This document shows positions 1 to 64,000 of a DNA stretch of 64,000 bases, piece after piece (within the stretch, counting starts at the first letter, position 1; each line of letters opens with the position of its first letter). Source of the DNA: Anaerolineales bacterium (GTDB taxonomy: Bacteria; Chloroflexota; Anaerolineae; Anaerolineales; Villigracilaceae). Both the position numbers and the translations under genes were made by a program. The stretch is taken from assembly GCA_019187665.1 (NCBI GenBank), contig JABARH010000007.1, forward strand, positions 1-64,000, in the 5' to 3' direction. The notes below the pieces were generated by a model that had not been told where the DNA came from, did not search any database, and saw only the letters and a program-made list of their open reading frames with translations.

Positions 1-147
1 TGTTCGGGCAAAATAGTTCTTGTGGGTTCATTGGCCTCTCGCTCGGTTTGCTGATCGCACGAGTGTGCCAGTGAACCCCGTTTTCTGCAAGATTTACGCA
101 CTACCACGCTTTACTGGAGTGCTACCATACACCCAGCTAGCAACTCA

Positions 148-1299
148 TTAATCTGGAATACGCTCTAACTCTCGCCAACTGATGAAAGATCCAGCACTAG
201 ACTGCATGGACTGCTCTCCTCCATAAACCACATACCCTTGATCTTCAGGAACCGCTGTCAACTGTTGCCAATATTGGAGGTTGTCAAAGTAACTTGTAGA
301 CATCGTTTTACCGGATTTGATCTCAACTGGAATGATTTTTTCGCCATTCACCAATAAACAGTCAATCTCTTTACCATGATTGTCCTGCCAAAAATACGGT
401 AGGCGATTCTCGCCACGATGGAAGTTACGCTTAATAAACTCATTGATGATCAGATTCTCAAAAAGCCCACCTTTTAGATAGTGCGAGTTGACCTGATTTT
501 CTTCACGGATACCCAGCAGGGAACAAGCAATGCCCGTGTCGTAAAAGTATAACTTGGGCGATTTGACCAACCGCTTGTTGAAGTTGCGATGATAGGGTTG
601 TAGACGATACAGGATGTAGGAACTCTCTAAAATCGATAGCCAGGCTTTGGCAGTATTTGGGCTGATCCCAGCGTCACTTGCAAGACTGGCATAGTTGAGC
701 AATTGCCCGATGCGTCCGGCGCATAACTGAGTGAATTGAATAAAAGAATTGATATCCCCGATATTTTTCATCAAGCGTACATCTTTCTCAACATAGGTTT
801 GGATGTAGGCCGGATAAAAATCGGTGGGATCAATGTCACGATCATAAATGCGCGGATATTGACCTTTGAAGATCAGATTTTCGTATTGGCCTGTATCCGG
901 CTTCAATTCTGCAAAAGATAATGGCAGCAAGTGCAAAATTGCAGTACGTCCTGCCAGCGTTTGACCGATTTTCTCCATCAAAAGGAAGTTTGATGAACCG
1001 GTCAGAATAAATTGAATTTTTCGGTTCTCATCCACCAGCTTTTGAATGTAGGAAAACAAATCTGGAGTATTTTGGATTTCATCCAAAATTGCGCCATTCG
1101 GATAATTTGCGAGGAAGCCACGCGCATCGGTCAGCGCAATTTGGCGGATGTCAGGTTCTTCCAAAGATACATAAGGCAGGTTGGGAAAGGTAGCCCGCAC
1201 GAGGGTGGTCTTACCTGATTGGCGGGGACCTGTGAGGGTAATGACTTGGAATTTCTTCGCAAGAGAAATTAACTTGGTTGCCAGAGTTCTTTCGATCAT
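148..1299 (-). CDS. DUF4143-type AAA+ ATPase
   Basis: Predicted ATPase of the AAA_14/DUF4143 group, 383 residues. The N-terminal third has a Walker A loop (GPRQSGKTTL near residue 24) and a Walker B-like segment (AILDEIQ near residue 71); ILTGSSNF near 99 resembles the sensor region. The C-terminal third has the DUF4143 signature (LYFYDTGIACSLLGI, then LFENLIINEF) and a nuclease-like strand DCLLVNGEKIIPVEIKSGK. These proteins are common, scattered and multicopy in bacterial genomes and their biological role is not settled. ATG start, length typical. It is transcribed away from the recombinase fragment at 1473. Family assignment is secure, function is not. Confidence 0.85.
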   Translation of the reverse strand: MIERTLATKLISLAKKFQVITLTGPRQSGKTTLVRATFPNLPYVSLEEPDIRQIALTDARGFLANYPNGAILDEIQNTPDLFSYIQKLVDENRKIQFILTGSSNFLLMEKIGQTLAGRTAILHLLPLSFAELKPDTGQYENLIFKGQYPRIYDRDIDPTDFYPAYIQTYVEKDVRLMKNIGDINSFIQFTQLCAGRIGQLLNYASLASDAGISPNTAKAWLSILESSYILYRLQPYHRNFNKRLVKSPKLYFYDTGIACSLLGIREENQVNSHYLKGGLFENLIINEFIKRNFHRGENRLPYFWQDNHGKEIDCLLVNGEKIIPVEIKSGKTMSTSYFDNLQYWQQLTAVPEDQGYVVYGGEQSMQSSAGSFISWRELERIPD

Positions 1300-1472
1300 G
1301 AGGGCACTCCACTGAGCGGATAATGGTTGTCTATTTTTCTATTTTATCACAAACTGTACAGATATGCAGTAGCGTTGCGTAATTGTACAAGCAAGAACTC
1401 GACGATAAAAATGTCGAACGGTATTGCTGGAGCATAGAATAAAACCTATCAGAGATTTCCGAGGAGTCCAAA

Positions 1473-1874
1473 ATGTCTCGCAGAGCAGTGATCTACGTCC
1501 GGACATCATCCGAAACCCAGGGAGTAAAATCCAGCCCCAGCGAACAAGAAAGTGACTGCCAAACACTGGCAAAAGAAAAAGGATTGCAAGTGGTTCGTGT
1601 TTATCGCGATGTAGAAAAGTACAAAGTGGGGAACGGGCTGGTAGAACCATCGGGTAGCCGCTCAGATCGTCCTGCCTTACAGTCCATGCTCAAAGACGCC
1701 GCCAAAGATAAATTCGATGTCATCCTCGCCTGGCGCGAGGATAGACTGTATCGTGGAATACGAGTGATGTTGACCGTCTTGGAAATTGTCCAGGACTACA
1801 AGAAGGAATATGTGGCGAACCTTCAGGCAGGGATCGAAGAATTGAACAACGCTACTCCCCAGACTCCCGTGTAG
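1473..1874 (+). pseudogene. Serine recombinase catalytic-domain fragment
   Basis: The 133-residue frame matches the N-terminal catalytic domain of serine resolvases/invertases: YVRTSSETQG at the start carries the candidate nucleophilic serine (residue 12 or 13), and RPALQSMLKDA followed by FDVILAWREDRLYRG carries the conserved arginines. The domain ends after about 110 residues and is followed by an unrelated tail, so the dimerisation helix and the DNA-binding recombinase and zinc-ribbon regions of a large serine recombinase are missing. A good Shine-Dalgarno (GAGGAG) precedes the ATG, so a short protein could be made. Most likely the relic of a mobile element; a free-standing short protein cannot be excluded. 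Confidence 0.65.
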
Positions 1875-1908
1875 CTCGGCTGTAATGGGCAGCCTATAAA
1901 AAGGATAA

Positions 1909-1951
1909 CGCCTTGACAATCCTCAATAGCGAGTGGATAGTCAAGGCATTT
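1909..1951 (+). terminator. Possible intrinsic terminator after the recombinase fragment
   Basis: GCCTTGAC (1910-1917) and GTCAAGGC (1940-1947) form an 8-base stem around a 22-base loop, followed by ATTTTTA. The long loop makes it weaker than a classic terminator. The rest of 1875-2091 shows no gene. Confidence 0.45.
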
Positions 1952-2091
1952 TTACATCCATTGATGGAAAGTGCGGCTTAATCGTTTAAGGGAGAAATTC
2001 CATTCCCATACACGAGTATTCAGCTATATGGAGAGTTTTCTTCTATTCCTGGCACCTTGTATCAATATATGGGGGCAGGGTGTGGTATGTA

Positions 2092-2496
2092 TTAAATGTG
2101 GTTCAATGTGGGGCGAAACTTATACCCATATACGATCATCCCGCGCTCGTCGCCGTCATCGCGCATCTTGCGCGTCACCATTTCGACGGGCATGCCGATC
2201 TGCACTTGCGCGGCGTCCACGTCGGTCAGTTGCGCGGTGATCATGGGGCCCTCGCTTAATTTAACCAGCGCCACAGTGTAAGGCGCATTACTGTCGAATC
2301 CGCTGGGGGCTTCGTAAATGGTAGTGTAGGAATAAATTTCACCCTTGCCGCTAAATTGAAATAAGTCTTTGGCTTCGCGATGACATTCGGGACAAACGTC
2401 GCGCGGCGGGAAGATTTTCGCGTCGCAGTGCGGGCAGACTTCGCCTATCAGGGCGTAGCGTTGTTTTTTGAGTCGCCAGTGTCGGGGGATTTCCAT
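2092..2496 (-). CDS. DUF35 zinc-ribbon/OB-fold protein, thiolase-HMGS partner
   Basis: 134-residue Zn-ribbon plus OB-fold protein (DUF35). Four cysteines in CPHCDAKIFPPRDVCPEC near residue 21 form the ribbon, and GEIYSYTTIYEAPSGF is the usual start of the OB fold. In archaea a DUF35 protein bridges acetoacetyl-CoA thiolase and HMG-CoA synthase so that acetoacetyl-CoA is passed between them. Here the gene is directly downstream of the thiolase on the same strand and near HMG-CoA synthase, so the same scaffold role is inferred. An AAGGAG site sits about 6 bases before the ATG. Last gene of the mevalonate group. Confidence 0.88.
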   Translation of the reverse strand: MEIPRHWRLKKQRYALIGEVCPHCDAKIFPPRDVCPECHREAKDLFQFSGKGEIYSYTTIYEAPSGFDSNAPYTVALVKLSEGPMITAQLTDVDAAQVQIGMPVEMVTRKMRDDGDERGMIVYGYKFRPTLNHI

Positions 2497-2582
2497 TTTT
2501 GCTCCTTGATCGTACGACCATAATTTTACGACGGGCGACTCTCAAAGACTATCAGGGTTTGGCGCAAAATAAATTTGCGGCG

Positions 2583-3773
2583 CTACCTCTCGATTCTTTC
2601 AAGAATATGGACAACTGCCGTGGAGGCAGGACCTCCGAGCGATTGGATCATCCCCACGCGCGCGTCCTTCACCTGGCACGCTTCGGCCTGTGACCTGAGC
2701 TGGGCCGCTGCTTCCGCGGCTTGATACACGCCCGTGGCGCCTCCCGCGAAGCCTCGGGCTTTGAGTCCGCCGAGGGTGGCGCAGGGCAGATTCCCGTCAC
2801 GCGCGATGCGGCCGTCGGCGGCCATCTTCCAGCCGTGGCCGCGAATTGCAAATCCCGAAGATTCGAGCGAGAGGGCGGCGTAGATCGAGTAGGAGTCGTG
2901 GTATTCGAAGAAGTCAATCTGGTCGAGGGTGATGCCCGCCTGTTTGATGGCGCGACCTGTGGCGAGGTAGGCCGCTTCAAAGAAGAGCGGATCCTTGCGG
3001 TCGTGCAGGGCGAGCGTGTCGGAGGCGGTGGCGGAGGCGGAAATCTTGACGAGAGGATGAGGCCAATTAGACGGGAGCAACTCGCGGCGAGTCAGAACGA
3101 GGGCAGCGGCGCCGTCGGCGTTGGGGGCGGCGTCGAACATGTTGAGGGGAGGAGTCAGCGGCTCGGCTTTGGCGTAGGCTTCGGGCTTGATGGCTTTGCG
3201 GAACATGGCGTGCGGATTGCCCGCGCCGTTGGCATGGGCGGTGAGAGCGAACCCCGCGAAGCCGTCGGCGGGGACGTTGTGTTCGTGCATGTAACGCTGC
3301 ATGAGCAGGGCGGCCTGCGCGGTAGGGGTGAGTCCCTGCACGGACTCGTAGTCGCTGTCGGCGGCGGTGGCGAGGGCTTCTTCCACGCCCGCGCCGACCA
3401 CGTCGGTCATCTTTTCCACGCCGACGACGAGCGCCACGTCTACGAGGCCGCTTTTGACGGCGAGGTAACCTTGTCGAAGCGCCGCGCCGCCCGACGCGCC
3501 CGCGGCTTCCACGGTGACGGCTTCGATGCCAGCGGAGTGCTGAGCGAAGTCGAAGCGCAGCCCCGCGAAATCGGCGAGCAGCGCGCCGAGGTGCGCCTGG
3601 CGCGAGAGGTTGGGCGCGAGCATGTTGCCCACGTAGAGGGCTTGGGGTTTGAGTCCGCCCGCGTCGTGGAGGGCGTCTTGAATGGCGGCGAAGGCGAGGT
3701 CACGGAGACCGATGTCCCAGTGTTCGCCAACGTCAGTTTGGCCGAGGCCTGCGAGGATGATGTCGTTGGTCAT
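2583..3773 (-). CDS. Thiolase-family acetyl-CoA acetyltransferase
   Basis: Thiolase-fold protein of about 396 residues, of the non-decarboxylating, archaeal-type group that condenses two acetyl-CoA to acetoacetyl-CoA for the mevalonate pathway. Visible features are AAGASGGAALRQGYLAVKSG in the N-terminal half, the NADGAAALVLT segment, the FEYHDSYSIYAALSLE active-site region and the glycine-rich CATLGGLKARGFAGGATG near the C terminus. The frame stays open 40 codons further upstream, but that stretch only translates an 8-base tandem repeat; the ATG at 3773 has GGAG 5 bases before it and starts MTNDIILAGLG. It lies upstream of the DUF35 gene, and a restriction-modification pair separates it from HMG-CoA synthase. 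Confidence 0.88.
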   Translation of the reverse strand: MTNDIILAGLGQTDVGEHWDIGLRDLAFAAIQDALHDAGGLKPQALYVGNMLAPNLSRQAHLGALLADFAGLRFDFAQHSAGIEAVTVEAAGASGGAALRQGYLAVKSGLVDVALVVGVEKMTDVVGAGVEEALATAADSDYESVQGLTPTAQAALLMQRYMHEHNVPADGFAGFALTAHANGAGNPHAMFRKAIKPEAYAKAEPLTPPLNMFDAAPNADGAAALVLTRRELLPSNWPHPLVKISASATASDTLALHDRKDPLFFEAAYLATGRAIKQAGITLDQIDFFEYHDSYSIYAALSLESSGFAIRGHGWKMAADGRIARDGNLPCATLGGLKARGFAGGATGVYQAAEAAAQLRSQAEACQVKDARVGMIQSLGGPASTAVVHILERIER

Positions 3774-3789
3774 GGATTCTCCGTGGGAA

Positions 3790-3893
3790 GTACACAGGTA
3801 TACACGTACACATGTACACATGTACACACGTAAACATGTACACACGTAAACATGTACACACGTACACATGTACACACGTAAACACGTAAACAC
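3790..3893. repeat. Tandem array, 13 units of GTAMACAY
   Basis: Exactly 13 consecutive 8-base units, all variants of GTAMACAY (GTACACAT, GTACACAC, GTAAACAT and so on) with no change of period. It lies between the methyltransferase and the thiolase. Related units follow at 3911-3922, where CTGTCTAC supplies the methyltransferase stop codon. The same family recurs at 6071-6147, 10450-10481, 24060-24091 and in short form at 44870. Confidence 0.95.
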
Positions 3894-3919
3894 GGCCTGC
3901 TTGCGTGTTTGCTACCTGT

Positions 3920-5404
3920 CTACTTGCGCGCTCGTGTTCGTGGCTTCTTCTCGAATAATCTCAATACTTGCGCGGTCTGGGGCTTTTGAAGATTTAGGCT
4001 GTTGAGAATGCTTGTTTTGATTGGACGTTTCTCATCCCAGAAAATCATGGAGGAGAAGAAGTCTTTCACGCTTTGGGTTAAAAGGAAATACAACGTTTTT
4101 CGGGCTTCTTCTTCTGTGTCAAAACTGAGGAAGTAAACTGTGTCATCGAACATGACGGGCTTGTTTTTTATTTCTCCGACGAGACTGAATTCCAATTTCT
4201 TGTAGAGTCCGCAAATGGCGATTTTGTATGGGGCGAAAGAATATCCGCCGACGCCAAAAATGGAGAAACGAGGATTGTCTTGGTAAATTCGGCTCTTGCG
4301 ATTATCCAAGAGTTCAGCATGGCTTTCCAAATACTTCCACGTTTTGGGAGCAAGGTGTTTGATGGTGTTGGTCGGTTCGCCGACAATTTTCTGCGTGACA
4401 ATGACAAAGCGATTGGTGGTTTTGATTCGGCCATTGGCGACATCCGAGCCTTTGAGCAACGGATAAACGTAAGTGGATTCAATGTCCACTTTCTCGCCTG
4501 CGCCATTCACGAGAACGCGGTCGCGCTCAGCCAATTCCATTACTTCAGAGCAATCGTGTTTGACGCCTGAACGCCATTTCATCTCGCTTGTGCCGAACAG
4601 GTTTCCGAGTCTTTCGAAAGTGTCCAGGTCTCGAATGGTCATTCCCCGACGATGACCAACTCGGTTGTGTTCTGTTGCTTCAAGACTTTCGTAAACATCG
4701 TAGTCGTAATTGTGCGAAGCGCCGTCAAATTCGCAGAACAAAAGACAGGCTTCCACCGATGCGCCAAAGTGTTTTTTGGCGTCAATACCATAGACGGCGG
4801 AGCGGAACAGTCCTTTTTTGTTGGCATGAAGATGACTAAGAAATTTTCTTGCGACTGCCGTCTTGCACAACATAGCAAGATAACCTTTTCGGTTTTGAAA
4901 CCAATCCCCAACCTGAATCAACATCCATTCCGAGATGTCGAAGTTGCTCTTGCCAGTCATGGCGTCAAAGCCATTGTGGTTTTGGAAATTCGCCTTATCG
5001 GGCAGGTTTGTCCCGCCGATCATTCCCTGCTGGGAGTTCGTCACCCAGGGGAAATTGCCGATGACTAAAACAGAACCATCGTTTTCTTTGAGCAAACCTT
5101 TCCAATCAAAGTCAAAGAAGTTTTCCTGTTTGAGAGTTACACGTTCTTGGGCGGGGAAGTTGGATTTCCTAGTCCGAACCTCCTCTAAGTATGTTTCATT
5201 GACTTCAATACCAATGATTGTTTTTGTTTTCGAGAATTGATAAGCGGCGGCTTCGATAAATGCCCCAATCCCGCAGGTTGGCTCGATGATTACATCGGGG
5301 GCAACGCCAAGCCCCCCCAGCTTTTGGCAAACGAGTTTTGCCAAATCCAGTGGAGTTTGAAAATCGCCATATTCGATTTTGGCTTGGCGGGATGGGGCTA
5401 TCAT
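3920..5404 (-). CDS. Type II N6-adenine DNA methyltransferase
   Basis: 494-residue SAM-dependent DNA methyltransferase, the modification partner of the nuclease encoded just upstream. The SAM motif is IIEPTCGIGAFIEAAAYQF near residue 39, and the catalytic motif IV is VIGNFPW near residue 115, a variant of NPPY that points to N6-adenine methylation. The C-terminal half, with no obvious motif, would be the target-recognition region. The start ATG overlaps the stop of the nuclease gene by 4 bases, so the two are translationally coupled. The stop codon falls in GTAMACAY-type repeat sequence. Recognition sequence cannot be read from the protein. Confidence 0.85.
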   Translation of the reverse strand: MIAPSRQAKIEYGDFQTPLDLAKLVCQKLGGLGVAPDVIIEPTCGIGAFIEAAAYQFSKTKTIIGIEVNETYLEEVRTRKSNFPAQERVTLKQENFFDFDWKGLLKENDGSVLVIGNFPWVTNSQQGMIGGTNLPDKANFQNHNGFDAMTGKSNFDISEWMLIQVGDWFQNRKGYLAMLCKTAVARKFLSHLHANKKGLFRSAVYGIDAKKHFGASVEACLLFCEFDGASHNYDYDVYESLEATEHNRVGHRRGMTIRDLDTFERLGNLFGTSEMKWRSGVKHDCSEVMELAERDRVLVNGAGEKVDIESTYVYPLLKGSDVANGRIKTTNRFVIVTQKIVGEPTNTIKHLAPKTWKYLESHAELLDNRKSRIYQDNPRFSIFGVGGYSFAPYKIAICGLYKKLEFSLVGEIKNKPVMFDDTVYFLSFDTEEEARKTLYFLLTQSVKDFFSSMIFWDEKRPIKTSILNSLNLQKPQTAQVLRLFEKKPRTRARK

Positions 5405-6063
5405 TCGCTTGCTCGGTAAACGTCAAGAACGCCTTGCTCGCGGCCTGCAATATTAATTGCATGATTGTATTGCAGCCGCCATTGAAGGGCATTGGAAATG
5501 GTTACATAACCTTGTATTGGCGGGTTGCTCATAACTTCATCTGTCAGTTTGTTCAGCCCGATTTCATCCAACGGCAAATTTTTATCGCTCAGGAAAGCGA
5601 AAACATCGTCACGGTTGCCATCGTTTTCAAGGATGTGGCGAAGATCACGCGTGGTTGGAAAATCTGCCGTTCGCTCGGCTTCGATGAAAACCGTGTGCAA
5701 GATGTTGAGCGTGGCTGTTTTCTTTCGGTTATCGTCCACCTTGTCGTAAACGAATACCAACAACGAATAGCCTAATCCATAGACTTTCTGCCGTGCGGAC
5801 TTGAACGGACATGACGACTGCGGCTGGCGGATGCTGGTCACTTTCATGTCAACGGACAGGCTGGGAAAGTCAATACCGCTGGCGGAACTGCCCTCGTCAA
5901 ATTGATAGCGGCTTTTCAGGTATTCGCGAAATTTGTGCTCGAGAAACGTGCCGACGGCTTTCCCGTCCGTGACGCCGAAGAGGGATTTTTCGGGAGTCCT
6001 GGATTGCGCCGCGGAAAAGGTCGCGGCTTCTTTGCAGAGGGATTGGATGGTGAGTTTGGGCAT
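5401..6063 (-). CDS. Putative type II restriction endonuclease
   Basis: 220-residue protein with a plausible PD-(D/E)xK nuclease core: GKAVGTFLEHKFREYL (early glutamate) followed by GIDFPSLSVDMKVTS, where D-x-D-x-K would hold the metal. Its position directly before, and overlapping, a DNA methyltransferase is the classic type II arrangement and is the main support for the call. No strong Shine-Dalgarno is seen before the ATG, as the upstream DNA is a repeat array. With 3920-5404 it forms a compact cassette bounded on both sides by GTAMACAY arrays inside the mevalonate gene group. Confidence 0.78.
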   Translation of the reverse strand: MPKLTIQSLCKEAATFSAAQSRTPEKSLFGVTDGKAVGTFLEHKFREYLKSRYQFDEGSSASGIDFPSLSVDMKVTSIRQPQSSCPFKSARQKVYGLGYSLLVFVYDKVDDNRKKTATLNILHTVFIEAERTADFPTTRDLRHILENDGNRDDVFAFLSDKNLPLDEIGLNKLTDEVMSNPPIQGYVTISNALQWRLQYNHAINIAGREQGVLDVYRASE

Positions 6064-6070
6064 GGGTCAA

Positions 6071-6147
6071 GTATACAGGTAAACAGGTACACAAGTAAAC
6101 ACGGAGACGCGAGACCTGTTTACCTGTCTATGTGTGTACCTGTGTAC
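6071..6147. repeat. Inverted arrays of the GTAMACAY 8-mer
   Basis: Four units (GTATACAG, GTAAACAG, GTACACAA, GTAAACAC; 6071-6102), a 13-base spacer, then four units in reverse orientation (CTGTTTAC, CTGTCTAT, GTGTGTAC, CTGTGTAC; 6116-6147). The halves can pair as a long hairpin. It fills the gap between the restriction endonuclease start and the HMG-CoA synthase stop. Confidence 0.93.
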
Positions 6148-6152
6148 CTTCC

Positions 6153-7247
6153 TCACTTCATCGTAATCTTCCCCCTCATCCTCGCATACGTGGCGTAATC
6201 TATCTCCGTGCGGCGCGCGATATATTCCTGTGTCTTCGTGGCTTTGCCTTGACGTTCGAGGATCTTGTCGGTGACGGTCAGGTCGAAGGCGTCGGAGCCA
6301 GCGCCAGAGCCGAAGGAGGCGAGCAGGATGCGGTCACCAGGCTGGGCGATGTCGAGAATCGCTGTCAGCCCGATGATAGACGATCCCGAGTAGGTGTTGC
6401 CGATAACGGGGACGAGCAGTCCAGGCGCGATCTGTTCGGGGGTGAATCCGAGCATTTGCGCGGCGCGCTGCGGGAACTTGGTATTGGGCTGGTGGAAGAC
6501 CGCCCACTTGTAATCTTTGGCGGTCGTGCCGAGCGCCTCCATTAGCGTCTTCGACGACGAGGTGATGTGATGGAAGTAGGCGGGTTCGCCCGTGAAGCGG
6601 ACGCCGTGTTCGGGGTACTTCTGGTACTCGCGCCGCCAGAAGTCGGGCGTGTCGGTGACGTAGGAGTACGAGGCGTTGATGACGGTCAGCGCGTTCTCGG
6701 CGGGTCCGACGATGTAGGCCGCGCCGCCCGCCGCGGCGGTGTACTCGAGCGCGTCGCCTGGCTTGCCCTGCGCGGTGTCCATGCCGATGGCGAGGGCATA
6801 ATCGGCCATGCCCGAGCCGACGAATCCCATCGCGGCGACGATGGCTTCCGTCCCCGCCTTGCAGGCGAATTCCCAGTCGCCCGCCTGGATGTGCGCGGAC
6901 GCGCCAATCGCTTCGGCCACGACGGTGGAGGTGGGTTTGACCGCATACGGGTGCGACTCAGACCCGACCCAGATGGCGCGCAACTCGGACGCGTCTATGC
7001 CCGCGCGGGCGATGGCGTTCTTGGCCGCTTCGATGGACATGGTGATCACGTCTTCGTCCAGCCCAGGGACGGCTTTCTCTTTGATCGGCAGGCCAGCGCC
7101 TTTGCCGCCTGTCCACACGCGGGCGACTTCCCTGGCGGGCAGACGATAACGCGGCACGTACGCGCCGTAGCCGATGAACCCGACGGGGCGGGAGGGACGG
7201 AGGAGGGAGGGGGAGGATGGAGGGGTCATATTGCTGTTATGTTCCAT
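6153..7247 (-). CDS. Hydroxymethylglutaryl-CoA synthase
   Basis: 364-residue HMG-CoA synthase that condenses acetoacetyl-CoA with acetyl-CoA in the mevalonate pathway. It has [15 protein letters not shown] at the N terminus, the catalytic cysteine in [12 protein letters not shown] near residue 117, the histidine in [11 protein letters not shown] near residue 245, and [11 protein letters not shown] near residue 290, all typical of the archaeal/bacterial short form. The first 20 residues are serine/proline-rich and come from a purine-rich DNA stretch, so a start at residue 7 (MTPPSS) is also possible. It belongs functionally with the thiolase, DUF35 and reductase genes. Confidence 0.93.
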
Positions 7248-7251
7248 AAAT

Positions 7252-7638
7252 TTATCTTGTTGGTGAAAATATTACTGTGCTTACGAAGATTAGAAGTAAG
7301 CCACCAATCCAAATTAAAACTAGTGTGCGCCATTGTGATACTAATTTCTTGGCTTGTATATCTTCTTTCATCCATTCTGGCATAGAGAACATCCATCTAA
7401 AGTTATTCCTTTGAAACGCCCAATTGCTCTTCCGTCTGCTCAACCAGTTCGATTTTTGATCTCGATACTCGAGTGGAAGCCAAAAATATCCTCTAGGCTG
7501 TCCATCCTTCTCCCACTCTGATTTATACGAAGTATATTCAAGACGGATGAGTTTGTCGTAAGTGAATACTGAACTAATTAATGCAACAAATAAAATCAAT
7601 CCACAAAAAATAAATACGGTTGGCATGAGATTGTCCAT
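7252..7638 (-). CDS. Small membrane protein, unknown
   Basis: 128 residues with a hydrophobic segment near each end ([20 protein letters not shown] and [20 protein letters not shown]), so both termini are probably membrane-anchored around a charged, aromatic-rich middle. No family recognised. It is AT-richer than the flanking pathway genes, ends 4 bases before the HMG-CoA synthase start and begins the accessory block that separates the synthase from the reductase. Confidence 0.6.
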
Positions 7639-7685
7639 AGAAAAATCCTTTCACTGAAGTTTTATTATGTTTTTACGATCGGCTT

Positions 7686-8025
7686 CAAAAAACCTGACAT
7701 GTCTCCGCAGAAGTCTGTGACTAACGGATGGGGAGCGGATTAGCGGATGGAGATCGGGGCATCCGCTTATCCGTTTGGAATCCGCTGGTCACGAGTCTGA
7801 TGCAAAAACCTAACGTGTCTCCGCAGGAGTCTGTGACCAGCGGATGGGGAGCGGATTAGCGGATGGAGGGCGGTGTATCCGCTTATCCGTTTGGGATTCG
7901 TTGGTCGTGATGCCTCTTTCAAAAACCTAACGTGTCTCCGCAGGAGTCTGTGACTAGCGGATGGGGAGCGGATTAGCGGATGGAGATCGGGGTATCCGCT
8001 AATCCGTTTGGAATCCGCTGGTCAT
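7686..8025. repeat. Three tandem palindromic units of about 117 bases
   Basis: Three direct repeats spaced 116-117 bases. Each has a leader with CTCCGCAGGAG, then a hairpin of about 76 bases starting GTGAC(C/T)A and ending TGGTCAC; hairpins lie at 7717-7792, 7833-7908 and 7950-8025. Inside, GCGGATTAGCGGAT faces ATCCGCTAATCCG. The third hairpin stops 2 bases before the GxxExxY stop codon. A fourth hairpin is at 8500-8574. No gene is seen in 7639-8026. Confidence 0.95.
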
Positions 8026-8026
8026 G

Positions 8027-8476
8027 TCACTTCTGCTCGGGCGGCCTCCAAAGAAATTTCTGGATATGCGCTTTCCAGTCTGTCAATTTTTTGGGAGGAA
8101 GGATACGCCGATGCTCCAATCGCTTGCCTCCGAAGTTTATCAATAATCCCACGGGGGACTGCATGGCCGCCAGGTAGCCAATCGTCTGGGAAACTTCAAG
8201 ATTGGTTAACATGTGGGATAGGGCTTTGATTTCGACAACGACTGTTTTCTCGACCCAGTCGTCAATATACAACCTTCCCAGCCAGGTATCGCCGTCGTAG
8301 ATTTCCATAACATATTCTTCTTCAACCAACATGCCATCCGCTCGCATTTCCGCTGTCAGCGCATGTTGATAGTGTTTCTCCTTCAGTCCTGGTCCCAGAC
8401 GATTATGCACACGCATGGCCGCACCGATGATGCGATAGGTGAGTTCGGTATGTGGAACGTTTGGATCAAGCGGCAT
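8027..8476 (-). CDS. GxxExxY protein (PD-(D/E)xK-like)
   Basis: 149-residue member of the GxxExxY family. The defining motif is LGPGLKEKHY near residue 28, followed by a nuclease-like VEKTVVVEIKAL and the conserved tail QTIGYLAAMQSPVGLLINFG. The family resembles PD-(D/E)xK nucleases and its role is unknown; members are often scattered in multiple copies. Here the gene is neatly enclosed by copies of one palindromic repeat, the third ending 2 bases past its stop and the fourth beginning 24 bases before its start, which suggests a cassette that moved or spread with the repeats. Confidence 0.88.
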   Translation of the reverse strand: MPLDPNVPHTELTYRIIGAAMRVHNRLGPGLKEKHYQHALTAEMRADGMLVEEEYVMEIYDGDTWLGRLYIDDWVEKTVVVEIKALSHMLTNLEVSQTIGYLAAMQSPVGLLINFGGKRLEHRRILPPKKLTDWKAHIQKFLWRPPEQK

Positions 8477-8499
8477 GGTAATCCTTTCATTATGCGGTG

Positions 8500-8574
8500 G
8501 TGACCAGCGGATGGGAAGCGGATAAACGGATGGAGGCGCGGTATCCGCTAATCCGTTTTATATCCGCTGGTCAC
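8500..8574. repeat. Fourth copy of the GACCAGCGGAT palindrome
   Basis: GTGACCAGCGGAT at the left faces ATCCGCTGGTCAC at the right, with the same inner GCGGAT/ATCCGC arms as the units at 7717-8025 but without their leader. It lies upstream of the GxxExxY start, so that gene is flanked by copies on both sides. Confidence 0.93.
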
Positions 8575-8810
8575 GAATGTGCCACATCCCAAAACGTTGA
8601 CATCAAACCAACCTGCTTGAAAATCTCTGCAACCTGTTCCATGCTCCTGCCGTGATAATCCACGGACAAGCGATTGCCGTACCAGAGTTTGGAAGTGAGC
8701 GGGGTTGCCCTAAAGGATGCTTCGCAAAAATCCCTGCTCAGTGCGTGGAAGTCCTTCGGACTGGTGGGCGAGTCGGCTTGAGCCGACTTCCATGAACTGA
8801 GGCGGGGGAT
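8571..8810 (-). other. Open frame without start, possible gene remnant
   Basis: A minus-strand frame stays open for about 80 codons and ends at a TGA (8571-8573) formed by the edge of the repeat hairpin. The last 60 residues (including LWYGNRLSVDYHGRSMEQV) look protein-like, but there is no start codon until near the end and the upper part runs through two small hairpins. It may be the truncated end of a gene broken by repeat insertion. No family recognised. Confidence 0.3.
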
Positions 8811-8823
8811 TCATCCCCCCGCC
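8772..8823. repeat. Two adjacent short hairpins
   Basis: GTCGGCT-TG-AGCCGAC (8772-8787) and GGCGGGGGAT-TC-ATCCCCCCGCC (8801-8823) lie 13 bases apart, the second ending just before the nucleotidyltransferase stop. On the minus strand no T-run follows, so they are not good terminators. Confidence 0.7.
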
Positions 8824-8825
8824 GA

Positions 8826-9455
8826 TCACCATTTTTTCGACGCACTTCCTTTTGCAATTTCCTCTCTTGCTCTCGCTAGGGTTTTGAGCCACATATCCAA
8901 AGTCTCCTGTCCGATGCGGGCGGCGGCTTCGGCGACTTCTTCAACGTCAACCTGGTAATCGCTGAAACCGCGCAGACAGAAGAAAAGAATGGAATAAATA
9001 TCATCGGGGTGTTTATTCGACCTGCCTTCATCCCATGCCCATAGTTTTCCGATAATAATATCTGTTGGCTGTGCGAACCATGCTTCGAATATTTCGTCGC
9101 TCTCATCGCGATATGTTTGTCGCACACGGCGTTCAAAGGCAATGTGATATTCGGGATCGCGCTTTAAAGGGACAAGGTCTGCTTTTGTGCCCTCGTCTGT
9201 GTCTATGATGTTGAACATGATCCCCATTTGTATGGAATTTCTTATCATTTCTGGATCTGCATAATAGCGTGGCAGGGGAAACAGTTCTGAAAGCGCCTCG
9301 CTGTCTTCATTGCGCAAATCCACCATGATATCCACGTCAGCGGTGGCGCGAGTGATTCCAAAGATCGAGCCAGCAAACGCGCCCACGATTACATACGGCG
9401 CTTCGATTTTCTCCAGCGCTTTTACAACGCGAAAGTAAAGGTCAAACAGAGCCAT
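8826..9455 (-). CDS. Nucleotidyltransferase, possible toxin-antitoxin component
   Basis: 209-residue nucleotidyltransferase-fold protein. YVIVGAFAGSIFGITRATADVD near residue 21, continuing into IMVD, supplies the G-S and D-x-D metal-binding pattern of the polymerase beta superfamily, and KADLVPLK follows as the third acidic strand. Families of this size with a small co-encoded protein include AbiEii/MNT-like toxins, but a clear subfamily is not recognised. It overlaps the 88-residue upstream gene by 14 bases and sits next to VapBC, which fits a toxin-antitoxin island; this is inference. Confidence 0.7.
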   Translation of the reverse strand: MALFDLYFRVVKALEKIEAPYVIVGAFAGSIFGITRATADVDIMVDLRNEDSEALSELFPLPRYYADPEMIRNSIQMGIMFNIIDTDEGTKADLVPLKRDPEYHIAFERRVRQTYRDESDEIFEAWFAQPTDIIIGKLWAWDEGRSNKHPDDIYSILFFCLRGFSDYQVDVEEVAEAAARIGQETLDMWLKTLARAREEIAKGSASKKW

Positions 9456-9708
9456 GTTTTTCCATCCTGATGGGAGTCAGGTATTCTAGGATCATCATAT
9501 TGATCTCAGACCTGGAGAGTTCAGGGAACTTCTTCATAAATGCAGAACGAAGCCCAGCCCGTATCATGAGAGTGGCATTTAGCGTAGGCAAAATTCGCTG
9601 ACCTGGCGGCAGTTTTGCCAGTAATTCCATCTGCGCCCAATCAATGGGATTCAATCCATTTACAAGGGCGGAGATTTCTTCGGGGGTGAGTTTTTTTTGA
9701 CTTGTCAT
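9442..9708 (-). CDS. Small partner of the nucleotidyltransferase
   Basis: 88-residue, probably helical and soluble protein (LTPEEISALVNGLNPIDWAQM, then LPPGQRILPTLNATLMIRAG). No named family recognised. Its 3' end overlaps the nucleotidyltransferase start by 14 bases, so the two are co-translated and very likely work together; antitoxin is the most economical guess but nothing in the sequence proves it. Confidence 0.6.
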   Translation of the reverse strand: MTSQKKLTPEEISALVNGLNPIDWAQMELLAKLPPGQRILPTLNATLMIRAGLRSAFMKKFPELSRSEINMMILEYLTPIRMEKHGSV

Positions 9709-9753
9709 GGGTGTGTTTTGCTGAATAAAAGTTATTCACGTGATGAATAACTT

Positions 9754-10158
9754 TTATTCAGTCATCCAATCTTCGATCTTCAAATTTGGGATTCGCTTGA
9801 ACTCGCCTATGTTGTTCGTCACCAGAACAACATCCAGACTCAACGCGTGCGCGCCAATAAGCAAATCCATTGAGCCGATGACATTTCCCGATCGTTCCAG
9901 CAAAGCGCGGATATATCCGTATGCTGACGCCGCGCGCTGGTCAAAAGCCGCGATTTCGAGAGGAAGGAGAAATTGCTCCAAGGCTGCCAGGTTTTGCTCG
10001 GCTTGACTGCTCTTTTGCGCGCCATGAGTCAACTCGGCAACAACAATGGAAGATACGCCCACTTCCAACGGCGCATAATTCGTAAGCCGATCAATGAGAT
10101 GTTGTGGCTTATGCCGAATCAAGCCAATGCAGATATTTGTATCCAGCATGTATTTCAT
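9754..10158 (-). CDS. vapC: VapC family PIN-domain toxin
   Basis: 134-residue PIN-domain ribonuclease, toxin of a VapBC pair; family members cut tRNA or rRNA. The acidic residues are visible in order: MLDTNICIGLI (first Asp, residue 6), VAELTHGAQKS (Glu near 42), and GSMDLLIGAHAL followed by LVTNNIGEF (third and fourth metal ligands). Length is typical. The start overlaps the vapB stop by 4 bases, the usual coupling for this system. Confidence 0.93.
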   Translation of the reverse strand: MKYMLDTNICIGLIRHKPQHLIDRLTNYAPLEVGVSSIVVAELTHGAQKSSQAEQNLAALEQFLLPLEIAAFDQRAASAYGYIRALLERSGNVIGSMDLLIGAHALSLDVVLVTNNIGEFKRIPNLKIEDWMTE

Positions 10159-10388
10159 GAGAACGCGTCCTCGCGATCTTGAAGCGGCGGTTGAATACGC
10201 TCGCTCATGAAATCAGCCGAGAACAGGGAAAGACTGTCGAGCAATGTCTTCCAGGGTGTTTGATAGGGAAGAAGCACGACAGCCTCTCCAATACGTTTAA
10301 TGTAAACGCGGTCACTATGGAAGCGGAATTCTTTGGGAAGGCGAACTGCTTGGCTTTTACCATTTTGAAATAGTTTGGCGGTTTCCAT
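10155..10388 (-). CDS. vapB: VapB family antitoxin, AbrB-type
   Basis: 77-residue antitoxin with a swapped-hairpin AbrB/SpoVT DNA-binding domain: KLFQNGKSQAVRLPKEFRF is the signature of the VapB/MazE-like group, followed by VYIKRIGEAVVLLP. The C-terminal tail should wrap the VapC toxin. It is the first gene of the pair, and a perfect inverted repeat 12 bases upstream is the likely autoregulatory operator. Confidence 0.92.
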   Translation of the reverse strand: METAKLFQNGKSQAVRLPKEFRFHSDRVYIKRIGEAVVLLPYQTPWKTLLDSLSLFSADFMSERIQPPLQDREDAFS

Positions 10389-10399
10389 ATAGACTCCTT

Positions 10400-10424
10400 G
10401 GGTATATATTCATAGTATATACCC
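10400..10424. promoter_or_regulatory. Probable VapBC operator
   Basis: GGGTATATA (10400-10408) and TATATACCC (10416-10424) form a perfect 9-base inverted repeat with a 7-base spacer, 12 bases upstream of the vapB start. VapB-VapC complexes normally repress their own promoter at such palindromes. TATA-rich arms could also hold the -10 element. Confidence 0.75.
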
Positions 10425-10449
10425 ATTTTGTCTCTCGTCAAGCCCGAAC

Positions 10450-10482
10450 CTGTCTACGTGTGTACCTGTGTACTTGTGTACG
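10450..10482. repeat. Four-unit 8-mer array at the HMG-CoA reductase 3' end
   Basis: CTGTCTAC, GTGTGTAC, CTGTGTAC, TTGTGTAC in register: the reverse-complement orientation of the GTAMACAY family. On the minus strand it encodes the last residues of the reductase (TSTQVHT) and its TAG stop. Confidence 0.93.
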
Positions 10483-11752
10483 TTTTCAAAATCTCCTCCG
10501 CTCGATCAATCCTCACCACCTTCTCCGCCACCATCTGCGCCGCCACCTTCTCGATCAGGTCACCGCTCGCGCCCGCCGCAATCGCGACCTGCCGCGCGTG
10601 CAGCGACATGTGTCCGCGCTGGATGCCTTCGGTGGCGAGGGCGCGCAGGGCGGCCAGGTTTTGCGCCAGTCCCACCGAGACGATGACCTCGGCTAGTTCG
10701 TTGGCGGTCTTCACGCCCATCAGTTTGACCGCGGCTTGCGCGGCGGGATGGACCTTGGTCGCGCCGCCGACGATGCCCACCGCCATCGGCATTTCGAGTG
10801 TCCCGACCAGGTTGCCGTCCGCGTCCTTGCCCCAGGTGGAGATGGACGCGTACTTGCCGTTCTTCACGGCGTAGGCATGCGCACCCGCTTCAATGGCGCG
10901 CCAGTCGTTGCCTGTCGCAATCACCACCGCGTCCACGCCGTTCATGATGCCTTTGTTGTGCGTGGCGGCGCGGTACGGATCGGATGCGGCGAATGCCCAG
11001 GCGGCGATGATGCCGTCACGGACGGTCTCGCCTTTGAAGGATTCGAATCCCACGGTCAACTGGCTGACGGGGATGGTACAACGCGCGCGGGCGAGACGTC
11101 TGTCCGCGAGGTTGGACAAAATCTTGAGGTGGACTTTGCCGCGCGTGATGGCTTCGATCTGCGGGGCGAGTTTTTCGCAAGCGGTGTTGACCGCGTTCGC
11201 GCCCATCGCGTCGCGCACGTCATAGATGAGGTGGACGACGAGGAACGCGCCGATTGGCGAGGATTCGATCATTCGGACTTCGAGGTCGCGCGCGCCGCCG
11301 CCGAATTTTTTTAGCACGGGATCAATCTCATCGGCAATCGCCAGCAGTTCGGCTTTTTTCTCGTAGATTTTCAGCCGCGCTTCTTCCACGTTGGGAAGGT
11401 TGATGACTTGGATCTGTCCGATCATGTGCGGCGCGGAAACGGTGGCATGGAATCCGCCGCCCGCGCGGGCGAGTTTCGCCATGAATGAAGCGCCCGCCAC
11501 AACAGACGGTTCCTCGATTGCCATCGGGACGAGCACATCGCGGCCATTGACTTGGAAGTTAAGCCCAATGCCAAGAGGAAGCGAGTGCATTCCGACCACG
11601 TTCTCGATCATGTGGTCGGCGGCTTCGGGAGAGAGTCCGCCTGAGGTCCACGCGGCCAGATCGGGCGGAGTCAGACCCGCCGCGTCTGCCAGTTTTGCGC
11701 AGCGCGCGGCGAGAGTCAGGTTGTAGAATCCAGCGATGCGAGAGTTGCTCAT
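10454..11752 (-). CDS. HMG-CoA reductase, class II type
   Basis: 432-residue hydroxymethylglutaryl-CoA reductase that interconverts HMG-CoA and mevalonate. The class II signatures are present: MIENVVGMHSLPLGIGLNF near residue 48, EEPSVVAGAS (catalytic Glu), DAMGANAVNTACEKLAPQI near residue 183, GTLEMPMAVGIVGGAT near 325, and the C-terminal histidine in GHMSLHARQVA near 387. With synthase and thiolase genes downstream on the same strand, a biosynthetic role in isoprenoid formation is more likely than mevalonate breakdown. The extreme C terminus (after EEILK) is encoded by a repeat array, so it is not ancestral. First gene of the mevalonate group, divergent from the kinase at 11893. Confidence 0.95.
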   Translation of the reverse strand: MSNSRIAGFYNLTLAARCAKLADAAGLTPPDLAAWTSGGLSPEAADHMIENVVGMHSLPLGIGLNFQVNGRDVLVPMAIEEPSVVAGASFMAKLARAGGGFHATVSAPHMIGQIQVINLPNVEEARLKIYEKKAELLAIADEIDPVLKKFGGGARDLEVRMIESSPIGAFLVVHLIYDVRDAMGANAVNTACEKLAPQIEAITRGKVHLKILSNLADRRLARARCTIPVSQLTVGFESFKGETVRDGIIAAWAFAASDPYRAATHNKGIMNGVDAVVIATGNDWRAIEAGAHAYAVKNGKYASISTWGKDADGNLVGTLEMPMAVGIVGGATKVHPAAQAAVKLMGVKTANELAEVIVSVGLAQNLAALRALATEGIQRGHMSLHARQVAIAAGASGDLIEKVAAQMVAEKVVRIDRAEEILKTYTSTQVHT

Positions 11753-11892
11753 TTCGTTTTCCTTGACATGATTGTATTGCGGCTTTCTGCCAAATTCTAT
11801 CAGGGTTCAAATTGGCGCGCGCTCTGGCGTTATTCGTGTGGCGTCCGCGATCCGTTGATTGTGGATATAATGGACAAGCCAGAGGAAAATTC

Positions 11893-13569
11893 ATGCTGCT
11901 AACCCGTGAGGAACTTCAGGAACGTCTCGTGGCCCTGCACCAGGCCAGTTTGGAATTGGTTAAGGATGTCTCGCTGGAGACGCTGTTGAAGAAGATCGCA
12001 ACCGTGGCCTGCGAGCAGGCGGATGCGCGCTATGCCGCGGTCGGCGTGTTGGATGACGAGGGGAAGATCAAGCATTTCATTTCGGTCGGGATGTCGGAGG
12101 AGGAGATTGCGCGCATGCCGCATCCGCCGCAGGGACACGGCCTGATCGGCGCGTTGATGGGCGCGGAGGAACCGATTCGCCTCGCAGACCTGACGCGTGA
12201 CCCGCGCAGCGCGGGCTTCCCCGCCCATCATCCCAAAATGCGCTCATTCCTGGGCATTCCCATTCGCGCGGCGGATATTCAACTGGGGCAAATTTATTTG
12301 ACCGAAAAGATCGGGAAAAACCAGTTCACGCAGGACGACGAACGCATTATTCAAATGCTCGCCACCTACGCGGCCGCGGCCATTCAGAACGCGCGCCTGT
12401 ACGAGCGCCTCAAAGAGCGCGACGCGGTTCTCGCCCGCCGCAATGAAGACGCGGCCTTGTTGAACGATATTGCCTCCATGCTGGCTTCTTCGCTCGAACT
12501 CGATGAAATTTTGAATCGCACCCTCGCGCTGGTGATGAATTATATGAAAGTGGAAACGGGGGAGATCTTTCTTCTCGAAGACGATCGGCAGACCCTGCGC
12601 ATGGTCTTGCACCGCGGCCAGGGCGCCGAAGCCTTTTGGAATCAGAACCGCTTTAAGATCGGAGAAGGATTCCCTGGCCTGGTGGCGCAGACGGGCGAGC
12701 CGATCGTCAGCCTGGAACTGACCAAGGATATCCGTTTTCTGCGCGATGCGGTCGTTCGGGCGGGATTTCACCAGATCGCCTGCCTGCCATTGAAGGCTTC
12801 AAATAACCTGGTGGGCGTGATGAGCGTAGTCACGCGCGGGCAGGCTCCCTTTGATGCCCGCGACGTGCAATTGCTTTCAGCGGTGAGCAACTGGGCGGGG
12901 CTGGCCATCGAAAATGCGCGTTTGCATGCCAATGCCCGCCGACTGGCCGTGCTGGAGGAACGCGAGCGCATCGGCATGGATCTGCACGACGGCATCATCC
13001 AATCCATTTACGGAGTGGGGCTGGCCATGGAAAATATCGGCCACATGCTGGATGAAGACCCATCGCTGGCAAAAAATCGTATTAAACAGGTCACAGACAG
13101 CCTGAACAAGATCATTCGCGACATCCGCGCCTACATCCTTGATCTTCGTCCGCGGCAAATGGATCAAAACGACGGCTTGCTGGCAGGAATCAAGCGCCTC
13201 GCGGCCGAGTTTCGCGCCAACACCCTGGCCGCGATCACGGTCAACGGGTCGAAAGCCGACCTGGACGACCTGCCGCAGATCCATTCGCTGGCGCTGTTTC
13301 ATATCTGCCAGGAGGCGCTGGCCAACGCGGCCAAACACGCCGCGGCAAAACGCGTCACAGTCAGTCTGTGGAACACCGACGACCGCGTTCTGATGGAAGT
13401 GCGCGACAACGGGCGCGGCTTCGATTCTTCGAAGATGGGCAAATCCATCGGACACGGACTCGCCAACATGCAGACGCGCGCCCGCGCAGTGGGCGGCGAT
13501 GTGGATATTGCCTCCGCCGTGCAGGAGGGAACGACCGTCCTGGTATGGGTTCCGCGCGCGCGCGAATGA
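11893..13569 (+). CDS. GAF-domain sensor histidine kinase, NarL-system type
   Basis: Soluble 558-residue kinase. Two GAF sensor domains occupy about residues 15-170 and 195-345; no membrane segment is seen, so it senses an internal or diffusible signal. The phosphoacceptor helix is ERERIGMDLHDGIIQSIYGV near residue 355 (HisKA_3 type), and the ATPase domain has CQEALANAAKHAAAKRV (N box), VRDNGRGFD and GHGLANMQTRA. HisKA_3 kinases pair with LuxR-type regulators; the nearest candidate is the regulator at 19838, but they are not linked. The frame opens 27 codons earlier; ATG at 11893, next to GAGGAAAA, is preferred. Confidence 0.92.
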   Translation: MLLTREELQERLVALHQASLELVKDVSLETLLKKIATVACEQADARYAAVGVLDDEGKIKHFISVGMSEEEIARMPHPPQGHGLIGALMGAEEPIRLADLTRDPRSAGFPAHHPKMRSFLGIPIRAADIQLGQIYLTEKIGKNQFTQDDERIIQMLATYAAAAIQNARLYERLKERDAVLARRNEDAALLNDIASMLASSLELDEILNRTLALVMNYMKVETGEIFLLEDDRQTLRMVLHRGQGAEAFWNQNRFKIGEGFPGLVAQTGEPIVSLELTKDIRFLRDAVVRAGFHQIACLPLKASNNLVGVMSVVTRGQAPFDARDVQLLSAVSNWAGLAIENARLHANARRLAVLEERERIGMDLHDGIIQSIYGVGLAMENIGHMLDEDPSLAKNRIKQVTDSLNKIIRDIRAYILDLRPRQMDQNDGLLAGIKRLAAEFRANTLAAITVNGSKADLDDLPQIHSLALFHICQEALANAAKHAAAKRVTVSLWNTDDRVLMEVRDNGRGFDSSKMGKSIGHGLANMQTRARAVGGDVDIASAVQEGTTVLVWVPRARE

Positions 13570-13718
13570 AAATGGGTACCAAACGGTTTTCTTTAACATT
13601 TGAATCACAGGAAACTGTATTTCGTTTCATCGCGAAGCCCGCTTCAAAGCAGGAACGTTTTTTAATAGATATATGCGAATATGCCGCAAAAACAGCCGCC
13701 CAACCCCATATGTGGGGG

Positions 13719-13727
13719 TGTGGATAA
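13719..13727 (-). promoter_or_regulatory. Perfect DnaA box upstream of dnaA
   Basis: TGTGGATAA on the plus strand is the exact complement of the consensus DnaA box TTATCCACA. It sits in a 475-base gene-free region (13570-14044) with AT-rich stretches near 13650-13680 and 13795-13875 (a T-run at 13860). This could be part of oriC or a dnaA autoregulatory site. No second perfect box was found by eye, so an origin call stays tentative. Confidence 0.6.
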
Positions 13728-14044
13728 CTTCATTACACGTCTTTGGCTGAAACGCACGTTCTAACATCAACACAATTCACCAGCGACGCGCCGAGTGATT
13801 ATTAACATTGGCCTCTCTTAAAAAACTGGATTATTTTAAACTTGCGTAGGGTGGTAGTGTTGTTTTTTTTCATCAACCTCTGCTAGAATGTTCACACGCT
13901 GAGATGATGGATGTGAGTCTCTACACATCCAAAACCCAACTGATCGTTTGCTTCAAAACTGAATCAACGTTTATTCCAGTTAAGCCGCGTAGTGGAAGAT
14001 GCGGTTTGGTTCAATTCATCCTATCTGCACGTTTCGGAGCGCTT

Positions 14045-15397
14045 ATGAACGCAGACATGACCTGGCAATCGGTGTTAGGCCAGCTACAATTGGAAATGCC
14101 GCGCGCCTCCTTCGACACCTGGGTGCGCGACAGCCGCCCGATCTCCCACGATTCAAACGTGCTGACCGTTTCCGTCCGCAACGCCTACGCCCGCGACTGG
14201 CTCGACTTGCGCCTCGCGGCGACGGTCAACCGCATGTTGGCGGGAATCACCAACCCGGCCCTGAGCGTGAAGTTCGTCGTCGCTTCAGAGGCCAACGGGG
14301 AGGCGGGTGAGGCCAACCCGATCGAGGTCCAGCCCGAAGCGCTGCCCGCCGAATCGCGCCCGCGCAGCGCAACGCTCAATCCCCGTTACGTTTTCGAAAC
14401 CTTTGTGGTCGGCGCGGGCAATCGTCTCGCACACGCCGCCTGCCAGGCCGTGGCCGAAAAACCAGCGCGCGCCTACAATCCCTTGTTCCTATATGGCGGC
14501 GTAGGCCTGGGAAAGACACACCTGCTGCACGCCATCGGCAACGCCTGTATCGCGCGCGGATTGAACGTGCTTTACGTTTCCTCCGAAGAATTCACCAACG
14601 ACCTGATCTCCGCCATTCGCACGCACACCACGCAGGCCTTCCGCGAAAAATATCGCTCCGCCGACGTGCTGCTGGTGGATGATATCCAATTCATCGCGGG
14701 CAAAGAATCCACACAAGAGGAATTCTTCCATACCTTCAACACCCTGCATGGGCAGGATAAGCAAATCATCGTCTCGTCGGACCGGCCGCCAAAGTCGCTC
14801 GTCACGCTCGAAGAACGCCTGCGCTCGCGCTTCGAATGGGGACTCGCCGCCGACATTCAGGCGCCCGATCTCGAAACCCGTCTTGCCATCCTGCGCTCCA
14901 AGGCCGAGCGCACGGGACGCTTCGTGCCAGATGAAATTTTGCAGGCCATCGCGCGCCGCGTCCAATCCAACATCCGCGAATTGGAGGGCGCGCTCAACCG
15001 CATCATCGCCTTCGCCGACCTGAGCGGCTCCGCGCTGACCGTTGATCTGGTGGATGTAGCCCTGGCCGATCTCCTGCCCCAGCGCGGCGACATTCGCCCC
15101 GAACACGTGGTAGATCTGGTGGCGCGCAAATACAATTTGACCATCGAAAAACTTCTCGGCCGAAACCGCTCGCGCGACGTGGCCCTGCCGCGGCAGATTG
15201 CCATGTACGTTTTGCGCGAAGAATCCAATTTTTCACTACCGCAGATCGGCGAGGCGCTCGGCGGCCGTGACCACACGACCGTCATGTATGCCATTGAAAA
15301 GATCAACAAGGAAATCAAGGAAGACAGCGGCTCGAAGATCAGCCGCGATGTGATGGACATCCGCCGCCAGTTATACGGCCAGTCGGCCCCCGTGTAG
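14045..15397 (+). CDS. dnaA: Chromosomal replication initiator DnaA
   Basis: 450-residue replication initiator that binds DnaA boxes and opens the origin. Domain I starts MNADMTWQSVLGQLQLEMP; the AAA+ domain has Walker A GGVGLGKTHLLHAIGN, Walker B VLLVDDIQFIAGKE and the sensor region FEWGLAADIQ; domain IV has the DNA-binding signature GGRDHTTVMYAIEKI. The frame opens at 13904, but ATG 14045 matches the family N terminus and has GGAG 5 bases before it. Domain II is short. dnaN does not follow: the next gene is an unrelated acyltransferase on the other strand. Confidence 0.97.
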   Translation: MNADMTWQSVLGQLQLEMPRASFDTWVRDSRPISHDSNVLTVSVRNAYARDWLDLRLAATVNRMLAGITNPALSVKFVVASEANGEAGEANPIEVQPEALPAESRPRSATLNPRYVFETFVVGAGNRLAHAACQAVAEKPARAYNPLFLYGGVGLGKTHLLHAIGNACIARGLNVLYVSSEEFTNDLISAIRTHTTQAFREKYRSADVLLVDDIQFIAGKESTQEEFFHTFNTLHGQDKQIIVSSDRPPKSLVTLEERLRSRFEWGLAADIQAPDLETRLAILRSKAERTGRFVPDEILQAIARRVQSNIRELEGALNRIIAFADLSGSALTVDLVDVALADLLPQRGDIRPEHVVDLVARKYNLTIEKLLGRNRSRDVALPRQIAMYVLREESNFSLPQIGEALGGRDHTTVMYAIEKINKEIKEDSGSKISRDVMDIRRQLYGQSAPV

Positions 15398-15533
15398 CCT
15401 GCCGTAGCAAAAAACGCACTCTGTAGATGAGTCGGCGTGGCATCCGACACCCTGGTGCAAGCCAACCGGATACGTTCCGACCCGTCGCATCCATGCGATG
15501 CTGGATCGAAAAAAGTCTTGAGGATATGGATTA

Positions 15534-15575
15534 CTGGATCGAAACGCGTTCCCTCTGGCGCGCGTTCCGATCCAG
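15534..15575. other. Strong hairpin in the dnaA 3' intergenic region
   Basis: CTGGATCGAAACGCG (15534-15548) faces CGCGTTCCGATCCAG (15561-15575): 14 of 15 positions pair around a 12-base loop. No T-run follows on either strand, so it is not a typical terminator. It could mark the end of both convergent genes or belong to an RNA. Nothing else is seen in 15398-15621. Confidence 0.5.
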
Positions 15576-15621
15576 CGCCATTCCAGAACGCCGATCATGC
15601 GTACATCACGATCTGACGACC

Positions 15622-16605
15622 TTATGAAACCAGCCAGCGCAACGGTGTCCGGAAAGTAGCCGCGACTGCAAGCAGGGAGGAGAAAAACACCAGCACAGGG
15701 AGGAGAAAGGCCCAGAGACTCTGGGGGAAATAAACACCCACTGGCGACCATGCGTCAATGAACAGCATGTGCGAGACATAGATTCCCAGCACGTATTTTG
15801 AATAGGACGCGAGGGTGTTCTCCAGCCGCGTCTCGTCTCGCGCCGCGTAGGCGATCAGGAAGAAACCAAGTCCGTAGGGAATGCTGCCCAACAGGTAATC
15901 GTGACGGATAGGCAACGCCGACCAGCGCGCCCATAACACATAGGTCTCAAATAAAAAGAGCGCCAGTCCCAGGAAGAACAATCCCCAGGCCATCCGCGCC
16001 GTTACGATTGGTTTCCTTGTGTGCAGCTGCGCGCCTATCGCAAAGAACGGCACGCTGAAGAATATGGCATTACGCGTATTGAAGCGCAGGTCCAGACCAA
16101 TGGGCGTGATCGCGTATGAACCGCCCAGCAACCCAACCACAAAGAGAACCAGCCCAAACGCCAGGAACGAATTTCCCCGTTTATCGAAGGGCCAGAATCG
16201 GAAACACAGGATGGCAAGCAGCAGGGCGGGCAGAAACCAGAGGTGGATACGCGTTCCCACAAAAAATAACGTTTCAGGATTCTCCCGCAACAGATCCAAA
16301 AAGACGGAAGGTGACTCCGCGGCATAGATGGCGCACCAGGCCGCGAACACGATCAGGAGTTTTTTTGAATATTTCCAGGTCAGGTGAAATTGTGCGCCGC
16401 CCTCCTCCATGATCCTTCCGCCGACAAAGTATCCTGAGGCGATGAAGAAAAACGGGATGGCGCAGCGCATGGCGATGACCGCGACCCGTTCCACTACGCG
16501 GGCAAATGTCCCCTGGGGCGTAATGCCGTCGAAAAATTGTGTGTGCGCCCAAAGAACCAGGAAGATGGCGACGATTCGAAAAACATCAATTCGTTTGAAT
16601 CGCAT
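15622..16605 (-). CDS. Acyltransferase-3 family membrane protein
   Basis: 327-residue integral membrane acyltransferase of the acyltransferase_3 group, which O-acetylates or otherwise acylates sugars and cell-surface molecules. The N terminus [20 protein letters not shown] is the family start (normally R-x-D-x-x-R and a catalytic histidine), followed by [12 protein letters not shown] and [13 protein letters not shown]. About ten hydrophobic segments are visible. Its start lies 20 bases inside the end of the upstream O-methyltransferase gene, so the two are likely co-transcribed. Substrate unknown. Confidence 0.85.
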
Positions 16606-17269
16606 GGAGACGCTCCGCAGGCCGGATCTTTCTGCACACCAACTCTCCCTTCCCGATCGGAACGATCAATGCGTCCAGGCGAACATCGCCCAGGGCGCGC
16701 TCGAGCATGGGGTGCAATGCTTCACAATGGCTGATGGCGTTATCCGCGACGAGCAAGCCGCCTTGTGTCAGGCGCGGAACGACCATGTCGTAGATTTTGC
16801 CATAGATTTCCTTCTCTGCATCGAGAAAGCAGAAGGCTATTTCCTCAAATTTTTCGATATGCGTACGCGCGTCGGCGGCGATCAAATCAACGGTCTGTTC
16901 AACGCCCGCAAGACGGAAAGTCTCGCGGGCGAGTTCGGCCTTTTCGGGCAGGATTTCAAATGTCGTCACGCGGCGACTGGCCGCTTGTGCGGCCAACGCC
17001 AGCCAGAGCGTTGAGTATCCCGCGCTGGTTCCAACTTCAATGATCTGACCCTGCGGCGCGTTTGCCAATAACAGGGCGAGAAATTTCCCCGCCTCGGGCG
17101 GAATCTGCCTTAGCCGCCGCATGTGCGGCGTGCCATCGGCGCGGTCGGTTTTATCGCGCGTTTCAAGGTCGCGCATTCGTTCGAGTATGCCCGGCGGGAT
17201 GGAATGGAACATGATTCGCTGCTCCTCGTGGTTTTTCACGACAGGGTTGATCTTTGTTCGCGCCGTCAT
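16586..17269 (-). CDS. O-methyltransferase, caffeoyl-CoA/catechol type
   Basis: SAM-dependent O-methyltransferase of the MTF_3 family, 227 residues from the chosen start. The SAM motif is [18 protein letters not shown], then [19 protein letters not shown], with the metal-binding aspartates in [18 protein letters not shown] and LLVADNAIS. The frame extends 43 codons upstream, but that part overlaps the ssb terminator; ATG at 17269 or 17212 (MFHSIPPG) is more likely. It overlaps the acyltransferase start, suggesting joint modification of a small molecule or surface group. Confidence 0.85.
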
Positions 17270-17352
17270 ATGCAGGCAGCGCCGCATGCGTATGATAACG
17301 CCATCGGCGGCCCGGTAACAAGCATGAATTGGAAGCGCTATCCTCAATCCCC

Positions 17353-17397
17353 CATAAAAAAACAAACAAGGCGAACCAGTTGGTCCGCCTTGTTTCA
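17353..17397 (-). terminator. Intrinsic terminator of ssb
   Basis: AAACAAGGCGAACC (17364-17377) and GGTCCGCCTTGTTT (17382-17395) form a 14-base stem with one mismatch and a 4-base loop; on the minus strand it is followed by GTTTGTTTTTTT. It starts 2 bases after the ssb stop codon. Confidence 0.92.
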
Positions 17398-17398
17398 T

Positions 17399-17779
17399 TT
17401 ACGCTTCGTAGCCTGCGGCTTCTTCATCCACAGACAGGACCGGCTCCTCGGCCGGTTTCCGGTCCAGGAACTGAAGGGAGAGCGCCACTACCTTGGTGAA
17501 ATACTTGGTGTTCTCGCCCTCGCCAACGCGGTCCGTCTTGAGACGTCCTTCCACGAAGGCAAGGCTTCCCTTTTTGAGGTATTGCTGGGCCACCTCGCCC
17601 AGCCTGCCCCAGGCCTCGATGTTGAACCAGTCGGTGTATTCCTTCATCTCACCGCCCGATTTCCAGCGCTGAGTCACGCCGACACTGAAATGGCAGACCT
17701 TCTTGCCAGTGGGGGTGAACTTGCTCTCGGGGTCCTTTCCGAGATAGCCAATCAATTGAACACGGTTGAGCGCGGGCAT
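17399..17779 (-). CDS. ssb: Single-stranded DNA-binding protein
   Basis: 126-residue SSB with one OB fold. It begins LNRVQLIGYLGKDPESKFTP and contains VCHFSVGVTQRW, YTDWFNIEAWGRLGEVAQQY and KKGSLAFVEGRLKTD, the standard ssDNA-contact strands. The acidic tail is short (VLSVDEEAAGYEA) and lacks the usual DDDIPF-type tip that recruits partner proteins, so partner binding may differ. It is monocistronic, with a strong terminator just after the stop. Not next to rpsF/rpsR as in many bacteria. Confidence 0.95.
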   Translation of the reverse strand: MPALNRVQLIGYLGKDPESKFTPTGKKVCHFSVGVTQRWKSGGEMKEYTDWFNIEAWGRLGEVAQQYLKKGSLAFVEGRLKTDRVGEGENTKYFTKVVALSLQFLDRKPAEEPVLSVDEEAAGYEA

Positions 17780-17893
17780 GGCTACGCCTTCCTTTCTGCA
17801 GGGCTTTTAGAGGCACGTGTACGGTTCATTTTAATCTCCTTTTCTCTAAAAGAACAATGGGTTGGAACGAACGGGGTTATACTTTGTTCACGG

Positions 17894-18094
17894 CTAGCTG
17901 GATTTTGGCTCCGCATCCGCCGCTTGAACCTTCTTCAAAACCAACATGCCGGTCTTCATCTCAACCACGTTGTAACCAGCGGGAAGAGCGTCGAGCGCGC
18001 CTGTCGGTTTGACCTCCTTCGAAAAGTAGAACATTTTGCCGTTGGAGTGCAGGTAGTAGGTGACGCCTTTGGAATTGGTGTGTGAAAAAGCCAT
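17894..18094 (-). CDS. Small conserved-looking protein, unknown
   Basis: 66 residues, starting MAFSHTNSKGVTYYLHSNGK with YFSKEVKPTG and a hydrophobic strand GYNVVEMKTGMLVLKK. The pattern (short, soluble, beta-rich, KG-x-x-YYLH near the start) resembles small uncharacterised proteins seen in Chloroflexota, but no function is known to me. It has its own ATG with a GGAGACTCAT context. Separate from ssb by 114 bases with no clear terminator. Confidence 0.7.
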   Translation of the reverse strand: MAFSHTNSKGVTYYLHSNGKMFYFSKEVKPTGALDALPAGYNVVEMKTGMLVLKKVQAADAEPKSS

Positions 18095-18197
18095 ATGAGT
18101 CTCCGTTTCTCTGAATTTATTTAAAGTCTAGCACACATTTTCTAAAAGTCAACGGGGAGATTCCCCCTTTTGCCCGATATTTCACAAGGATAAAGAC

Positions 18198-19046
18198 ATG
18201 GATAAGCAACCGCCAAGGATCGTTTCCTCTCTTGCCGAACTACGCTCTGCCCGCCTCCTTTTCGACGGGAAAGTGGGCCTGGTCCCCACCATGGGATACC
18301 TCCACGAGGGCCACGTCTCCCTTGCGCGCCGCGCAAGAGAGGAATGCGATCATGTGATCGTCAGCATTTTCGTTAACCCGACCCAGTTCGGTCCCAGCGA
18401 AGACCTCTCAACGTATCCGCGCGATCTCGACCGCGACCTGCTTCTGCTCGAACCCGCCGGCGTGGAACTGGTCTGGACTCCGACGCCAGAGGTGATGTAT
18501 CCGCCCGGCTTCGCAACCTGGGTGGAGGTGGAGGGGCTGACGAAACCGCTCGAGGGCGCGTCCCGCCCGGGTCACTTTCGAGGCGTGACGACGGTGGTCA
18601 GCAAACTATTTAACGCCGTCCAACCGCATAAAGCCTACTTCGGTCAAAAGGACGCCCAACAAGCGGCGGTTATCCGCAAGATGACGCGCGACCTGGATTT
18701 TCCGATCGAGATCGTGGTCTGCCCCACCGTGCGCGAGACGGATGGACTGGCAATGTCGAGTCGAAACAGTTACCTCTCGCCCGACGAGAGAACAGCCGCG
18801 GCCGTCCTCTTCCGTTCGTTAAGCGCGGCAAGGTCGGCCTACGAAAGAGGCGAGCGCAATGCCCAGTCGCTGCGAAGAATTATGGCGGAGGTTATCCTCT
18901 CCGAGCCGCTGGCAAAAATGCAATATGTCTCTGTGGCCGATTACGATACGTTGGAAGAGTTGGAAACAGTCGCGGGGAAGGCGTTGCTTTCGATGGCCGT
19001 GTTCATGGGGCGGACCCGTCTGATTGATAATGTTGTATTGGGATAA
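18198..19046 (+). CDS. panC: Pantothenate synthetase
   Basis: 282-residue pantoate-beta-alanine ligase, which joins pantoate and beta-alanine with ATP to give pantothenate, the precursor of CoA. The signature regions are clear: GLVPTMGYLHEGHVSLAR (HxGH nucleotide-binding motif), VSIFVNPTQFGPSEDLSTYP, HFRGVTTVVSKLFNAVQPH, YFGQKDAQQAAVIRKM and GLAMSSRNSYLSPDER. AAGGA precedes the ATG by 9 bases. Stands alone; panB and panD are not in the window. Confidence 0.97.
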   Translation: MDKQPPRIVSSLAELRSARLLFDGKVGLVPTMGYLHEGHVSLARRAREECDHVIVSIFVNPTQFGPSEDLSTYPRDLDRDLLLLEPAGVELVWTPTPEVMYPPGFATWVEVEGLTKPLEGASRPGHFRGVTTVVSKLFNAVQPHKAYFGQKDAQQAAVIRKMTRDLDFPIEIVVCPTVRETDGLAMSSRNSYLSPDERTAAAVLFRSLSAARSAYERGERNAQSLRRIMAEVILSEPLAKMQYVSVADYDTLEELETVAGKALLSMAVFMGRTRLIDNVVLG

Positions 19047-19105
19047 GCAAACTGCGCCGGTACATGGTAGAGGCGCGCTCGGCGCCGGGCTGGACGGCAA
19101 AGGGG

Positions 19106-19777
19106 TCAGGGAGGCGGAGGACGATATTCAAAACGGAATCCATTTACCTCGATGTATGGCTGCCATGCGCCGTAACTGACAGCGCGCACGCGGCGGGAGA
19201 TTTCATCCTTGCTCATATCGGGCGTGATGCGAAAGAGTTCGTTGAATTGTTTGCGCGTGAAGGGTGGGCGCGTCCATTGTTCCCTGGAGGCCGGCAATGC
19301 TTCTCCGCTCACGATGAGCGCGGCGATCTCCATGAAGAGCGCGATCTGATGCTGGTATGTCCGTTCGAGCAGGGAGGCGACGTTGTCGGTTTCGTAAACA
19401 GAGAAGCGCGAGACGGCGATGATGGAACCGCTGTCCACCTGGGCCGCCATGTGATGACATGTGACGCCATATTCTTTTGCGTTTTCGTACAGCGCAAAAT
19501 TATTACAACCGATTCCGGGATATTCTGGCGGGGCCGGGTGAAAATTGATGGCGGCTTTGCGGGCGTTCGCCAACAGATCGGCAGGCACAACCCAGCGCGA
19601 AAGATATGAGATGATATAGTCGCCCTCCCAGCGGCGGATGGCGTCGGAAAGCGGGTCGCCCCATTTGCCGAGGCAGGCGGTGACGTTGCTCGAGTTTTCG
19701 CGGCAAAAATCGAGGGCGCGGGCGCAGTAGGGATCGTCTGCCTTGCCGAGGAAAAGGATGGAACCGTCCGATGTCAT
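19106..19777 (-). CDS. Formyltransferase-domain protein
   Basis: 223-residue protein with the formyl_transf_N fold of methionyl-tRNA formyltransferase and sugar N-formyltransferases. AAINFHPAPPEYPGIGCNNF carries the catalytic Asn and His, and GVTCHHMAAQVDSGSIIAV the catalytic Asp region, so it is likely to use 10-formyl-tetrahydrofolate. The Met-tRNA-binding C-terminal domain is absent and the size fits enzymes that formylate amino-sugar nucleotides or a hydroxymethyl-type variant. Substrate cannot be told; neighbours (panC, a regulator) do not help. Confidence 0.82.
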   Translation of the reverse strand: MTSDGSILFLGKADDPYCARALDFCRENSSNVTACLGKWGDPLSDAIRRWEGDYIISYLSRWVVPADLLANARKAAINFHPAPPEYPGIGCNNFALYENAKEYGVTCHHMAAQVDSGSIIAVSRFSVYETDNVASLLERTYQHQIALFMEIAALIVSGEALPASREQWTRPPFTRKQFNELFRITPDMSKDEISRRVRAVSYGAWQPYIEVNGFRFEYRPPPP

Positions 19778-19803
19778 ACGACTATTATAACGGGGAGGGT
19801 GTA

Positions 19804-19829
19804 AAACAAAACCTGCGCCGAAGCGCAGG
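19804..19829 (-). terminator. Intrinsic terminator of the LuxR-type regulator
   Basis: CCTGCGC-CGAA-GCGCAGG (19812-19829) gives a perfect 7-base stem with a stable TTCG tetraloop on the minus strand, followed by TTTTGTTTT. It ends 8 bases after the regulator stop codon. Confidence 0.92.
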
Positions 19830-19837
19830 GCGGAAGA

Positions 19838-20497
19838 TCAGGGAGCGATGTATTCCCTCAGGCTGTGTTCCACCGCGTAGGCGGCGGCTTCGGCGCGGTT
19901 GTTCACGCTCAGTTTCGAGAGGATGCTCGAAACATAATTTCGCACCGTGCCTTCGCCAAGAAAGAGATTCTTTGCAATCTCACGGTTGGTCTTGCCTTCG
20001 GAGACGAGCAGAAGCACATGTTTCTCCTGCTGGCTAAGATGAGCGAAGGCCGAGGCTTCCTCCTCCTTGACCGCCCGCCGCACCTCCTGGAAGACGCGCT
20101 GGGTGACGGCCGGGTCGAGCAGGGCTTCTCCGCGTCCGACCGCCTCGAGGGCTTTTACCAGATCGTCGCTGCCGATCTGTTTGAGGATGTAGCCGGACGC
20201 CCCGGCGCGAATGGCCGAGAAGAGCATTTCATCCTCCGCGTAGGAGGTGAGCATGATGACCTTGATCGCGGGATGGCGGCTGACAATTTCCTCGCAGGCC
20301 TCGATACCCGAGACACCCGGCAGGCGGATGTCCATGACCACCACATCCGGGTCGAGCGCGGCCACCTGTTCCATCGCCTCGCGCGCCGAACCGGCCTCGC
20401 CCACCACTTCGAAATGCGGGTGACGCTCAAGCAGGGATTTTAATCCGAGGCGCACAACCTCGTGATCGTCCACTAGTAAGATGCGTTGTTTGGCCAT
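19838..20497 (-). CDS. NarL/LuxR-family response regulator
   Basis: 219-residue two-component regulator. The receiver domain starts [20 protein letters not shown], with the phosphoacceptor Asp in [14 protein letters not shown] near residue 55 and the lysine in GYILKQIG near 104. The LuxR DNA-binding domain is [20 protein letters not shown] near 150, followed by [18 protein letters not shown]. It would be phosphorylated by a HisKA_3 kinase such as the one at 11893. Single gene with its own terminator. Confidence 0.95.
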
Positions 20498-20643
20498 GTT
20501 GCCTGTCTGCCTCCAGCAGTTGGTGGCGGGATTGTAGCCGAGGGGGGAATGTCTGACAAGGGAGAGGATGCAGACTGTTCAAAGCAGGTAAAATGAGGCT
20601 GTGAACAAAATCCGAGCCGGCTCCCTCACCCACCGAGACGCCC

Positions 20644-21276
20644 ATGCCCATTAAGAAGAATTATCCCACCTTTGCCTTCGAGACGGATGCCAGACTCACC
20701 CTTGGCGACCTGACCGTATTTGCCATCTTTCATTTGGAAAGGCACGCGGCAGATTTCACCGCCGAAGACGTAGTGGCGGCGTGCTTCGCAATGTTCCCCA
20801 GACGGTTTGCCCTGCGCGGCTATCCGCACTGGCCAGACTCGGCTGTGGTGGGGCGCCGCTGGGCGGAACTGCGGGCAAAGGGGTGGCTCGCGCGTTCGCT
20901 CAAGTTGACGGCACGCGGGACGCGCCACGCGGCGCAGGTGGAGAAAAGACTGGGACGGCCGATCCGCCAGAGGTTGCGCGTGAGCGAGAGGCCGCCGACG
21001 CGCGACAGTCGGTATGTAAAAGCCGTCGAGTCGTCGGAGGCGTACCGTCATTTCAAACGTCAGAAAAGCAGGGCGCGCATCAACGAATTCGATTTCCGCA
21101 GCATGCTGCTATGCACCATGGAAAGTTCGCCCGCCGCGCTGGCGCGCAACCTGGAGACGTTCAAGGATCAGGTGCGCGCGGAGGGGCGCAAGGATCTGGC
21201 GGCTTTTTTGGATTTTTGCGAGGCGCGCTTTTCGCATTTGCTTGCAGAAGCCCCGCCACGGATTTTAAAGAGATAG
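20644..21276 (+). CDS. Winged-helix-like partner of the GHKL ATPase
   Basis: 210-residue protein of unknown function. The first 95 residues have a winged-helix pattern: LGDLTVFAIFHLERHAADFT, DVVAACFAMFPRRFALRGYP, VVGRRWAELRAKGWLARSLKLTARG. The C-terminal half is charged and helical (FDFRSMLLCTMESSPAALAR, LETFKDQVRAEGRKDLAAFL). It precedes the GHKL ATPase gene by 7 bases on the same strand, so the two are expressed together; this pairing is the only functional clue. A DNA-binding or adaptor role is inferred from the winged-helix-like fold. Confidence 0.65.
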   Translation: MPIKKNYPTFAFETDARLTLGDLTVFAIFHLERHAADFTAEDVVAACFAMFPRRFALRGYPHWPDSAVVGRRWAELRAKGWLARSLKLTARGTRHAAQVEKRLGRPIRQRLRVSERPPTRDSRYVKAVESSEAYRHFKRQKSRARINEFDFRSMLLCTMESSPAALARNLETFKDQVRAEGRKDLAAFLDFCEARFSHLLAEAPPRILKR

Positions 21277-21283
21277 AATCAGC

Positions 21284-23167
21284 ATGACCACCAGCCGTCG
21301 TTTACAGTATGCCGACCGCGTTGCCTTGCAGCAGGCCGACCAGGCCATCCGCAAGGATGTGTTGCGCGCGCTGGTGGAGATCATTACAAACAGCAACGAC
21401 AGTTATGCGCGGCTCGAAGCGCAGGGATGGAACGTGTCCGGCGAGATCGTGATCGAGGTGCAGCGCAGGCGCAGCAACTCGATTCTTCGCGTGCGCGACT
21501 TTGCCGAGGGCATGGATGACGAGCGTATGGAGCGGGTGGTCGGCACGTATGGCGAGGCCACGAGCGGATTGAAGGAGGATCAGGCTGTGCGCGGCATGTG
21601 GGGGCGCGGACTCAAAGACGCCATCTTCGGGCTGGGTCATGGATATGTGCGTTCGTTCCGCGAGGGAATGTTCTATTCGAGCGCGCTGGTGCTGGCAAAG
21701 GGCGTGCCGACCTTTGAGTTGGACGCGCCGATCACTTCGCGCGATCACCTGCGCGAGGAATACGGTATTCCCGAAAACGGCACGGAGGTGGAGATCATTG
21801 TTTCGCGCGAAGATGTGAAAGTGCCGCAGTTCGACAACCTGCGCAATTATCTTTCGCGGCATTTCGAGCTGCGTCCGATTCTGGCGGGACGGCAGCGGCG
21901 CATTGTGCTGCGCCAGATGTCGGGGGAAAGGAAGGCGCGCGAGGAGCATATCCTCACTTATCACCCGCCGCGCGGCGAAAAGGCGCTGGATGAAGTCTTT
22001 TCGCTGGAGGGGTTCAACGCGCAGGCGCGGCTGGAATTATTCCGTTCCACCCTGCAACTGTCTACGCGCGGCGAGGAGGGCGATTATGCCGACGCGGGTT
22101 TGCTGGTGGTGAGTCATGCGACTGTCGTGGCGCTGACCATGCTCAAGTATGAGAATGATCCGTATGCGTCGTTTTTCTACGGCTCGATCAAATGCGATTA
22201 TCTCCACGACCTGCTCAAGAACGACGAGCCGGTTCTCACCGCCACCCGCGACGGGATCAACTGGACGCATCCGTTCGCGAAGGCATTGAAGGCGGCGGTG
22301 GAGGCGCGTCTCGATCCGTTCATTCAGCGCGAGCGCGAGCATGCCCTGCACGAGGAACAGACCAAACTCGACTCGCGCCTGCGCCGCAAACTGGACAAGG
22401 CCCTGCACGAGTTGAACTCCATCGCATCCTCCGAGTTGCGGCCAAAAGCGCCGCGGACGGAAGGCGGTGTGCGGCCAATGGAACTGCCCTCCTCCGGTCT
22501 CGACTTTGCCCAAAAGCAGGTGATTCTTCAGACCGGCCAGAACACGACACTGATCCTGCGCGTGGAGATGCCTGCGCTGGCGCGGCCCGGCGCGTTCGCG
22601 TTCATCGTTTCGGACAACCCGCAGGTGGCGGTGCTGACCCCGAAGGCGGTAATCGAGGCGGATGAAGCAGACCCAACCGTTGGCGTGGCGCGCGTGCGTG
22701 TGGAGGGACACCAGGTGGGCAGCGAGGGACTTGTCACCGCGTATGTGGGGAATGCGAAAGCGCGCGCGCTGGTGCAGGTGCGTTCAAGAAAAGAGCCGCC
22801 GGCTGAGGCGTCGGAGGCAACACGCAGCGGTCTGTTCAATGACATCCGCTTCGACGATCGTTCGGACCCGCGTCAGCGGGTCTATCTCGACCGCATCAAT
22901 TCCACGATCGTGGTCGCGACCGAAGCGCCGTCGGTGAAGATTTATCTCGATGAGAACGGACGGCTGGACTCGACCGTGCAGGGGCAGGTGCTGCTGGCGG
23001 AGTTGATTGCCGAGGCGGTCTGCCGCGAGATCGCGCGGCAGGGTGTGGAAAGTGGGCGCTTCCTCGCGCCCGACGGAGCGGAGGCGGACGCGATCCAGAG
23101 TCATTTCATCCGGCTGCAAAACCGCTACGCCCACACGATCCATGAGATGATCGTGACAAAGAAATGA
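21284..23167 (+). CDS. GHKL ATPase, MORC/Hsp90-like
   Basis: 627-residue protein whose N-terminal 200 residues form a GHKL ATPase: the N box LRALVEIITNSNDSYARLE (Glu and Asn for Mg-ATP) near residue 29, the G1 box RVRDFAEGMD near 71, and the G2 lid RGMWGRGLKDAIFGLGHGY near 103. The arrangement resembles MORC, MutL and Hsp90 ATPases rather than a histidine kinase, and no phosphoacceptor helix is present. Residues 330-380 are charged and probably coiled-coil, 400-500 look like an Ig-like beta domain, and the C terminus has a second alpha/beta segment. Co-transcribed with the winged-helix-like gene. Known prokaryotic MORC-like ATPases occur in DNA-modification and defence contexts. Confidence 0.8.
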   Translation: MTTSRRLQYADRVALQQADQAIRKDVLRALVEIITNSNDSYARLEAQGWNVSGEIVIEVQRRRSNSILRVRDFAEGMDDERMERVVGTYGEATSGLKEDQAVRGMWGRGLKDAIFGLGHGYVRSFREGMFYSSALVLAKGVPTFELDAPITSRDHLREEYGIPENGTEVEIIVSREDVKVPQFDNLRNYLSRHFELRPILAGRQRRIVLRQMSGERKAREEHILTYHPPRGEKALDEVFSLEGFNAQARLELFRSTLQLSTRGEEGDYADAGLLVVSHATVVALTMLKYENDPYASFFYGSIKCDYLHDLLKNDEPVLTATRDGINWTHPFAKALKAAVEARLDPFIQREREHALHEEQTKLDSRLRRKLDKALHELNSIASSELRPKAPRTEGGVRPMELPSSGLDFAQKQVILQTGQNTTLILRVEMPALARPGAFAFIVSDNPQVAVLTPKAVIEADEADPTVGVARVRVEGHQVGSEGLVTAYVGNAKARALVQVRSRKEPPAEASEATRSGLFNDIRFDDRSDPRQRVYLDRINSTIVVATEAPSVKIYLDENGRLDSTVQGQVLLAELIAEAVCREIARQGVESGRFLAPDGAEADAIQSHFIRLQNRYAHTIHEMIVTKK

Positions 23168-23192
23168 TCGCGAGGGGACGCGCACCTACCGA

Positions 23193-24407
23193 TCACGATT
23201 TTCCCCACAATCCCCATCCCGCGTTTCTTCGCTCTTCGCGGCGACGATGCTGTTCGTGAATCTCTGCCACGTGAGCGGCCTTCTCTTCGATCGCGGCTTC
23301 CAGCCAGAGGCGTCCCTTCTCTGCAGTGGCGAGACTGCCCGCGCCGTACGCGCCTGTTTTGGTATCGTCATCCCAGGGTGGGTTTGCGATGAGGCTGCCG
23401 CCCTCGATCCAGTCCATGTAGTAATCGGGCGTAGAGATGAAGTCGGTCTCGTCCACCACGCGCTGCATGCGGCAGAGATCGGGGCGCAGGTGAAGCATAT
23501 ACGAGGTTTCGAGTTCGCCCGCGTGTCCCATCCCGCCGATGGGCGAGGCGCGATATTTTTCGAGCGCGGCGGCGCCGATTCTTCCCGCGGTGTGCAGGAA
23601 AGCCGTGGCGCAAAAAATCCGACGGTGGCGCTCGCCCGCGTACTTGACGATATTGACCAGGAAGGACATGTTGCCGCCGTGCCCGCTCATGAAGTAGAAA
23701 CGGTCAAAGCCGCGCGCCGCCAGCGCGTCAATGACGCCGAGCCAGAAATCTTCGAAGGCGCGCCCGCCCGCGTTCATCGTCGCCGCGAAGGAGGAGCGGT
23801 GTGTACTGACTCCGTATGGCATGACGGGTAACGCGTGGGCGTGACCGGGAATTTTTTCCACGGCGCCGTCCGCAATCGCTTCGATGATGATCGTGTCCAC
23901 GGAAAGAGGCAGGTGAAATCCATGCTGTTCGGTATGACCGATGGGAAGGATGATGACTTTGTTGCGTTCGGTGTCGGGAGGAAGTGTCAGGTGCGAGGTG
24001 CGAGGTGTCGGGTTTTGAGTTTCAGGTTTCAAGTTCCAGGTTTCAGGTGACGCGTCCACGGGTTTACCTGTGTACGTGTTTACCTGTGTATGCAGAGCGG
24101 ATTCGCCGAGGCCGAGGTCAATCCCTTGGGGAGTGAGGGCATAGACGCGCGTGAAGCCGTCGTCGCGCAGACTATCCAGTAGATTGCGGACATACGCCGC
24201 GAGCAGCGTCTCCGCGACAGCCAGTCCGCTGCCGCGCCAGCCGAAGGGGATGGGCGGGAGAAGCCCGAGGCGTTGGGGATGGCTCAGTTGCGCGGCGACC
24301 CGCTCAAGGTCAAAGGATGAACCGAGAGGCAGGACGAGGGGCATGTCGCGCGGCAAGCCAGCGACTTCGGGCCAGGTCAAATTGTCGTAGCGAAACGATT
24401 CGGTCAT
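23193..24407 (-). CDS. Creatininase-family protein with degenerate second domain
   Basis: About 404 residues, longer than the usual 240-270 of creatininase-family amidohydrolases. The C-terminal two thirds is a complete domain: IILPIGHTEQHGFHLPLSVD with the metal-binding Glu, His and Asp, FMSGHGGNMSFLV, and GGMGHAGELETSYML. The first 100 residues resemble a shrunken second copy (LTWPEVAGLPRDMPLVLPLG, LLPPIPFGWRG) without metal ligands. Between them lies a stretch translated from simple repeats (HTQVNTYTGKPV, then WNLKPETQNPTPRTSHLTL). ATG 24407 is preferred over a TTG two codons upstream. Reaction unknown. Confidence 0.82.
   Translation of the reverse strand: MTESFRYDNLTWPEVAGLPRDMPLVLPLGSSFDLERVAAQLSHPQRLGLLPPIPFGWRGSGLAVAETLLAAYVRNLLDSLRDDGFTRVYALTPQGIDLGLGESALHTQVNTYTGKPVDASPETWNLKPETQNPTPRTSHLTLPPDTERNKVIILPIGHTEQHGFHLPLSVDTIIIEAIADGAVEKIPGHAHALPVMPYGVSTHRSSFAATMNAGGRAFEDFWLGVIDALAARGFDRFYFMSGHGGNMSFLVNIVKYAGERHRRIFCATAFLHTAGRIGAAALEKYRASPIGGMGHAGELETSYMLHLRPDLCRMQRVVDETDFISTPDYYMDWIEGGSLIANPPWDDDTKTGAYGAGSLATAEKGRLWLEAAIEEKAAHVAEIHEQHRRREERRNAGWGLWGKS
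23985..24091. repeat. Simple repeats read in frame inside the creatininase gene
   Basis: 24060-24091 holds four 8-base units (GGGTTTAC, CTGTGTAC, GTGTTTAC, CTGTGTAT) of the GTAMACAY family. 23985-24053 holds GAGGTGC/GGTGCGA repeats and TTTCAGGT/TTCCAGGT repeats. Together they encode the linker between the two creatininase-like domains without a stop. Confidence 0.88.
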
Positions 24408-24413
24408 ATCCAA

Positions 24414-25133
24414 TTATGCGGGGGCCATCAGGAAGGAAACCAGCAGGATGACAGACAAAAGCAGGATCACCGCCAGGACCAGCGTGGATTGAACCCAGGC
24501 GCCGGCAAAAACGAAGATAAATCCGAGGAGGACTGCGATGACCAGAAACGCCAGCGCGGGCAGGTATTTTGCAAGGCGGGCGCCAGTGGCAAGCCGGGAT
24601 ACATGCATCGCGTACAATCCCCATCCCATCCCGATCAGGCTGATCGCGATCAAAAGCCACAGAGTCTCCCTCCCGCGGATGGGCAGGTCCAGGACAAAGA
24701 TTCCGCAGGAGGCCTCCCGGGTGGGAAGCGGATAGGCGGAGATGACCAGGACTTTTGCAAAGATGAATTGTCCCAGGTCAATGTTGTCGGCGTCCACCTG
24801 CCATTCCAGTGTACGCGACTCGCCGGGCGCAAGGTCGAAGTCTTCGCGGTGTTCCTCCAGCAGGACGGGCGTACTCGCCATGAATTTGATGAACGGGCTG
24901 ATCTTGCCGTCCGTTGTATTGGAAATGGTGAAGGCGATTCTGCCCACCTCGCGGCGCGTCATCAAAACGGGGCAGCTGAATCCTTTCAACCCGGCGTGCG
25001 CCTGGCGGGGAAAGCCGTACACGGAGGCTTCCATGTCGGCCCATGTGGAAACGAGGATCAAAAAGAATCCCGCAACCAAACCGATGAGGTAGGGCGGGAG
25101 AATCAGATACGCAGGTATTTGTTTGTTGTTCAA
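24414..25133 (-). CDS. Multi-span membrane protein, unknown
   Basis: 239 residues. One hydrophobic segment near the N terminus (LIGLVAGFFLILVSTWADM), then a soluble domain of about 110 residues with beta-rich character (LARREVGRIAFTIS-like strands), then four hydrophobic segments at the C terminus (LWLLIAISLIGMGWGLYA, LPALAFLVIAVLLGFIFVFA, LVLAVILLLSVILLVSFLM). Start is TTG; no better ATG is in frame near it. It lies 6 bases upstream of the creatininase gene, so co-transcription is likely. Family not recognised. Confidence 0.65.
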   Translation of the reverse strand: MNNKQIPAYLILPPYLIGLVAGFFLILVSTWADMEASVYGFPRQAHAGLKGFSCPVLMTRREVGRIAFTISNTTDGKISPFIKFMASTPVLLEEHREDFDLAPGESRTLEWQVDADNIDLGQFIFAKVLVISAYPLPTREASCGIFVLDLPIRGRETLWLLIAISLIGMGWGLYAMHVSRLATGARLAKYLPALAFLVIAVLLGFIFVFAGAWVQSTLVLAVILLLSVILLVSFLMAPA

Positions 25134-25256
25134 GGCTCTGCTTCCATATTAAGCGGTCATTGGGATTATGCGCCGTGCCTTTAAAGGCGATACGGTGAAT
25201 GTGGCCCCATTTTACCGCGTCGCCGCGCCCGCACAGGCGCAAATTTATTTTGCGCT

Positions 25257-25375
25257 TCTCTACCGTACATGAAAGATTTTTACCGCAAAGCACGCTAAGG
25301 TCGCCAAGTTAAAAGGTTTTCTTTGCGTTCTTTGCGTTCTTTGCGGGCTTAGCGGTTTAAATGTACGGTAGAGAG
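25257..25375. mobile_element. MITE-like element, copy 1, with 9-base duplication
   Basis: Ends CTCTACCGTACAT (25258-25270) and ATGTACGGTAGAG (25361-25373) are perfect 13-base inverted repeats. Inside are arrays in opposite orientation (ACCGCAAAGCACGCTAAGG on the left; three CTTTGCGTT-type units on the right). The element is bracketed by TTTTGCGCT (25248-25256 and 25376-25384), a likely target duplication. Copy 2 is at 43927-44038. No coding capacity. Confidence 0.88.
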
Positions 25376-25427
25376 TTTTGCGCTACGAACGCGCTGCGCG
25401 TTATCCGTGTCCAAAAAAAAGGCGGTT

Positions 25428-25570
25428 CTCCCGTTTTTAACGGGAAAAACCTTTGAACACGAAGGAACACAAAGTCAACGAAGGAAAAGCCCTTACGGCT
25501 AAACGTCTTTCCCCCTTTGAGAGTCTTTGTGTACTTTGTGTTGAGGCTCTTTCCCGTTTATTACGGAAGA
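25428..25570. repeat. Inverted short-repeat arrays
   Basis: Left array GAACACGAAGGAACACAAAG (from 25455) and right array CTTTGTGTACTTTGTGTTG (from 25525) are oppositely oriented 9-10 base repeats. Each side is capped by a small hairpin: CCCGTTTTTAACGGG on the left (about 25430-25444) and CCCGTTTATTACGG on the right. Same general design as the element at 25257. No gene is seen between 25134 and 25611. Confidence 0.8.
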
Positions 25571-25611
25571 GCCAAAAAGACTTAAGAAACGCTCTCTTGG
25601 AGAACGCGTCT

Positions 25612-25972
25612 CTATTCCGTCATCAGCGTTTCGGCGGCGAGGATGCCCGAGGTGGCGGCTCGCCCCACGCTGTAGCCTGGGTAGGTGGTCTGCCCTGTCT
25701 GGTACAAGCCTTGAATCGGCGCGCGATGCGGGAAGTGATTCCACGGCGCGACCTGCGGCGACAAACCATACACCGCTCCGCGATACAAATTCAGATTGAC
25801 GCTGAAATCCTTCGGGCTGACGATGCGCTTGACGGCGATGTCCAGTTTGTGAACGCGCGACAGAGCCGCGATCGCTTTTTCGAGAACCGCCTCTTTTTTC
25901 TCTTCGCTCCAATCGTCGAGCGGCAAGTCGCGGCGCACGGGCGGATACATTTCGATCACGCTGCCGCCCGTC
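25612..25972 (-). pseudogene. 3' remnant of a phytoene desaturase-like gene
   Basis: The frame encodes only the C-terminal 115-120 residues of a CrtI/phytoene-dehydrogenase-like FAD oxidoreductase: SVIEMYPPVRRDLPLDDWSE, LNLYRGAVYGLSPQV, and the flavin-binding end LYQTGQTTYPGYSVGRAATS followed by GILAAETLM. The N-terminal Rossmann fold is missing. At about 25961-25972 the frame is replaced by the 5' part of a cyclic-nucleotide-binding regulator gene, so a deletion has fused two genes out of frame. Confidence 0.85.
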
Positions 25973-26179
25973 GGGCGCGGACTTCAACACCTTCAACGAG
26001 CCGTATTGCAGATAATACAAATTTGATTGCTGGTCGCCTTCCCAAAAAATGACTTCGTTGGGCGCGTACACCTTCCACGCCGATTTACCCGCCAAATCTT
26101 TTAGTATGGCAGAATCCAACCCGCGCAGGAATTCGAAGGATTGCAGGCGTTTGAGGAGGGGTACGTGTTGGCTTTTCAT
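25961..26179 (-). pseudogene. 5' remnant of a Crp-type regulator gene
   Basis: About 72 codons of a cyclic nucleotide-binding domain remain: LKRLQSFEFLRGLDSAILKD, YAPNEVIFWEGDQQSNLYYL, QYGSLKVLKSAPDGRQ, i.e. the first half of a Crp/Fnr sensor domain. It then runs out of frame into the crtI remnant, so the rest of the sensor domain and the whole helix-turn-helix are lost. Its own ATG is intact. Confidence 0.85.
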
Positions 26180-26279
26180 ATATGGGCAATAATGCAGACG
26201 CGTTTATAACATAAACGCCAACGCTGCACGGACGCCGCGTCAATTAATTTTACAACATCTGTAAAGCGATTCATTGACC

Positions 26280-27107
26280 TTACCCCGCCTGATTTTTCAA
26301 GCCACGAATGCTCCAGGCATACAACCCATCCTTCTCCACTTCCTCGATCCGTTTCAGCATGTCATCCAAATCATCCTCAGGGCTGACCCAGCGTCCCGTC
26401 AGCGCGTCGTACTTGCCCGAAGCGAGAGTCACCGCCAGCGTCCCCGCCAACTCGGCGGGCTGCCATTTGCCTTCGAGCCATTTCGACAGGTCGGGCAGCC
26501 ACTTGCGCCCGGCTTCGGATTCGATCATGTAATCCATCATCTCGGTGTGCGTGGGACCCACGGTCATGGCAAAAACGGAAATGCCAAATTCTTTGACTTC
26601 GCTTGCGAGCGTATCCGTAAAGCGCGTGACCGCGACCTTCGAGCAATCATACGCCGAGACATTGGGCATGCCCGAACTGGTGAAGTTGATGATTCGTCCG
26701 CGTTTGCGCTGGGTCATGCCTTTCAAGACGGCGTGACAGCAAAGAAACACGCTGCGGATGTTCACTTCCACATCGCGCCACCATTCATCGGGATTCGCCT
26801 CCCAGACGGGCGCAATGGACGTGAGCCGCCCCGCGTTGTTGACGAGAATATCCACCGCGCCGAGTTCGCGCTCGACCTGCGCGACCATCTTGGCAACGGC
26901 GGAAACATCGGTCACATCGGCGGTGACGGGGATTGCCTGTCCGCCTTCGTTTTGAATCAGCGACACGGTCTCCGCGAGTTGATCCGCCGAACGCGCCACC
27001 ACCGCGATCTTGACTCCTTCCTTCGCCAACGCGCGCGCGATCTCGCGCCCAAATCCGCGCCCGCCGCCTGTGACGATGGCGGTTTGTCCTGTGAGTTTTG
27101 ATTCCAT
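26280..27107 (-). CDS. Short-chain dehydrogenase/reductase
   Basis: 275-residue SDR oxidoreductase. Cofactor loop TGGGRGFGREIARALAKEG, the NNAG motif in DILVNNAGRL, catalytic Ser in INFTSSGMPN and Tyr-x3-Lys in SAYDCSKVAV. VVARSADQ after the second strand suggests NADP preference. The frame begins at a TTG in 27119, but ATG 27107 has GGAG 5 bases upstream and is the likely start. Substrate unknown; C-terminal 30 residues extend past the core. Confidence 0.9.
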   Translation of the reverse strand: MESKLTGQTAIVTGGGRGFGREIARALAKEGVKIAVVARSADQLAETVSLIQNEGGQAIPVTADVTDVSAVAKMVAQVERELGAVDILVNNAGRLTSIAPVWEANPDEWWRDVEVNIRSVFLCCHAVLKGMTQRKRGRIINFTSSGMPNVSAYDCSKVAVTRFTDTLASEVKEFGISVFAMTVGPTHTEMMDYMIESEAGRKWLPDLSKWLEGKWQPAELAGTLAVTLASGKYDALTGRWVSPEDDLDDMLKRIEEVEKDGLYAWSIRGLKNQAG

Positions 27108-27128
27108 GTTGGTCTCCAAAGAGTTTTC

Positions 27129-27256
27129 CGTTATTGCGAGAAGAGTGTTCTCCCCGACGAAGCAATCCCTTTGTTGAATGCAGAGATTGCTTCACTCGGT
27201 CTCGATACGGGCTGAGAAGAACACTCAGCCCTACTCGACCATCGTTCGCAATGACG
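27129..27256. repeat. Palindromic ATTGCGA-type dispersed repeat
   Basis: CGTTATTGCGA (27129-27139) and TCGCAATGACG (27246-27256) cap the element; inside are CGAAGCAATC facing GATTGCTTC and a GGGCTGAG/CTCAGCCC hairpin. This matches a widespread bacterial intergenic repeat type with TTGCGAGGAGCGAAGCAATC-like sequence. Confidence 0.8.
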
Positions 27257-27261
27257 AAGAA

Positions 27262-28182
27262 TTAGGTTTTTCTCGCAAACGTCAAATATAACGCAAACGA
27301 CCCCGTCGCGGCAAACGTCCCCTCGTCAATCGCGCGGACGATTCCCGCGCTGTCTATGGCGTGATGGAACCAGCGACCGTCCTCTTCCGTGCCGCCGCCA
27401 GCCATCACGGTTTCGATATCCAGCCTCAGCCATTTTTCATCGTCGTCAACGATGTTCGCTGTTTTGACGAGTTCGAGATAATTCCTCTGCTTCTCGTGGC
27501 GATAGGGAGGGAAGCCGTGCATGGCACGGTCATTGAGACGGACGTCGTACACATCCAATCCAGCCTGAGTCGCCAGCAACGGCACGCGCACGCCGACGGT
27601 ATTGTCCCCGCGTCCCAACGCCTTCTTGCCTTTCATGAACAGCAGGTTGATTCGATAATACTCGCGATACCAGGCTTCGTCGTATTTGTCGAAGTGGACG
27701 TTGTCGTAGTTCGCCATCGCGGAGTTGGTGTATTCCGCCGCGAAGAAGATTCCGCCAGGCTTGAGGACGCGCGCCATTTCCCTGATGACCGTTTCCGCGT
27801 CGCGGACGTGAGTCAATACGGTTTGGCAGACGACGCCGTCAAACGATTCGTCTTCGTATTTCAAATTGTGCGCGTCGCCCTGCTCGAAGGCGAGATTCTT
27901 CAACCCATTGCGCGCGGCGTACGCGGACGCGTCTTCGAGGGGCTTGGGTTCAAAGTCCATGCCGAGGATTTGCAGATCAGGTCGGAGGTCCGCGAGAAGA
28001 AGCGAAATGCCGCCGTTGCCGCAGCCCACGTCGAGGACGCGCCCGCCGTGAGGAAAGTCCAGAAGCGGGAGGATGATCCGCTCGAAGTAATCGAGATTCC
28101 AGAAGGTCTTCATCCGCAGGCGCAGAAAGGCGGAGTTGTCGTCGTCCGACCAGGGGTTGACGGTGGGGGGTTGTTGAGTCAT
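27262..28182 (-). CDS. Class I SAM-dependent methyltransferase
   Basis: 306-residue methyltransferase. Motif I is GRVLDVGCGNGGISLLLADL, followed by GMDFEPKPLEDA (ribose-binding acid) and FDGVVCQTVLTHVRDAETV, then MARVLKPGGIFFAAEY. The C-terminal 110 residues do not match a known substrate domain. The frame extends 22 codons upstream, but that part is translated from a small palindromic repeat (28194-28240); ATG 28182 is chosen. Substrate unknown. Confidence 0.88.
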   Translation of the reverse strand: MTQQPPTVNPWSDDDNSAFLRLRMKTFWNLDYFERIILPLLDFPHGGRVLDVGCGNGGISLLLADLRPDLQILGMDFEPKPLEDASAYAARNGLKNLAFEQGDAHNLKYEDESFDGVVCQTVLTHVRDAETVIREMARVLKPGGIFFAAEYTNSAMANYDNVHFDKYDEAWYREYYRINLLFMKGKKALGRGDNTVGVRVPLLATQAGLDVYDVRLNDRAMHGFPPYRHEKQRNYLELVKTANIVDDDEKWLRLDIETVMAGGGTEEDGRWFHHAIDSAGIVRAIDEGTFAATGSFALYLTFARKT

Positions 28183-28193
28183 GGTTTCACCTT

Positions 28194-28240
28194 GTACCGC
28201 AAAATTTATTTTGCGCCTCGCAAACTGAAGTTTGCAGTAC
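28194..28240. repeat. GTAC-bounded double hairpin
   Basis: GCAAAATTTATTTTGC (28199-28214) and GCAAACTGAAGTTTGC (28220-28235) are adjacent hairpins inside GTAC...GTAC. Related single hairpins occur at 25237-25255 and 56385-56402. Confidence 0.75.
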
Positions 28241-28241
28241 A

Positions 28242-29894
28242 CTACCATCCCTCATACGAGCCAGGGTGCAGGGACATAATCTTCCCGTCCGCGCCGACCC
28301 ATATAATAAATTCGCTTGTGTCGTCGGGCGCGGTAAATAGGGAGCCGTCGGGCGCGGTGAAGGTGACAAAGAATCTGTATACCACGCCGTCTTCGCCCGC
28401 GGGTTCGCGGTAGCCCAGGACAATGTCACGCAGGGGCAGGCACGGAAAGCCGTCCTGCACGGCGCAGGCGCCTTCGAGCGCAGTGGGCATATCCGTGGGG
28501 TCGAAGCCGTTGCTGACGAGTAACTCGTATGCGCTATTTTCGGGCAGGAATAACATATCGGCGGCGGTGACGTAATCGCCCGCGCTGACGGCGTCGAGAT
28601 ATTTCTCCACGCTGGCTTGCGCGTCGAGAAAATCCGCGTCGGGGAGGGTGAAGCGCATGATCTCCACCCTGTCCGCGGTGATGAACGATTCGCCCGACTT
28701 GTCGAACCAGATCCAATCCGCGTCTTTGTGACTCCCGTACACGTAGGCGGTATGCTCCCACGTGGACGTATCCCACGCGTTCAAGGCGGGAGGCGACCAA
28801 TCGAAGATGTCGGGATCCCAGACGAAGGCTCCATCCGCCAACAGCAGGCGGCTGTCGGGACTGAAGCGGGCGTCGCGAATATCGAACATTTCTGGCTCGC
28901 TGAGGGTGGCGACCAATTCGCCGCTTTCGAGATCGTGGACTTTCAGGGTCGAGTCTCCATACCAAAAGAAGACAATCCATTTCCCGTTGGGCGATATGAC
29001 GTTCAGATAACTAGGCTTCAGGTAATTCTCATCGTCGAAACGCGCCACTTCCACAACCTGATAAGTAGTCAGGTCAATGCGGAAGACGACGAATTTGAAC
29101 GCGGCGGGGTCATACCCATAGCCGTACGCGATGTTCGGGTCGTCGCCAAACACGATGTTCTCGTAACTGAATACGCCCAGTTTGGAACCGAGCAATTCCC
29201 AATCCGAAGCCCTGCGAATCTCCAGTATATCGTCTTCGCCTTTGTAGTTGTATAAAATCAACTCACCGTCGGGGCTGAACTCGGCGGTGACATAAGACCA
29301 ATCTTCCGCCTTGCCGTCAAAATACGCGCGCTCGCGCTTGCCCGTCTCCAGGTCGTACAGCGCCATCACAAAATCGAGCGACATATTTTTCAGGGTCGCC
29401 AGCAGTTTTTTTCCATCGGGCGAAAACGACACCGACTGAACGCTCAGGTCGCCCACAGGGAGAGTCTGAATCGCCTCTCCCGTCAGCGCGTCCATCACCA
29501 CGATGACGCTGTCCACCAGGCAGTATCCTGTCATGGAATGAGTCCCTCCCATGCAGAATCCCATCGCAAACCTGCTCCCGTCCTGGCTGATGACAAAATC
29601 AAAAATCACCCCATCGTACAAGGGCATTCCAATTTGCTCGACCACCTGATCCCAGTAATCGGTATCCTGCACGAACCCGCCGATATTTTCGGGACTTGCG
29701 ACTCGGCTGACGGGAGTCGGCGTGAACGTGGGGAGGGATGTGGCGGTGGGCGGGATCGGCGTCGGGCTGGCGTTCGCCTCATTCCCCGACGGGGGAGCGG
29801 ATTCTGTTTCCCCAGCCTTTCCCGTCGGGGCGGCGACGGTCGAGCAGGAGAGGATGAGGGCGGCAACCAGGGAGAGAAAGAGATATTTTTTCAC
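28242..29894 (-). CDS. Lipoprotein with WD40-like beta-propeller
   Basis: 550-residue exported protein. The N terminus KKYLFLSLVAALILSCSTVA is a lipoprotein signal with the lipidated cysteine at residue 17, followed by a proline/threonine-rich linker. The middle has several propeller-type blades with SPDG motifs (VSFSPDGKKLLATL, AEFSPDGELILYNY, VISPNGKWIVFFW, ARFSPDSRLLLADG). The C-terminal 110 residues resemble a small NTF2-like domain. GTG start 4 bases after the esterase stop, so translationally coupled. Role unknown, probably outside the membrane. Confidence 0.82.
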   Translation of the reverse strand: MKKYLFLSLVAALILSCSTVAAPTGKAGETESAPPSGNEANASPTPIPPTATSLPTFTPTPVSRVASPENIGGFVQDTDYWDQVVEQIGMPLYDGVIFDFVISQDGSRFAMGFCMGGTHSMTGYCLVDSVIVVMDALTGEAIQTLPVGDLSVQSVSFSPDGKKLLATLKNMSLDFVMALYDLETGKRERAYFDGKAEDWSYVTAEFSPDGELILYNYKGEDDILEIRRASDWELLGSKLGVFSYENIVFGDDPNIAYGYGYDPAAFKFVVFRIDLTTYQVVEVARFDDENYLKPSYLNVISPNGKWIVFFWYGDSTLKVHDLESGELVATLSEPEMFDIRDARFSPDSRLLLADGAFVWDPDIFDWSPPALNAWDTSTWEHTAYVYGSHKDADWIWFDKSGESFITADRVEIMRFTLPDADFLDAQASVEKYLDAVSAGDYVTAADMLFLPENSAYELLVSNGFDPTDMPTALEGACAVQDGFPCLPLRDIVLGYREPAGEDGVVYRFFVTFTAPDGSLFTAPDDTSEFIIWVGADGKIMSLHPGSYEGW

Positions 29895-29898
29895 TTCA

Positions 29899-30756
29899 TT
29901 AATCCTTCTTCAGCGCAAACTTGAGTCCAGCCTGAAACCCTGGCGCGGTGACATCGCAGTGATTGAGGTCGGGGAAGATTTGTTGGCGGAGGGTCAAGCC
30001 TTTGTGTTTGCGGCTTTGGAGCATGGCAGCGAGACGAACCAAATCCCCGACCATTGTGTCGTTCGATCCTTCCTCCAATTCGCCGACAGACAGGTAGACC
30101 TTCGCCGCGAGTCGTTTGTGCCGTTTGGCGTATTGCTCTTCGAGTTTAAGGATGAGGCGGTCATGCATGTACAGCGAAGGACTGCAAATGAGGAATGAGT
30201 TGAACAGGGTCGGCTCGTTGAACAGGGCGTAGGCGGTGAACAACCCGCCATGCGAATGTCCCGCGATGACGCGCTTCTTCGGGTCGGCAGGGAAATCCTT
30301 TTCGATGGCGGGAATCAACTCCTGTTTGATGAACTGCAAAAACTTCGGCGCGCCGCCTGTGACCACCTTCCGCCCGAGCCATTTGGAAGTTTCGGTATTG
30401 GTCGCTTCGTCCGCTGCAGGTGTGAAACCGTAGGTGCGACCGACCACCGCGTCGCGCCACGCCTCGGGCGGATTCGCGTCTTCGGGGTAGCCGATCCCCA
30501 CGATGATCGCGTCGGTCGTGGCTCCGCACCACCCCATGGCGCGGGTCATCTCGGTCACCATGCCGAAGTAGCAATTCGCGTCAGTGAGATAGACGACGGG
30601 ATATTTTTTCAGCGGATTATCGAATGGCCACGAACGGTTGGATGTCTTGAACGAAGCCAGCGGCAGACTGATGGAAATGCGATACGTCCGCTTGGTGATT
30701 TTGGATTTCATCAAGCGGGTCTGGCTGGCGAGGATGTTGAAGGGTTTGGGGGACAC
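29899..30756 (-). CDS. Alpha/beta hydrolase, esterase D-like
   Basis: 285-residue esterase of the putative_esterase/Fes-like group. The nucleophile elbow is IAGHSHGGLFTAYAL near residue 177, the oxyanion side starts YPVVYLTDANCYFG, and the late histidine is in PDLNHCDVTAPGF. The open frame reaches 31041, but a GTG at 30756 has AGGAG 6 bases upstream and gives the expected N terminus (SPKPFNILASQT), so it is preferred. It sits between the M48 peptidase and the propeller lipoprotein in one likely operon. Confidence 0.85.
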   Translation of the reverse strand: MSPKPFNILASQTRLMKSKITKRTYRISISLPLASFKTSNRSWPFDNPLKKYPVVYLTDANCYFGMVTEMTRAMGWCGATTDAIIVGIGYPEDANPPEAWRDAVVGRTYGFTPAADEATNTETSKWLGRKVVTGGAPKFLQFIKQELIPAIEKDFPADPKKRVIAGHSHGGLFTAYALFNEPTLFNSFLICSPSLYMHDRLILKLEEQYAKRHKRLAAKVYLSVGELEEGSNDTMVGDLVRLAAMLQSRKHKGLTLRQQIFPDLNHCDVTAPGFQAGLKFALKKD

Positions 30757-30779
30757 GAGATTCTCCTTTGGCTGAAGAT

Positions 30780-32957
30780 TTATTGGCGAAACCACGAAGC
30801 AATTTTTGAAGCAGTGACAGCCACAGGGATTGAAAGGAACATTCCCCAATTCACCATGTAACTGCCAATCAAACCAATCAGGCTGGGGTCGAATAAATCG
30901 GCGCAGCCGCCAACGCCTCCCAGCGAAAAGATTGAGAAGCAATCGCCCAACTCCACCAAGCTGACAAAGCCAAGCGTGGTCAATCCGCCCGCGACAAAAG
31001 CGGCGAGAAGCCCATGCGCCCAGCCCGCGCGTTTGATCCAAACAGAGGCGATGAACGCCGCGCCCAACTCGAACAGGATCGCCAGCGCAATCTGGCTTTT
31101 GAGATAACCGTCTTTCCAGATAAGATCGGTATATGTCGCTTCGGCAACAGAAAAGCGCACCCCCAGCCGAATGATCGCCATGAGCGCGACCGCCAGGATG
31201 GCGCTGACTACCCCGATGGCGACCGCCAAGCCAATGCGCGTCGACTCGGAGGGCTGTAATTTCAATGCAGGCGAATCGTTTTCGAGATACGCATTTTCTA
31301 CCACGATTTCACTTCGACGCCAAAACCGCGCGGACAGGGGATATGCCCACAGGCTGAGAAAAATCCAAAAAGCATAAGGAGAGCCGATAATACGATTCAC
31401 TACCGAAACAAGCCCTCCGCCCAAACTGACAATCATATAAACGCCCTCATATCCTTGGAACCAGAAAAAATACCAAAACCCTACGCAGATCGTCATGATT
31501 GCCGCGGTCAGGAAAATAGTGAAGGCATATGCTCTTCGCAGGGACTTGGCTGAACGGGTCGTTTCCAGCCAGATTACGGCTCCTGCCGCAACCCATTTGG
31601 CGAGGAAAAACAAACCGACGATCAGCAGGATTGCCCAAAAGAAAAGGAACAATGAGGGGACGAGCCATCCTGTAAATGAGTCGTAATCCAGATACGGAAC
31701 TGCCGAGCGAAGCGCCAGCCACAATCCGAGAATCATGCCAAGCCCCAATGCCGCGCCGAGCCTGCCGATTCCCTGCGGCTTCGCGCCTTGTATCCTTGCA
31801 AGATAAACACTCCGCCATGCGCTCAATCCTAATACGCCTGCCATCATCGGCGCAAATAAAATGCTTGCGCCGTAGGGAGTGAGAGATTCGTACTGGCTGT
31901 CAAGTAACAAATCGAAGAGGGCATTCAAATCGGGAAAAGCAAGCGTGGAGGCGACCCCCGCGGCAAATGCGTCCCAGTAAGACAGGCGGAAGAGACGCTG
32001 GGGTTCATCGAACGAGCGCAGACGATACGCGGGGTCGGGATGAAAGCCCAGGAAGGAAAGCCAGTTCGCGCCCGCGGGCTTGGATAATATTTCTCGAAGC
32101 GCACCCGACTCCCCGTCCCAGATGGAGGCGCGAACGTCGGCGTAGACTTCACGCGTCCGCAGGAGTCCCGCCAGCGCGAGATATACATATCCAGCGATCG
32201 CAATCGCGCGCCATACCAGATTGAATCCAAAGCCCAGGTCGGGTCCAAAAAACACGTCGTCTATCAGGCTGACTCCCAGCGGAATTAATGCAACCAACGC
32301 AAACGCCAGGCTTGCGGCAACGGCGAAATACGTTTTGTCCACATCGTTGTTTTTTAGGTGAGCCAGTTCGTGGCGGGCGATGGCGCGAAACCGCGCAGGG
32401 TCAATGTGAAATTGGGCGAGCAGTCCGCCATTTAGCGCGACATAGCGGCGCCCGATTCTTCCAAAGGCGAGCCCGCCGACGTTGGGGTTGAGCGGGTCAG
32501 ATAAAAAGATGGGAGCGCGGGCAAGCCCCGCCTCGCGGCACAACTCATCCAGGCTGGATGCAATCTGCGGGTCATCCTCCGCCGTGAAAGGACTCAACTT
32601 CCTGCGCCAGACCAGCCACCTGGGAGTCAGCCAATAGATGAGGGTTGCAACGGAAAGAAGAATTGCGATCCCCAGCAGAATCCATCCGCTTTGGAGCAAC
32701 TCGTATCTATCGCGGCATTGTTTTTCAAATTGCAGTTGCAGGGTCAGGTCGTCAGGATGGGCAAGTTTTGATTTCTCGATACAGTCCACAGTCATCTTCA
32801 ACCAACTTGAAGTAAAGATGTCAACTTGCAGGGAATTGAACACTGTGATACTCGCCGCGACTATCGCAACCACGAGAAGGACAAATCGAAAATCTGTATC
32901 GGACGGGAACAGAAACGGGTTGAGCCGCCGCATGGAGGAGGTTGACTTTGATGACAT
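30780..32957 (-). CDS. M48-family membrane metallopeptidase
   Basis: 725-residue membrane zinc peptidase. The HExxH zinc motif is ARHELAHLKNND near residue 191, and TREVYADVRAS further on would supply the third ligand (E-x-x-A-D). Two hydrophobic segments precede the domain (FVLLVVAIVAASITVFNSL and WILLGIAILLSVATLIYWL), and about ten follow, so the C-terminal 400 residues are a large membrane domain unlike the short HtpX proteins. HtpX/Ste24 relatives degrade or process membrane proteins. The 161-residue gene just upstream is 6 bases away. Confidence 0.87.
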   Translation of the reverse strand: MSSKSTSSMRRLNPFLFPSDTDFRFVLLVVAIVAASITVFNSLQVDIFTSSWLKMTVDCIEKSKLAHPDDLTLQLQFEKQCRDRYELLQSGWILLGIAILLSVATLIYWLTPRWLVWRRKLSPFTAEDDPQIASSLDELCREAGLARAPIFLSDPLNPNVGGLAFGRIGRRYVALNGGLLAQFHIDPARFRAIARHELAHLKNNDVDKTYFAVAASLAFALVALIPLGVSLIDDVFFGPDLGFGFNLVWRAIAIAGYVYLALAGLLRTREVYADVRASIWDGESGALREILSKPAGANWLSFLGFHPDPAYRLRSFDEPQRLFRLSYWDAFAAGVASTLAFPDLNALFDLLLDSQYESLTPYGASILFAPMMAGVLGLSAWRSVYLARIQGAKPQGIGRLGAALGLGMILGLWLALRSAVPYLDYDSFTGWLVPSLFLFFWAILLIVGLFFLAKWVAAGAVIWLETTRSAKSLRRAYAFTIFLTAAIMTICVGFWYFFWFQGYEGVYMIVSLGGGLVSVVNRIIGSPYAFWIFLSLWAYPLSARFWRRSEIVVENAYLENDSPALKLQPSESTRIGLAVAIGVVSAILAVALMAIIRLGVRFSVAEATYTDLIWKDGYLKSQIALAILFELGAAFIASVWIKRAGWAHGLLAAFVAGGLTTLGFVSLVELGDCFSIFSLGGVGGCADLFDPSLIGLIGSYMVNWGMFLSIPVAVTASKIASWFRQ

Positions 32958-32963
32958 GAAAAC

Positions 32964-33449
32964 CTACCCCTTCTTGACCGCCAGACTTCCCGCGATGGCG
33001 TTTGCCAGCAGTTTTGTGTTCTTATCGGAGAGTCGCAAGCGGCGCGCCTCTTTCATGGCAATGGCTTGCACCTGAGCCAGCTGCTCCGCAGTCAACGGCT
33101 GGACTTTATTTTTTGACTCGTCAGGATTGCGGTATTTCTTGAAGAGCGATTTCACCTTCTCGCCGATCATACTTGCGCCTTCTTCGCTGACTGCCTTCTT
33201 CACTTCTTCCGCCAAAAACTTGATCACTTCGGCGGTAGCAGACAACAAATAAGGCGTCAACAAAGTGACAGCCTCTCCTGCGCCAAAACCCAGCATATCG
33301 TCGCCTGATTTTTGAGTCAGCGAGGCGCTTGGGTTTTTGAAATATGCCTGACTTGCCGCCCGAAATAAGGGCATTTCTTGTGGAGCGACTTCGGAGAGTA
33401 CATCACGGGAAATATCACTGACCAGTTGATTCGTTGTTTGATTATCCAT
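32964..33449 (-). CDS. Hypothetical protein upstream of the M48 peptidase
   Basis: 161 residues, mostly helical, no signal peptide. A weakly hydrophobic middle (GAGEAVTLLTPYLLSATAEV) is followed by a charged helix (FLAEEVKKAVSEEGASMIGE) and a conserved-looking C-terminal helix pair (LTAEQLAQVQAIAMKEARRL). Family not recognised. It ends 6 bases before the peptidase start and is probably made together with it. Confidence 0.65.
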   Translation of the reverse strand: MDNQTTNQLVSDISRDVLSEVAPQEMPLFRAASQAYFKNPSASLTQKSGDDMLGFGAGEAVTLLTPYLLSATAEVIKFLAEEVKKAVSEEGASMIGEKVKSLFKKYRNPDESKNKVQPLTAEQLAQVQAIAMKEARRLRLSDKNTKLLANAIAGSLAVKKG

Positions 33450-33473
33450 GGTTACCTCATTCTTGAAGCGGAA

Positions 33474-34172
33474 TTAAAACTCAAGCAGTATCCCTGCCAG
33501 TTCTTTCGGCATGGTGATCATCGCGTCGTGACCTGTGGGCAGGCAACGGAAATTCATCCCCAGCCCCGTGAACTTCTTTTCATCGGCGGCGACCTCTTCA
33601 TCCGTCATTCCATCAGAGCAACGAATAAAGGTGGACGGGATGGATATTGCGCGCGGGTTTTCGAGCGTAACGGGAGTTGTCAATGTTTTCAGCGGATGCG
33701 GAGTCAGTTTGGACTGCGCCCACTCCAGGTCCGCGCCAGAGACGCCGAACGTCCATTCCAGAATCGGCGGACACCACCACTCGTCACCGCCTTCGATTGC
33801 TTTCTTCTTGAAGAAGCCCCACGTCTCGCCGATCAGGTCAGCCAGCGACTTGCCATTTTCGGGAACCATCCCATCGAGATTGACGATGTGCGCGACGCGC
33901 TCGGGGATTCTGTCCGCGACGATGGGAGCCATGAATCCGCCCAAACTGTGACCGACGAGAATCACATCGCGCAGGTTTTGCGATTCGATCAAGTCCACAA
34001 TTTCCTGAACGTGCGTGTTCAGGTCAATGTTGTCGCGCAAGTGGGCGCGTTCGGCGAGTCCCGCCAATGTCGGCGCATAGACTTGATGTCCCATCGCGTG
34101 AAGAATCGAAGCGAGTCTCTCCCAACACCAGCCGCCGTGCCACATACCGTGAATGAGCATGAAGGTTTTCAT
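33474..34172 (-). CDS. Alpha/beta hydrolase, salicylate-esterase-like
   Basis: 232-residue hydrolase. It starts FMLIHGMWHGGWCWERL (oxyanion HG), has the nucleophile in ILVGHSLGGFMAP near residue 77 and the C-terminal histidine in LPTGHDAMITMP. This matches the plant methylesterase/EstC-like group; substrate unknown. The start overlaps the stop of the upstream acetyltransferase by 4 bases. Confidence 0.9.
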   Translation of the reverse strand: MKTFMLIHGMWHGGWCWERLASILHAMGHQVYAPTLAGLAERAHLRDNIDLNTHVQEIVDLIESQNLRDVILVGHSLGGFMAPIVADRIPERVAHIVNLDGMVPENGKSLADLIGETWGFFKKKAIEGGDEWWCPPILEWTFGVSGADLEWAQSKLTPHPLKTLTTPVTLENPRAISIPSTFIRCSDGMTDEEVAADEKKFTGLGMNFRCLPTGHDAMITMPKELAGILLEF

Positions 34173-34717
34173 AAGGCGCTTTCATCTTTTGACTGATTTG
34201 ATTCGTCGCGCAGGATGGAATACACCTCGACATCTTGATTTCTTCCATCATGAAAGAATGCTCCGCGTGCAATCCCTTCGAACTTGAAACCACATTTGAG
34301 GGCAATCTTCTTCGAAGCCTCGTTGGCGGAAAGTACCAGGATCTGGATACGATTAATGGGGCGGGTGGAGAAAAGGTAGCGCGTCGCCAGCAGAACCGCT
34401 TCGGTAACATACCCTTTATTACGGCTGGCTTCATCGTAGAGAATGTATCCAAGTTCCAGTCCGTTAAAATAGGATGGCTCTTTATCCACGAACATCAGCC
34501 CGACGATTTTATTTTCCCGATCACAGATAAGAAGCCTACCCCCTTTCTCTTCGGACCAGAATCCTGTTTCGTGGAAATCCTTCTGCAGGAGGGGTTCCGA
34601 GTTTAAATAAAGTGGATAATACTCTCCCCGATTACGAAGATCGCTCATCAGGTTGAAGAGCGTTTCCAGATCGGTTTCGCGGATGGTACGTAAAACAACT
34701 TTCTCGCCTCTGATCAT
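34169..34717 (-). CDS. GNAT N-acetyltransferase, RimJ/RimL type
   Basis: 182-residue acetyltransferase that transfers acetyl from CoA to an amine. Recognisable parts are VVLRTIRETDLETLFNLM, GYILYDEASRNKGYVTEAV (the CoA-binding pyrophosphate loop) and NRIQILVLSANEASKKIALK followed by CGF. The frame opens 30 codons earlier; ATG 34717 has AAGGAG 5 bases before it and matches the family start. Co-translated with the downstream hydrolase. Confidence 0.9.
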   Translation of the reverse strand: MIRGEKVVLRTIRETDLETLFNLMSDLRNRGEYYPLYLNSEPLLQKDFHETGFWSEEKGGRLLICDRENKIVGLMFVDKEPSYFNGLELGYILYDEASRNKGYVTEAVLLATRYLFSTRPINRIQILVLSANEASKKIALKCGFKFEGIARGAFFHDGRNQDVEVYSILRDESNQSKDESAL

Positions 34718-34737
34718 ATACTCTCCTTGTTGACAAA

Positions 34738-35700
34738 CTATTTTTGCGCAGATAACCAGCGTTCGCTCAATTGAGTTACAGTTTGAAACCCGATTTCTTC
34801 CAGCCATGATTTGTACATCTCGAACGAGTGCGCCGTCCCGCCGCCGTTTGCCCAGAGGAAGAGGGTGAGGAAGGCGGAGGATTCGGTGGGGGTCTCTTTC
34901 GACATGGGGCAGTCAATGACAAGTGTTCCGTGTTCCGTCAGCGCGGAGTGAATGCGGCGGAAGAGGTCGCGGTTTTGTTCGGCGGTCAGGTAGTGGGTGA
35001 TTTGACCGACGAGGACGGCGTCGAATCCCTCCGCGCCGAGGTTGGCAGAAAAAAGATCAGCGGGGAAAAATGCCGCTTGGGCAGAGACCGCCATCCGTCC
35101 CGCGAGATGCGAAGCGACTTCCAAAACGTCGGGTGAGTCGAGACAGGTCACATGCACGTTGGGCGAAGTCTGCGCGAGGGCGAAACTCTTGATGGCACAG
35201 CCGCAGGCGATGTCCAGAATCCGAAGCGGGCGTTCAGTCGTGATGCCCGCGGCTTTCCACATCTCCAAACTTTTCGGGATGCGCCACGCGCTGTAACTTT
35301 CGAGCCAGGCGTCCTGAACAAAGTTTTCGTTGAGCGAGCGCGGTTTTCCCGTGCGGATGGAGTTGAGGATGCTCTCGAACAGCGCGGGACTGGTGTAATC
35401 GAGAATCATGTCGCCCGCGTAGGCTTCGCGTCCGCGCACGAGGAAGGTTTCGGCGGTGGGCGTGAGGGCGTAGAGGTCGCCGCGTTTATCAAGGATGTGG
35501 ACGGCGCAAAAATAATCGAGCAAGGCTTGGATGGGGAATGAGTCACAGTGACAGGCTTGCGCGACTTGCTCCGCGTTGAATGGAGACGCGGCAAGCGGCG
35601 TGAAGATGTCGAGAGTCAGCGCGAGGCGAATCCATTGGGGTTTGAAGATGCCCCAAAAGAGGTCGCCGACGAAGTTGGGGTTGGGGGTTGGGTTATTCAT
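34738..35700 (-). CDS. O-methyltransferase family 2-like methyltransferase
   Basis: 320-residue methyltransferase with an N-terminal winged-helix dimerisation domain (FWGIFKPQWIRLALTLDIFT, CHCDSFPIQALLDYFCAVHI) and a SAM domain (RILDIACGCAIKSFALAQ, FDAVLVGQITHYLT, LIDCPMS). This architecture fits small-molecule O-methyltransferases. The frame extends 80 codons upstream as basic low-information sequence antisense-like in character, so ATG 35700, 2 bases from the stop of the DinB gene, is chosen. Confidence 0.85.
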   Translation of the reverse strand: MNNPTPNPNFVGDLFWGIFKPQWIRLALTLDIFTPLAASPFNAEQVAQACHCDSFPIQALLDYFCAVHILDKRGDLYALTPTAETFLVRGREAYAGDMILDYTSPALFESILNSIRTGKPRSLNENFVQDAWLESYSAWRIPKSLEMWKAAGITTERPLRILDIACGCAIKSFALAQTSPNVHVTCLDSPDVLEVASHLAGRMAVSAQAAFFPADLFSANLGAEGFDAVLVGQITHYLTAEQNRDLFRRIHSALTEHGTLVIDCPMSKETPTESSAFLTLFLWANGGGTAHSFEMYKSWLEEIGFQTVTQLSERWLSAQK

Positions 35701-35701
35701 G

Positions 35702-36604
35702 TCAGCGACGTTCACTCCGCCAATGGACGGCTTGCGCTTCGATCTGCGAAAGATGTGTGCTTTCGTGGGCGGCGAAGTAACTGACCTGCTGGCGGAGAGT
35801 GACCGTGCCGAACTCTTCATGCTCGCCCACGCGCTCCCAATCGGATGGCGCAAACGATTCCAGTTTGCGGAGCGTCTCCGCGCGCGAGGCGCGATAGGTC
35901 TCGAAGATGTCGCGTGGCGAGGGCGGACGTTCCGATTCATTTTTTGCCCATGCGAAGACGGCTTTCGATTCGAGGATGGGATGCGCCTCTTTGAGGAACA
36001 AGTCCACGCGGAAATCCAGCACGCCCTGCGCGTCGCGCAAGTGACTCAACGTGTTGCGGATCGCCCAGCCGCCGTCGGACGGCGATTGATTCATCGCCTC
36101 ATCGGATAACCCCGCGATGAGTTTCTCCACCACGAGCGGAGTCTGACGCAGGCGTTCCCACGCCGCCTCGGGCTGGAGCGCGTCGAACCAGTAGTTGGGC
36201 ATAAACTTTTGGAAGGTCTCGGCAAATGCGCCGCAAGTTGGGCACGGCTTGGCGGGCGGGACGAGAGTCGCATATCCGCACCCGCGGCAGACGTACGGGT
36301 GAGGCGTGGCGGTGATGGGCGAGAGTTTTCCCTGCGCCATGAACTCCGCGCCTTGTTTCATCGCGGAGAGCAAATCCGCATTGACGTTGAGATGAGATAA
36401 CGCCTCAATCGCTTTTTGAACTTCGGCGGTCAGTTTGTTTGTGTCAGAAGGAATGTCGAGCGGGTGCGTTTCGCGGCGGCACAACGAATCCGCCGCGGCG
36501 CGAGTCAACTTGGCGAGGTTGTATTGTCCCTCCCCTTCCAGCCGCGAAGCGAGGGCAAAGAGATGGATGAGCGTATCTGCCCAGTTTGATCGGTTACCTG
36601 ACAT
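35702..36604 (-). CDS. Zinc-ribbon plus DinB-fold protein
   Basis: 300 residues. An N-terminal helical segment is followed by a rubredoxin-like zinc ribbon (VCRGCGYATLVPPAKPCPTC near residue 103) and a C-terminal DinB four-helix bundle with its three metal-binding histidines suggested by NTLSHLRDAQG and SYFAAHESTHLSQIE. DinB-fold proteins include thiol-dependent transferases and hydrolases of unknown substrate. Both cysteine pairs are intact. Co-directional with the methyltransferase downstream. Confidence 0.83.
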   Translation of the reverse strand: MSGNRSNWADTLIHLFALASRLEGEGQYNLAKLTRAAADSLCRRETHPLDIPSDTNKLTAEVQKAIEALSHLNVNADLLSAMKQGAEFMAQGKLSPITATPHPYVCRGCGYATLVPPAKPCPTCGAFAETFQKFMPNYWFDALQPEAAWERLRQTPLVVEKLIAGLSDEAMNQSPSDGGWAIRNTLSHLRDAQGVLDFRVDLFLKEAHPILESKAVFAWAKNESERPPSPRDIFETYRASRAETLRKLESFAPSDWERVGEHEEFGTVTLRQQVSYFAAHESTHLSQIEAQAVHWRSERR

Positions 36605-36622
36605 GGAGCCTCCTATGGTCTT

Positions 36623-36845
36623 TCAGATTTTTTCAACGATTTTTTTCAATCCATCCCGCAATTGATTTGCAAGACTCGCCAACTCCTCCAACTCGGACTC
36701 GCTCAAGCACGACCACGGCGCGAAAAAGAGACGTTCCGTCTCCGCTTCGACCTCCGCCCGAACCTGCTTGCCCGCCGATGTGATTTGAATCTTCGAGAAT
36801 GTGTTCGCACTCGAATAGCGCAGACCAGATAGATTTGAGATTCAA
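36623..36845 (-). pseudogene. Deleted paralogue of the gene at 38978
   Basis: The 5' end (NLKSIWSALF, from a TTG) matches the start of the intact 299-residue gene at 38978-39877 (MNLKSVWSAL). After a small shift the sequence encodes the matching C terminus (ETERLFF-like segment, PWSCLSESELEELASL, QLRDGLKK). Everything between is gone, about 220 codons, and the pieces are out of frame with each other. It overlaps the stop region of the upstream methyltransferase. Confidence 0.85.
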
Positions 36846-37729
36846 ACGATTTCTCCTTTGGTTGCCAAAGCGAAAAGTACTGGAAACAGTTGATGAATAC
36901 CATCAGGCTGCTTGATTGTTTGAACTTTCTTGAAGATGTCTATCTTGAACCTTTCCAAGCCGTCCGCGCCCACTGCCTGCTCTATTTTCTCCAGCGTCAC
37001 CCGCCCTCCATGAGACCATAACGTGGACCAATATTCCTCTTCGGTGGCGTACACGAAATCCGCAGCTTCCGAAATAATCTGTACATCAATAAAGTCCGCG
37101 TCATTCATGATTGCTTCAAGTCCCTCAGGCGTATCGAACACTGGCTGTGATGCCGATTCGGATTCGGCAACCTCATTTTCTTCGGGTTCAGGAGGAAGAT
37201 ACGTTTTGGCGATATCATCAAACCAAGCCTGTTGCTCCTCGAATGATTTCTCCCATGTTGTCACAACAATTTTCCCGTTGGGTCTCAGGACGCGGCGAAA
37301 CTCAGACATGGCGCGGTCGAGTTGGGGAAAAAAGAAAATTCCGAAAGCGCACAGAACATAGTCAAACGACTCATCGGGGAATTGCAGATGTTCCGCATCC
37401 ATCTGACGCACTTCGGCATTTGGCGATAGACCAAGCCGCGCAAGTTCTTTGGCGGTTTCCTGTACCATCCCTTCGGACAGGTCAATCCCTACGACGCGCC
37501 CCTGTGTTCCAACAGATTTTGCCGCGGGGAAAAGAGCCGCCCCTCTTCCAGTTGCCACGTCAAGCACATGCGCGCCACTTGGAATATGCGCCAGTTCAAC
37601 CAATCGGCGCCCAAAATGAGAAAAGAATCTGGGACCGACATGATCGAATGTATTCGCGACTCGGTCAAAAAGACCCGACACCCGCTGTTTTTGTTGTGAC
37701 GTTTCGGAAGATTCATTGTTGTTCGTCAT
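36842..37729 (-). CDS. UbiE/COQ5-like methyltransferase
   Basis: 295-residue class I methyltransferase. It starts with SGLFDRVANTFDHVGPRFFS, typical of UbiE relatives, then AHVLDVATGRGAALFPAA (motif I), VVGIDLSEGMVQETAKEL, VRQMDAEHLQFPDESFDYVL and LRPNGKIVVTTWEKSF. The C-terminal part differs from menaquinone methyltransferases, so the substrate is probably another small molecule. AGAGGAG precedes the ATG. Confidence 0.9.
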   Translation of the reverse strand: MTNNNESSETSQQKQRVSGLFDRVANTFDHVGPRFFSHFGRRLVELAHIPSGAHVLDVATGRGAALFPAAKSVGTQGRVVGIDLSEGMVQETAKELARLGLSPNAEVRQMDAEHLQFPDESFDYVLCAFGIFFFPQLDRAMSEFRRVLRPNGKIVVTTWEKSFEEQQAWFDDIAKTYLPPEPEENEVAESESASQPVFDTPEGLEAIMNDADFIDVQIISEAADFVYATEEEYWSTLWSHGGRVTLEKIEQAVGADGLERFKIDIFKKVQTIKQPDGIHQLFPVLFALATKGEIV

Positions 37730-37759
37730 AATTCTCCTCTTACTGGGGCGACATTTGCA

Positions 37760-38965
37760 TTATTGGATCAATGGCGCAAAGTGTTGATCGAGCTCTTCGG
37801 CAGATTGTCCAAACTGCTCCGGGGTATAACGATGCACCCCATGTTTATCTTTGGGATGCAGATTCGCAAATGTCTTTAATCGCTCTTCGTATTGGGCGGT
37901 CCATGAAACGCCAAAATGGGCATAGATATCCTTGATGGTTTGGAGAGGGTCGTTGACCATTTGATCGTATTGGACATCCAGGACAGCGTTATTGACAACG
38001 GGATCTTCACGGCATCGCCGTCCACCCTCCAGATAGCAGGTGTACATTTTCTTGTTGGTCTCCGCCATGCGCTTCACGTTGACATTGTGAGTCACAGCCC
38101 GATGAGCGGAGTAGAACATGCTGTTTGCGCTGGTCAGGCAGGTGGTTGGGTCGCGATGCAATTGGATGATTCTGGCATTGGGCACAGCCGATAGCAAAGC
38201 GTCAAGGTGATACGTATGATCGGGCGCTTTCAAAACCAGCCGTTTGTCAGGCGTCGCCTGTTGCTGGACTTTAAGAAGCAAGCCGTATTCCTGGTAGCAT
38301 TTTTTCTGGTCCTGGGCAAAGAACCATTCCGCGTACGAAAAGACAGGAGTCACCACCCAAAACGAAACCGAATGGAAAGTCAGCGCCTGCATCCAGATGC
38401 ACTCCTCCTCCGTGTCTTCGCGGATGACATGCTTCGAATCCATTTCGGGAAATATGGGTCGGCGAAACTGAAGTTCCCAGCGCGTCAATGCCAGGCGATC
38501 GTCTTTTTTTCCGTCAATAGCAAAGGGACGGTAAAGCCGCCACATGGGAATCCCCGTGTTATCAGGATCGGCGGAGAGCATACGCTGTAGAATTGTGGTG
38601 CCAGACCGCGGGACCCCAACGATGAAAAAAGGCGCGTTGATTCCCGAACGGAAAACATCGGGCTTCCGTTTCTGCGCTTCGACAAACAACAACCGCTGGC
38701 TCAGATTACTGAGGAGCACCATGCGAGTGCCAAACCTTCCGAAGAAATGCAGGTTGGCGTCCTTTTCAATGGACTGCAACAACGTGTCGAACCCAGCGCG
38801 GTAATACGGATCGCCAAAATCGCTCAAGCCCGTCTCACGTTCGGCAAGTTGATGCAATCGTTCGGCGTCCATTCTGGTGAGCGGTATCCCCAACTTCTCA
38901 ATACCCGAACCCAGAGCATCGATGATTCTGTACCGCAACGGCATGGGAGCGTAGTTTGGCAACAT
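37760..38965 (-). CDS. Sulfotransferase-family protein
   Basis: 401-residue PAPS-dependent sulfotransferase-like protein (Sulfotransfer_3 group). The 5'-phosphosulfate loop is FFIVGVPRSGTTILQRMLSA near residue 112; ARIIQLHRDPTTCLTSANSM near 265 carries the 3'-phosphate-binding Arg and Ser. LKAPDHTYHLDALLSAVPNA lies between them. Acceptor unknown. It belongs to the run of small-molecule tailoring genes (methyltransferases, acetyltransferase) at 33474-39877. Confidence 0.9.
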   Translation of the reverse strand: MLPNYAPMPLRYRIIDALGSGIEKLGIPLTRMDAERLHQLAERETGLSDFGDPYYRAGFDTLLQSIEKDANLHFFGRFGTRMVLLSNLSQRLLFVEAQKRKPDVFRSGINAPFFIVGVPRSGTTILQRMLSADPDNTGIPMWRLYRPFAIDGKKDDRLALTRWELQFRRPIFPEMDSKHVIREDTEEECIWMQALTFHSVSFWVVTPVFSYAEWFFAQDQKKCYQEYGLLLKVQQQATPDKRLVLKAPDHTYHLDALLSAVPNARIIQLHRDPTTCLTSANSMFYSAHRAVTHNVNVKRMAETNKKMYTCYLEGGRRCREDPVVNNAVLDVQYDQMVNDPLQTIKDIYAHFGVSWTAQYEERLKTFANLHPKDKHGVHRYTPEQFGQSAEELDQHFAPLIQ

Positions 38966-38977
38966 AAGAATCTCCTT

Positions 38978-39877
38978 TCAACTTTTCAATCCATCCCGCA
39001 ACTGACCTGCGAGACTGGACAACTCTTCCAACTCGGACTCATTCAAGCACGACCACGGCAGAAAGAAGAGACGTTCCGTCTCCGCTTCGACCTCCGCCCG
39101 AACCTGTTTGCCCGCTTCGGTGGCTTTGACCACGCCCGAACTTTTTTCCACCACCCACCCGCGCCCGACAAGTTCCTTCACATCCTCCGCGTGGACTTCC
39201 TGCGTCACGCCGCGACGGCTGAGTTTGTTGTGTAATTCATCGAACGTCAGCGCGTCGTTCTGTGAGAGAAAGTCAAGCATTTCCCACGCATGGCCTTCGA
39301 CCTCGCGCGCGCCCCACATGGCGATGTAGCAATCGTCGCGGTGACCTTCCAACAGCAGGAAGTGTGCAACAACGCCATCGAGTGTCGCGAATGTTCCAGC
39401 GCGCTGATAGAGGTCTCGTTTGGCTTTTATCAAGACATGCGCGGGCGGTTCGGGAAAGTTAAAAGCCGTGTCTGAAATTCTGGCGAGAAGATTGCCAAGC
39501 GTCTGCAAAGACTCTTTGGGCATGGGAGCGAGAGCCGCCATCAATTCATTCCCCTCTTTGATGAGTCGAAGCGCGGCGGTTCTTCCCGACTCGGTGGCGC
39601 GATATTTTCCCTGACCATCAGATACCAAATATCCCTGCTGAACTGCGGCGGTCAACCTTTCATCGTTCGCCTGCGCGAGTCCGTATGGAAAACACCGCAT
39701 GAGCTGGGCGATGGTAAACAGATTAGTATCGAACAGCCAAATCGCCTGCACCCAGGTGTAGAAATTGTCAGGCAATGAAAGTTCCTCTGCGGCTTTGTCT
39801 GCGGCGGGATAGGCATAATTGCCAAACAAAATTTCAGAACTTTCTTCGAGCGCCGACCAAACAGATTTCAGGTTCAT
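38978..39877 (-). CDS. SCO6745-like winged-helix protein
   Basis: 299 residues. The N-terminal half is helical (SVWSALEESSEILFGNYAYP, TWVQAIWLFDTNLFTIAQLM); residues 80-110 and 215-275 each look like a winged helix (GYLVSDGQGKYRATESGRTA; LSQNDALTFDELHNKLSRRG with GWVVEKSSGVVKATEAGKQV). The overall pattern agrees with the SCO6745 family, helix-turn-helix proteins without a known role. A heavily deleted second copy lies at 36623-36845, two genes downstream. Confidence 0.75.
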   Translation of the reverse strand: MNLKSVWSALEESSEILFGNYAYPAADKAAEELSLPDNFYTWVQAIWLFDTNLFTIAQLMRCFPYGLAQANDERLTAAVQQGYLVSDGQGKYRATESGRTAALRLIKEGNELMAALAPMPKESLQTLGNLLARISDTAFNFPEPPAHVLIKAKRDLYQRAGTFATLDGVVAHFLLLEGHRDDCYIAMWGAREVEGHAWEMLDFLSQNDALTFDELHNKLSRRGVTQEVHAEDVKELVGRGWVVEKSSGVVKATEAGKQVRAEVEAETERLFFLPWSCLNESELEELSSLAGQLRDGLKS

Positions 39878-39893
39878 GCCTCAACTCCTTTTC

Positions 39894-40541
39894 TCAACTC
39901 AAAGCCAGTTCAATCGCCTGTTCCGTTGACAACGCGCAACCGTCTTCCCACATGGACTGAAAATCCCCGCCCGCCTCTTCCCGCTGTGCAGACAGAAGCG
40001 CGTCATACTCCGCCGTTTCGAATTGCATCCGCGTCAGATGGATGCGTCCGCGCAACGCCTGTGCCGCGCCCAACAGCAGAATCGCATGTTGTGTTTGCGA
40101 GGATTGCGCCAGCGCGTTCGCCAATCCTTCCAGTAATGACGGGAGTTGGCTGACTTCTTTCGAGTCCTTCAAGCGCGATATTCCCTCTCGAAAATGTTTT
40201 TGCGCTTTGGGCAAGTCGCCCTGCGCCAACGCGACGCGCCCCGCCACATCGAGCGCGCCGATTTCCGCCGACATTTCTCCCACCTCATGTAAAACCTTCA
40301 TCGCTTCCTGAACGGTTTCCTCTGCGCGCGCCGCGTCTCCCGCCGTATGGAATGCGACGCAGAACGCATCGCCGATGATTTGGAGGATATGACCGCGCTT
40401 CGATTCAATGGCTTCCTTCAACATGGCGTGATGTTTCTCACGCAGCGACTCCCACCTGTCAGGATGCGCCTGCGCAAGCCTGGTCGAACCTTCGATGTCG
40501 GTGAAGAGGAACGTGACAACGCCAGAGGGTGGGTTGGTCAT
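39894..40541 (-). CDS. Internally deleted cyclase-TPR regulator
   Basis: 215 residues made of two ends of a much larger protein type. Residues 1-72 are the start of a class III nucleotidyl cyclase domain (VVTFLFTDIEGSTRLAQAHP, ILQIIGDAFCVAFHTAGDA), cut before the second catalytic segment. Residues 73-215 are the C-terminal TPR region usually found after an AAA/NB-ARC ATPase in these 900-1100-residue regulators (LAQGDLPKAQKHFREGISRL, HAILLLGAAQALRGRIH). The join is in frame, so a protein may be made, but it cannot form a complete cyclase. Confidence 0.8.
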   Translation of the reverse strand: MTNPPSGVVTFLFTDIEGSTRLAQAHPDRWESLREKHHAMLKEAIESKRGHILQIIGDAFCVAFHTAGDAARAEETVQEAMKVLHEVGEMSAEIGALDVAGRVALAQGDLPKAQKHFREGISRLKDSKEVSQLPSLLEGLANALAQSSQTQHAILLLGAAQALRGRIHLTRMQFETAEYDALLSAQREEAGGDFQSMWEDGCALSTEQAIELALS

Positions 40542-40577
40542 GGTTTTTGACGAGGAGTTGAAGATCGAACTGGCTGA

Positions 40578-40853
40578 TCACAACCGCCATTTTGGCACAG
40601 CGTCGAAAATCGCCCCCACGAATTGGCCCGCATTCTCCCCGACCGCCTTCACGCTAACCAGCCCGCCGCGTCCGCCCGCTTCGAGCGGCAACCTCACATT
40701 GCCGACGGCGATCAGCGCCTCGCGCGAATCGTCGGTGTTGGCCGCGTCATACTCGGCGGCGGGATAAGCGCTTCCAAAAGTGCGCTGGCTGAACAAATCC
40801 CGAATCCGTTTAGGCTGGGCGTCGGCATGGGCATCCTGTGTTGGCTGATCCAT
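40578..40853 (-). CDS. Small hypothetical protein
   Basis: 91 residues starting MDQPTQDAHADAQPKRIRDL, with a C-terminal part that looks folded (ALIAVGNVRLPLEAGGRGGL, VSVKAVGENAGQFVGAIFDA). The frame is open 25 codons further upstream, but this ATG has AGAGG 8 bases before it. No family recognised. Located 36 bases upstream of the cyclase remnant. Confidence 0.55.
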   Translation of the reverse strand: MDQPTQDAHADAQPKRIRDLFSQRTFGSAYPAAEYDAANTDDSREALIAVGNVRLPLEAGGRGGLVSVKAVGENAGQFVGAIFDAVPKWRL

Positions 40854-41167
40854 TTTGCCTCTCCTTTGGCGCAAACCAAGAGACGAATCTGGCAAGACTT
40901 CGGATCGGAGTATTTCCACCCTACCCATATACTTCTAATAGAGCGTTTTGAAAATCATTACCTCAGGTTGCGGCGCTGAAACTGCGTAACGTCGGCCATT
41001 AAAACAGGCATGGAAGACGTTCTCTAATGTTGTCCCAGACGCTCTTCGATCAGCGCTGCGAATGGAAACGCTGGCATCCAGGCGGCGCGGGTTGACGGCA
41101 ATTGTACCGCGAATACGCTGGATGGTCGCTCCCAACGCGGGGAATTTGGACAGGGTCGGCCACCGGT
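40854..41167. other. Gene-free stretch with a degenerate TCTCTA hairpin
   Basis: About 310 bases without a convincing gene. 40990-41040 contains GACGTTCTCTAATGTTGTC, a decayed form of the TCTCTA/AGAGA hairpins found at 42015-42204 and 58428-58458. Nothing else is recognised. Confidence 0.5.
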
Positions 41168-41980
41168 TTAGTCGGACAGCAACGCCGCCATTTGTCTGGC
41201 GATAAACCCTGCCGCGCGTTTGGGATGGAGACGATAGATAAAATCCATGAACTTTGAATCCTGACCGACAAAAACCGAATATTTATCCTTTTCGATCGCG
41301 TCCACGATGATCGCCGCGGCCTTGTCCGGCGCGAGCATCTTGAAAGATTGACGTTGGGAATCTCCCGGTACGTTGAGGGTGTTTCCCACACCGGAGTTAT
41401 TCGCGATGTTCGTGCCGATCGCGCCGGGGAAGATGACCGTTACTCTTACGTTGGTGTTCGAAAGTTCAGAATGAAGCGCCTCGGTCATCAATTTGACCGC
41501 CGCCTTCGACGCGCCGTAGATGCTTTGTCCCGGCACGGGCAGGAATCCGCCCATGCTGGAGACATTGGCGATATGCGCTTCGGGGCGTTTGAGCAAATGC
41601 GGCAGGAAGGTCTTGATCATGTAGAGTGTTCCATAGAAATTAACGCTCATAACGCGCTCGATGGCGGCGTAGTCGAGGTCGTTGATGCGGACGAAGGGCT
41701 GGATGATGCCCGCGACATTGATCAACCCATCCACCACGCCGTATTTGGCGATGATCTGCTCGGGTAGCGCCTCCACCGCTGAGCGGTCGGTGATGTTGAC
41801 GATGTGAGTGGAGAGCCTGTCTTGTTTGCCGCCTGCGAGTTCCGCTGTTTCTTTCAAGCCCGCTTCGCTGATGTCCACCGCGGCAACATGCGCGCCTTTG
41901 GAAAGCAGATTGAGCACCAGTTCGCGCCCGATCCCATTCCCGCCGCCGGTGATGACCATGATTTTGTTTTGTGCCTTCAT
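41168..41980 (-). CDS. Short-chain dehydrogenase/reductase
   Basis: 270-residue SDR. Cofactor motif VITGGGNGIGRELVLNLLSK, AAVDISEAGL (acidic residue after strand 2, favouring NAD), INVAGIIQPF for the NNAG region, catalytic NVSSMGG and YGASKAAVKLM. Substrate unknown. The next gene upstream is a steroid-dehydrogenase-like flavoprotein, so a role with hydrophobic alcohols or ketones is possible. Confidence 0.92.
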   Translation of the reverse strand: MKAQNKIMVITGGGNGIGRELVLNLLSKGAHVAAVDISEAGLKETAELAGGKQDRLSTHIVNITDRSAVEALPEQIIAKYGVVDGLINVAGIIQPFVRINDLDYAAIERVMSVNFYGTLYMIKTFLPHLLKRPEAHIANVSSMGGFLPVPGQSIYGASKAAVKLMTEALHSELSNTNVRVTVIFPGAIGTNIANNSGVGNTLNVPGDSQRQSFKMLAPDKAAAIIVDAIEKDKYSVFVGQDSKFMDFIYRLHPKRAAGFIARQMAALLSD

Positions 41981-42014
41981 GAAATATTTTCAGTAGATCA
42001 CGAAAACCCTGCGT

Positions 42015-42204
42015 AGGTTGCGATCTCTATCGCAACCTGGCGGTAGAGACCGCCAAATACGCGCTTTCGTGAAGTACTGATTTTCCTTGTTGTTTGTGTA
42101 GTCGGCGTTCTCTTACGCCGCGGGTTCGACGCTAGAGAGCGTCTCTTACGCTACGAGCATAGTCAGCGTTCTCTTACGCCGACGGAGACGGTAGAGAACG
42201 TCTC
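42015..42204. repeat. Cluster of six AGAGA/TCTCT hairpins
   Basis: Hairpins with AGAGA or TCTCT in the loop: AGGTTGCGAT/ATCGCAACCT (42015-42038), GGCGGT/ACCGCC (42039-42054), CGGCGT/ACGCCG (42103-42120), GACGCT/AGCGTC (42128-42143), GCGT/ACGC (42166-42179), GAGACG/CGTCTC (42185-42204). They fill the gap between the SDR and flavoprotein genes. Confidence 0.85.
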
Positions 42205-42222
42205 CTACGCGGGGGAAATATG

Positions 42223-43911
42223 CTACGGCAATTTGCCGACGGGGCGGATCTTTCCGCCAGCGATGTGTTTTGCGGCAATGTAGCCAAACGTCATCGCGGG
42301 ACCGATGGTACTGCCCGCCCCGGGGTAGGTGTTGCCCATCACGGCCGCGGAGTTATTCCCGGTCACATACAAGCCTGCGATGACCGAGTCGTCTTCGCGC
42401 AGGACGCGCGCGTGTTCATCCATCACCAGGCCGCCTTTCGTGCCGAGATCGCCCGCCACCATTTGAACGGCATAGAACGGCGGTTTCTCGATGGGCGCAA
42501 GGCATGGGTTGGGTTTCACCGTTGGGTCGCCATAGTAACGGTCATAGGCGCTGTCGCCGCGCTGGAAGTCTTCATCCACGCCGCTGCGCGCGAAGTCGTT
42601 GAAGCGCTTCACTGTTTCCGCAAGAGACTTGGGATCCATGCCGCATTGCTTTGCCAGTTCTTCGAGCGTGTCGCCGCGTTTGAAATAGCCGCTCGTAAAA
42701 TAGGATTCGGGAATCGGCTGCATTGGGAACAGCGTGCCGAAAATATATTTACTGCGATAGCGGCTGTCCATGATGAAAGTTGCGGGGACGTGCGGATTCT
42801 CGGCGGTGTGTTTCTCGTACATGGCGTGGACGACTTCGACATAGGAAGCCGCTTCATTCGTGAACCGTTTACCCGCCGCGTTGACCATGATCGCGCCCGG
42901 GTACGAGCGCTCGCCCACATGGAACATCACCGGCGCGTTCGGCGGGACGCTGGAAGGTCCCCACCAGGCATCCTCCAGCAGGTCGGTTTTTGCGCCGATC
43001 TTCATCCCCAGTTGAATGGCGTCGCCGGTGTTGGCGGGGTTGCCCGAACTCCACTCGTGGTTGACCGGCGCCTTCTGATATTTCTCGCGCATCGCCTGAT
43101 TATGATCGAACCCGCCCGCCGCCAGGACCACGCCTTTGGTCGCGCGGATCCGAACCGGTCTGCCCTCCTTCTCGATAACGATTCCCACACAGGCGCCGCT
43201 CTCGATCACGATCTCTTTCAGCGGCGAGTTCAACCAGAGCGGCACGTTTTCATCTTTGAGCGAGAGGCGTAGCCGCGCGGCCAATGCCTGACCCAACGCC
43301 AGGAGTTTGACCCCGGTCAGCATGTTGAGCAGGGTCCGCGCTCCAACTTTGAGCGCCACCCACTTTCCAGCCCAGGTGGATGTGATCATGCCGAGTTTGT
43401 TGTATTCGCTGGCGGTGAAAGCCAGCCCCGCCGGGATTTTGATTCCCATCGGTCGCAATTTATCGAGGTCCCTGCCTAATTTACTCCCATCGAACGGCGA
43501 GCCTTCGATGGCGCGCCCATCCGCCATGCCGCCGGGTCGTTCGGGATAATAATCGGCGTAGCCTTTCGAGCGGTGGAACCGGACGCGCGAATTGCTCGCC
43601 ATATATTTCACCATCTCAGGCGCGTTTTCAAGATAGGCATCCTGCAAAGATTGCGGCGTGCGCTTGCCTATGGTGTGTTGCAGATAGGTGCGCGCTTTTT
43701 CAAGAGAGTCGTTCAAGCCGTCCCGTTGAAGAAGGTAGTTGTTCGGAATCCACAGCCCGCCCCCGGAAAGAGCCGTCGAACCTCCGTAGTATTCCGACTT
43801 CTCGACCACGAGAACCTCCAGCCCGGCTTGCGCGGCAACCAGCGCGGCGGTCATCCCCCCGCCGCCCGACCCGACGACTACAACATCTTTTGTGTGATCC
43901 CAATTCGTCAT
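42223..43911 (-). CDS. FAD oxidoreductase, 3-ketosteroid dehydrogenase-like
   Basis: 562-residue flavoprotein of the fumarate-reductase/ketosteroid-dehydrogenase group. FAD-binding start VVVVGSGGGGMTAALVAAQA, then VVEKSEYYGGSTALSGGGLW, RATKGVVLAAGGFDHNQAMR, and the C-terminal NTYPGAGSTIGPAMTFGYIA. YADYYPERPGG near residue 120 matches the region holding an active-site tyrosine in 3-ketosteroid-1-dehydrogenases. Those enzymes introduce the 1,2-double bond of 3-ketosteroids; related proteins act on other cyclic ketones, so the substrate is not certain. Confidence 0.88.
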   Translation of the reverse strand: MTNWDHTKDVVVVGSGGGGMTAALVAAQAGLEVLVVEKSEYYGGSTALSGGGLWIPNNYLLQRDGLNDSLEKARTYLQHTIGKRTPQSLQDAYLENAPEMVKYMASNSRVRFHRSKGYADYYPERPGGMADGRAIEGSPFDGSKLGRDLDKLRPMGIKIPAGLAFTASEYNKLGMITSTWAGKWVALKVGARTLLNMLTGVKLLALGQALAARLRLSLKDENVPLWLNSPLKEIVIESGACVGIVIEKEGRPVRIRATKGVVLAAGGFDHNQAMREKYQKAPVNHEWSSGNPANTGDAIQLGMKIGAKTDLLEDAWWGPSSVPPNAPVMFHVGERSYPGAIMVNAAGKRFTNEAASYVEVVHAMYEKHTAENPHVPATFIMDSRYRSKYIFGTLFPMQPIPESYFTSGYFKRGDTLEELAKQCGMDPKSLAETVKRFNDFARSGVDEDFQRGDSAYDRYYGDPTVKPNPCLAPIEKPPFYAVQMVAGDLGTKGGLVMDEHARVLREDDSVIAGLYVTGNNSAAVMGNTYPGAGSTIGPAMTFGYIAAKHIAGGKIRPVGKLP

Positions 43912-43926
43912 GTTTGCTTTTCCTTT

Positions 43927-44038
43927 TCTCTACCGTACATGAGAAGATTTTTACCGCAAAGCACGCTAAGGTCGCCAAGTTAAAAAGGTTTTCTTTGCGT
44001 TCTTTGCGGGCGTAGCGGTGCAAATGCACGGTAGAGAG
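43927..44038. mobile_element. MITE-like element, copy 2, with 9-base duplication
   Basis: Same ends as copy 1 (CTCTACCGTACAT at 43928-43940; ATGCACGGTAGAG at 44024-44036, one change) and same interior, but two instead of three CTTTGCGTT-type units. It is flanked by TTTTCCTTT (43918-43926 and 44039-44047), different from the flanks of copy 1, as expected for independent insertion. Located upstream of the flavoprotein start. Confidence 0.88.
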
Positions 44039-44146
44039 TTTTCCTTTTCGAGTGGTTTTGCGCCGTTTCCGCGCCGCAGCGTTCAGGTTGTCTCCCCGGG
44101 GCGCAGGGCGAATCTCCCTGAAGCCGCCTTCGCATCGTGATGATCG

Positions 44147-44812
44147 TCACCATAACATCAACGAACCAACCATTAAATGATCCACCCATCCCAACGCAGC
44201 AAACCCTCGCATGGCAAACTGAAATCCGAAGAGCATCATCACCAGGGCGGCGAGAGCGCGTCCCCATTGGCGGGCGAGAGTGCGGGTTGCCAGCCATTTT
44301 ACCGCGAACAAACTGGGGATGGTGGCGAGTCCGAATATGAGCATGTTCAACGCGCCGAGAGCGACGGAGGCGGAGGCAGCTGCTGTGACCAGAGCAGTCA
44401 GAACCAGCCCGCACGGAAGAAGACCCCAGAGGAGGCCGAGCAGGTACGCGGTCGGGAGCGAAGCGGATTGGAAGGCGCGGATGGCGCGTCCCCAGCGTTG
44501 AGTCAGCGAGGAGAGTAAAATCTCGGGCGAGGGAGTCAACCCAATGAAGGCGGATGCCATGTAAAAAGCGAGGCCGGCGAAGAGGAAGGAAAGGACAACT
44601 TGAAACTTGTCGAAACCCCAAAGGATCTGTCCAAAGAGTCCGAAGAGCAGGCCGAGCAAAACATAGGATGTGATTCTTCCTGCGTGGGCAAGAGGCCAGG
44701 CAAGGCTGTTGCGAAAGAGGGGTTGGCGATCGAAGAGGATGACCACCGCGCTGCACATGCCAACGCAATGGCCGAGGCTTCCGAGCAGGCCGAGGAGGAG
44801 GGAGGGGATCAC
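44147..44812 (-). CDS. TauE/SafE-like (DsbD_2) membrane protein
   Basis: 221-residue membrane protein with six hydrophobic segments. The start LLLGLLGSLGHCVGMCSAVV contains the G-H-C-x-G-M-C motif typical of the DsbD_2/CcoH-like sulfite exporter-related group, and YLLGLLWGLLPCGLVLTALV repeats a related P-C-G motif in the second half. Relatives act in copper or thiol handling for cytochrome oxidase assembly. The two motif cysteines are present. Start is GTG in a GAGGAGG-rich stretch, so it is uncertain by a few codons. Confidence 0.82.
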   Translation of the reverse strand: MIPSLLLGLLGSLGHCVGMCSAVVILFDRQPLFRNSLAWPLAHAGRITSYVLLGLLFGLFGQILWGFDKFQVVLSFLFAGLAFYMASAFIGLTPSPEILLSSLTQRWGRAIRAFQSASLPTAYLLGLLWGLLPCGLVLTALVTAAASASVALGALNMLIFGLATIPSLFAVKWLATRTLARQWGRALAALVMMLFGFQFAMRGFAALGWVDHLMVGSLMLW

Positions 44813-44872
44813 GAGGAGATGGGTGAGATCGGGGAGGGCGGGTTATACGTTGCGTGTCTGACTGCGTAGTGT

Positions 44873-45286
44873 CTACGTGTGTGTGTTAAGATGTTCCGGC
44901 GTGAAGGCTTCGGGGAGCAGTTCAGCAACGGTTAATTCTTTGACGAGATTTCCGTTTCCATCCGCGATCAACACAATGGTATCGAGGCCAAACTCGGCCA
45001 TCACCTGGCGGCATCCGCCGCAGGGTGAACCGCCATTGTCGGTGACGACCGAGATGGCTTCAAATTCTTTTTCGCCTTCGGAGACGGCTTTGAAGATTGC
45101 CACGCGTTCGGCGCACATGGTGGTGGGATATGCCGCGCTTTCGATGTTGACGCCGGTGTAGGTGCGTCCGCCTTTTGTGCGTAGAGCCGAGCCGACGCGA
45201 TAATGCGAATATGGAACGTAGGCGCGGGTCCGCGCTTCGTTGGCGAGGGCGATCAGGGATTGTTTGTCTTGCTGAGTAAGGGTCAT
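44873..45286 (-). CDS. cdd: Cytidine deaminase
   Basis: 137-residue zinc enzyme converting cytidine or deoxycytidine to uridine forms in pyrimidine salvage. Substrate and zinc motifs are YTGVNIESAAYPTTMCAERV and SPCGGCRQVMAEFG, with all three zinc cysteines (C-A-E and P-C-x-x-C). The last residues (NTHT) and stop come from a GTGTCTAC/GTGTGTGT run (44870-44885) related to the 8-base repeat family; the core is complete without them. Confidence 0.95.
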   Translation of the reverse strand: MTLTQQDKQSLIALANEARTRAYVPYSHYRVGSALRTKGGRTYTGVNIESAAYPTTMCAERVAIFKAVSEGEKEFEAISVVTDNGGSPCGGCRQVMAEFGLDTIVLIADGNGNLVKELTVAELLPEAFTPEHLNTHT

Positions 45287-45311
45287 TGGATCATCCTTGC
45301 GAGATACACAT

Positions 45312-45443
45312 TAGACGTTATCGGAAATAATTTTTCGGACGCGGATTGACGCGGAAAACGCGGATTTTTTCTTCTTTATCAGCGTTCATCGGCGTTTATC
45401 CGCGGCCTACAAAGGAACTTGGGCTTATTACCGATAAAGTCTA
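45312..45443. mobile_element. MITE-like inverted-array element next to glmU
   Basis: Outer inverted repeats TAGACGTTATCGGAAATAA (45312-45330) and TTATTACCGATAAAGTCTA (45425-45443) match at 17 of 19 positions. Inside, ACGCGGATTGACGCGGAAAA (left) faces TCATCGGCGTTTATCCGCGG (right), two arrays of about 9-10 base units in opposite orientation. The right end abuts the glmU stop codon. No clear flanking duplication. Confidence 0.8.
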
Positions 45444-46802
45444 TTATTTCTTCGAGGAAGTTTTCTTGCGGATGGCGCGCGCGGGCATGCCGACGGCGAG
45501 TGTATCGGCTTCGACATCCTTCGTGACGACCGCGCCCGCGCCGGTGCTGGCGCGGTCACCGATGTTGAGCGGCGCGACCAGCATCGTGTCCGAGCCGATG
45601 AACACATCTTCGCCGATGAGGGTGGGATGTTTTTTCACGCCATCGTAATTACAGGTGATGGTTCCCGCGCCGATGTTCGTGTTTTTTCCGATGGTGGCGT
45701 TGCCGATATACGAGAAATGTCCCATCTTCACGCCATCCGCAAGCGTGGAATCTTTCACTTCGCCAAAGTTGCCCATGTGGACGTGATCCCCCAGTTTCGC
45801 GCCCTTTCGCAAACGCGCGAACGGTCCCATATCCACCTCATCGCCGACCTGCGCGCCTTCCAGCACAGACATCAAGACTTTGCTGTGATTTCCAATTTTC
45901 GTCGCGTGGATCATGGTGTTCGGTCCGATCACACAGCCTTCGCCGATGACTGTCCCAGCGTGCAAATAGGTGTTCGGCAGGATGAGCGTGTCGCGCCCAA
46001 TGCTCACGCCGGAATCAATGTACGTGGAGGCGGGGTCCATCAACGTCACGCCGTTGAGCATGTGCGCCTCGTTGATTCGCTTTCGCATCTCCGCTTCGAC
46101 TTCCGCCAGATGGACGCGCGTGTTGATTCCAATCGCTTCTTTCGCGTCTTCCATGACCTTGGCTTGCACGGTCAAACCGTCTTTCACCGCGAGTTCAACC
46201 ATGTCGGTCAAATAATATTCACCCTTGCGCGGATTTTTTTCGACACGCTGGATCGCGTCCCACAGCCACTTGCCATCGAAACAATACACGCCCACGTTCA
46301 ACTCCCGGATTCTCAATTGCTCCGGCGTGGCGACATACTCCTCGACGATCGCCTCCACCGTCCCGTTTTGATCGCGGACGATTCTTCCAAACCCGCGCGG
46401 GTCGTCGGCGAATACGGTCAACATGGACATCGCTCCGCGATTCTGCTGCTGGAGTTCGACCAGCCGCGCGACGGTTTCGCCGCGCAGGAGGGGCATGTCC
46501 GCGTAGGAGACGAGGACCAAATCGGAGGCGCCGCGCAGAAGCGACTCGGCTTGCATCACGGCGTGCGCCGTCCCCAACTGCGGTTCCTGCCGGACGGTGC
46601 GGGCGGACGCGCCGAGATAATCGGTCACCCGCTCCGCGCCGTGGCCGATCACCACGATTGGCGTTTCCGTCGCGATGTGAGAGACCGAGTCGAGCGCGTG
46701 TTGGATCATCGGCTTGCCTGCGATGGGGTGCAGAACCTTCGGCAGGTCCGATTTCATACGCGTGCCTTGTCCGGCGGCAAGCAGGATGGGAGTGATTTTC
46801 AT
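45444..46802 (-). CDS. glmU: Bifunctional UDP-GlcNAc pyrophosphorylase/acetyltransferase
   Basis: 452-residue bifunctional enzyme making UDP-N-acetylglucosamine for cell wall and glycans: it acetylates GlcN-1-P and then couples it to UTP. The uridylyltransferase domain starts ITPILLAAGQGTRMKSDLPK with VLHPIAGKPMIQHALDSV and SYADMPLLRGETV. The left-handed beta-helix begins near residue 250 (GVTLMDPASTYIDSGVSIGR) and has GPFARLRKGAKLGDHVHMGN and ITCNYDGVKKHPTLIGEDVF. AGGAG precedes the ATG and lies inside the T-run of a terminator for the upstream tRNA. Confidence 0.96.
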   Translation of the reverse strand: MKITPILLAAGQGTRMKSDLPKVLHPIAGKPMIQHALDSVSHIATETPIVVIGHGAERVTDYLGASARTVRQEPQLGTAHAVMQAESLLRGASDLVLVSYADMPLLRGETVARLVELQQQNRGAMSMLTVFADDPRGFGRIVRDQNGTVEAIVEEYVATPEQLRIRELNVGVYCFDGKWLWDAIQRVEKNPRKGEYYLTDMVELAVKDGLTVQAKVMEDAKEAIGINTRVHLAEVEAEMRKRINEAHMLNGVTLMDPASTYIDSGVSIGRDTLILPNTYLHAGTVIGEGCVIGPNTMIHATKIGNHSKVLMSVLEGAQVGDEVDMGPFARLRKGAKLGDHVHMGNFGEVKDSTLADGVKMGHFSYIGNATIGKNTNIGAGTITCNYDGVKKHPTLIGEDVFIGSDTMLVAPLNIGDRASTGAGAVVTKDVEADTLAVGMPARAIRKKTSSKK

Positions 46803-46808
46803 TCGCGG

Positions 46809-46851
46809 CTCCTAAAAACAAAACAGACGTTTCCCGTGATGACGGGGCAAC
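46809..46851 (-). terminator. Terminator between tRNA-Gln and glmU
   Basis: AAACAGACGTTTCCCGT and ACGGGGCAACGCCTGTTT form an imperfect stem of about 17 bases with a GATG loop; on the minus strand it is followed by TTGTTTTT, then AGGAG and the glmU ATG. Confidence 0.8.
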
Positions 46852-46893
46852 GCCTGTTTAGAGAAAAAGCCCCGCCTGCGCGGGAATTTGAAG

Positions 46894-46967
46894 TGGCTGG
46901 GGCACCTGGATTCGAACCAAGATCCACAGCTCCAAAGGCTGGTGTGCTGCCATTGCACCATGCCCCA
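46894..46967 (-). tRNA. tRNA-Gln (TTG)
   Basis: Acceptor TGGGGCA pairs with TGCCCCA, the T arm contains GGTTCGAATCC, and the anticodon loop CTTTGGA gives anticodon TTG (glutamine, CAA). The 3' CCA is encoded. 74 bases including CCA. Confidence 0.93.
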
Positions 46968-47009
46968 GTGCGGCGGGTATTGTATCACAGCGTCCGCGTC
47001 GAGACAATG

Positions 47010-48080
47010 TCACTTCTTTTCATCGAACGGTTTGGTCCCGCCTTTGGCGGGCGCCAGTCCCAATTGTTTGGCTTGTTCGTATGAAATGTGATCGGCTTTG
47101 AGCGGTGGGTTGCCGTGCTTCTCCACCGCGTCATCCCAAAATGCGTCGGCGTCCTGGTCTTGTTTTTTGTTCGCCGCCACCTGTGTCAACATGGCGGCCA
47201 GGTCCTGCGTTGGCACGTTGAGCGTGGCTGGCAGTGGGCTGAGTTTTTCCGCTTCGCTTTGTTCGGCGGGCGCGGTGGGAACGCCCAGCGAGCGCAATCC
47301 GTTTTCGATGCCTTCACGCGCCATGCGCATGGCTTTCACTGCGTCGGTTGCGCTGTTATCTGATGAGAATTTTTCCCCAGCCACCACCAGCGCATACAGC
47401 GAACTGACCGGCATCAGGATCAGATCGTGTTTGTCGTCTGAAAAAACATGGTAATGATTATGATCGCTCATCAACATCACACGCGCCGCCTTGTGCCCCG
47501 CGCTAAAAATTGCCATCAACGCCGAGAAGAGCGAGACCTCCATGCTGTTGTCATACAGATCGCCAGCGCGTTCCATCACTCGCCCGCGGTCGCTCAGCAA
47601 ATACACCGCCTGCGCCCCAATTTTTTTGCGCAGGTCCGCCAGTGTGCCGGACAGGGAAGTCTTGCCCTGCGTCTGCGACTCTTCCGCCTCGTCAATCATC
47701 AAACTGCGTTTGAAACCCAGCACGCGCTCCACCGTGTCCATAAAATCCGCCAGCGGAATCGGCTTGTCGAAATTGGCGATGGCGCCCGCATTGCGGATCT
47801 CGTCGCGCGTGCGGCGGTCGGTCATGGCGGTGATCAGGATAAACTTCGCCTCCGGGTTGCGGGCGCGGATCTTGGCCATCAATTCCACGCCGGTGATGCC
47901 GGGCAGTTTGTAATCGGAAATCACCAGGTCAATTTTGTGGTTGGTCGCCTCCAGCAGGGCTTCCTCGCCGGAGGGCGCCTCGAAAATCTTCATTTGATGC
48001 CCCAGCGTATCCAGCGTGGAATGGATCAAACGCAGGATGTCGCGCTGGTCGTCAACGATAAGAACGCGTGGAGTCGCCAT
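47010..48080 (-). CDS. Response regulator with C-terminal roadblock-like domain
   Basis: 356 residues. A CheY-like receiver occupies residues 1-120 (RVLIVDDQRDILRLIHSTLD, phosphoacceptor Asp in LVISDYKLPGITG near 55, Thr in FILITAMTD, Lys in NFDKPIPLADF). Residues 145-270 (LADLRKKIGAQAVYLLSDRG, SALMAIFSAGHKAARVMLMS, HDLILMPVSSLYALVVAGEK) look like a roadblock/LC7-type domain, and the tail is polar. No DNA-binding domain, so output is by protein contact. Last gene downstream of the peptide ABC ATPases, 20 bases after them. Confidence 0.85.
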   Translation of the reverse strand: MATPRVLIVDDQRDILRLIHSTLDTLGHQMKIFEAPSGEEALLEATNHKIDLVISDYKLPGITGVELMAKIRARNPEAKFILITAMTDRRTRDEIRNAGAIANFDKPIPLADFMDTVERVLGFKRSLMIDEAEESQTQGKTSLSGTLADLRKKIGAQAVYLLSDRGRVMERAGDLYDNSMEVSLFSALMAIFSAGHKAARVMLMSDHNHYHVFSDDKHDLILMPVSSLYALVVAGEKFSSDNSATDAVKAMRMAREGIENGLRSLGVPTAPAEQSEAEKLSPLPATLNVPTQDLAAMLTQVAANKKQDQDADAFWDDAVEKHGNPPLKADHISYEQAKQLGLAPAKGGTKPFDEKK

Positions 48081-48099
48081 AAGAATCGTCCTGTGTGAA

Positions 48100-49101
48100 T
48101 CAAGCCAGCCAGCAAGCCGCCATGTGGTCGGGCGAGATCTCGCGCAACATGGGTTCTTCGCGCGAACACTGCTCCACCGCGATGGGACAGCGCGGATGAA
48201 AACGGCATCCCTTTGGAGGATTAAGCGGGCTGGGCACGTCGCCTTTGAGGATCTGCCTCTCCCGCTTCAATCTCGGATTGGGGATCGGGATGGCTGACAT
48301 CAGGGCTTTGGTGTACGGGTGCAGCGGATTGCGGAACAACTCATCGCGACCGGTGATCTCGACCACCTTGCCGAGATACATCACCACCACGCGGTTGGAG
48401 GCGTGTTCCACCACCGAGAGGTTGTGCGCGATGAACAGATAGGTCAAGCCGAATTCCTGCTGTAAATCCTTAAGAATATTCAAGACCTGCGATTGGATGG
48501 ACACGTCCAGCGCGGAGACCGGCTCATCGCAGACGATGAACTTGGGGCGCAGCGCCAGCGCGCGCGCAATACCGATGCGCTGGCGCTGTCCGCCGGAGAA
48601 TTCGTGCGGATAACGCCGCGCGTGATAATCTTCGAGTCCCACTTTCTTGAGCGTGTCCAGCATCAGGTCGAAGCGTTCTTTGGGCGAACCGATGCCGTGG
48701 ATGTGCAATCCCTCCATCACCGATTCGCCGATCGGCACGCGCGGGTCGAGCGAGGCGTACGGGTCCTGGAAGATGATCTGCATTTCGCGGCGCACGTCTT
48801 TGAGGGCGCGTCCTTTCAAACCGACCATGTCCTTGCCCTCGAAGCGGACCGACCCCGAGGTGGGTTCGATCAACCTCAGCAGGGCGCGTCCCACCGTTGT
48901 TTTGCCGCACCCCGATTCGCCCACGAGTCCGAGCGTCTCGCCCTCGCGGACGTCGAAGCTGACATCGTCCACCGCCTTGACCTGATTGACCACGCGCTGA
49001 AGCAGACCGGCGCGCACCGGAAAATACTTCACCAGGTTTTTAACTTCGACCAAATTCTCCGTCGTCTGCGGAGCGGCTTTTGAATTCATCGAGTCTCCCA
49101 T
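48100..49101 (-). CDS. Peptide ABC transporter ATPase, OppF/DppF type
   Basis: 333-residue ABC ATPase of the dipeptide/oligopeptide importer family. Walker [21 protein letters not shown], signature [19 protein letters not shown], Walker [18 protein letters not shown], and the C-terminal oligopeptide/dipeptide extension with the four-cysteine-type region ([20 protein letters not shown]). It pairs with the OppD-type gene 7 bases upstream. The partner permeases are not in this operon. Confidence 0.95.
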
Positions 49102-49108
49102 TGTCCGT

Positions 49109-50128
49109 CTATTCCGCCAGCGGAGGTTTGTGATTCGGCGCGCTTTGGTAGAGCCAGCAACGCACGAAATGATTATCGCGGGCTTCGATCAGGTCCGGTT
49201 TGGTATCGGTGCAGATCTCCAGTCCGTATTTAATGCGCGCCTGACAGCGCGGCGCGAAGCGGCATCCGGGCGGCAGGTTGACCAGGTTCGGCACCGAACC
49301 GGGAATAACATCCAGCCGTTCTTTGATCTCGCCGAGGACCGGGATGGAGCCGATCAAACCGAGCGTGTAAGGATGCAGGGGCTTATCGAAGAGATCCTGC
49401 ACTTCGGCTTGCTCTACGATCTCACCGGCATACATCACCGCCACGCGTTCGCACATCTCCGCCACCACGCCCAGGTCGTGCGTGATGAGGATGACCGAGG
49501 TGCCCATGTTTTTGCGTAGTTCGCGGATCAAGTCCAGGATCTGCGCCTGAATGGTCACATCCAGCGCGGTGGTCGGTTCATCCGCGATCAAAAGTTCCGG
49601 CAGGCACGCCAATGCCATCGCGATCATCACGCGCTGAGCCATGCCGCCCGAAAGTTCATGCGGATACGCCTCCACGCGCCGTTCCGCGTCCGGGATGCCG
49701 ACCATTTGCAGCATTTCAACGGCGCGTTTGTAACCGGCCTCTTTTCCAAAATTCTGGTGAATGTTTAGCACTTCGGCGATCTGGTCGCCCACCTTAAAGA
49801 CCGGGTTCAGCGCGGTCTGCGGCTGTTGAAAGATCATCGAAATGCGGTTGCCGCGCACTTTGGTCATCTCGTTTTCAGAGATCGCCAGCAGGTTCTGCCC
49901 GTCCAGCAGAATCTCGCCCTCCGCCACCTTGCCCGGTTTTGAAATTAATCGCATGATCGAAAGCGACGTGACGCTTTTTCCGCAACCCGATTCTCCCACC
50001 AGTCCCATCACCTCGCCGGGATACACGTCAAAGTTCACCCCGTCCACGGCGCGCACGGTCCCATCTTCCGTATAAAAATACGTTTTGAGATTCTTCACTT
50101 CCAGCAGTGGCTTTTTAATCTCTGGCAC
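49109..50128 (-). CDS. Peptide ABC transporter ATPase, OppD/DppD type
   Basis: 339-residue ABC ATPase. Walker [22 protein letters not shown] loop [19 protein letters not shown], signature [20 protein letters not shown], Walker [22 protein letters not shown]-terminal extension [23 protein letters not shown] start with GAGGAG 6 bases upstream. It follows two extracellular substrate-binding protein genes on the same strand, consistent with one uptake system. Confidence 0.95.
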
Positions 50129-50218
50129 AGAACGCTCCTCGGAGAGAATGACTGATTATAGCAAGAAAAAATGCAAACGCCGGAAACGGCGCCCCTCTGC
50201 AGGATGTTTTGTGCGCGC

Positions 50219-52156
50219 TTACCGCAGAACGGGAATTGCCAGCCACGGCGCGCCGTACATCCCGGTCACGCCCTCCAGCACATTGGAAAATGGATACGTG
50301 ACGCCCGCGTACAAGTCATAGCCCACCTCGCTATAAAGCGGCGCCAGCGGCAAATCCTGCGCCAGCAACGACTCGATCACCACCGCTTCCCGCCGCGCCA
50401 CATCCAGGTCCAGCGCCGAAGTGAACGCGTCGCAATGCTGGGTCAATTCAGCGCGGGCATACCCAAACGGATTGAACCCTCCAAACCACTCGCACAAATA
50501 CGAAGGCAGGCGCGCCAGTCTCCATCCGAGTATCGCCATGTCGAAATCGCCGCTTTCATACACGCGAAAAAATACATCCGTCGCATCCATACCCTCCAAA
50601 CCGGCGTTCAAGCCCAGCACATTTAACCAATCCACGACCAGCGTTGCTTCATGAACACGGAGCGGATCCTGCTCTGCGACAAGCAATGTGATTGGCGGAA
50701 AGCTCTCCCCGCCTCGCTTCAACCCCGACCCCCTACGGGCGGCGCCGTCCCAGCCCGGCTCCACATCCCAGCTGTATCCAGCCTCCTTCATGATTTTTAC
50801 GGATTCGGCGATACGTTCCGAGACCGGCATCCCCGCGCATGGAAAGAACGCTTCCGACTCAACTCCAAACTGCGAGGCAGATAAGATTAACCCATCAGGA
50901 TAATGAACCGAGGAAATCATCCGCCCATCGCCCATGCACGCGATCGCACGGCGCAGGTTCACATCCGCCATAAACGGGCGATTCAAATTAAAAGCGATCA
51001 CGCGCAGGTTGCTTTTTGCAAACGCTATTTTTTGCGGCGCCACACCGACCTCTCCCTCGCGCGGCGGCGTGACACCGTCTTCATCCAAGACCACATTAAT
51101 CTCGCCTGCAAACAACGCCCGCGTCGCGGATTCTTCATCTGGATAGACGCGGTACACGGCGCGCTCAAAGTTGGGCGGCGTCAATGGAAAGAAGGGATTG
51201 ATGATATTCTCAAATTCGTCCGCCCCGCGCCGCGACGCGGTGAACGGGCCAAAAGTCGGCTCGCCCTGCGCCGACAAACCGTATAGCTTCTGCCGCGCGG
51301 CGGCGAAGGCCGATTCTTTTTCGGCGCGTTTGTTTTCGATGCGTATGTCAAGGCCGTTGATCTCATCCTGCCTGGCATAGATCCGCGTGTTCACATCCGC
51401 AAAATCCGAACTCGACGAATCGAATAACGCCAGTTGCGCGAGCAGGTCTTTTAACTCAAGTTCGAGGAGCGCGCGCTCATTTTGCAGCGCAAGAATATCC
51501 TGGTCTATGTTTGGGTTGGGGGCAAGCAGCGACTCGGCTTCCATTAATTTCGGCCTCCAAAACGCGGCTTGCACCACCGCTCCCTGCAAGGCGCCGTATT
51601 GCCATTGTTCGATCGAAGGTTGCGTGCGGAAATAAAAACGAACCGTCTGCGGGCTGAGCGCGGCCGCGTGATCGAGAATATCCGCGTTGTACGCCGCCGA
51701 CCAATCGAAGCCGAGATTAAACTTGAGCGCGCTGTTGACCGTGAAAGCCACATCCTCTGCGGTCAGCGGCGAACCGTCGGACCAAAAAAGATTGGCGCGC
51801 AATGTGACGGTGGAGGCGAGGAAGCCGGAATCGGGCTCGAGAGGAGAGTGCGTCCCGGCCAGATAAGGCTCGAACGCGCCCGTCACTGGCGAGATTCGAA
51901 AGAGACTCGGCCAGAACTCCGCCTGCACAGCGCGGTTGTTGTAGGCCGCGCCGGGCTCGTCGTAATATGCCCAGACGTTGGTGAGATGCGTCTCGCCGAT
52001 CAATGCAAATTGGATCGCGTCCGCGTAAGGAATCGAGGTCGCGATCGGAGGAGCGGGGGAGGGTACTGTCGCGGCGGGAGGCAGAGTCGCGACGGGCTGG
52101 CACGCGGTCAGCAGGCACGCGGCCAGCCAGAGGGACGGGAGGCAGCGGCGAAGCAT
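50219..52156 (-). CDS. Peptide-type substrate-binding lipoprotein with coiled-coil insert
   Basis: 645-residue SBP_bac_5-family binding protein for an ABC importer. Lipoprotein signal LPSLWLAACLLTACQPVATL with the lipidated cysteine near residue 19. Family segments: WSDGSPLTAEDVAFTVNSAL, NLRVIAFNLNRPFMADVNLR, and the C-terminal QHCDAFTSALDLDVARREAV. Residues about 220-290 form an unusual coiled-coil insertion (LQNERALLELELKDLLAQLA ... DIRIENKRAEKESAFAAARQ). Its ATG overlaps the TGA of the upstream binding-protein gene. Confidence 0.88.
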   Translation of the reverse strand: MLRRCLPSLWLAACLLTACQPVATLPPAATVPSPAPPIATSIPYADAIQFALIGETHLTNVWAYYDEPGAAYNNRAVQAEFWPSLFRISPVTGAFEPYLAGTHSPLEPDSGFLASTVTLRANLFWSDGSPLTAEDVAFTVNSALKFNLGFDWSAAYNADILDHAAALSPQTVRFYFRTQPSIEQWQYGALQGAVVQAAFWRPKLMEAESLLAPNPNIDQDILALQNERALLELELKDLLAQLALFDSSSSDFADVNTRIYARQDEINGLDIRIENKRAEKESAFAAARQKLYGLSAQGEPTFGPFTASRRGADEFENIINPFFPLTPPNFERAVYRVYPDEESATRALFAGEINVVLDEDGVTPPREGEVGVAPQKIAFAKSNLRVIAFNLNRPFMADVNLRRAIACMGDGRMISSVHYPDGLILSASQFGVESEAFFPCAGMPVSERIAESVKIMKEAGYSWDVEPGWDGAARRGSGLKRGGESFPPITLLVAEQDPLRVHEATLVVDWLNVLGLNAGLEGMDATDVFFRVYESGDFDMAILGWRLARLPSYLCEWFGGFNPFGYARAELTQHCDAFTSALDLDVARREAVVIESLLAQDLPLAPLYSEVGYDLYAGVTYPFSNVLEGVTGMYGAPWLAIPVLR

Positions 52157-54120
52157 CAGGGAGTCAGGCAGGATTCGCCGTAGTCGAATGTCTCGATGGC
52201 GTAGAGGTCGGTGGCGGTTGTCGGGTCGGGCTCGAAATTGCAGAGGTCGAAGCGCGACGCGGCAATCTCGATGCGGTTGTAGAGCGGGATGGCGGGCAGG
52301 TCATTTGCGAAAATGGTCTGCGTTTCGCGATAGGATGTGAGATACGCCTGCTCATCGGGCATGGATTGGAGAGCGGTCTTACAGGCGGAATCGAAAGCCG
52401 CGCTTTTGTAGCCGATCACATTGGCGCCGACCCAGTTGTTGGCCGGGCCGGGGATCTCGGCAACACTGAGCCATTGACAGGGAGGCAGGAGCGTTGTGGA
52501 TGCCATGCTGAACGCGGCCAGTTCAAAATTGCGCCCGAAGATGAGGCCCGGCGGGCCTTCGGCATAGAACTCGGCCTGCGAGAGATGAATCACATCCACG
52601 CCGATCTGGCAGGAACGCAGCCCCTCGGCGAGAATGTCCGCCACCTGCCTGCGCTGCGTGGCGGAGGAGGAGACGTATTGAAGGATCAATTTTGTGCGCG
52701 GCTGGACGCGGTCCACGCCGACGGCCTCGCGCGGCGTTTCGGGGTTTCGATCGTAATCAATCCAGCCAAGACTGTCGAGGATGCGTTGTCCCTCCAGCGG
52801 GTCGTACGCATATGTTTTCAACCCGGAGGCGTAGATCGGGTTTTGCGAGGAGAGATAGGCGTTTGGCACCGGCACAAGTCCGAAGAAGACCGAATCCACC
52901 ACCTTTTGCCGGTCGATGCAATAGGCGATAGCCTGCCGCAGGCGTACGTCGCCGAAAAAGTCGGGGCGGTCGTGCTGGACGACCGGGTTGTAGCCGTCGT
53001 CATAGGAGGCGGGTGTGATCCCGAAGGCCAGCCATTCCATGGTGGGTATCTCGCCGAAATACGCCTTCACTTGTCCGTTGCGGTCGAGTTCTTTCAGCAG
53101 ACTCACCTGCGTGTCGAGGCGCACGCTCGAGTCGATCAGATCGCAGCGTCCCTCGATCAGGGCGCTCATGGCCGACTCAGCGTCGGGCGTGACGCGGAAG
53201 AGCAGTTCGTCGAATTTCGGCAGCCCTTCTTCGGCGCGATAGTAGTATGGGTTTTTCTTAAGGCGGATCGCGCCGGACTCCCAGGCCTCGACCACATAGG
53301 CGCCGTAGCCCATCGGCGCCCGGTTCGAGACATCCATGACCAGCAGGTCTTTGGCGGCGAACTGTCCCCACACCTTTTGCGGCAGGGGCATCCAGACGTT
53401 CGTGAAATAGGTTGGGTCCACGAACCCCGGCAGGCCGAACCACTGGGTCGTCAATTCGTCGGCGGATTCGTAGGATTTTGTGCGCTCGTGAATGTATTTC
53501 GAGCCGGGCGTATCGGCCTGCCCGGCCAGGGTGAAGGCGTAGACCGAATCATCCGCGACAACCGGCGTTCCGTCGGACCATTTCAATCCCTCCGCGAACT
53601 TGAACTGCACGAACATCTGGTCCATGGTGATCGTGGAGACGCCATCGTAGGTGATGACACAGGTATCGTCGCGGCACCCGGCCGGGCGGACGCGCGTCCC
53701 CGCTCCCAGCAGGGTCTTTTCTCCGGCGGCATTGATCACTGTATCACCGGCGCGCACCGAGAGCGGGTTCACCTGCGCGTCGTCGGCCTGCAGGCTCGGA
53801 ATTTTTTGCAGGATGCCCGGCTTGTAACCGTATTTCACCGTATCAAAGGGCGCGTCGTAGATGGCGGCCAGCACACTGCGCGCTGCGGCATTTGGCTGCC
53901 CAAGCGGGTATAACGTATCTGGCTCGTCGCCGATGCAAACGCTCAAGACGCGCGTCGGCAGGGCGGTGGGCGTGAAGGCGGGCGTCAATGTGGCGAGTGT
54001 AAACGGCAACGTGGGCTGAACGGGCGTTTCCTCTGCGCCGCTGGCAGGCAGCCAGAGGCACGCCATCATCGTGACGGCAACAATCAATATCACAGATAGG
54101 ATGCGGGAACGAGTGTGCAT
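52156..54120 (-). CDS. Peptide-type substrate-binding protein
   Basis: 654-residue SBP_bac_5-family protein. Signal peptide MHTRSRILSVILIVAVTMMA with a cysteine in MMACLWLPASG, so it is probably a lipoprotein. Family segments: FKFAEGLKWSDGTPVVADDS, GYGAYVVEAWESGAIRLKKN, VRLRQAIAYCIDRQKVVDSV and LPAIPLYNRIEIAASRFDLC. Two tandem binding proteins of the same family but low mutual similarity suggest different ligands or a heteromeric system. Confidence 0.9.
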   Translation of the reverse strand: MHTRSRILSVILIVAVTMMACLWLPASGAEETPVQPTLPFTLATLTPAFTPTALPTRVLSVCIGDEPDTLYPLGQPNAAARSVLAAIYDAPFDTVKYGYKPGILQKIPSLQADDAQVNPLSVRAGDTVINAAGEKTLLGAGTRVRPAGCRDDTCVITYDGVSTITMDQMFVQFKFAEGLKWSDGTPVVADDSVYAFTLAGQADTPGSKYIHERTKSYESADELTTQWFGLPGFVDPTYFTNVWMPLPQKVWGQFAAKDLLVMDVSNRAPMGYGAYVVEAWESGAIRLKKNPYYYRAEEGLPKFDELLFRVTPDAESAMSALIEGRCDLIDSSVRLDTQVSLLKELDRNGQVKAYFGEIPTMEWLAFGITPASYDDGYNPVVQHDRPDFFGDVRLRQAIAYCIDRQKVVDSVFFGLVPVPNAYLSSQNPIYASGLKTYAYDPLEGQRILDSLGWIDYDRNPETPREAVGVDRVQPRTKLILQYVSSSATQRRQVADILAEGLRSCQIGVDVIHLSQAEFYAEGPPGLIFGRNFELAAFSMASTTLLPPCQWLSVAEIPGPANNWVGANVIGYKSAAFDSACKTALQSMPDEQAYLTSYRETQTIFANDLPAIPLYNRIEIAASRFDLCNFEPDPTTATDLYAIETFDYGESCLTP

Positions 54121-54132
54121 GGAAATTCCTTG

Positions 54133-54810
54133 TCAATTCAGGATTCGTTTTCTACGGAACAAAAAGAACAGACCGACGAGAACCACAACGATCAACGCGC
54201 TCCAGCCCATCGCATCCCTCGCGGACGGGGCAGCGGGTGAGGCCGTCGCGGCCCCGCGCTGGATTTTAACCCGGCTTGCGTTTTGCGGGCCAAGTTCATC
54301 CGCTCCGCTCCATAAACCGTTTGCGCGCAGCACAAAGGCGGTCACTTTCCAGGAATCCTCATCGGTGAGACTGCCCGGCTTCCAATATGGCATGGCGGAG
54401 CGGATGTAGGATTGCAGTTGCGCCGCGTCGCCAAATTTGGCGAGGGAGGTCTCTCCCACCACGCCAGGGATGGCTGTGGGGATGGCGAATCCGCTCTCGT
54501 ACGGATTCTTGCCGTGACAGCCGCTCTCCCAGCAATATTGCTCTTCGGGCGGATACGCCGCGCGGAATTCGTCGGTGAGTCCCTGCCCGCGGTCGCCGTG
54601 GCAGGGCAGGCACGAGAGCCAGTACACTTGCGCGCCCAGGTCGGCTTGCGAGGGCGCGGCGGGCAGGGTCGGTTCGGCGAGGCGGTCCGGCGTGGGCGTG
54701 AGCGATTGCGCGAGGCTCGCGCCCGCTCCCCCGTCGAAAAAAAGAAACGAGAGGAGAATCGCAAATCCGCAGGCCAGCAGGAACGGCGCGGGGGAGAATC
54801 CTTTTTTCAT
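54133..54810 (-). CDS. Membrane-anchored cytochrome c-like protein
   Basis: 225 residues. N-terminal signal/anchor (FLLACGFAILLSFLFFDGGA), then a single c-type heme motif CLPCHGDRGQGL near residue 66, a second cysteine pair in YCWESGCHGKNP (C-x5-CH, perhaps a second heme site or disulfide), GDAAQLQSYIRSAMPYWKPG with the likely axial methionine, and a C-terminal membrane helix (MGWSALIVVVLVGLFFLFRR). Electron transfer outside the membrane is the general role. First gene of the binding-protein operon. Confidence 0.82.
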   Translation of the reverse strand: MKKGFSPAPFLLACGFAILLSFLFFDGGAGASLAQSLTPTPDRLAEPTLPAAPSQADLGAQVYWLSCLPCHGDRGQGLTDEFRAAYPPEEQYCWESGCHGKNPYESGFAIPTAIPGVVGETSLAKFGDAAQLQSYIRSAMPYWKPGSLTDEDSWKVTAFVLRANGLWSGADELGPQNASRVKIQRGAATASPAAPSARDAMGWSALIVVVLVGLFFLFRRKRILN

Positions 54811-54888
54811 CCAATCACCTTAAGTTGCCCGATTCTAACATGCCGCCGCGCCGTCGTTTTGGAAACCTTACAGATCAATGAGAACCGG

Positions 54889-55033
54889 TATGGTTTTCTC
54901 AAAGTCGCTTGACAGATTGGCCGATTTGGAACGCGAATAGCGCGAATGGGCGAATTTTCTGGGGCTTCATTCGGAGCATTGGCAAATTCGCGGCATTCGC
55001 GTTGAGAAAATTCCGACTTTGGTAAAGCCATAT
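54889..55033. mobile_element. MITE-like inverted-array element with flanking duplication
   Basis: Ends TATGGTTTTCTCAAAGTCG (from 54889) and CGACTTTGGTAAAGCCATAT (55014-55033) are imperfect inverted repeats. Inside, ACGCGAATAGCGCGAATGGG (left, 54931) faces AAATTCGCGGCATTCGCGTT (right, ends 55003): oppositely oriented 9-base units. ATGAGAACCGG precedes the element (54878-54888) and recurs at 55032-55042, a 9-11 base direct duplication. Confidence 0.8.
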
Positions 55034-55043
55034 GAGAACCGGA

Positions 55044-55248
55044 GTGTGCACGCAAAGGTTGTCAGTCTTGTAAAAGGCCCTCACCCCCCGGCCCCTCTCC
55101 CCCAATGCGGGAGAGGGGAGAACAGTTTCCAAGTAAACGACTTTTCTCCCCCTTCTCTCTCCCATGCTTTTGGGAGAGAGAAGGGGGCCGGGGGGGTTGA
55201 GTGAGGGCCAAGACCGCGCAGGCTACCTGACATGGTTTGCGTGCACAC
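55044..55248. mobile_element. Nested palindromic MITE-like element with 8-base duplication
   Basis: Outer inverted repeats start GTGTGCACGCAAA (55044) and end TTTGCGTGCACAC (55248), exactly bracketed by GAACCGGA (55036-55043 and 55249-55256). Nested inside is a second palindrome: GGCCCTCACCCCCCGGCCCC (55076) facing a GGGGCCGGGGGGG...GTGAGGGCC arm ending at 55209, with GGGAGAGGGG and GGGAGAGAGAAGG arms between. No coding capacity. Confidence 0.85.
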
Positions 55249-55264
55249 GAACCGGAATCGCGTA

Positions 55265-55293
55265 TTGACATTCAACTTGAAGTATGTGATACT
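55265..55293 (+). promoter_or_regulatory. Promoter of the small transcription unit
   Basis: A perfect -35 box TTGACA (55265-55270), a 17-base spacer and GATACT (55288-55293; four of six match TATAAT). Transcription would begin near 55300, just upstream of the small ORF and its terminator. Confidence 0.65.
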
Positions 55294-55362
55294 GCCGGCA
55301 TCGTTGAGGCGGGAATCACAACTGAATAGCCATCCTTATGAAAGGAGGAGGTGATGTCTAAC

Positions 55363-55410
55363 ATGGATAGTAGTATGCAACCCAGCGCTGTGGCATCCCT
55401 CCTCAAGTAA
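55363..55410 (+). CDS. 15-residue peptide MDSSMQPSAVASLLK
   Basis: Small ORF within the candidate RNA. ATG 55363 lies 7 bases after AGGAGGTGAT; an in-frame ATG at 55354 would add three residues but is too close to that site. The stop is TAA at 55408. The peptide has no run of a single amino acid that would suggest a classic attenuator. The ORF's 3' half forms one arm of the long stem, so translation should change RNA folding. Confidence 0.5.
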   Translation: MDSSMQPSAVASLLK

Positions 55411-55453
55411 GTCGGCAGGAAGTGCACCTGCACCTCCGGGACGCCACAGCGCA

Positions 55454-55490
55454 AACAGAACGCCATCCGCAAGGGTGGCGTTCTGTTTTT
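55454..55490 (+). terminator. Strong intrinsic terminator
   Basis: ACAGAACGCCATCC (55455-55468), GCAA loop, GGGTGGCGTTCTGT (55473-55486): 14 pairs with one wobble, followed by TTTT. Confidence 0.95.
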
Positions 55491-55559
55491 AATCGTTGTC
55501 ATTCAGGGCTGGCATGCGCGAGCGGTTCGAGCGAGGATGTACTGCGATATAATCTTCAC

Positions 55560-56384
55560 ATGCGATCCCCTTTCATTCAAAAAATTTCACGCTGGCTTGT
55601 GCCGTTGGCGGCGCTGGCGGCGTTCGCGGCGTGGATGTACATTGCGCCGCCCGGCATGCTGGGCAAACTGGACGCGCTCGGCTACGCGGTCTGCCACCGT
55701 ATCGGCGAACGGTCATTCCATATCGGCGAGCGGCAACTGCCATTATGCGCGCGCTGTTCCGGCACCTTCAGCGCGGCCGCCATCGCATTGACGTTCTTCG
55801 CAGTCACGGCGCGCAAACGCGGCGGCATGCCCATAAAAAAATTCCACTGGCTCTTCCTTTTATTTTTTCTGGCCTTCGGCGTGGACGGGACGAACTCCTA
55901 CATTTATCTGCTCAAACAAACCACCGGAATGCTTCAGCAAATTCCGACGTTGTATATCCCCAACAGCACATTGCGACTTTTTACCGGCAGCGGCATGGGG
56001 ATGACGATGGCGGCTTTCATTTTTCCCGCCTTCAACCAAACGGTCTGGCGCGACCTCGATGCGGCTCCCGTCCTGGACAGTTGGAAACGCCTGCTGAGTC
56101 TGCTCGGCATCCTGCTGATGGTTGACCTGCTCATCCTGGGCGAGTCGCCGCTTGTTTTATATCCACTCGCGTTCGTCAGTTCCTTCGGCGTGCTGGCATT
56201 GCTGACGCTCATCTTCGGGATCGTGTGGTTGATGATCATGCGGCAGGACAACACCTTCACCTCCCCGCGCCAGTTGTGGCTGACGGCGCTGGCGGGCTTC
56301 ACCCTGGCGATGTTGATGATCCTCAGCATTGACCTGTTCCGCTATAATTTAACCGGCACCTGGGGCGGCTTTCCGCTCGGGTAA
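55560..56384 (+). CDS. DUF2085 membrane protein
   Basis: 274-residue membrane protein with about seven hydrophobic segments. The DUF2085 hallmark is YAVCHRIGERSFHIGERQLP followed by LCARCSGTF: a histidine and three cysteines next to the membrane, which could bind metal. No function is known for the family. The frame opens at 55422, but ATG 55560 avoids the upstream terminator and starts MRSPFIQKISRWLVPLAALA. TATAAT at 55548 may be its -10 box. Confidence 0.85.
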   Translation: MRSPFIQKISRWLVPLAALAAFAAWMYIAPPGMLGKLDALGYAVCHRIGERSFHIGERQLPLCARCSGTFSAAAIALTFFAVTARKRGGMPIKKFHWLFLLFFLAFGVDGTNSYIYLLKQTTGMLQQIPTLYIPNSTLRLFTGSGMGMTMAAFIFPAFNQTVWRDLDAAPVLDSWKRLLSLLGILLMVDLLILGESPLVLYPLAFVSSFGVLALLTLIFGIVWLMIMRQDNTFTSPRQLWLTALAGFTLAMLMILSIDLFRYNLTGTWGGFPLG

Positions 56385-56402
56385 TGCAAAATTAATTTTG
56401 CA
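56385..56402. repeat. TGCAAAATTAATTTTGCA palindrome
   Basis: Perfect 18-base palindrome directly after the DUF2085 stop codon, related to the hairpins at 25237 and 28199. Confidence 0.8.
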
Positions 56403-56417
56403 GTACAAGGAGATTTC

Positions 56418-56978
56418 ATGGAACTTCTCACCAGCATCTTTTCCGCATTCGGTCTATCCGCCAGCGCCGGGTTGAACGCCTACATCCCATTGCTGGTGAT
56501 CGGGGTGATGGACCATTACACCGACTGGCTCAACCTGCAAAAACCCTGGGATACATTATCCAATCCCTGGATTTTGATCCTGCTCGGCATTCTGCTGATC
56601 GTCGAAATTCTGGCCGATAAAATCCCGGCCGTGAATCATCTCAACGATGCCATCCAGACCTTCGTGCGTCCCGCCGCGGGCGCGGTGGCATTCGCCGCCA
56701 GTACAAACGTGGTCAGCGACGTTCACCCGGTGCTTGCGCTGGCATGCGGACTGCTCGTGGCGGGGACAGTGCATGTGGGCAAAGCCGCGGTGGTGAGACC
56801 GATCGTGACAGCCACAACCGGCGGGACCGCCAACGTGGCGGTCAGCGCGGCGGAGGATGTGACCTCGACAGTTGTATCGGTGCTTGCCATCCTCGTCCCG
56901 CTGGTGATCGGCATCCTGTTGTTGATCGGGCTTGCCTTCCTCATCTCATGGTGGTGGAATCGCCCGGCAAAAACGTGA
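56418..56978 (+). CDS. DUF4126 membrane protein
   Basis: 186-residue membrane protein of the DUF4126 family. It starts ELLTSIFSAFGLSASAGLNA followed by YIPLLVIGVM, has VEILADKIPAVNHLNDAIQT in the middle loop and ends with two hydrophobic helices (VVSVLAILVPLVIGILLLIG). Glycine/alanine-rich helices are typical of the family; role unknown. AAGGAG precedes the ATG. Co-directional with the DUF2085 and 56-residue genes. Confidence 0.88.
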   Translation: MELLTSIFSAFGLSASAGLNAYIPLLVIGVMDHYTDWLNLQKPWDTLSNPWILILLGILLIVEILADKIPAVNHLNDAIQTFVRPAAGAVAFAASTNVVSDVHPVLALACGLLVAGTVHVGKAAVVRPIVTATTGGTANVAVSAAEDVTSTVVSVLAILVPLVIGILLLIGLAFLISWWWNRPAKT

Positions 56979-57015
56979 GACTTCGCGGTACAATCAATAA
57001 AAAGGAGAAGAGATC

Positions 57016-57186
57016 ATGACCGAACCTTATGGAACTCCCATGCCCGAAGCGCCGAAGAAGAACAATACCATGTTGATTGTCGGCATTGCCGCCATTGTCA
57101 TCTGTTGTTGTTGCGTGGTCGGACTCGGCATCGCCTGGCAGTTTGGCGATCAGATCATCCACGCGCTTGGAATTGACCTGTACTAA
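57016..57186 (+). CDS. 56-residue single-span membrane protein
   Basis: Short ORF starting MTEPYGTPMPEAPKKNNT followed by one membrane helix (LIVGIAAIVICCCCVVGLG) with four consecutive cysteines and a short tail ending IDLY. AAAGGAGAAGAGATC precedes the ATG. Tail-anchored or N-in orientation is likely from the lysines before the helix. A perfect terminator follows the stop at once. The cysteine run could be acylated or bind metal; no family recognised. Confidence 0.75.
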   Translation: MTEPYGTPMPEAPKKNNTMLIVGIAAIVICCCCVVGLGIAWQFGDQIIHALGIDLY

Positions 57187-57187
57187 A

Positions 57188-57226
57188 ATCAAAAAGACCT
57201 CCGCCGCGGCGGAGGTCTTTTTGATT
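57188..57226. terminator. Bidirectional terminator
   Basis: AAAAAGACCTCCGCCGCG and CGGCGGAGGTCTTTTT form a perfect palindrome with A-run and T-run on opposite sides, right after the 56-residue ORF. Confidence 0.95.
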
Positions 57227-57235
57227 CACAGTGCG

Positions 57236-57298
57236 ATGTCAGGCTGAAAGCCTGACCTACGAGCCTGACCTACAAGCCTGACCTGCGAGCCTGCCTGC
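57236..57298. repeat. 13-base tandem repeat GCCTGACCTACRA
   Basis: CAGGCTGAAAGCCTGA is followed by GCCTGACCTACGA, GCCTGACCTACAA, GCCTGACCTGCGA and GCCTGCCTGC. The array overlaps the last codons and stop of the DUF402 gene. Confidence 0.88.
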
Positions 57299-57740
57299 TT
57301 TGGAAGAATGCCTGCAATTCTTCGAGCGCCTGGCGCGCAAAGAGGCGCGTCCCCTCATCCAATTCCGCCGCGAGAAATTCATCCTCGTCCAACACCGTCT
57401 GCGTTCCATCGGCGGAGACCCACAAGTCCAGATACAAGTCCGCGTATTCCACGCGCCCCTCCGAAAAACGCGCGGGGAGCGCAATGTTGCAGTAGTAGCC
57501 CTTCAACGAATGATCGTCGCGGTCGTAAATTTCATAAATATTAAATCCGCGATCCGCGTAATAGGTTTCCACGAAACGGTCGCCGCGCTTGAGAATTGTG
57601 TCCATGAAGGGCGCGTCGTCGCGGTCAAAGAAGGCTTCCAGGATCAACGAGTTGGCGTCGCGCGCAATGACTTCGCCCTCGTAGCGCCATTTCAACTCAC
57701 CTTGCGGACTCAATTTATCCACGATGATTTTTTCACGCAT
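57270..57740 (-). CDS. DUF402-domain protein
   Basis: 156 residues from ATG 57740. DUF402 pattern: KWRYEGEVIARDANSLILEA, GDRFVETYYADRGFNIYEIY, KGYYCNIALPARFSEGRVEY, ADLYLDLWVSADGTQTVLDE. DUF402 proteins include nucleoside-phosphatase and RNA-binding members; function here is not known. The start overlaps the end of the thiamine ABC ATPase gene by 8 bases, so it is the last gene of that operon. Its final residues come from a 13-base tandem repeat. Confidence 0.85.
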   Translation of the reverse strand: MREKIIVDKLSPQGELKWRYEGEVIARDANSLILEAFFDRDDAPFMDTILKRGDRFVETYYADRGFNIYEIYDRDDHSLKGYYCNIALPARFSEGRVEYADLYLDLWVSADGTQTVLDEDEFLAAELDEGTRLFARQALEELQAFFQSRQARRSGL

Positions 57741-58770
57741 CGCCAAGACACTCCATTGCAAACAAGACTGAAATTTCCGCACCGATTTTTGGCGCGCGTT
57801 CCAACTCGATCATCAGCCCGCCTCGCAATGTGACCCGGAACTGGTCGCGGTTGAAGGCGACATCTTCCACGGCCGCCTTCAACTTCATCCCTGTGTCCGA
57901 CGCGCGCAACAACAACGAGACATGTTCGCCAACCGCATGTCTGTGCTTGCATTGCATTTTCAAAACGCCCAGGTTGGTCTCCACCTGATACCTGACCCCC
58001 GATACGTTTGACACCTTCCCCTCGACAACATTCCCCACTCCTAAAAATCGCGCCGCCCACGCGGACCTCGGATCGTTCCACACCTCAGCGGGCGCGCCCT
58101 CGCGCAGGATGACGCCCTCGCGCAGGAGCAAAATGCGGTCCGCGATGGCGAAGGCTTCTTCCTGATCATGAGTCACATAAATGGCGGGAATATTTGTGCG
58201 GTGCAAAATCGCGCGCAATTCTTTGAGCAGATCATCTTTCATTGTGCGGTCCAACGCTCCAAGCGGCTCATCGAACATCAACAGTCGCGGATGCGGCGCG
58301 AGGGCGCGCGCCAATGCCACGCGCTGTTGCTCGCCGCCGGAGAGATCGGTCACGCGGCGCGCTTCGAATCCGCGCAGGTTAACGATGTCCAGCATTTCTT
58401 TCACGAGAGTTTTTTCATCCGCATAGGCGACGTTCTCTAACGTCGCTAGAGAGCGACGATTACGCGATCTCATTCGCAGACCGAATGCAACGTTATCGAA
58501 CACACTCAGATGCGGGAATAAAGCGTAATCCTGGAAGACCAGCCCAAAGTCACGCAGGTGAGGCGGGACGGCGGCGAGGTCCACTCCGCCCCAGCAGACC
58601 TGTCCCGCGTCGGGGGCTTCGAGTCCGGCGATGATTCGCAGAAGCGTGGACTTCCCGCTCCCCGAAGCGCCGAGCAGGCAGACCGTCTCGCCCGCCGCGA
58701 CGGTGAAGGAAATGTCTGTGAGGAGGGGATTCGATTCGTAGGATTTGGAGATGTTTTTTAATGCGAGCAT
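57733..58770 (-). CDS. ABC transporter ATPase of the thiamine uptake operon
   Basis: 345-residue ATPase of the FbpC/PotA/ThiQ group. Walker [22 protein letters not shown] loop [20 protein letters not shown], signature [18 protein letters not shown], Walker [17 protein letters not shown] and a C-terminal TOBE-type domain, longer than enteric ThiQ. Between FGLRMR and the helical domain, about 15 extra residues ([17 protein letters not shown]) are encoded by an inserted hairpin repeat. The start shares 1 base with the permease stop. Thiamine as substrate follows from the TPP riboswitch and thiN at the operon head. Confidence 0.9.
58428..58458. repeat. TCTCTA/AGAG hairpin repeat inside the ABC ATPase gene
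   Basis: CGACGT-TCTCTA-ACGTCG (58428-58445) and CGTCGCT-AGAG-AGCGACG (58441-58458) overlap as alternative hairpins. They belong to the family at 42015-42204 and are read in frame. Confidence 0.88.
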
Positions 58771-60416
58771 CAAAATTCTCCGGCGCCCGGCAATCTTAAC
58801 CGTTCGATCCATAAAATTCCAGCCAGTGTGACGCACATCAGAATTGTGGACATTGCCATTGCCTGCCCGTAGTTCATCCCGCCGGGCTGGGAAAGAAAGC
58901 GCGCGATGGCGACGGGCAGAGTCGGAAAGTCGGGACGCGAGAGAAGAGTCGCCGCGCCAAACTCGCCGAGCGAAACAGTGAACGCAAACGTGGCGGCGGA
59001 AAGAACCGCGCGCGCGAGGATGGGCAGGTCAACCGTTTGCCAGACGCGCACCGGCGAGGCGCCGAGAGTCGCGGCGGCGTGGCGCAACCGTTCAGGGATC
59101 GAAGCGAGCGCGGGCTGGAGAGTCCGAATCACGAAGGGTAATGCGATGATGGTGTGCGCGAGAGGAATGATGAAGGGGGAGGTGATCAGTAACCAGTGAT
59201 CAGTAATCAGTGGTTTGTTGAAGGTGATGATGTAGCCAAGACCGAGAGTGACCGCCGAGGCGCCGAGAGGCAGGAGCAGAAATGAGTCGAGCAGACGGGT
59301 GAGTCGATTCGGATGGATGAGGGCGGAGGCGGCGGGGAATCCGAGCAGGAGCGAGAGGGCGACGGTCGCGGCGGCGTAGGTCAGCGAGTTGCGCGCGGCA
59401 TCCAACGGCGGGACGTAGAAGACCGAGTTGCGGCGGTTGACGAAAAGTTCGGAGTAGTAATCGCCGGTGATTCCGTATGGAATCTCTCCGCGCTGGCCGC
59501 GATCCGCTTCGAGACGGGTGACGGAGCGCAGAGGCAGGGAGAGCAAAGGCGCAACGAAGAAAGAGGCAAGCAGGGCGATGAATGAAGCGACGAAGATTTT
59601 TTCGCGCAGGTTTTTTGGTCTGCGGGCAATGGACGGTTTTGGCATGAGCGGGACAAAGGCGCGTTCGACAACGCGCGCATACAAAATGGAGAAGACCAGC
59701 GTGCAAAGTAATTGAATCAACGACAGCAGCGCCGCCATCGGCAGGTTGAGCAATTGCAGGGATTGGATGTAGATCTCCACTTCGAGCGTGGAGAATTGCG
59801 GTCCGCCCAAAAGCAGGATGACACCGAAACTGGTGAAGTCGAAAAGAAAAACGAGCAGAGCGGCGGCAAGCATCGGCGCGCGCAACAACGGAAGCGTGAC
59901 ATGCGTCCACACGCGCAGGCGGTCCGCGCCGAGGACGCGGGCGGCTTGCGCGAGTCGCGGGTCGAGGTGAGTCAGCGCATTCCCGACGATGCGAATGACA
60001 ATGGTGGTGTTGTAAAAAACATGCGCGAGCAATATCGCAGTCAGCGTGCCGGTGAATTGAAACGACGATTGAGGGAAGAGAAACGTCAGCCAACCGTGCG
60101 GACCAAGCAGGGCATTGAAGCCCGCCGCGACGACGACCGTGGGAAGCATGAACGGGACGGCGGTGACCGCCCGCAAAATGGATTTGCCGGGAAAGTCGAA
60201 TCGAGCGAACAGAAAAGCAGACGGGAGACCGAGCAGGAAGGTGAGCAGGGTGGAGAGAAACGCCTGATAAAACGTAAAACGAAAAACGAAAAAAGCGCGC
60301 TCGAGATGCGCCGCAGTAAAAACAGATGCGTCAACGCTGAGAACGAGGATGCGCGCGAGGGGAAGGAAAAAAAAGATCGCGAGGAATAAAACAGCGGGGA
60401 GAAGACGAAGTTTCAT
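58770..60416 (-). CDS. ABC transporter permease, ThiP/FbpB type
   Basis: 548-residue permease with two fused transmembrane domains and about twelve hydrophobic segments, as in ThiP and FbpB. Each half has the EAA loop: AQAARVLGADRLRVWTHVTL near residue 157 and RHAAATLGASPVRVWQTVDL near 435. The loop after FNKPLIT (ITDHWLLITS) is translated from a GATCAGT-type simple repeat (59186-59215). Works with the ATPase downstream and binding protein upstream. Confidence 0.92.
   Translation of the reverse strand: MKLRLLPAVLFLAIFFFLPLARILVLSVDASVFTAAHLERAFFVFRFTFYQAFLSTLLTFLLGLPSAFLFARFDFPGKSILRAVTAVPFMLPTVVVAAGFNALLGPHGWLTFLFPQSSFQFTGTLTAILLAHVFYNTTIVIRIVGNALTHLDPRLAQAARVLGADRLRVWTHVTLPLLRAPMLAAALLVFLFDFTSFGVILLLGGPQFSTLEVEIYIQSLQLLNLPMAALLSLIQLLCTLVFSILYARVVERAFVPLMPKPSIARRPKNLREKIFVASFIALLASFFVAPLLSLPLRSVTRLEADRGQRGEIPYGITGDYYSELFVNRRNSVFYVPPLDAARNSLTYAAATVALSLLLGFPAASALIHPNRLTRLLDSFLLLPLGASAVTLGLGYIITFNKPLITDHWLLITSPFIIPLAHTIIALPFVIRTLQPALASIPERLRHAAATLGASPVRVWQTVDLPILARAVLSAATFAFTVSLGEFGAATLLSRPDFPTLPVAIARFLSQPGGMNYGQAMAMSTILMCVTLAGILWIERLRLPGAGEF
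59186..59215. repeat. GATCAGTAA/CCAGTGATCAG repeat inside the permease gene
   Basis: GATCAGTAACCAGT followed by GATCAGTAATCAGT: two 14-base direct repeats of a simple-repeat type that is common between genes in related genomes, here translated in frame as a loop. Confidence 0.8.
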
Positions 60417-60420
60417 GCTA

Positions 60421-60577
60421 GGGCGGTACTCGATACTCGATACTCGGTGTTTGGTGCTCGATACTCGATACTCGATACTCGGTACTCGATATTCGTTGCC
60501 CGGTGGGCAATGATCAACTATCGAATATCAACTATCGAATATCGAATATCGAATATCGAATATCGAATATCGAATTA
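60421..60577. repeat. Inverted heptamer arrays
   Basis: 60425-60495 is an array of ACTCGAT-type heptamers (with GCTCGAT, ACTCGGT variants); 60525-60577 is an array of ATCGAAT, the reverse complement of ATTCGAT. Between them TTGCCC-GGT-GGGCAA (60496-60510) is an apical hairpin. The array fills the gap between permease and binding-protein genes and borders the latter's stop. Confidence 0.9.
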
Positions 60578-61705
60578 CTGCAAGACCGCCTGCATCCACT
60601 CTTGAATCCAGCGCTCACGGTTGGCGGAGATAACCTCGGGGTCGAGCGTGGCGGGTTGGGCAGGGAGAGTAATGTATTGATGGAACGAGTCGGGCAGGAA
60701 GGCTTCGGGGTTGACCGGCAGGACGAACATTTGCAGAGGCATATCCTCCTGGAAAGAGAGACTCAACATGAAATCCACGAAACGTTCAGCGGCGGCGCGG
60801 TTGTGGGTCCCGCTCAGAATGCCGACAAACTCAATTTGACGGAAGCAGGTGTCGGGTCCCAAAATGGAAGCGCTGGGCGATTGCTCGATCTGAACGTCGC
60901 TGTAGATCACTTCGGCGGCGGGGCTGGTCGCATACGAGACGACCATCGGCTGAGGTCCGCGCCCGCTCGAGGCGGAAAAGTTCGTGTAATAAGCCGTCTC
61001 CCAATCGTTGACCACGACGAGTCCGTTCGCACGCAGCGCGCGCCAATAATCGAGATAGCCCGGCTCGCCGAAATGTTTAATCGTGGCAAGCAGGAACGCA
61101 AGCCCCGGCGAAGACGTGGCGGGATTTTCGACAACCAACATGCCGCTATACTCGGGCTTCGTTAAATCTTCGAGCGTCGCAGGAATCGTCAGCGCGTTCT
61201 TTTCAAAAAATGCGCGGTCATAATTGATACATACGTCGCCGTAATCCACAGGCAGGGCGCGGTTCTTCAGGTCGAGATGAAATTCGTCGGGGATGTTCGC
61301 AAGCAAAGGCGAGGCATATTGTTCAAAGATGCCCGCGTCGAGCGCGCGCGAAAGAAAGGTGTTGTCCACGCCATAAAAAACATCGGCAAGCGGCGCGTCT
61401 TTCGACAGGATGGCTTTGTTGAGCGCCTCGCCTGTGTCGCCGCCCGCCACGAACGTGACTTTGATATTGTTCGCCTGCTCAAATGCGGCCAGCACATTTT
61501 CACTGATGGCAAACGAACTGTGCGTCATGACGGTGAGTTGGACGGTCTGACCGGATAAATTCTGCGTGGGCAACTCGGTGACAATGCTCGCTTCCAGCGC
61601 GGACGGGTTGGCGGGCGCGCCCTCGCCGGGCGTTGTCTGGATGGAGGGCGCGAGAGGCGCGCATGCGGCGAGGAAGAGGAGGGCGAGGCAGAGGATTCGT
61701 TTCAT
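60575..61705 (-). CDS. Thiamine-type ABC substrate-binding lipoprotein
   Basis: 376-residue binding protein of the ThiB/TbpA family. Lipoprotein signal RILCLALLFLAACAPLAPS with Cys near residue 15. Family segments: QLTVMTHSSFAISENVLAAF, FEQANNIKVTFVAGGDTGEA, DVFYGVDNTFLSRALDAGIF, VDYGDVCINYDRAFFEK and the aromatic-rich TAYYTNFSASSGRGPQPMVV that stacks on the pyrimidine. Gene order behind a TPP riboswitch and thiN supports thiamine (or a precursor) as ligand. Confidence 0.92.
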   Translation of the reverse strand: MKRILCLALLFLAACAPLAPSIQTTPGEGAPANPSALEASIVTELPTQNLSGQTVQLTVMTHSSFAISENVLAAFEQANNIKVTFVAGGDTGEALNKAILSKDAPLADVFYGVDNTFLSRALDAGIFEQYASPLLANIPDEFHLDLKNRALPVDYGDVCINYDRAFFEKNALTIPATLEDLTKPEYSGMLVVENPATSSPGLAFLLATIKHFGEPGYLDYWRALRANGLVVVNDWETAYYTNFSASSGRGPQPMVVSYATSPAAEVIYSDVQIEQSPSASILGPDTCFRQIEFVGILSGTHNRAAAERFVDFMLSLSFQEDMPLQMFVLPVNPEAFLPDSFHQYITLPAQPATLDPEVISANRERWIQEWMQAVLQ

Positions 61706-61712
61706 GTGATCT

Positions 61713-61765
61713 CCAGTGGGTGGTTGGTGGTTGTCAGTTGGTGGTTGTCAGTTGGTGGTTGACTG
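61713..61765. repeat. Tandem GTTGGTGGTTGTCA repeat
   Basis: Three copies of a 14-base unit (GTTGGTGGTTGTCA and variants) lie between the binding-protein start and the thiN stop. Confidence 0.85.
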
Positions 61766-61769
61766 TTGA

Positions 61770-62405
61770 TTATTTGCGACGATGAATGATGAGCAAGAGT
61801 CCAGAGGTTATTTTTACTTGCGCGACCTCGCCAAGCATTTCGTTGCTGATGCCGCGCGTCTTGTGTGGGAGGAGAGTCTCAGCGTTGAGCGTCCATTTGA
61901 GTCCCGCTGTGCGGACGCCGGTCACTGCACCGCCCCACGGGAGGATGGAGATGAGGTCGCCGGGCATCCCTGTGATGTCAGATTCGGCGCGGCAGAAGAA
62001 GGCTTGCTCGATGCCATCGTCAATTCGAATATCGAATTCCGAATAGCGCGGATCGCTCAGCAACGCGATGTTTCCGAGAGTCTGGTCGAGGCGATTGCCC
62101 AACGCGGCGAGGATGACGATCTCGCGGTAATTTTGTGCAACGGCGTATTCAAGCGCGAGTTCGAGGTCGGTTTCGTTTTTGTCGCGGGGAAATTGAATCA
62201 CTTGCGCGTCTTTGGAGGTCAACGACTCGAGGTCGAGGGTCGCTGAATCGAGGTCGCCGATGATCAGGCGCGGAGTCAAGCCCAACGTCAGGGCGTGACG
62301 CGTGCCGCCGTCGGCGCAGAGGATGAAGTCGTCGGCGTGGATGAGTCGGCGGGCAGAGTCGAGGTTGGGCAGGGTCCCGTTGGCGAAGATCAGACAGCGA
62401 GGCAT
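61770..62405 (-). CDS. thiN: Thiamine pyrophosphokinase
   Basis: 211-residue enzyme that pyrophosphorylates thiamine to TPP with ATP. Typical segments: LCADGGTRHALTLGLTPRLI, IGDLDSATLDLE, QFPRDKNETDLELALEYAV, EIVILAALGNRLDQTLGNIA, and the C-terminal GGAVTGVRTAGLKWTLNAET. It is the first gene after the TPP riboswitch, and the imported thiamine of the downstream ABC genes is its substrate. Confidence 0.95.
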   Translation of the reverse strand: MPRCLIFANGTLPNLDSARRLIHADDFILCADGGTRHALTLGLTPRLIIGDLDSATLDLESLTSKDAQVIQFPRDKNETDLELALEYAVAQNYREIVILAALGNRLDQTLGNIALLSDPRYSEFDIRIDDGIEQAFFCRAESDITGMPGDLISILPWGGAVTGVRTAGLKWTLNAETLLPHKTRGISNEMLGEVAQVKITSGLLLIIHRRK

Positions 62406-62428
62406 AAAAAAATCCTCCGGCGGAGGAT
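62405..62428 (-). promoter_or_regulatory. Riboswitch expression platform hairpin
   Basis: On the minus strand ATCCTCC-GCC-GGAGGAT is followed by TTTTTT and directly by the thiN ATG. The GGAGG in the 3' arm is the thiN Shine-Dalgarno, 8 bases from the start. The hairpin can therefore act as terminator, as Shine-Dalgarno sequestrator, or both when TPP is bound. Confidence 0.85.
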
Positions 62429-62442
62429 GATTCGATAAGAGA

Positions 62443-62530
62443 TGTTCCCTCCGCTGGTATGAACCAGATCAGGTGATGCGGGTCGAGCGCGGCACGCTCC
62501 TCTCAGCCTGTTCGGCAGGCTCCCCGTTCG
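62443..62530 (-). promoter_or_regulatory. TPP riboswitch (thi box)
   Basis: Read on the minus strand the conserved cores appear in order: CGGGGAGCC, GGCTGAGAGG, GACCCGC, then ACCTGATCTGGTTCATACCAG and CGGAGGGA. This is the thi-box aptamer; it controls thiN and the ABC genes downstream, shutting them off when TPP is plentiful. Confidence 0.95.
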
Positions 62531-62597
62531 GTTGTGCGGCGAGTATAGGCTTCGCGGGAGGGAATGTCAAGTCAATCATGGTAAAATCTTGCGCGCT

Positions 62598-62682
62598 GGA
62601 GGGATGGCCGAGCGGCCTAAGGCGCATGTCTTGAAAACATGTTGGGCGCAAGTCCACGTGGGTTCGAATCCCACTCCCTCCG
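62598..62682 (+). tRNA. tRNA-Ser (TGA)
   Basis: Acceptor GGAGGGA pairs with TCCCTCC; anticodon stem CATGT/ACATG around CTTGAAA gives anticodon TGA. A long variable arm (TTGGGCGCAAGTCCAC region) and T loop GGTTCGAATCC fit class II tRNA-Ser. CCA is not encoded. Confidence 0.96.
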
Positions 62683-62768
62683 CTAGATGATTGACGATTT
62701 GCGATTTTCGATTTACGATTGCGCCTGCCAATCGAAGATCGTTCATTTGAAATTGCATATCCTCCACG

Positions 62769-62859
62769 GGGAGGTGCCAGAGTGGCCGATTGGGCTCGCC
62801 TGCTAAGTGAGTGCTGGGGCTTAAACCTCAGCCGAGGGTTCGAATCCCTCCCTCCCCGC
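62769..62859 (+). tRNA. tRNA-Ser (GCT)
   Basis: Acceptor GGGGAGG pairs with CCTCCCC; anticodon stem CTCGC/GTGAG around CTGCTAA gives anticodon GCT. Long variable arm and GGTTCGAATCC T loop. CCA not encoded. Its 3' end is repeated at 62931-62950. Confidence 0.96.
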
Positions 62860-63025
62860 TAAGAAACGTTCTCATCCCGGGGGCGTTTTCTTTTTTCCAG
62901 CCTCGGGTCCCCAAAAGGGGATGTTATTCGAATCCCTCCCTCCCCGCCATTGAGAACGCGTTCCAACAGGAGCGCGTTTTTCGTTCCAGCATCGCGTCCC
63001 CAAAAGGGGATGGTTTACCCTTCGG
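62840..63025. repeat. Tandem duplication of the tRNA-Ser 3' end
   Basis: Two units of about 91 bases. Each begins TTCGAATCCCTCCCTCCCCG (62840 and 62931), continues with a GC-rich hairpin and T-run (CCCGGGGGCGTTTTCTTTTTT; then GAGCGCGTTTTTCGTT), and ends with a TCCCCAAAAGGGGATG hairpin. The T-rich hairpins could end tRNA transcription. No gene is seen in 62860-63168. Confidence 0.85.
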
Positions 63026-63168
63026 ACACGATGTTCGAATTCAAAGCCACGCCCAAGAGGGTCGGGCAGGGTTCACTCTCGCCCGCACAGCGTAAGCGAA
63101 ACAAGAAACGCCGCACAGATTAGCCTCAGCACGCGGGGCCACGCTCCGCGCCTGCGAACAGAGGCGCA

Positions 63169-63819
63169 TCACTTCTTTGCTCTCTGTTGTATCCACGTCA
63201 ACGCGAGATTGATAAGATAGGTCAGCACGAGCAACAGCGCGGATAAGGCCAGCGCGCTGTCGAACTCGCCTTTGCTGGTTTCGAGAACGATGGCAGTAGT
63301 CAACACGCGCGTCTGGCCTTTGATGTTTCCGCCGACCATCATGGACGCGCCGACCTCTGAAATGACAGAGCCGAATCCTGCCATAAGGGCCGCGAGCAGG
63401 GGCAGCCGCGCCTCACGCCAAAGATGCCAGACCATCTGTACGCGCGAGGCTCCGATGCCGAGTAGTTGTTGTTGCAAGCGCGGGTCGAGGGCCTCGAGCG
63501 CGGCGGCGGTGAGACCGGTCACGACCGGCGCGGCGATGATCGTCTGCGCGAGGACGATGGCCCATGGGGTGTAGATCAACCTCAACTCGCCGAGCGGACC
63601 GCTGCGCCATAACGTCATCGCCACCACAAGGCCCACCACCACCGGCGGGAGCGCCATGCCGGTGTTGATGATACTCAGCCAGAGCGAACGTCCGCGAAAA
63701 TTGCCAAGCGCGAGCCAGGTGCCGAGCGGAAGGCCAACCAGCAGGCTGATGACCGTCGCCAGCGCGGAGACCTGCAACGAAAGCAGGGTGATTTCGAGAA
63801 TTTCTGAATCAAAGGGCAT
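63169..63819 (-). CDS. Tungstate-type ABC permease (TupB-like)
   Basis: 216-residue permease with five hydrophobic segments. The EAA-type loop is RLQQQLLGIGASRVQMVWHL; the family marks ALPPVVVGLVVAMTLW, GFGSVISEVGASMMVGGNIK and TTAIVLETSKGEFDSALALS match TupB/WtpB-type tungstate or molybdate permeases. The open frame extends 41 codons upstream through repeat-derived sequence; ATG 63819 is chosen. The binding-protein gene would be expected beyond the right edge. Confidence 0.9.
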   Translation of the reverse strand: MPFDSEILEITLLSLQVSALATVISLLVGLPLGTWLALGNFRGRSLWLSIINTGMALPPVVVGLVVAMTLWRSGPLGELRLIYTPWAIVLAQTIIAAPVVTGLTAAALEALDPRLQQQLLGIGASRVQMVWHLWREARLPLLAALMAGFGSVISEVGASMMVGGNIKGQTRVLTTAIVLETSKGEFDSALALSALLLVLTYLINLALTWIQQRAKK

Positions 63820-63856
63820 GAAAAAGGCTTTACCACGAAGAATCACACAGAGACAG

Positions 63857-63981
63857 GACGTACGCAAAACCTTGCGTAGGGCGCGCCGAAGGTTTAACGC
63901 GCCTGCTGGCATTACGCCTGCCTGATTTGCCTGGCAAATCACGGGCGGCGTCAGGGGAGAACGCCAATTATGCGTACGTTC
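63857..63981. repeat. Palindromic element upstream of the permease
   Basis: GGACGTACGCA (63857-63867) faces TGCGTACGTTC (63971-63981). Inside are GGCGCG/CGCGCC and GATTTGCC-T-GGCAAATC hairpins. Likely another dispersed palindromic repeat; 63820-64000 has no gene. Confidence 0.7.
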
Positions 63982-64000
63982 TGAGAGAAAGACTCTTCCC

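What the first reader, a model, noticed from the sequence alone, without database searches (positions are those of the whole stretch)
55265..55490. Compact transcription unit with a 15-codon ORF, long stem and competing anti-Shine-Dalgarno sequences
A perfect TTGACA with 17-base spacing to GATACT, a near-perfect Shine-Dalgarno, a tiny ORF, a 14/15 long-range stem that includes the ORF's 3' half, and a strong terminator lie within 225 bases. Two sites (55398-55404 and 55431-55437) can pair with the Shine-Dalgarno. This looks like a translated small RNA or a leader that senses translation. It begins just after a mobile element.
Basis: partly seen in the sequence, partly recalled or inferred. Interest (0 to 1): 0.7.

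Follow-up and report, generated by a model that had tools for sequence, protein, structure and literature searches.

The report
Phylum-wide self-gated micropeptide RNA switch
This is a short stand-alone gene, present once in most Anaerolineae genomes and in other Chloroflexota, whose RNA encodes a peptide of 14-22 amino acids and can hide its own ribosome-binding site with part of that peptide's coding sequence; it matches no RNA family in Rfam and we found no paper describing it.

Summary
Window 55265-55490 is one copy of a conserved stand-alone RNA gene: promoter, upstream anti-SD (GCCATCC), very strong SD, a 15-codon ORF (55363-55410, MDSSMQPSAVASLLK), a 14/15 hairpin whose 5' arm lies in the ORF, and a terminator. 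Homologues occur once per genome in 219/396 Anaerolineae by a first covariance model and 61/77 by a broader one, and in other Chloroflexota families; Rfam has no match. Translation is supported by frame: start-to-hairpin distances are 28/31/34/37 nt in 73/73 copies. The hairpin is supported by 109 double-compensated cells (26.6 in shuffles), mostly at third codon positions. The SD region is complementary to the 3' half of its own ORF phylum-wide, with compensatory changes, and more so than ~98.5% of synonymous recodings. Folding predicts a switch: when the transcript ends at the stop codon the SD pairs with the ORF; at full length the hairpin takes the ORF segment. Neighbours vary, so it is not a leader. 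Best reading: a self-gated micropeptide mRNA, possibly dual-function. Nothing was tested in cells; the peptide's or RNA's job is unknown.

The parts
55265..55293 (+). sigma-70 promoter TTGACA-N17-GATACT (TG before the -10)
   Evidence: TTGAC-N-ATAnT-type promoters upstream in 58/62 close, 32/40 distant and 22/27 other-class copies against about 0.1-0.2 expected in shuffles
55329..55335 (+). segment a: GCCATCC (GCYRTCC phylum-wide), upstream anti-SD that pairs with GGAGGT (hairpin 1)
   Evidence: RNAalifold independently on A1 and A5; 98.6% paired on A3 but one side nearly invariant, so little covariation
55341..55357 (+). segment b: Shine-Dalgarno / ribosome-binding region AAAGGAGGAGGTGATGT
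   Evidence: invariant core GGAGGTG in A1; complementary to this genome's 16S 3' end GGATCACCTCCTTTCT
55363..55410 (+). ORF of 15 codons, MDSSMQPSAVASLLK*
   Evidence: start-to-hairpin distance 28/31/34/37 nt, frame kept in 73/73 aligned copies; 14-22 aa in 128 copies
55385..55399 (+). 5' arm of hairpin 2 (inside the ORF)
   Evidence: 10 of 10 counted pairs covary on A3, 99.3% paired, 109 double-change cells against 26.6 in shuffles
55398..55404 (+). segment c: anti-SD CCTCCTC inside the ORF, pairs with GAGGAGG (55345-55351)
   Evidence: 98.8% paired on A1; 100% paired on A5; co-change with the SD; better than about 98.5% of synonymous recodings
55438..55452 (+). segment d: 3' arm of hairpin 2
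   Evidence: in two other-class copies (L334, L337) it repeats the SD-proximal sequence GGTGATGCCC
55454..55490 (+). intrinsic terminator hairpin with U tract
   Evidence: MFE structure; terminator-like sites within 110 nt of the stop in 119/127 copies against about 6.6 in shuffles

Best explanation
It is a stand-alone micro-gene whose transcript of about 190 nt is a self-gated messenger for a conserved 14-22-residue peptide. Four segments lie in the order a (upstream anti-SD), b (SD/RBS), c (anti-SD within the ORF's 3' half, overlapping or adjoining the hairpin 5' arm), d (3' arm). While the RNA is being made, a and then c can capture b and keep ribosomes off. Once d is transcribed, c is drawn into the very stable c:d hairpin, which leaves the RBS held only by the weak a:b hairpin, so an initiating 30S with its unusually long SD match can take it. 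A translating ribosome runs through c, the stop codon lies in the hairpin loop, and an unconditional terminator ends the RNA. Shown by sequence comparison: gene conservation, translation frame, hairpin c:d, complementarity b:c. Predicted: the a:b + c:d versus b:c exchange. Inferred: timing during transcription, and that the output is the peptide acting in trans, with the RNA possibly also active.
For: Conservation: one strong copy in nearly every same-family genome; 219/396 class genomes; 61/77 class genomes in another draw with a broader model; other families f82, f118, f121, f123, f113, f76, f139. The model built mainly on other classes (15 of 18 rows; the other 3 are Anaerolineae of families f47 and f26) also rings at the same place in the Anaerolineae genome G072, of another family, E = 2e-6. 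Coding: frame kept in 73/73. Hairpin. SD:ORF pairing. Two-state fold: in RNA cut at the stop codon the RBS pairs with the ORF 3' half (mean 0.78/0.88/0.62; at least 0.3 in 118/128 copies); in longer RNA this falls to 0.03-0.15 and the hairpin forms. Precedent for the gating logic: aapA3 mRNA, with an upstream aSD1 and an aSD2 inside the ORF acting during transcription (PMC6733600).
Against: No expression, ribosome or structure-probing data. The SD:ORF helix is mostly invariant within close relatives, so its covariation rests on lineage-level co-changes, which phylogeny inflates. Even full-length RNA is predicted to hold the SD in hairpin 1, so how far translation is 'on' is uncertain. The b:c and c:d helices are topologically compatible as a pseudoknot in Anaerolineae, which the folding program cannot represent. 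The peptide's target is unknown.
Confidence: 0.52

Rival explanations
1. A trans-acting base-pairing small RNA: the C-rich anti-SD in the hairpin loop binds SD regions of other mRNAs, as Yfr1/Yfr10 do, and translation of the ORF only controls its exposure.
For: In Anaerolineae CCTCCTC / CATCACCTC sits at the loop side of hairpin 2 and is strongly conserved; single-copy stand-alone gene with promoter and terminator; Yfr1/Yfr10 need a UCCU motif for a target (PMC6778093).
Against: In other classes the anti-SD becomes GGGYRTCRCC, which lacks CCUCC and instead matches the RNA's own GGTGATGCCC next to the start codon; changes in c track changes in the RNA's own SD, pointing to a cis partner; the peptide frame is also conserved.
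Confidence: 0.2
2. A classical leader/attenuator that senses translation of the ORF and controls the gene downstream.
For: Leader-like short ORF, mutually exclusive helices a:b/c:d versus b:c, terminator; in 11/40 distant loci an AIR-synthase-family gene lies downstream on the same strand; in the window a DUF2085 gene follows.
Against: No constant downstream gene; it is often convergent (PfkA-like by eye, DUF3048-like by eye, HNH-like by eye); a terminator follows the hairpin in 119/127 copies and does not share an arm with hairpin 2.
Confidence: 0.1
3. A type I toxin messenger (hok/aapA-like), with the RNA folds preventing premature toxin synthesis.
For: The same gating parts, aSD1 upstream and aSD2 in the ORF, are known in aapA3.
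Against: Peptides are hydrophilic (mean Kyte-Doolittle about 0, 21% Ser, no membrane helix); no antisense promoter above chance (5 against about 6.8 in shuffles); usually single copy and vertically conserved, unlike most toxin loci.
Confidence: 0.06
4. A plain conserved micropeptide mRNA whose hairpin only stabilises it or helps termination; the SD complementarity is incidental.
For: Peptide and hairpin conservation are individually strong.
Against: The complementarity beats about 98.5% of same-peptide recodings in the median Anaerolineae copy and is kept in lineages with different sequences.
Confidence: 0.12

Closest known systems
aapA3 type I toxin mRNA of Helicobacter pylori (PMC6733600)
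   Same: SD captured in sequence by an upstream anti-SD and by an anti-SD inside the ORF, replaced by a more stable fold when the transcript is complete
   Different: here the final fold pairs the ORF segment with a downstream arm rather than the SD with the 3' end; hydrophilic 14-22-aa peptide; no antisense RNA seen; phylum-wide, usually single copy
trp-type transcription attenuators and the trans-acting attenuator RNA rnTrpL / peptide peTrpL of Sinorhizobium (PMC7298713)
   Same: short ORF of leader-peptide size, alternative helices, terminator; precedent for a 14-aa leader peptide and its sRNA acting in trans
   Different: no regulated gene downstream; the SD itself is one of the switching segments; the terminator is separate and unconditional
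Yfr1/Yfr10 sRNAs of cyanobacteria (PMC6778093)
   Same: nearly universal in a phylum, short, with a conserved UCCU-containing motif
   Different: here there is a conserved ORF and the motif changes with the RNA's own SD
6S RNA (RF00013)
   Same: housekeeping-like, one per genome, about 190 nt
   Different: 6S is a separate gene in this genome (contig C3)

Membership tests
any Rfam 15 family | score at or above the family's gathering threshold | tested here: not met
   no match at the element in the window, even at E<=10 apart from one chance hit, nor in L105, L174, L326, L334
6S RNA | match to RF00013 | tested here: not met
   the only hit in the genome is at C3:107644-107818
transcription attenuator / leader | conserved co-directional regulated gene downstream | tested here: not met
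   neighbours vary and are often convergent
transcription attenuator / leader | short translated ORF with mutually exclusive helices | tested here: met
   frame conservation; two-state folding is a prediction only
type I toxin mRNA | antisense RNA gene opposite or overlapping | tested here: not met
   antisense promoter-like sites no more frequent than in shuffles; transcription itself not testable
type I toxin mRNA | small hydrophobic membrane peptide | tested here: not met
   mean hydropathy about 0, Ser-rich, Arg/Lys at the C-terminus in 71/128
type I toxin mRNA | peptide is toxic | not testable with these tools
   needs expression
dual-function (coding and base-pairing) sRNA | translated ORF | tested here: met
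   by evolutionary signature only
dual-function (coding and base-pairing) sRNA | base-pairs with target mRNAs in trans | not tested
   target prediction or pull-down not done

The most novel reading that the evidence does not exclude
A housekeeping-like RNA gene of the phylum Chloroflexota in which one 15-codon stretch is under three constraints at once (peptide, anti-SD to its own start, hairpin arm). It would form a stand-alone translation-gated RNA switch with no downstream gene, reporting or buffering the state of translation initiation through a micropeptide or the RNA itself.
Probability: 0.35. Interest if true: 0.88.

Novelty: new variant of a known kind. Interest (0 to 1): 0.76.

Why it matters
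Chloroflexota are a large, mostly uncultured phylum with few described RNAs of their own. A usually single-copy, vertically conserved gene that matches nothing in Rfam, encodes a peptide too short for routine annotation and carries a self-sequestering ribosome-binding site would be a new phylum-level regulatory part. It would make testable whether switches like those in toxin mRNAs and attenuators also exist as free-standing housekeeping devices. The covariance models make it directly searchable.

Tried and rejected
6S RNA: found elsewhere in the genome. rRNA antisense/maturation guide: the SD matches the mature 16S tail, but the 16S 3' flank (TCGAG..., TAGAG...) does not match the RNA's upstream part. 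Second anti-SD site 55431-55437: a loop insertion seen only in the window, L101 and L102 within A1. Copies outside Chloroflexota: pattern hits labelled Alistipes, Actinomycetes, Sphingomonas, Clostridia, Dormibacterota and others fail model R2 and R3 (0/8); 197 genomes from the group of the Actinomycetes bin gave one hit at E = 0.0095, chance level. Three non-class hits of R1 at E 0.004-0.008 looked like chance, but R2 hits clustered by family and turned out real for f82 and f118 on inspection. Searches for papers describing this RNA or peptide found none in the held open-access library; subscription papers and preprints were not searched.

Full report
CHECK. The fold is 5.5 SD more stable than dinucleotide shuffles. 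Rfam has nothing at the element at gathering score or at E<=10, apart from one chance snoRNA hit.

CONSERVATION. A DNA search of 100 relatives gave one strong copy per genome in most same-family genomes and weaker ones in other families of the order. From 61 copies (alignment A1) I built model R1. It finds the element in 219/396 Anaerolineae genomes at E<=0.01, with very few second hits. A broader model R2 finds it in 61 of the 77 class members of a phylum-wide draw (unmatched genomes are listed in order of kinship, so the class count can be read off). Outside the class, weak R2 hits clustered in a few families. Reading them showed the same order of parts: promoter, GCCRTCC, AAGGAGGTGATGCYC, a 14-16-codon ORF (MSMSKRMGVTAGETL, MNDSKRMGVAAGEAR, MSNERKGITIEVAR and others), hairpin, terminator. 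A third model R3 was built mainly on these (15 of its 18 rows; three are Anaerolineae, L346, L350, L349). It finds the element strongly in families f82, f118, f121, f123, f113, f76 and f139. It also rings at the R1 site of the Anaerolineae genome G072, whose family is not in the model (E = 2e-6). So this is one homologous family, within Chloroflexota as far as tested. Named records with R2-confirmed copies include ones labelled Anaerolinea thermophila, Leptolinea, Pelolinea, Candidatus Villigracilaceae and Caldilineaceae. Pattern hits in other phyla were not confirmed.

IT IS TRANSLATED (evolutionary evidence). In 73 of 73 aligned copies the distance from the start codon to the end of the hairpin 5' arm is 28, 31, 34 or 37 nt, always the same frame, while SD-to-start spacing takes values 7-12. 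One further copy, L175, from a genome whose loci contain ambiguous bases, has an early stop. In L087, L088 and L100 the upstream ATG is out of frame but the ATG/GTG at the position of 55363 keeps the frame, so 55363 is the likely start. Peptides are 14-22 aa, begin M-D/S with Ser among the first six residues in 122/128, and end in Arg or Lys in 71/128. Double-compensated changes in hairpin 2 fall mostly at third codon positions (columns 78, 81, 84: 77 of 109 cells).

THE HAIRPIN IS REAL. On 74 copies (A3) all ten counted pairs have compensated changes: 109 double-change cells against 26.6 in shuffles, 99.3% of cells paired, against 34-56% when slid. The alignment was fitted to the R1 structure and so leans towards it. 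The MAFFT alignment A1, made without structure, gives 8 of 10 pairs with compensated changes, and the other-class MAFFT alignment A5 gives 6 of 11.

THE RIBOSOME-BINDING SITE PAIRS WITH THE ORF. Within the own-family group GAGGAGG pairs with CCTCCTC; in other orders GAGGTGATGC pairs with GCATCACCTC; in other classes GGTGATGCCC pairs with GGGYRTCRCC. The helix is 98.8% paired in A1 and 100% in A5, though in A5 the changes are mostly one-sided G-U and its shuffle control is not informative. Co-changes: copies with SD GAGGAGG carry CTCCTC in the ORF (58/11/1/31 table), and SD GTGATG versus GTGGTG tracks TCACC in the ORF (29:1 against 2:7). The P values (1e-15, 2e-5) ignore phylogeny. Individual compensations by eye: L097, L161, L162, L181, L190. 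Against 200 recodings with the same peptide, using the ORFs' own codon usage (conservative), the real RBS:ORF duplex is as good as the best 1.5% (median) in Anaerolineae and 4% in other classes.

TWO STATES. Partition-function folding of 128 copies: for RNA ending at the stop codon, RBS bases pair with the ORF 3' half with mean probability 0.78 (own-family group), 0.88 (other orders) and 0.62 (other classes), at least 0.3 in 118/128. For RNA including the 3' arm this falls to 0.03/0.14/0.15, hairpin 2 forms, and the SD core pairs upstream with GCYRTCC (0.78/0.73/0.55). The RNA therefore has attenuator-like segments a:b + c:d versus b:c. In L334 and L337 segment d repeats the SD-side sequence GGTGATGCCC, so c has two identical partners. 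Pseudoknots are not modelled, and in Anaerolineae b:c and c:d could coexist as one.

STAND-ALONE. Promoter-like TTGAC-N-ATAnT sites lie upstream in 58/62, 32/40 and 22/27 copies (0.1-0.2 expected). Terminator-like sites follow in 57/62, 41/43 and 21/22. The flanking genes vary: an upstream divergent DUF4153 gene in about half of the own-family group, downstream PfkA-like (by eye) convergent, DUF3048-like (by eye), DUF2085, AIR-synthase-family, HNH-like (by eye) and others. No antisense promoter signal.

MECHANISM AND FUNCTION. I favour a self-gated micropeptide mRNA. The close parallel is aapA3, where an upstream aSD1 and an in-ORF aSD2 block the SD during transcription (PMC6733600). The generic anti-SD small-RNA reading is weakened because in other classes c lost CCUCC but kept complementarity to the RNA's own start region. 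The leader reading is weakened by the absence of a constant downstream gene. What the peptide or RNA does is not known; that it is the peptide is an inference from third-position covariation and frame conservation.

LIMITS. No expression data; CM E-values are rough; shuffles ignore phylogeny; taxon names of other-class families were not available; the literature search covers open-access papers only.

Noticed in passing
window 55078-55208: 131-bp palindromic repeat (CCCTCACCCCCCGGCCCC...) with 16 full or partial copies at 94% identity or more in this genome, several at contig ends; it sits just upstream of the promoter here, while the homologues I read are not preceded by it.
   Followed up: partly
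L175 (G129): The one Anaerolineae copy whose ORF frame is broken (9 codons, early stop); the genome is 77% complete and its loci contain ambiguous bases, so a sequencing error is possible.
   Followed up: no
G745 C7:19664-19768 and C4:333299-333405: A genome of family f118 with two strong copies of the element (E 8e-22 and 9e-20).
   Followed up: no
order members of genus g59 (family f13): Seven genomes of family f13 (six of genus g59, one of g54) lack any hit with R2, which suggests loss in that lineage.
   Followed up: no
loci L079, L103, L104 and others, upstream: A divergently transcribed DUF4153 membrane protein gene shares the upstream region with the element in 31 of 62 loci of the first set.
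   Followed up: partly
window 62427-62536 (-): TPP riboswitch (RF00059) upstream of a gene by eye of the thiamine pyrophosphokinase type; two tRNAs nearby.
   Followed up: no
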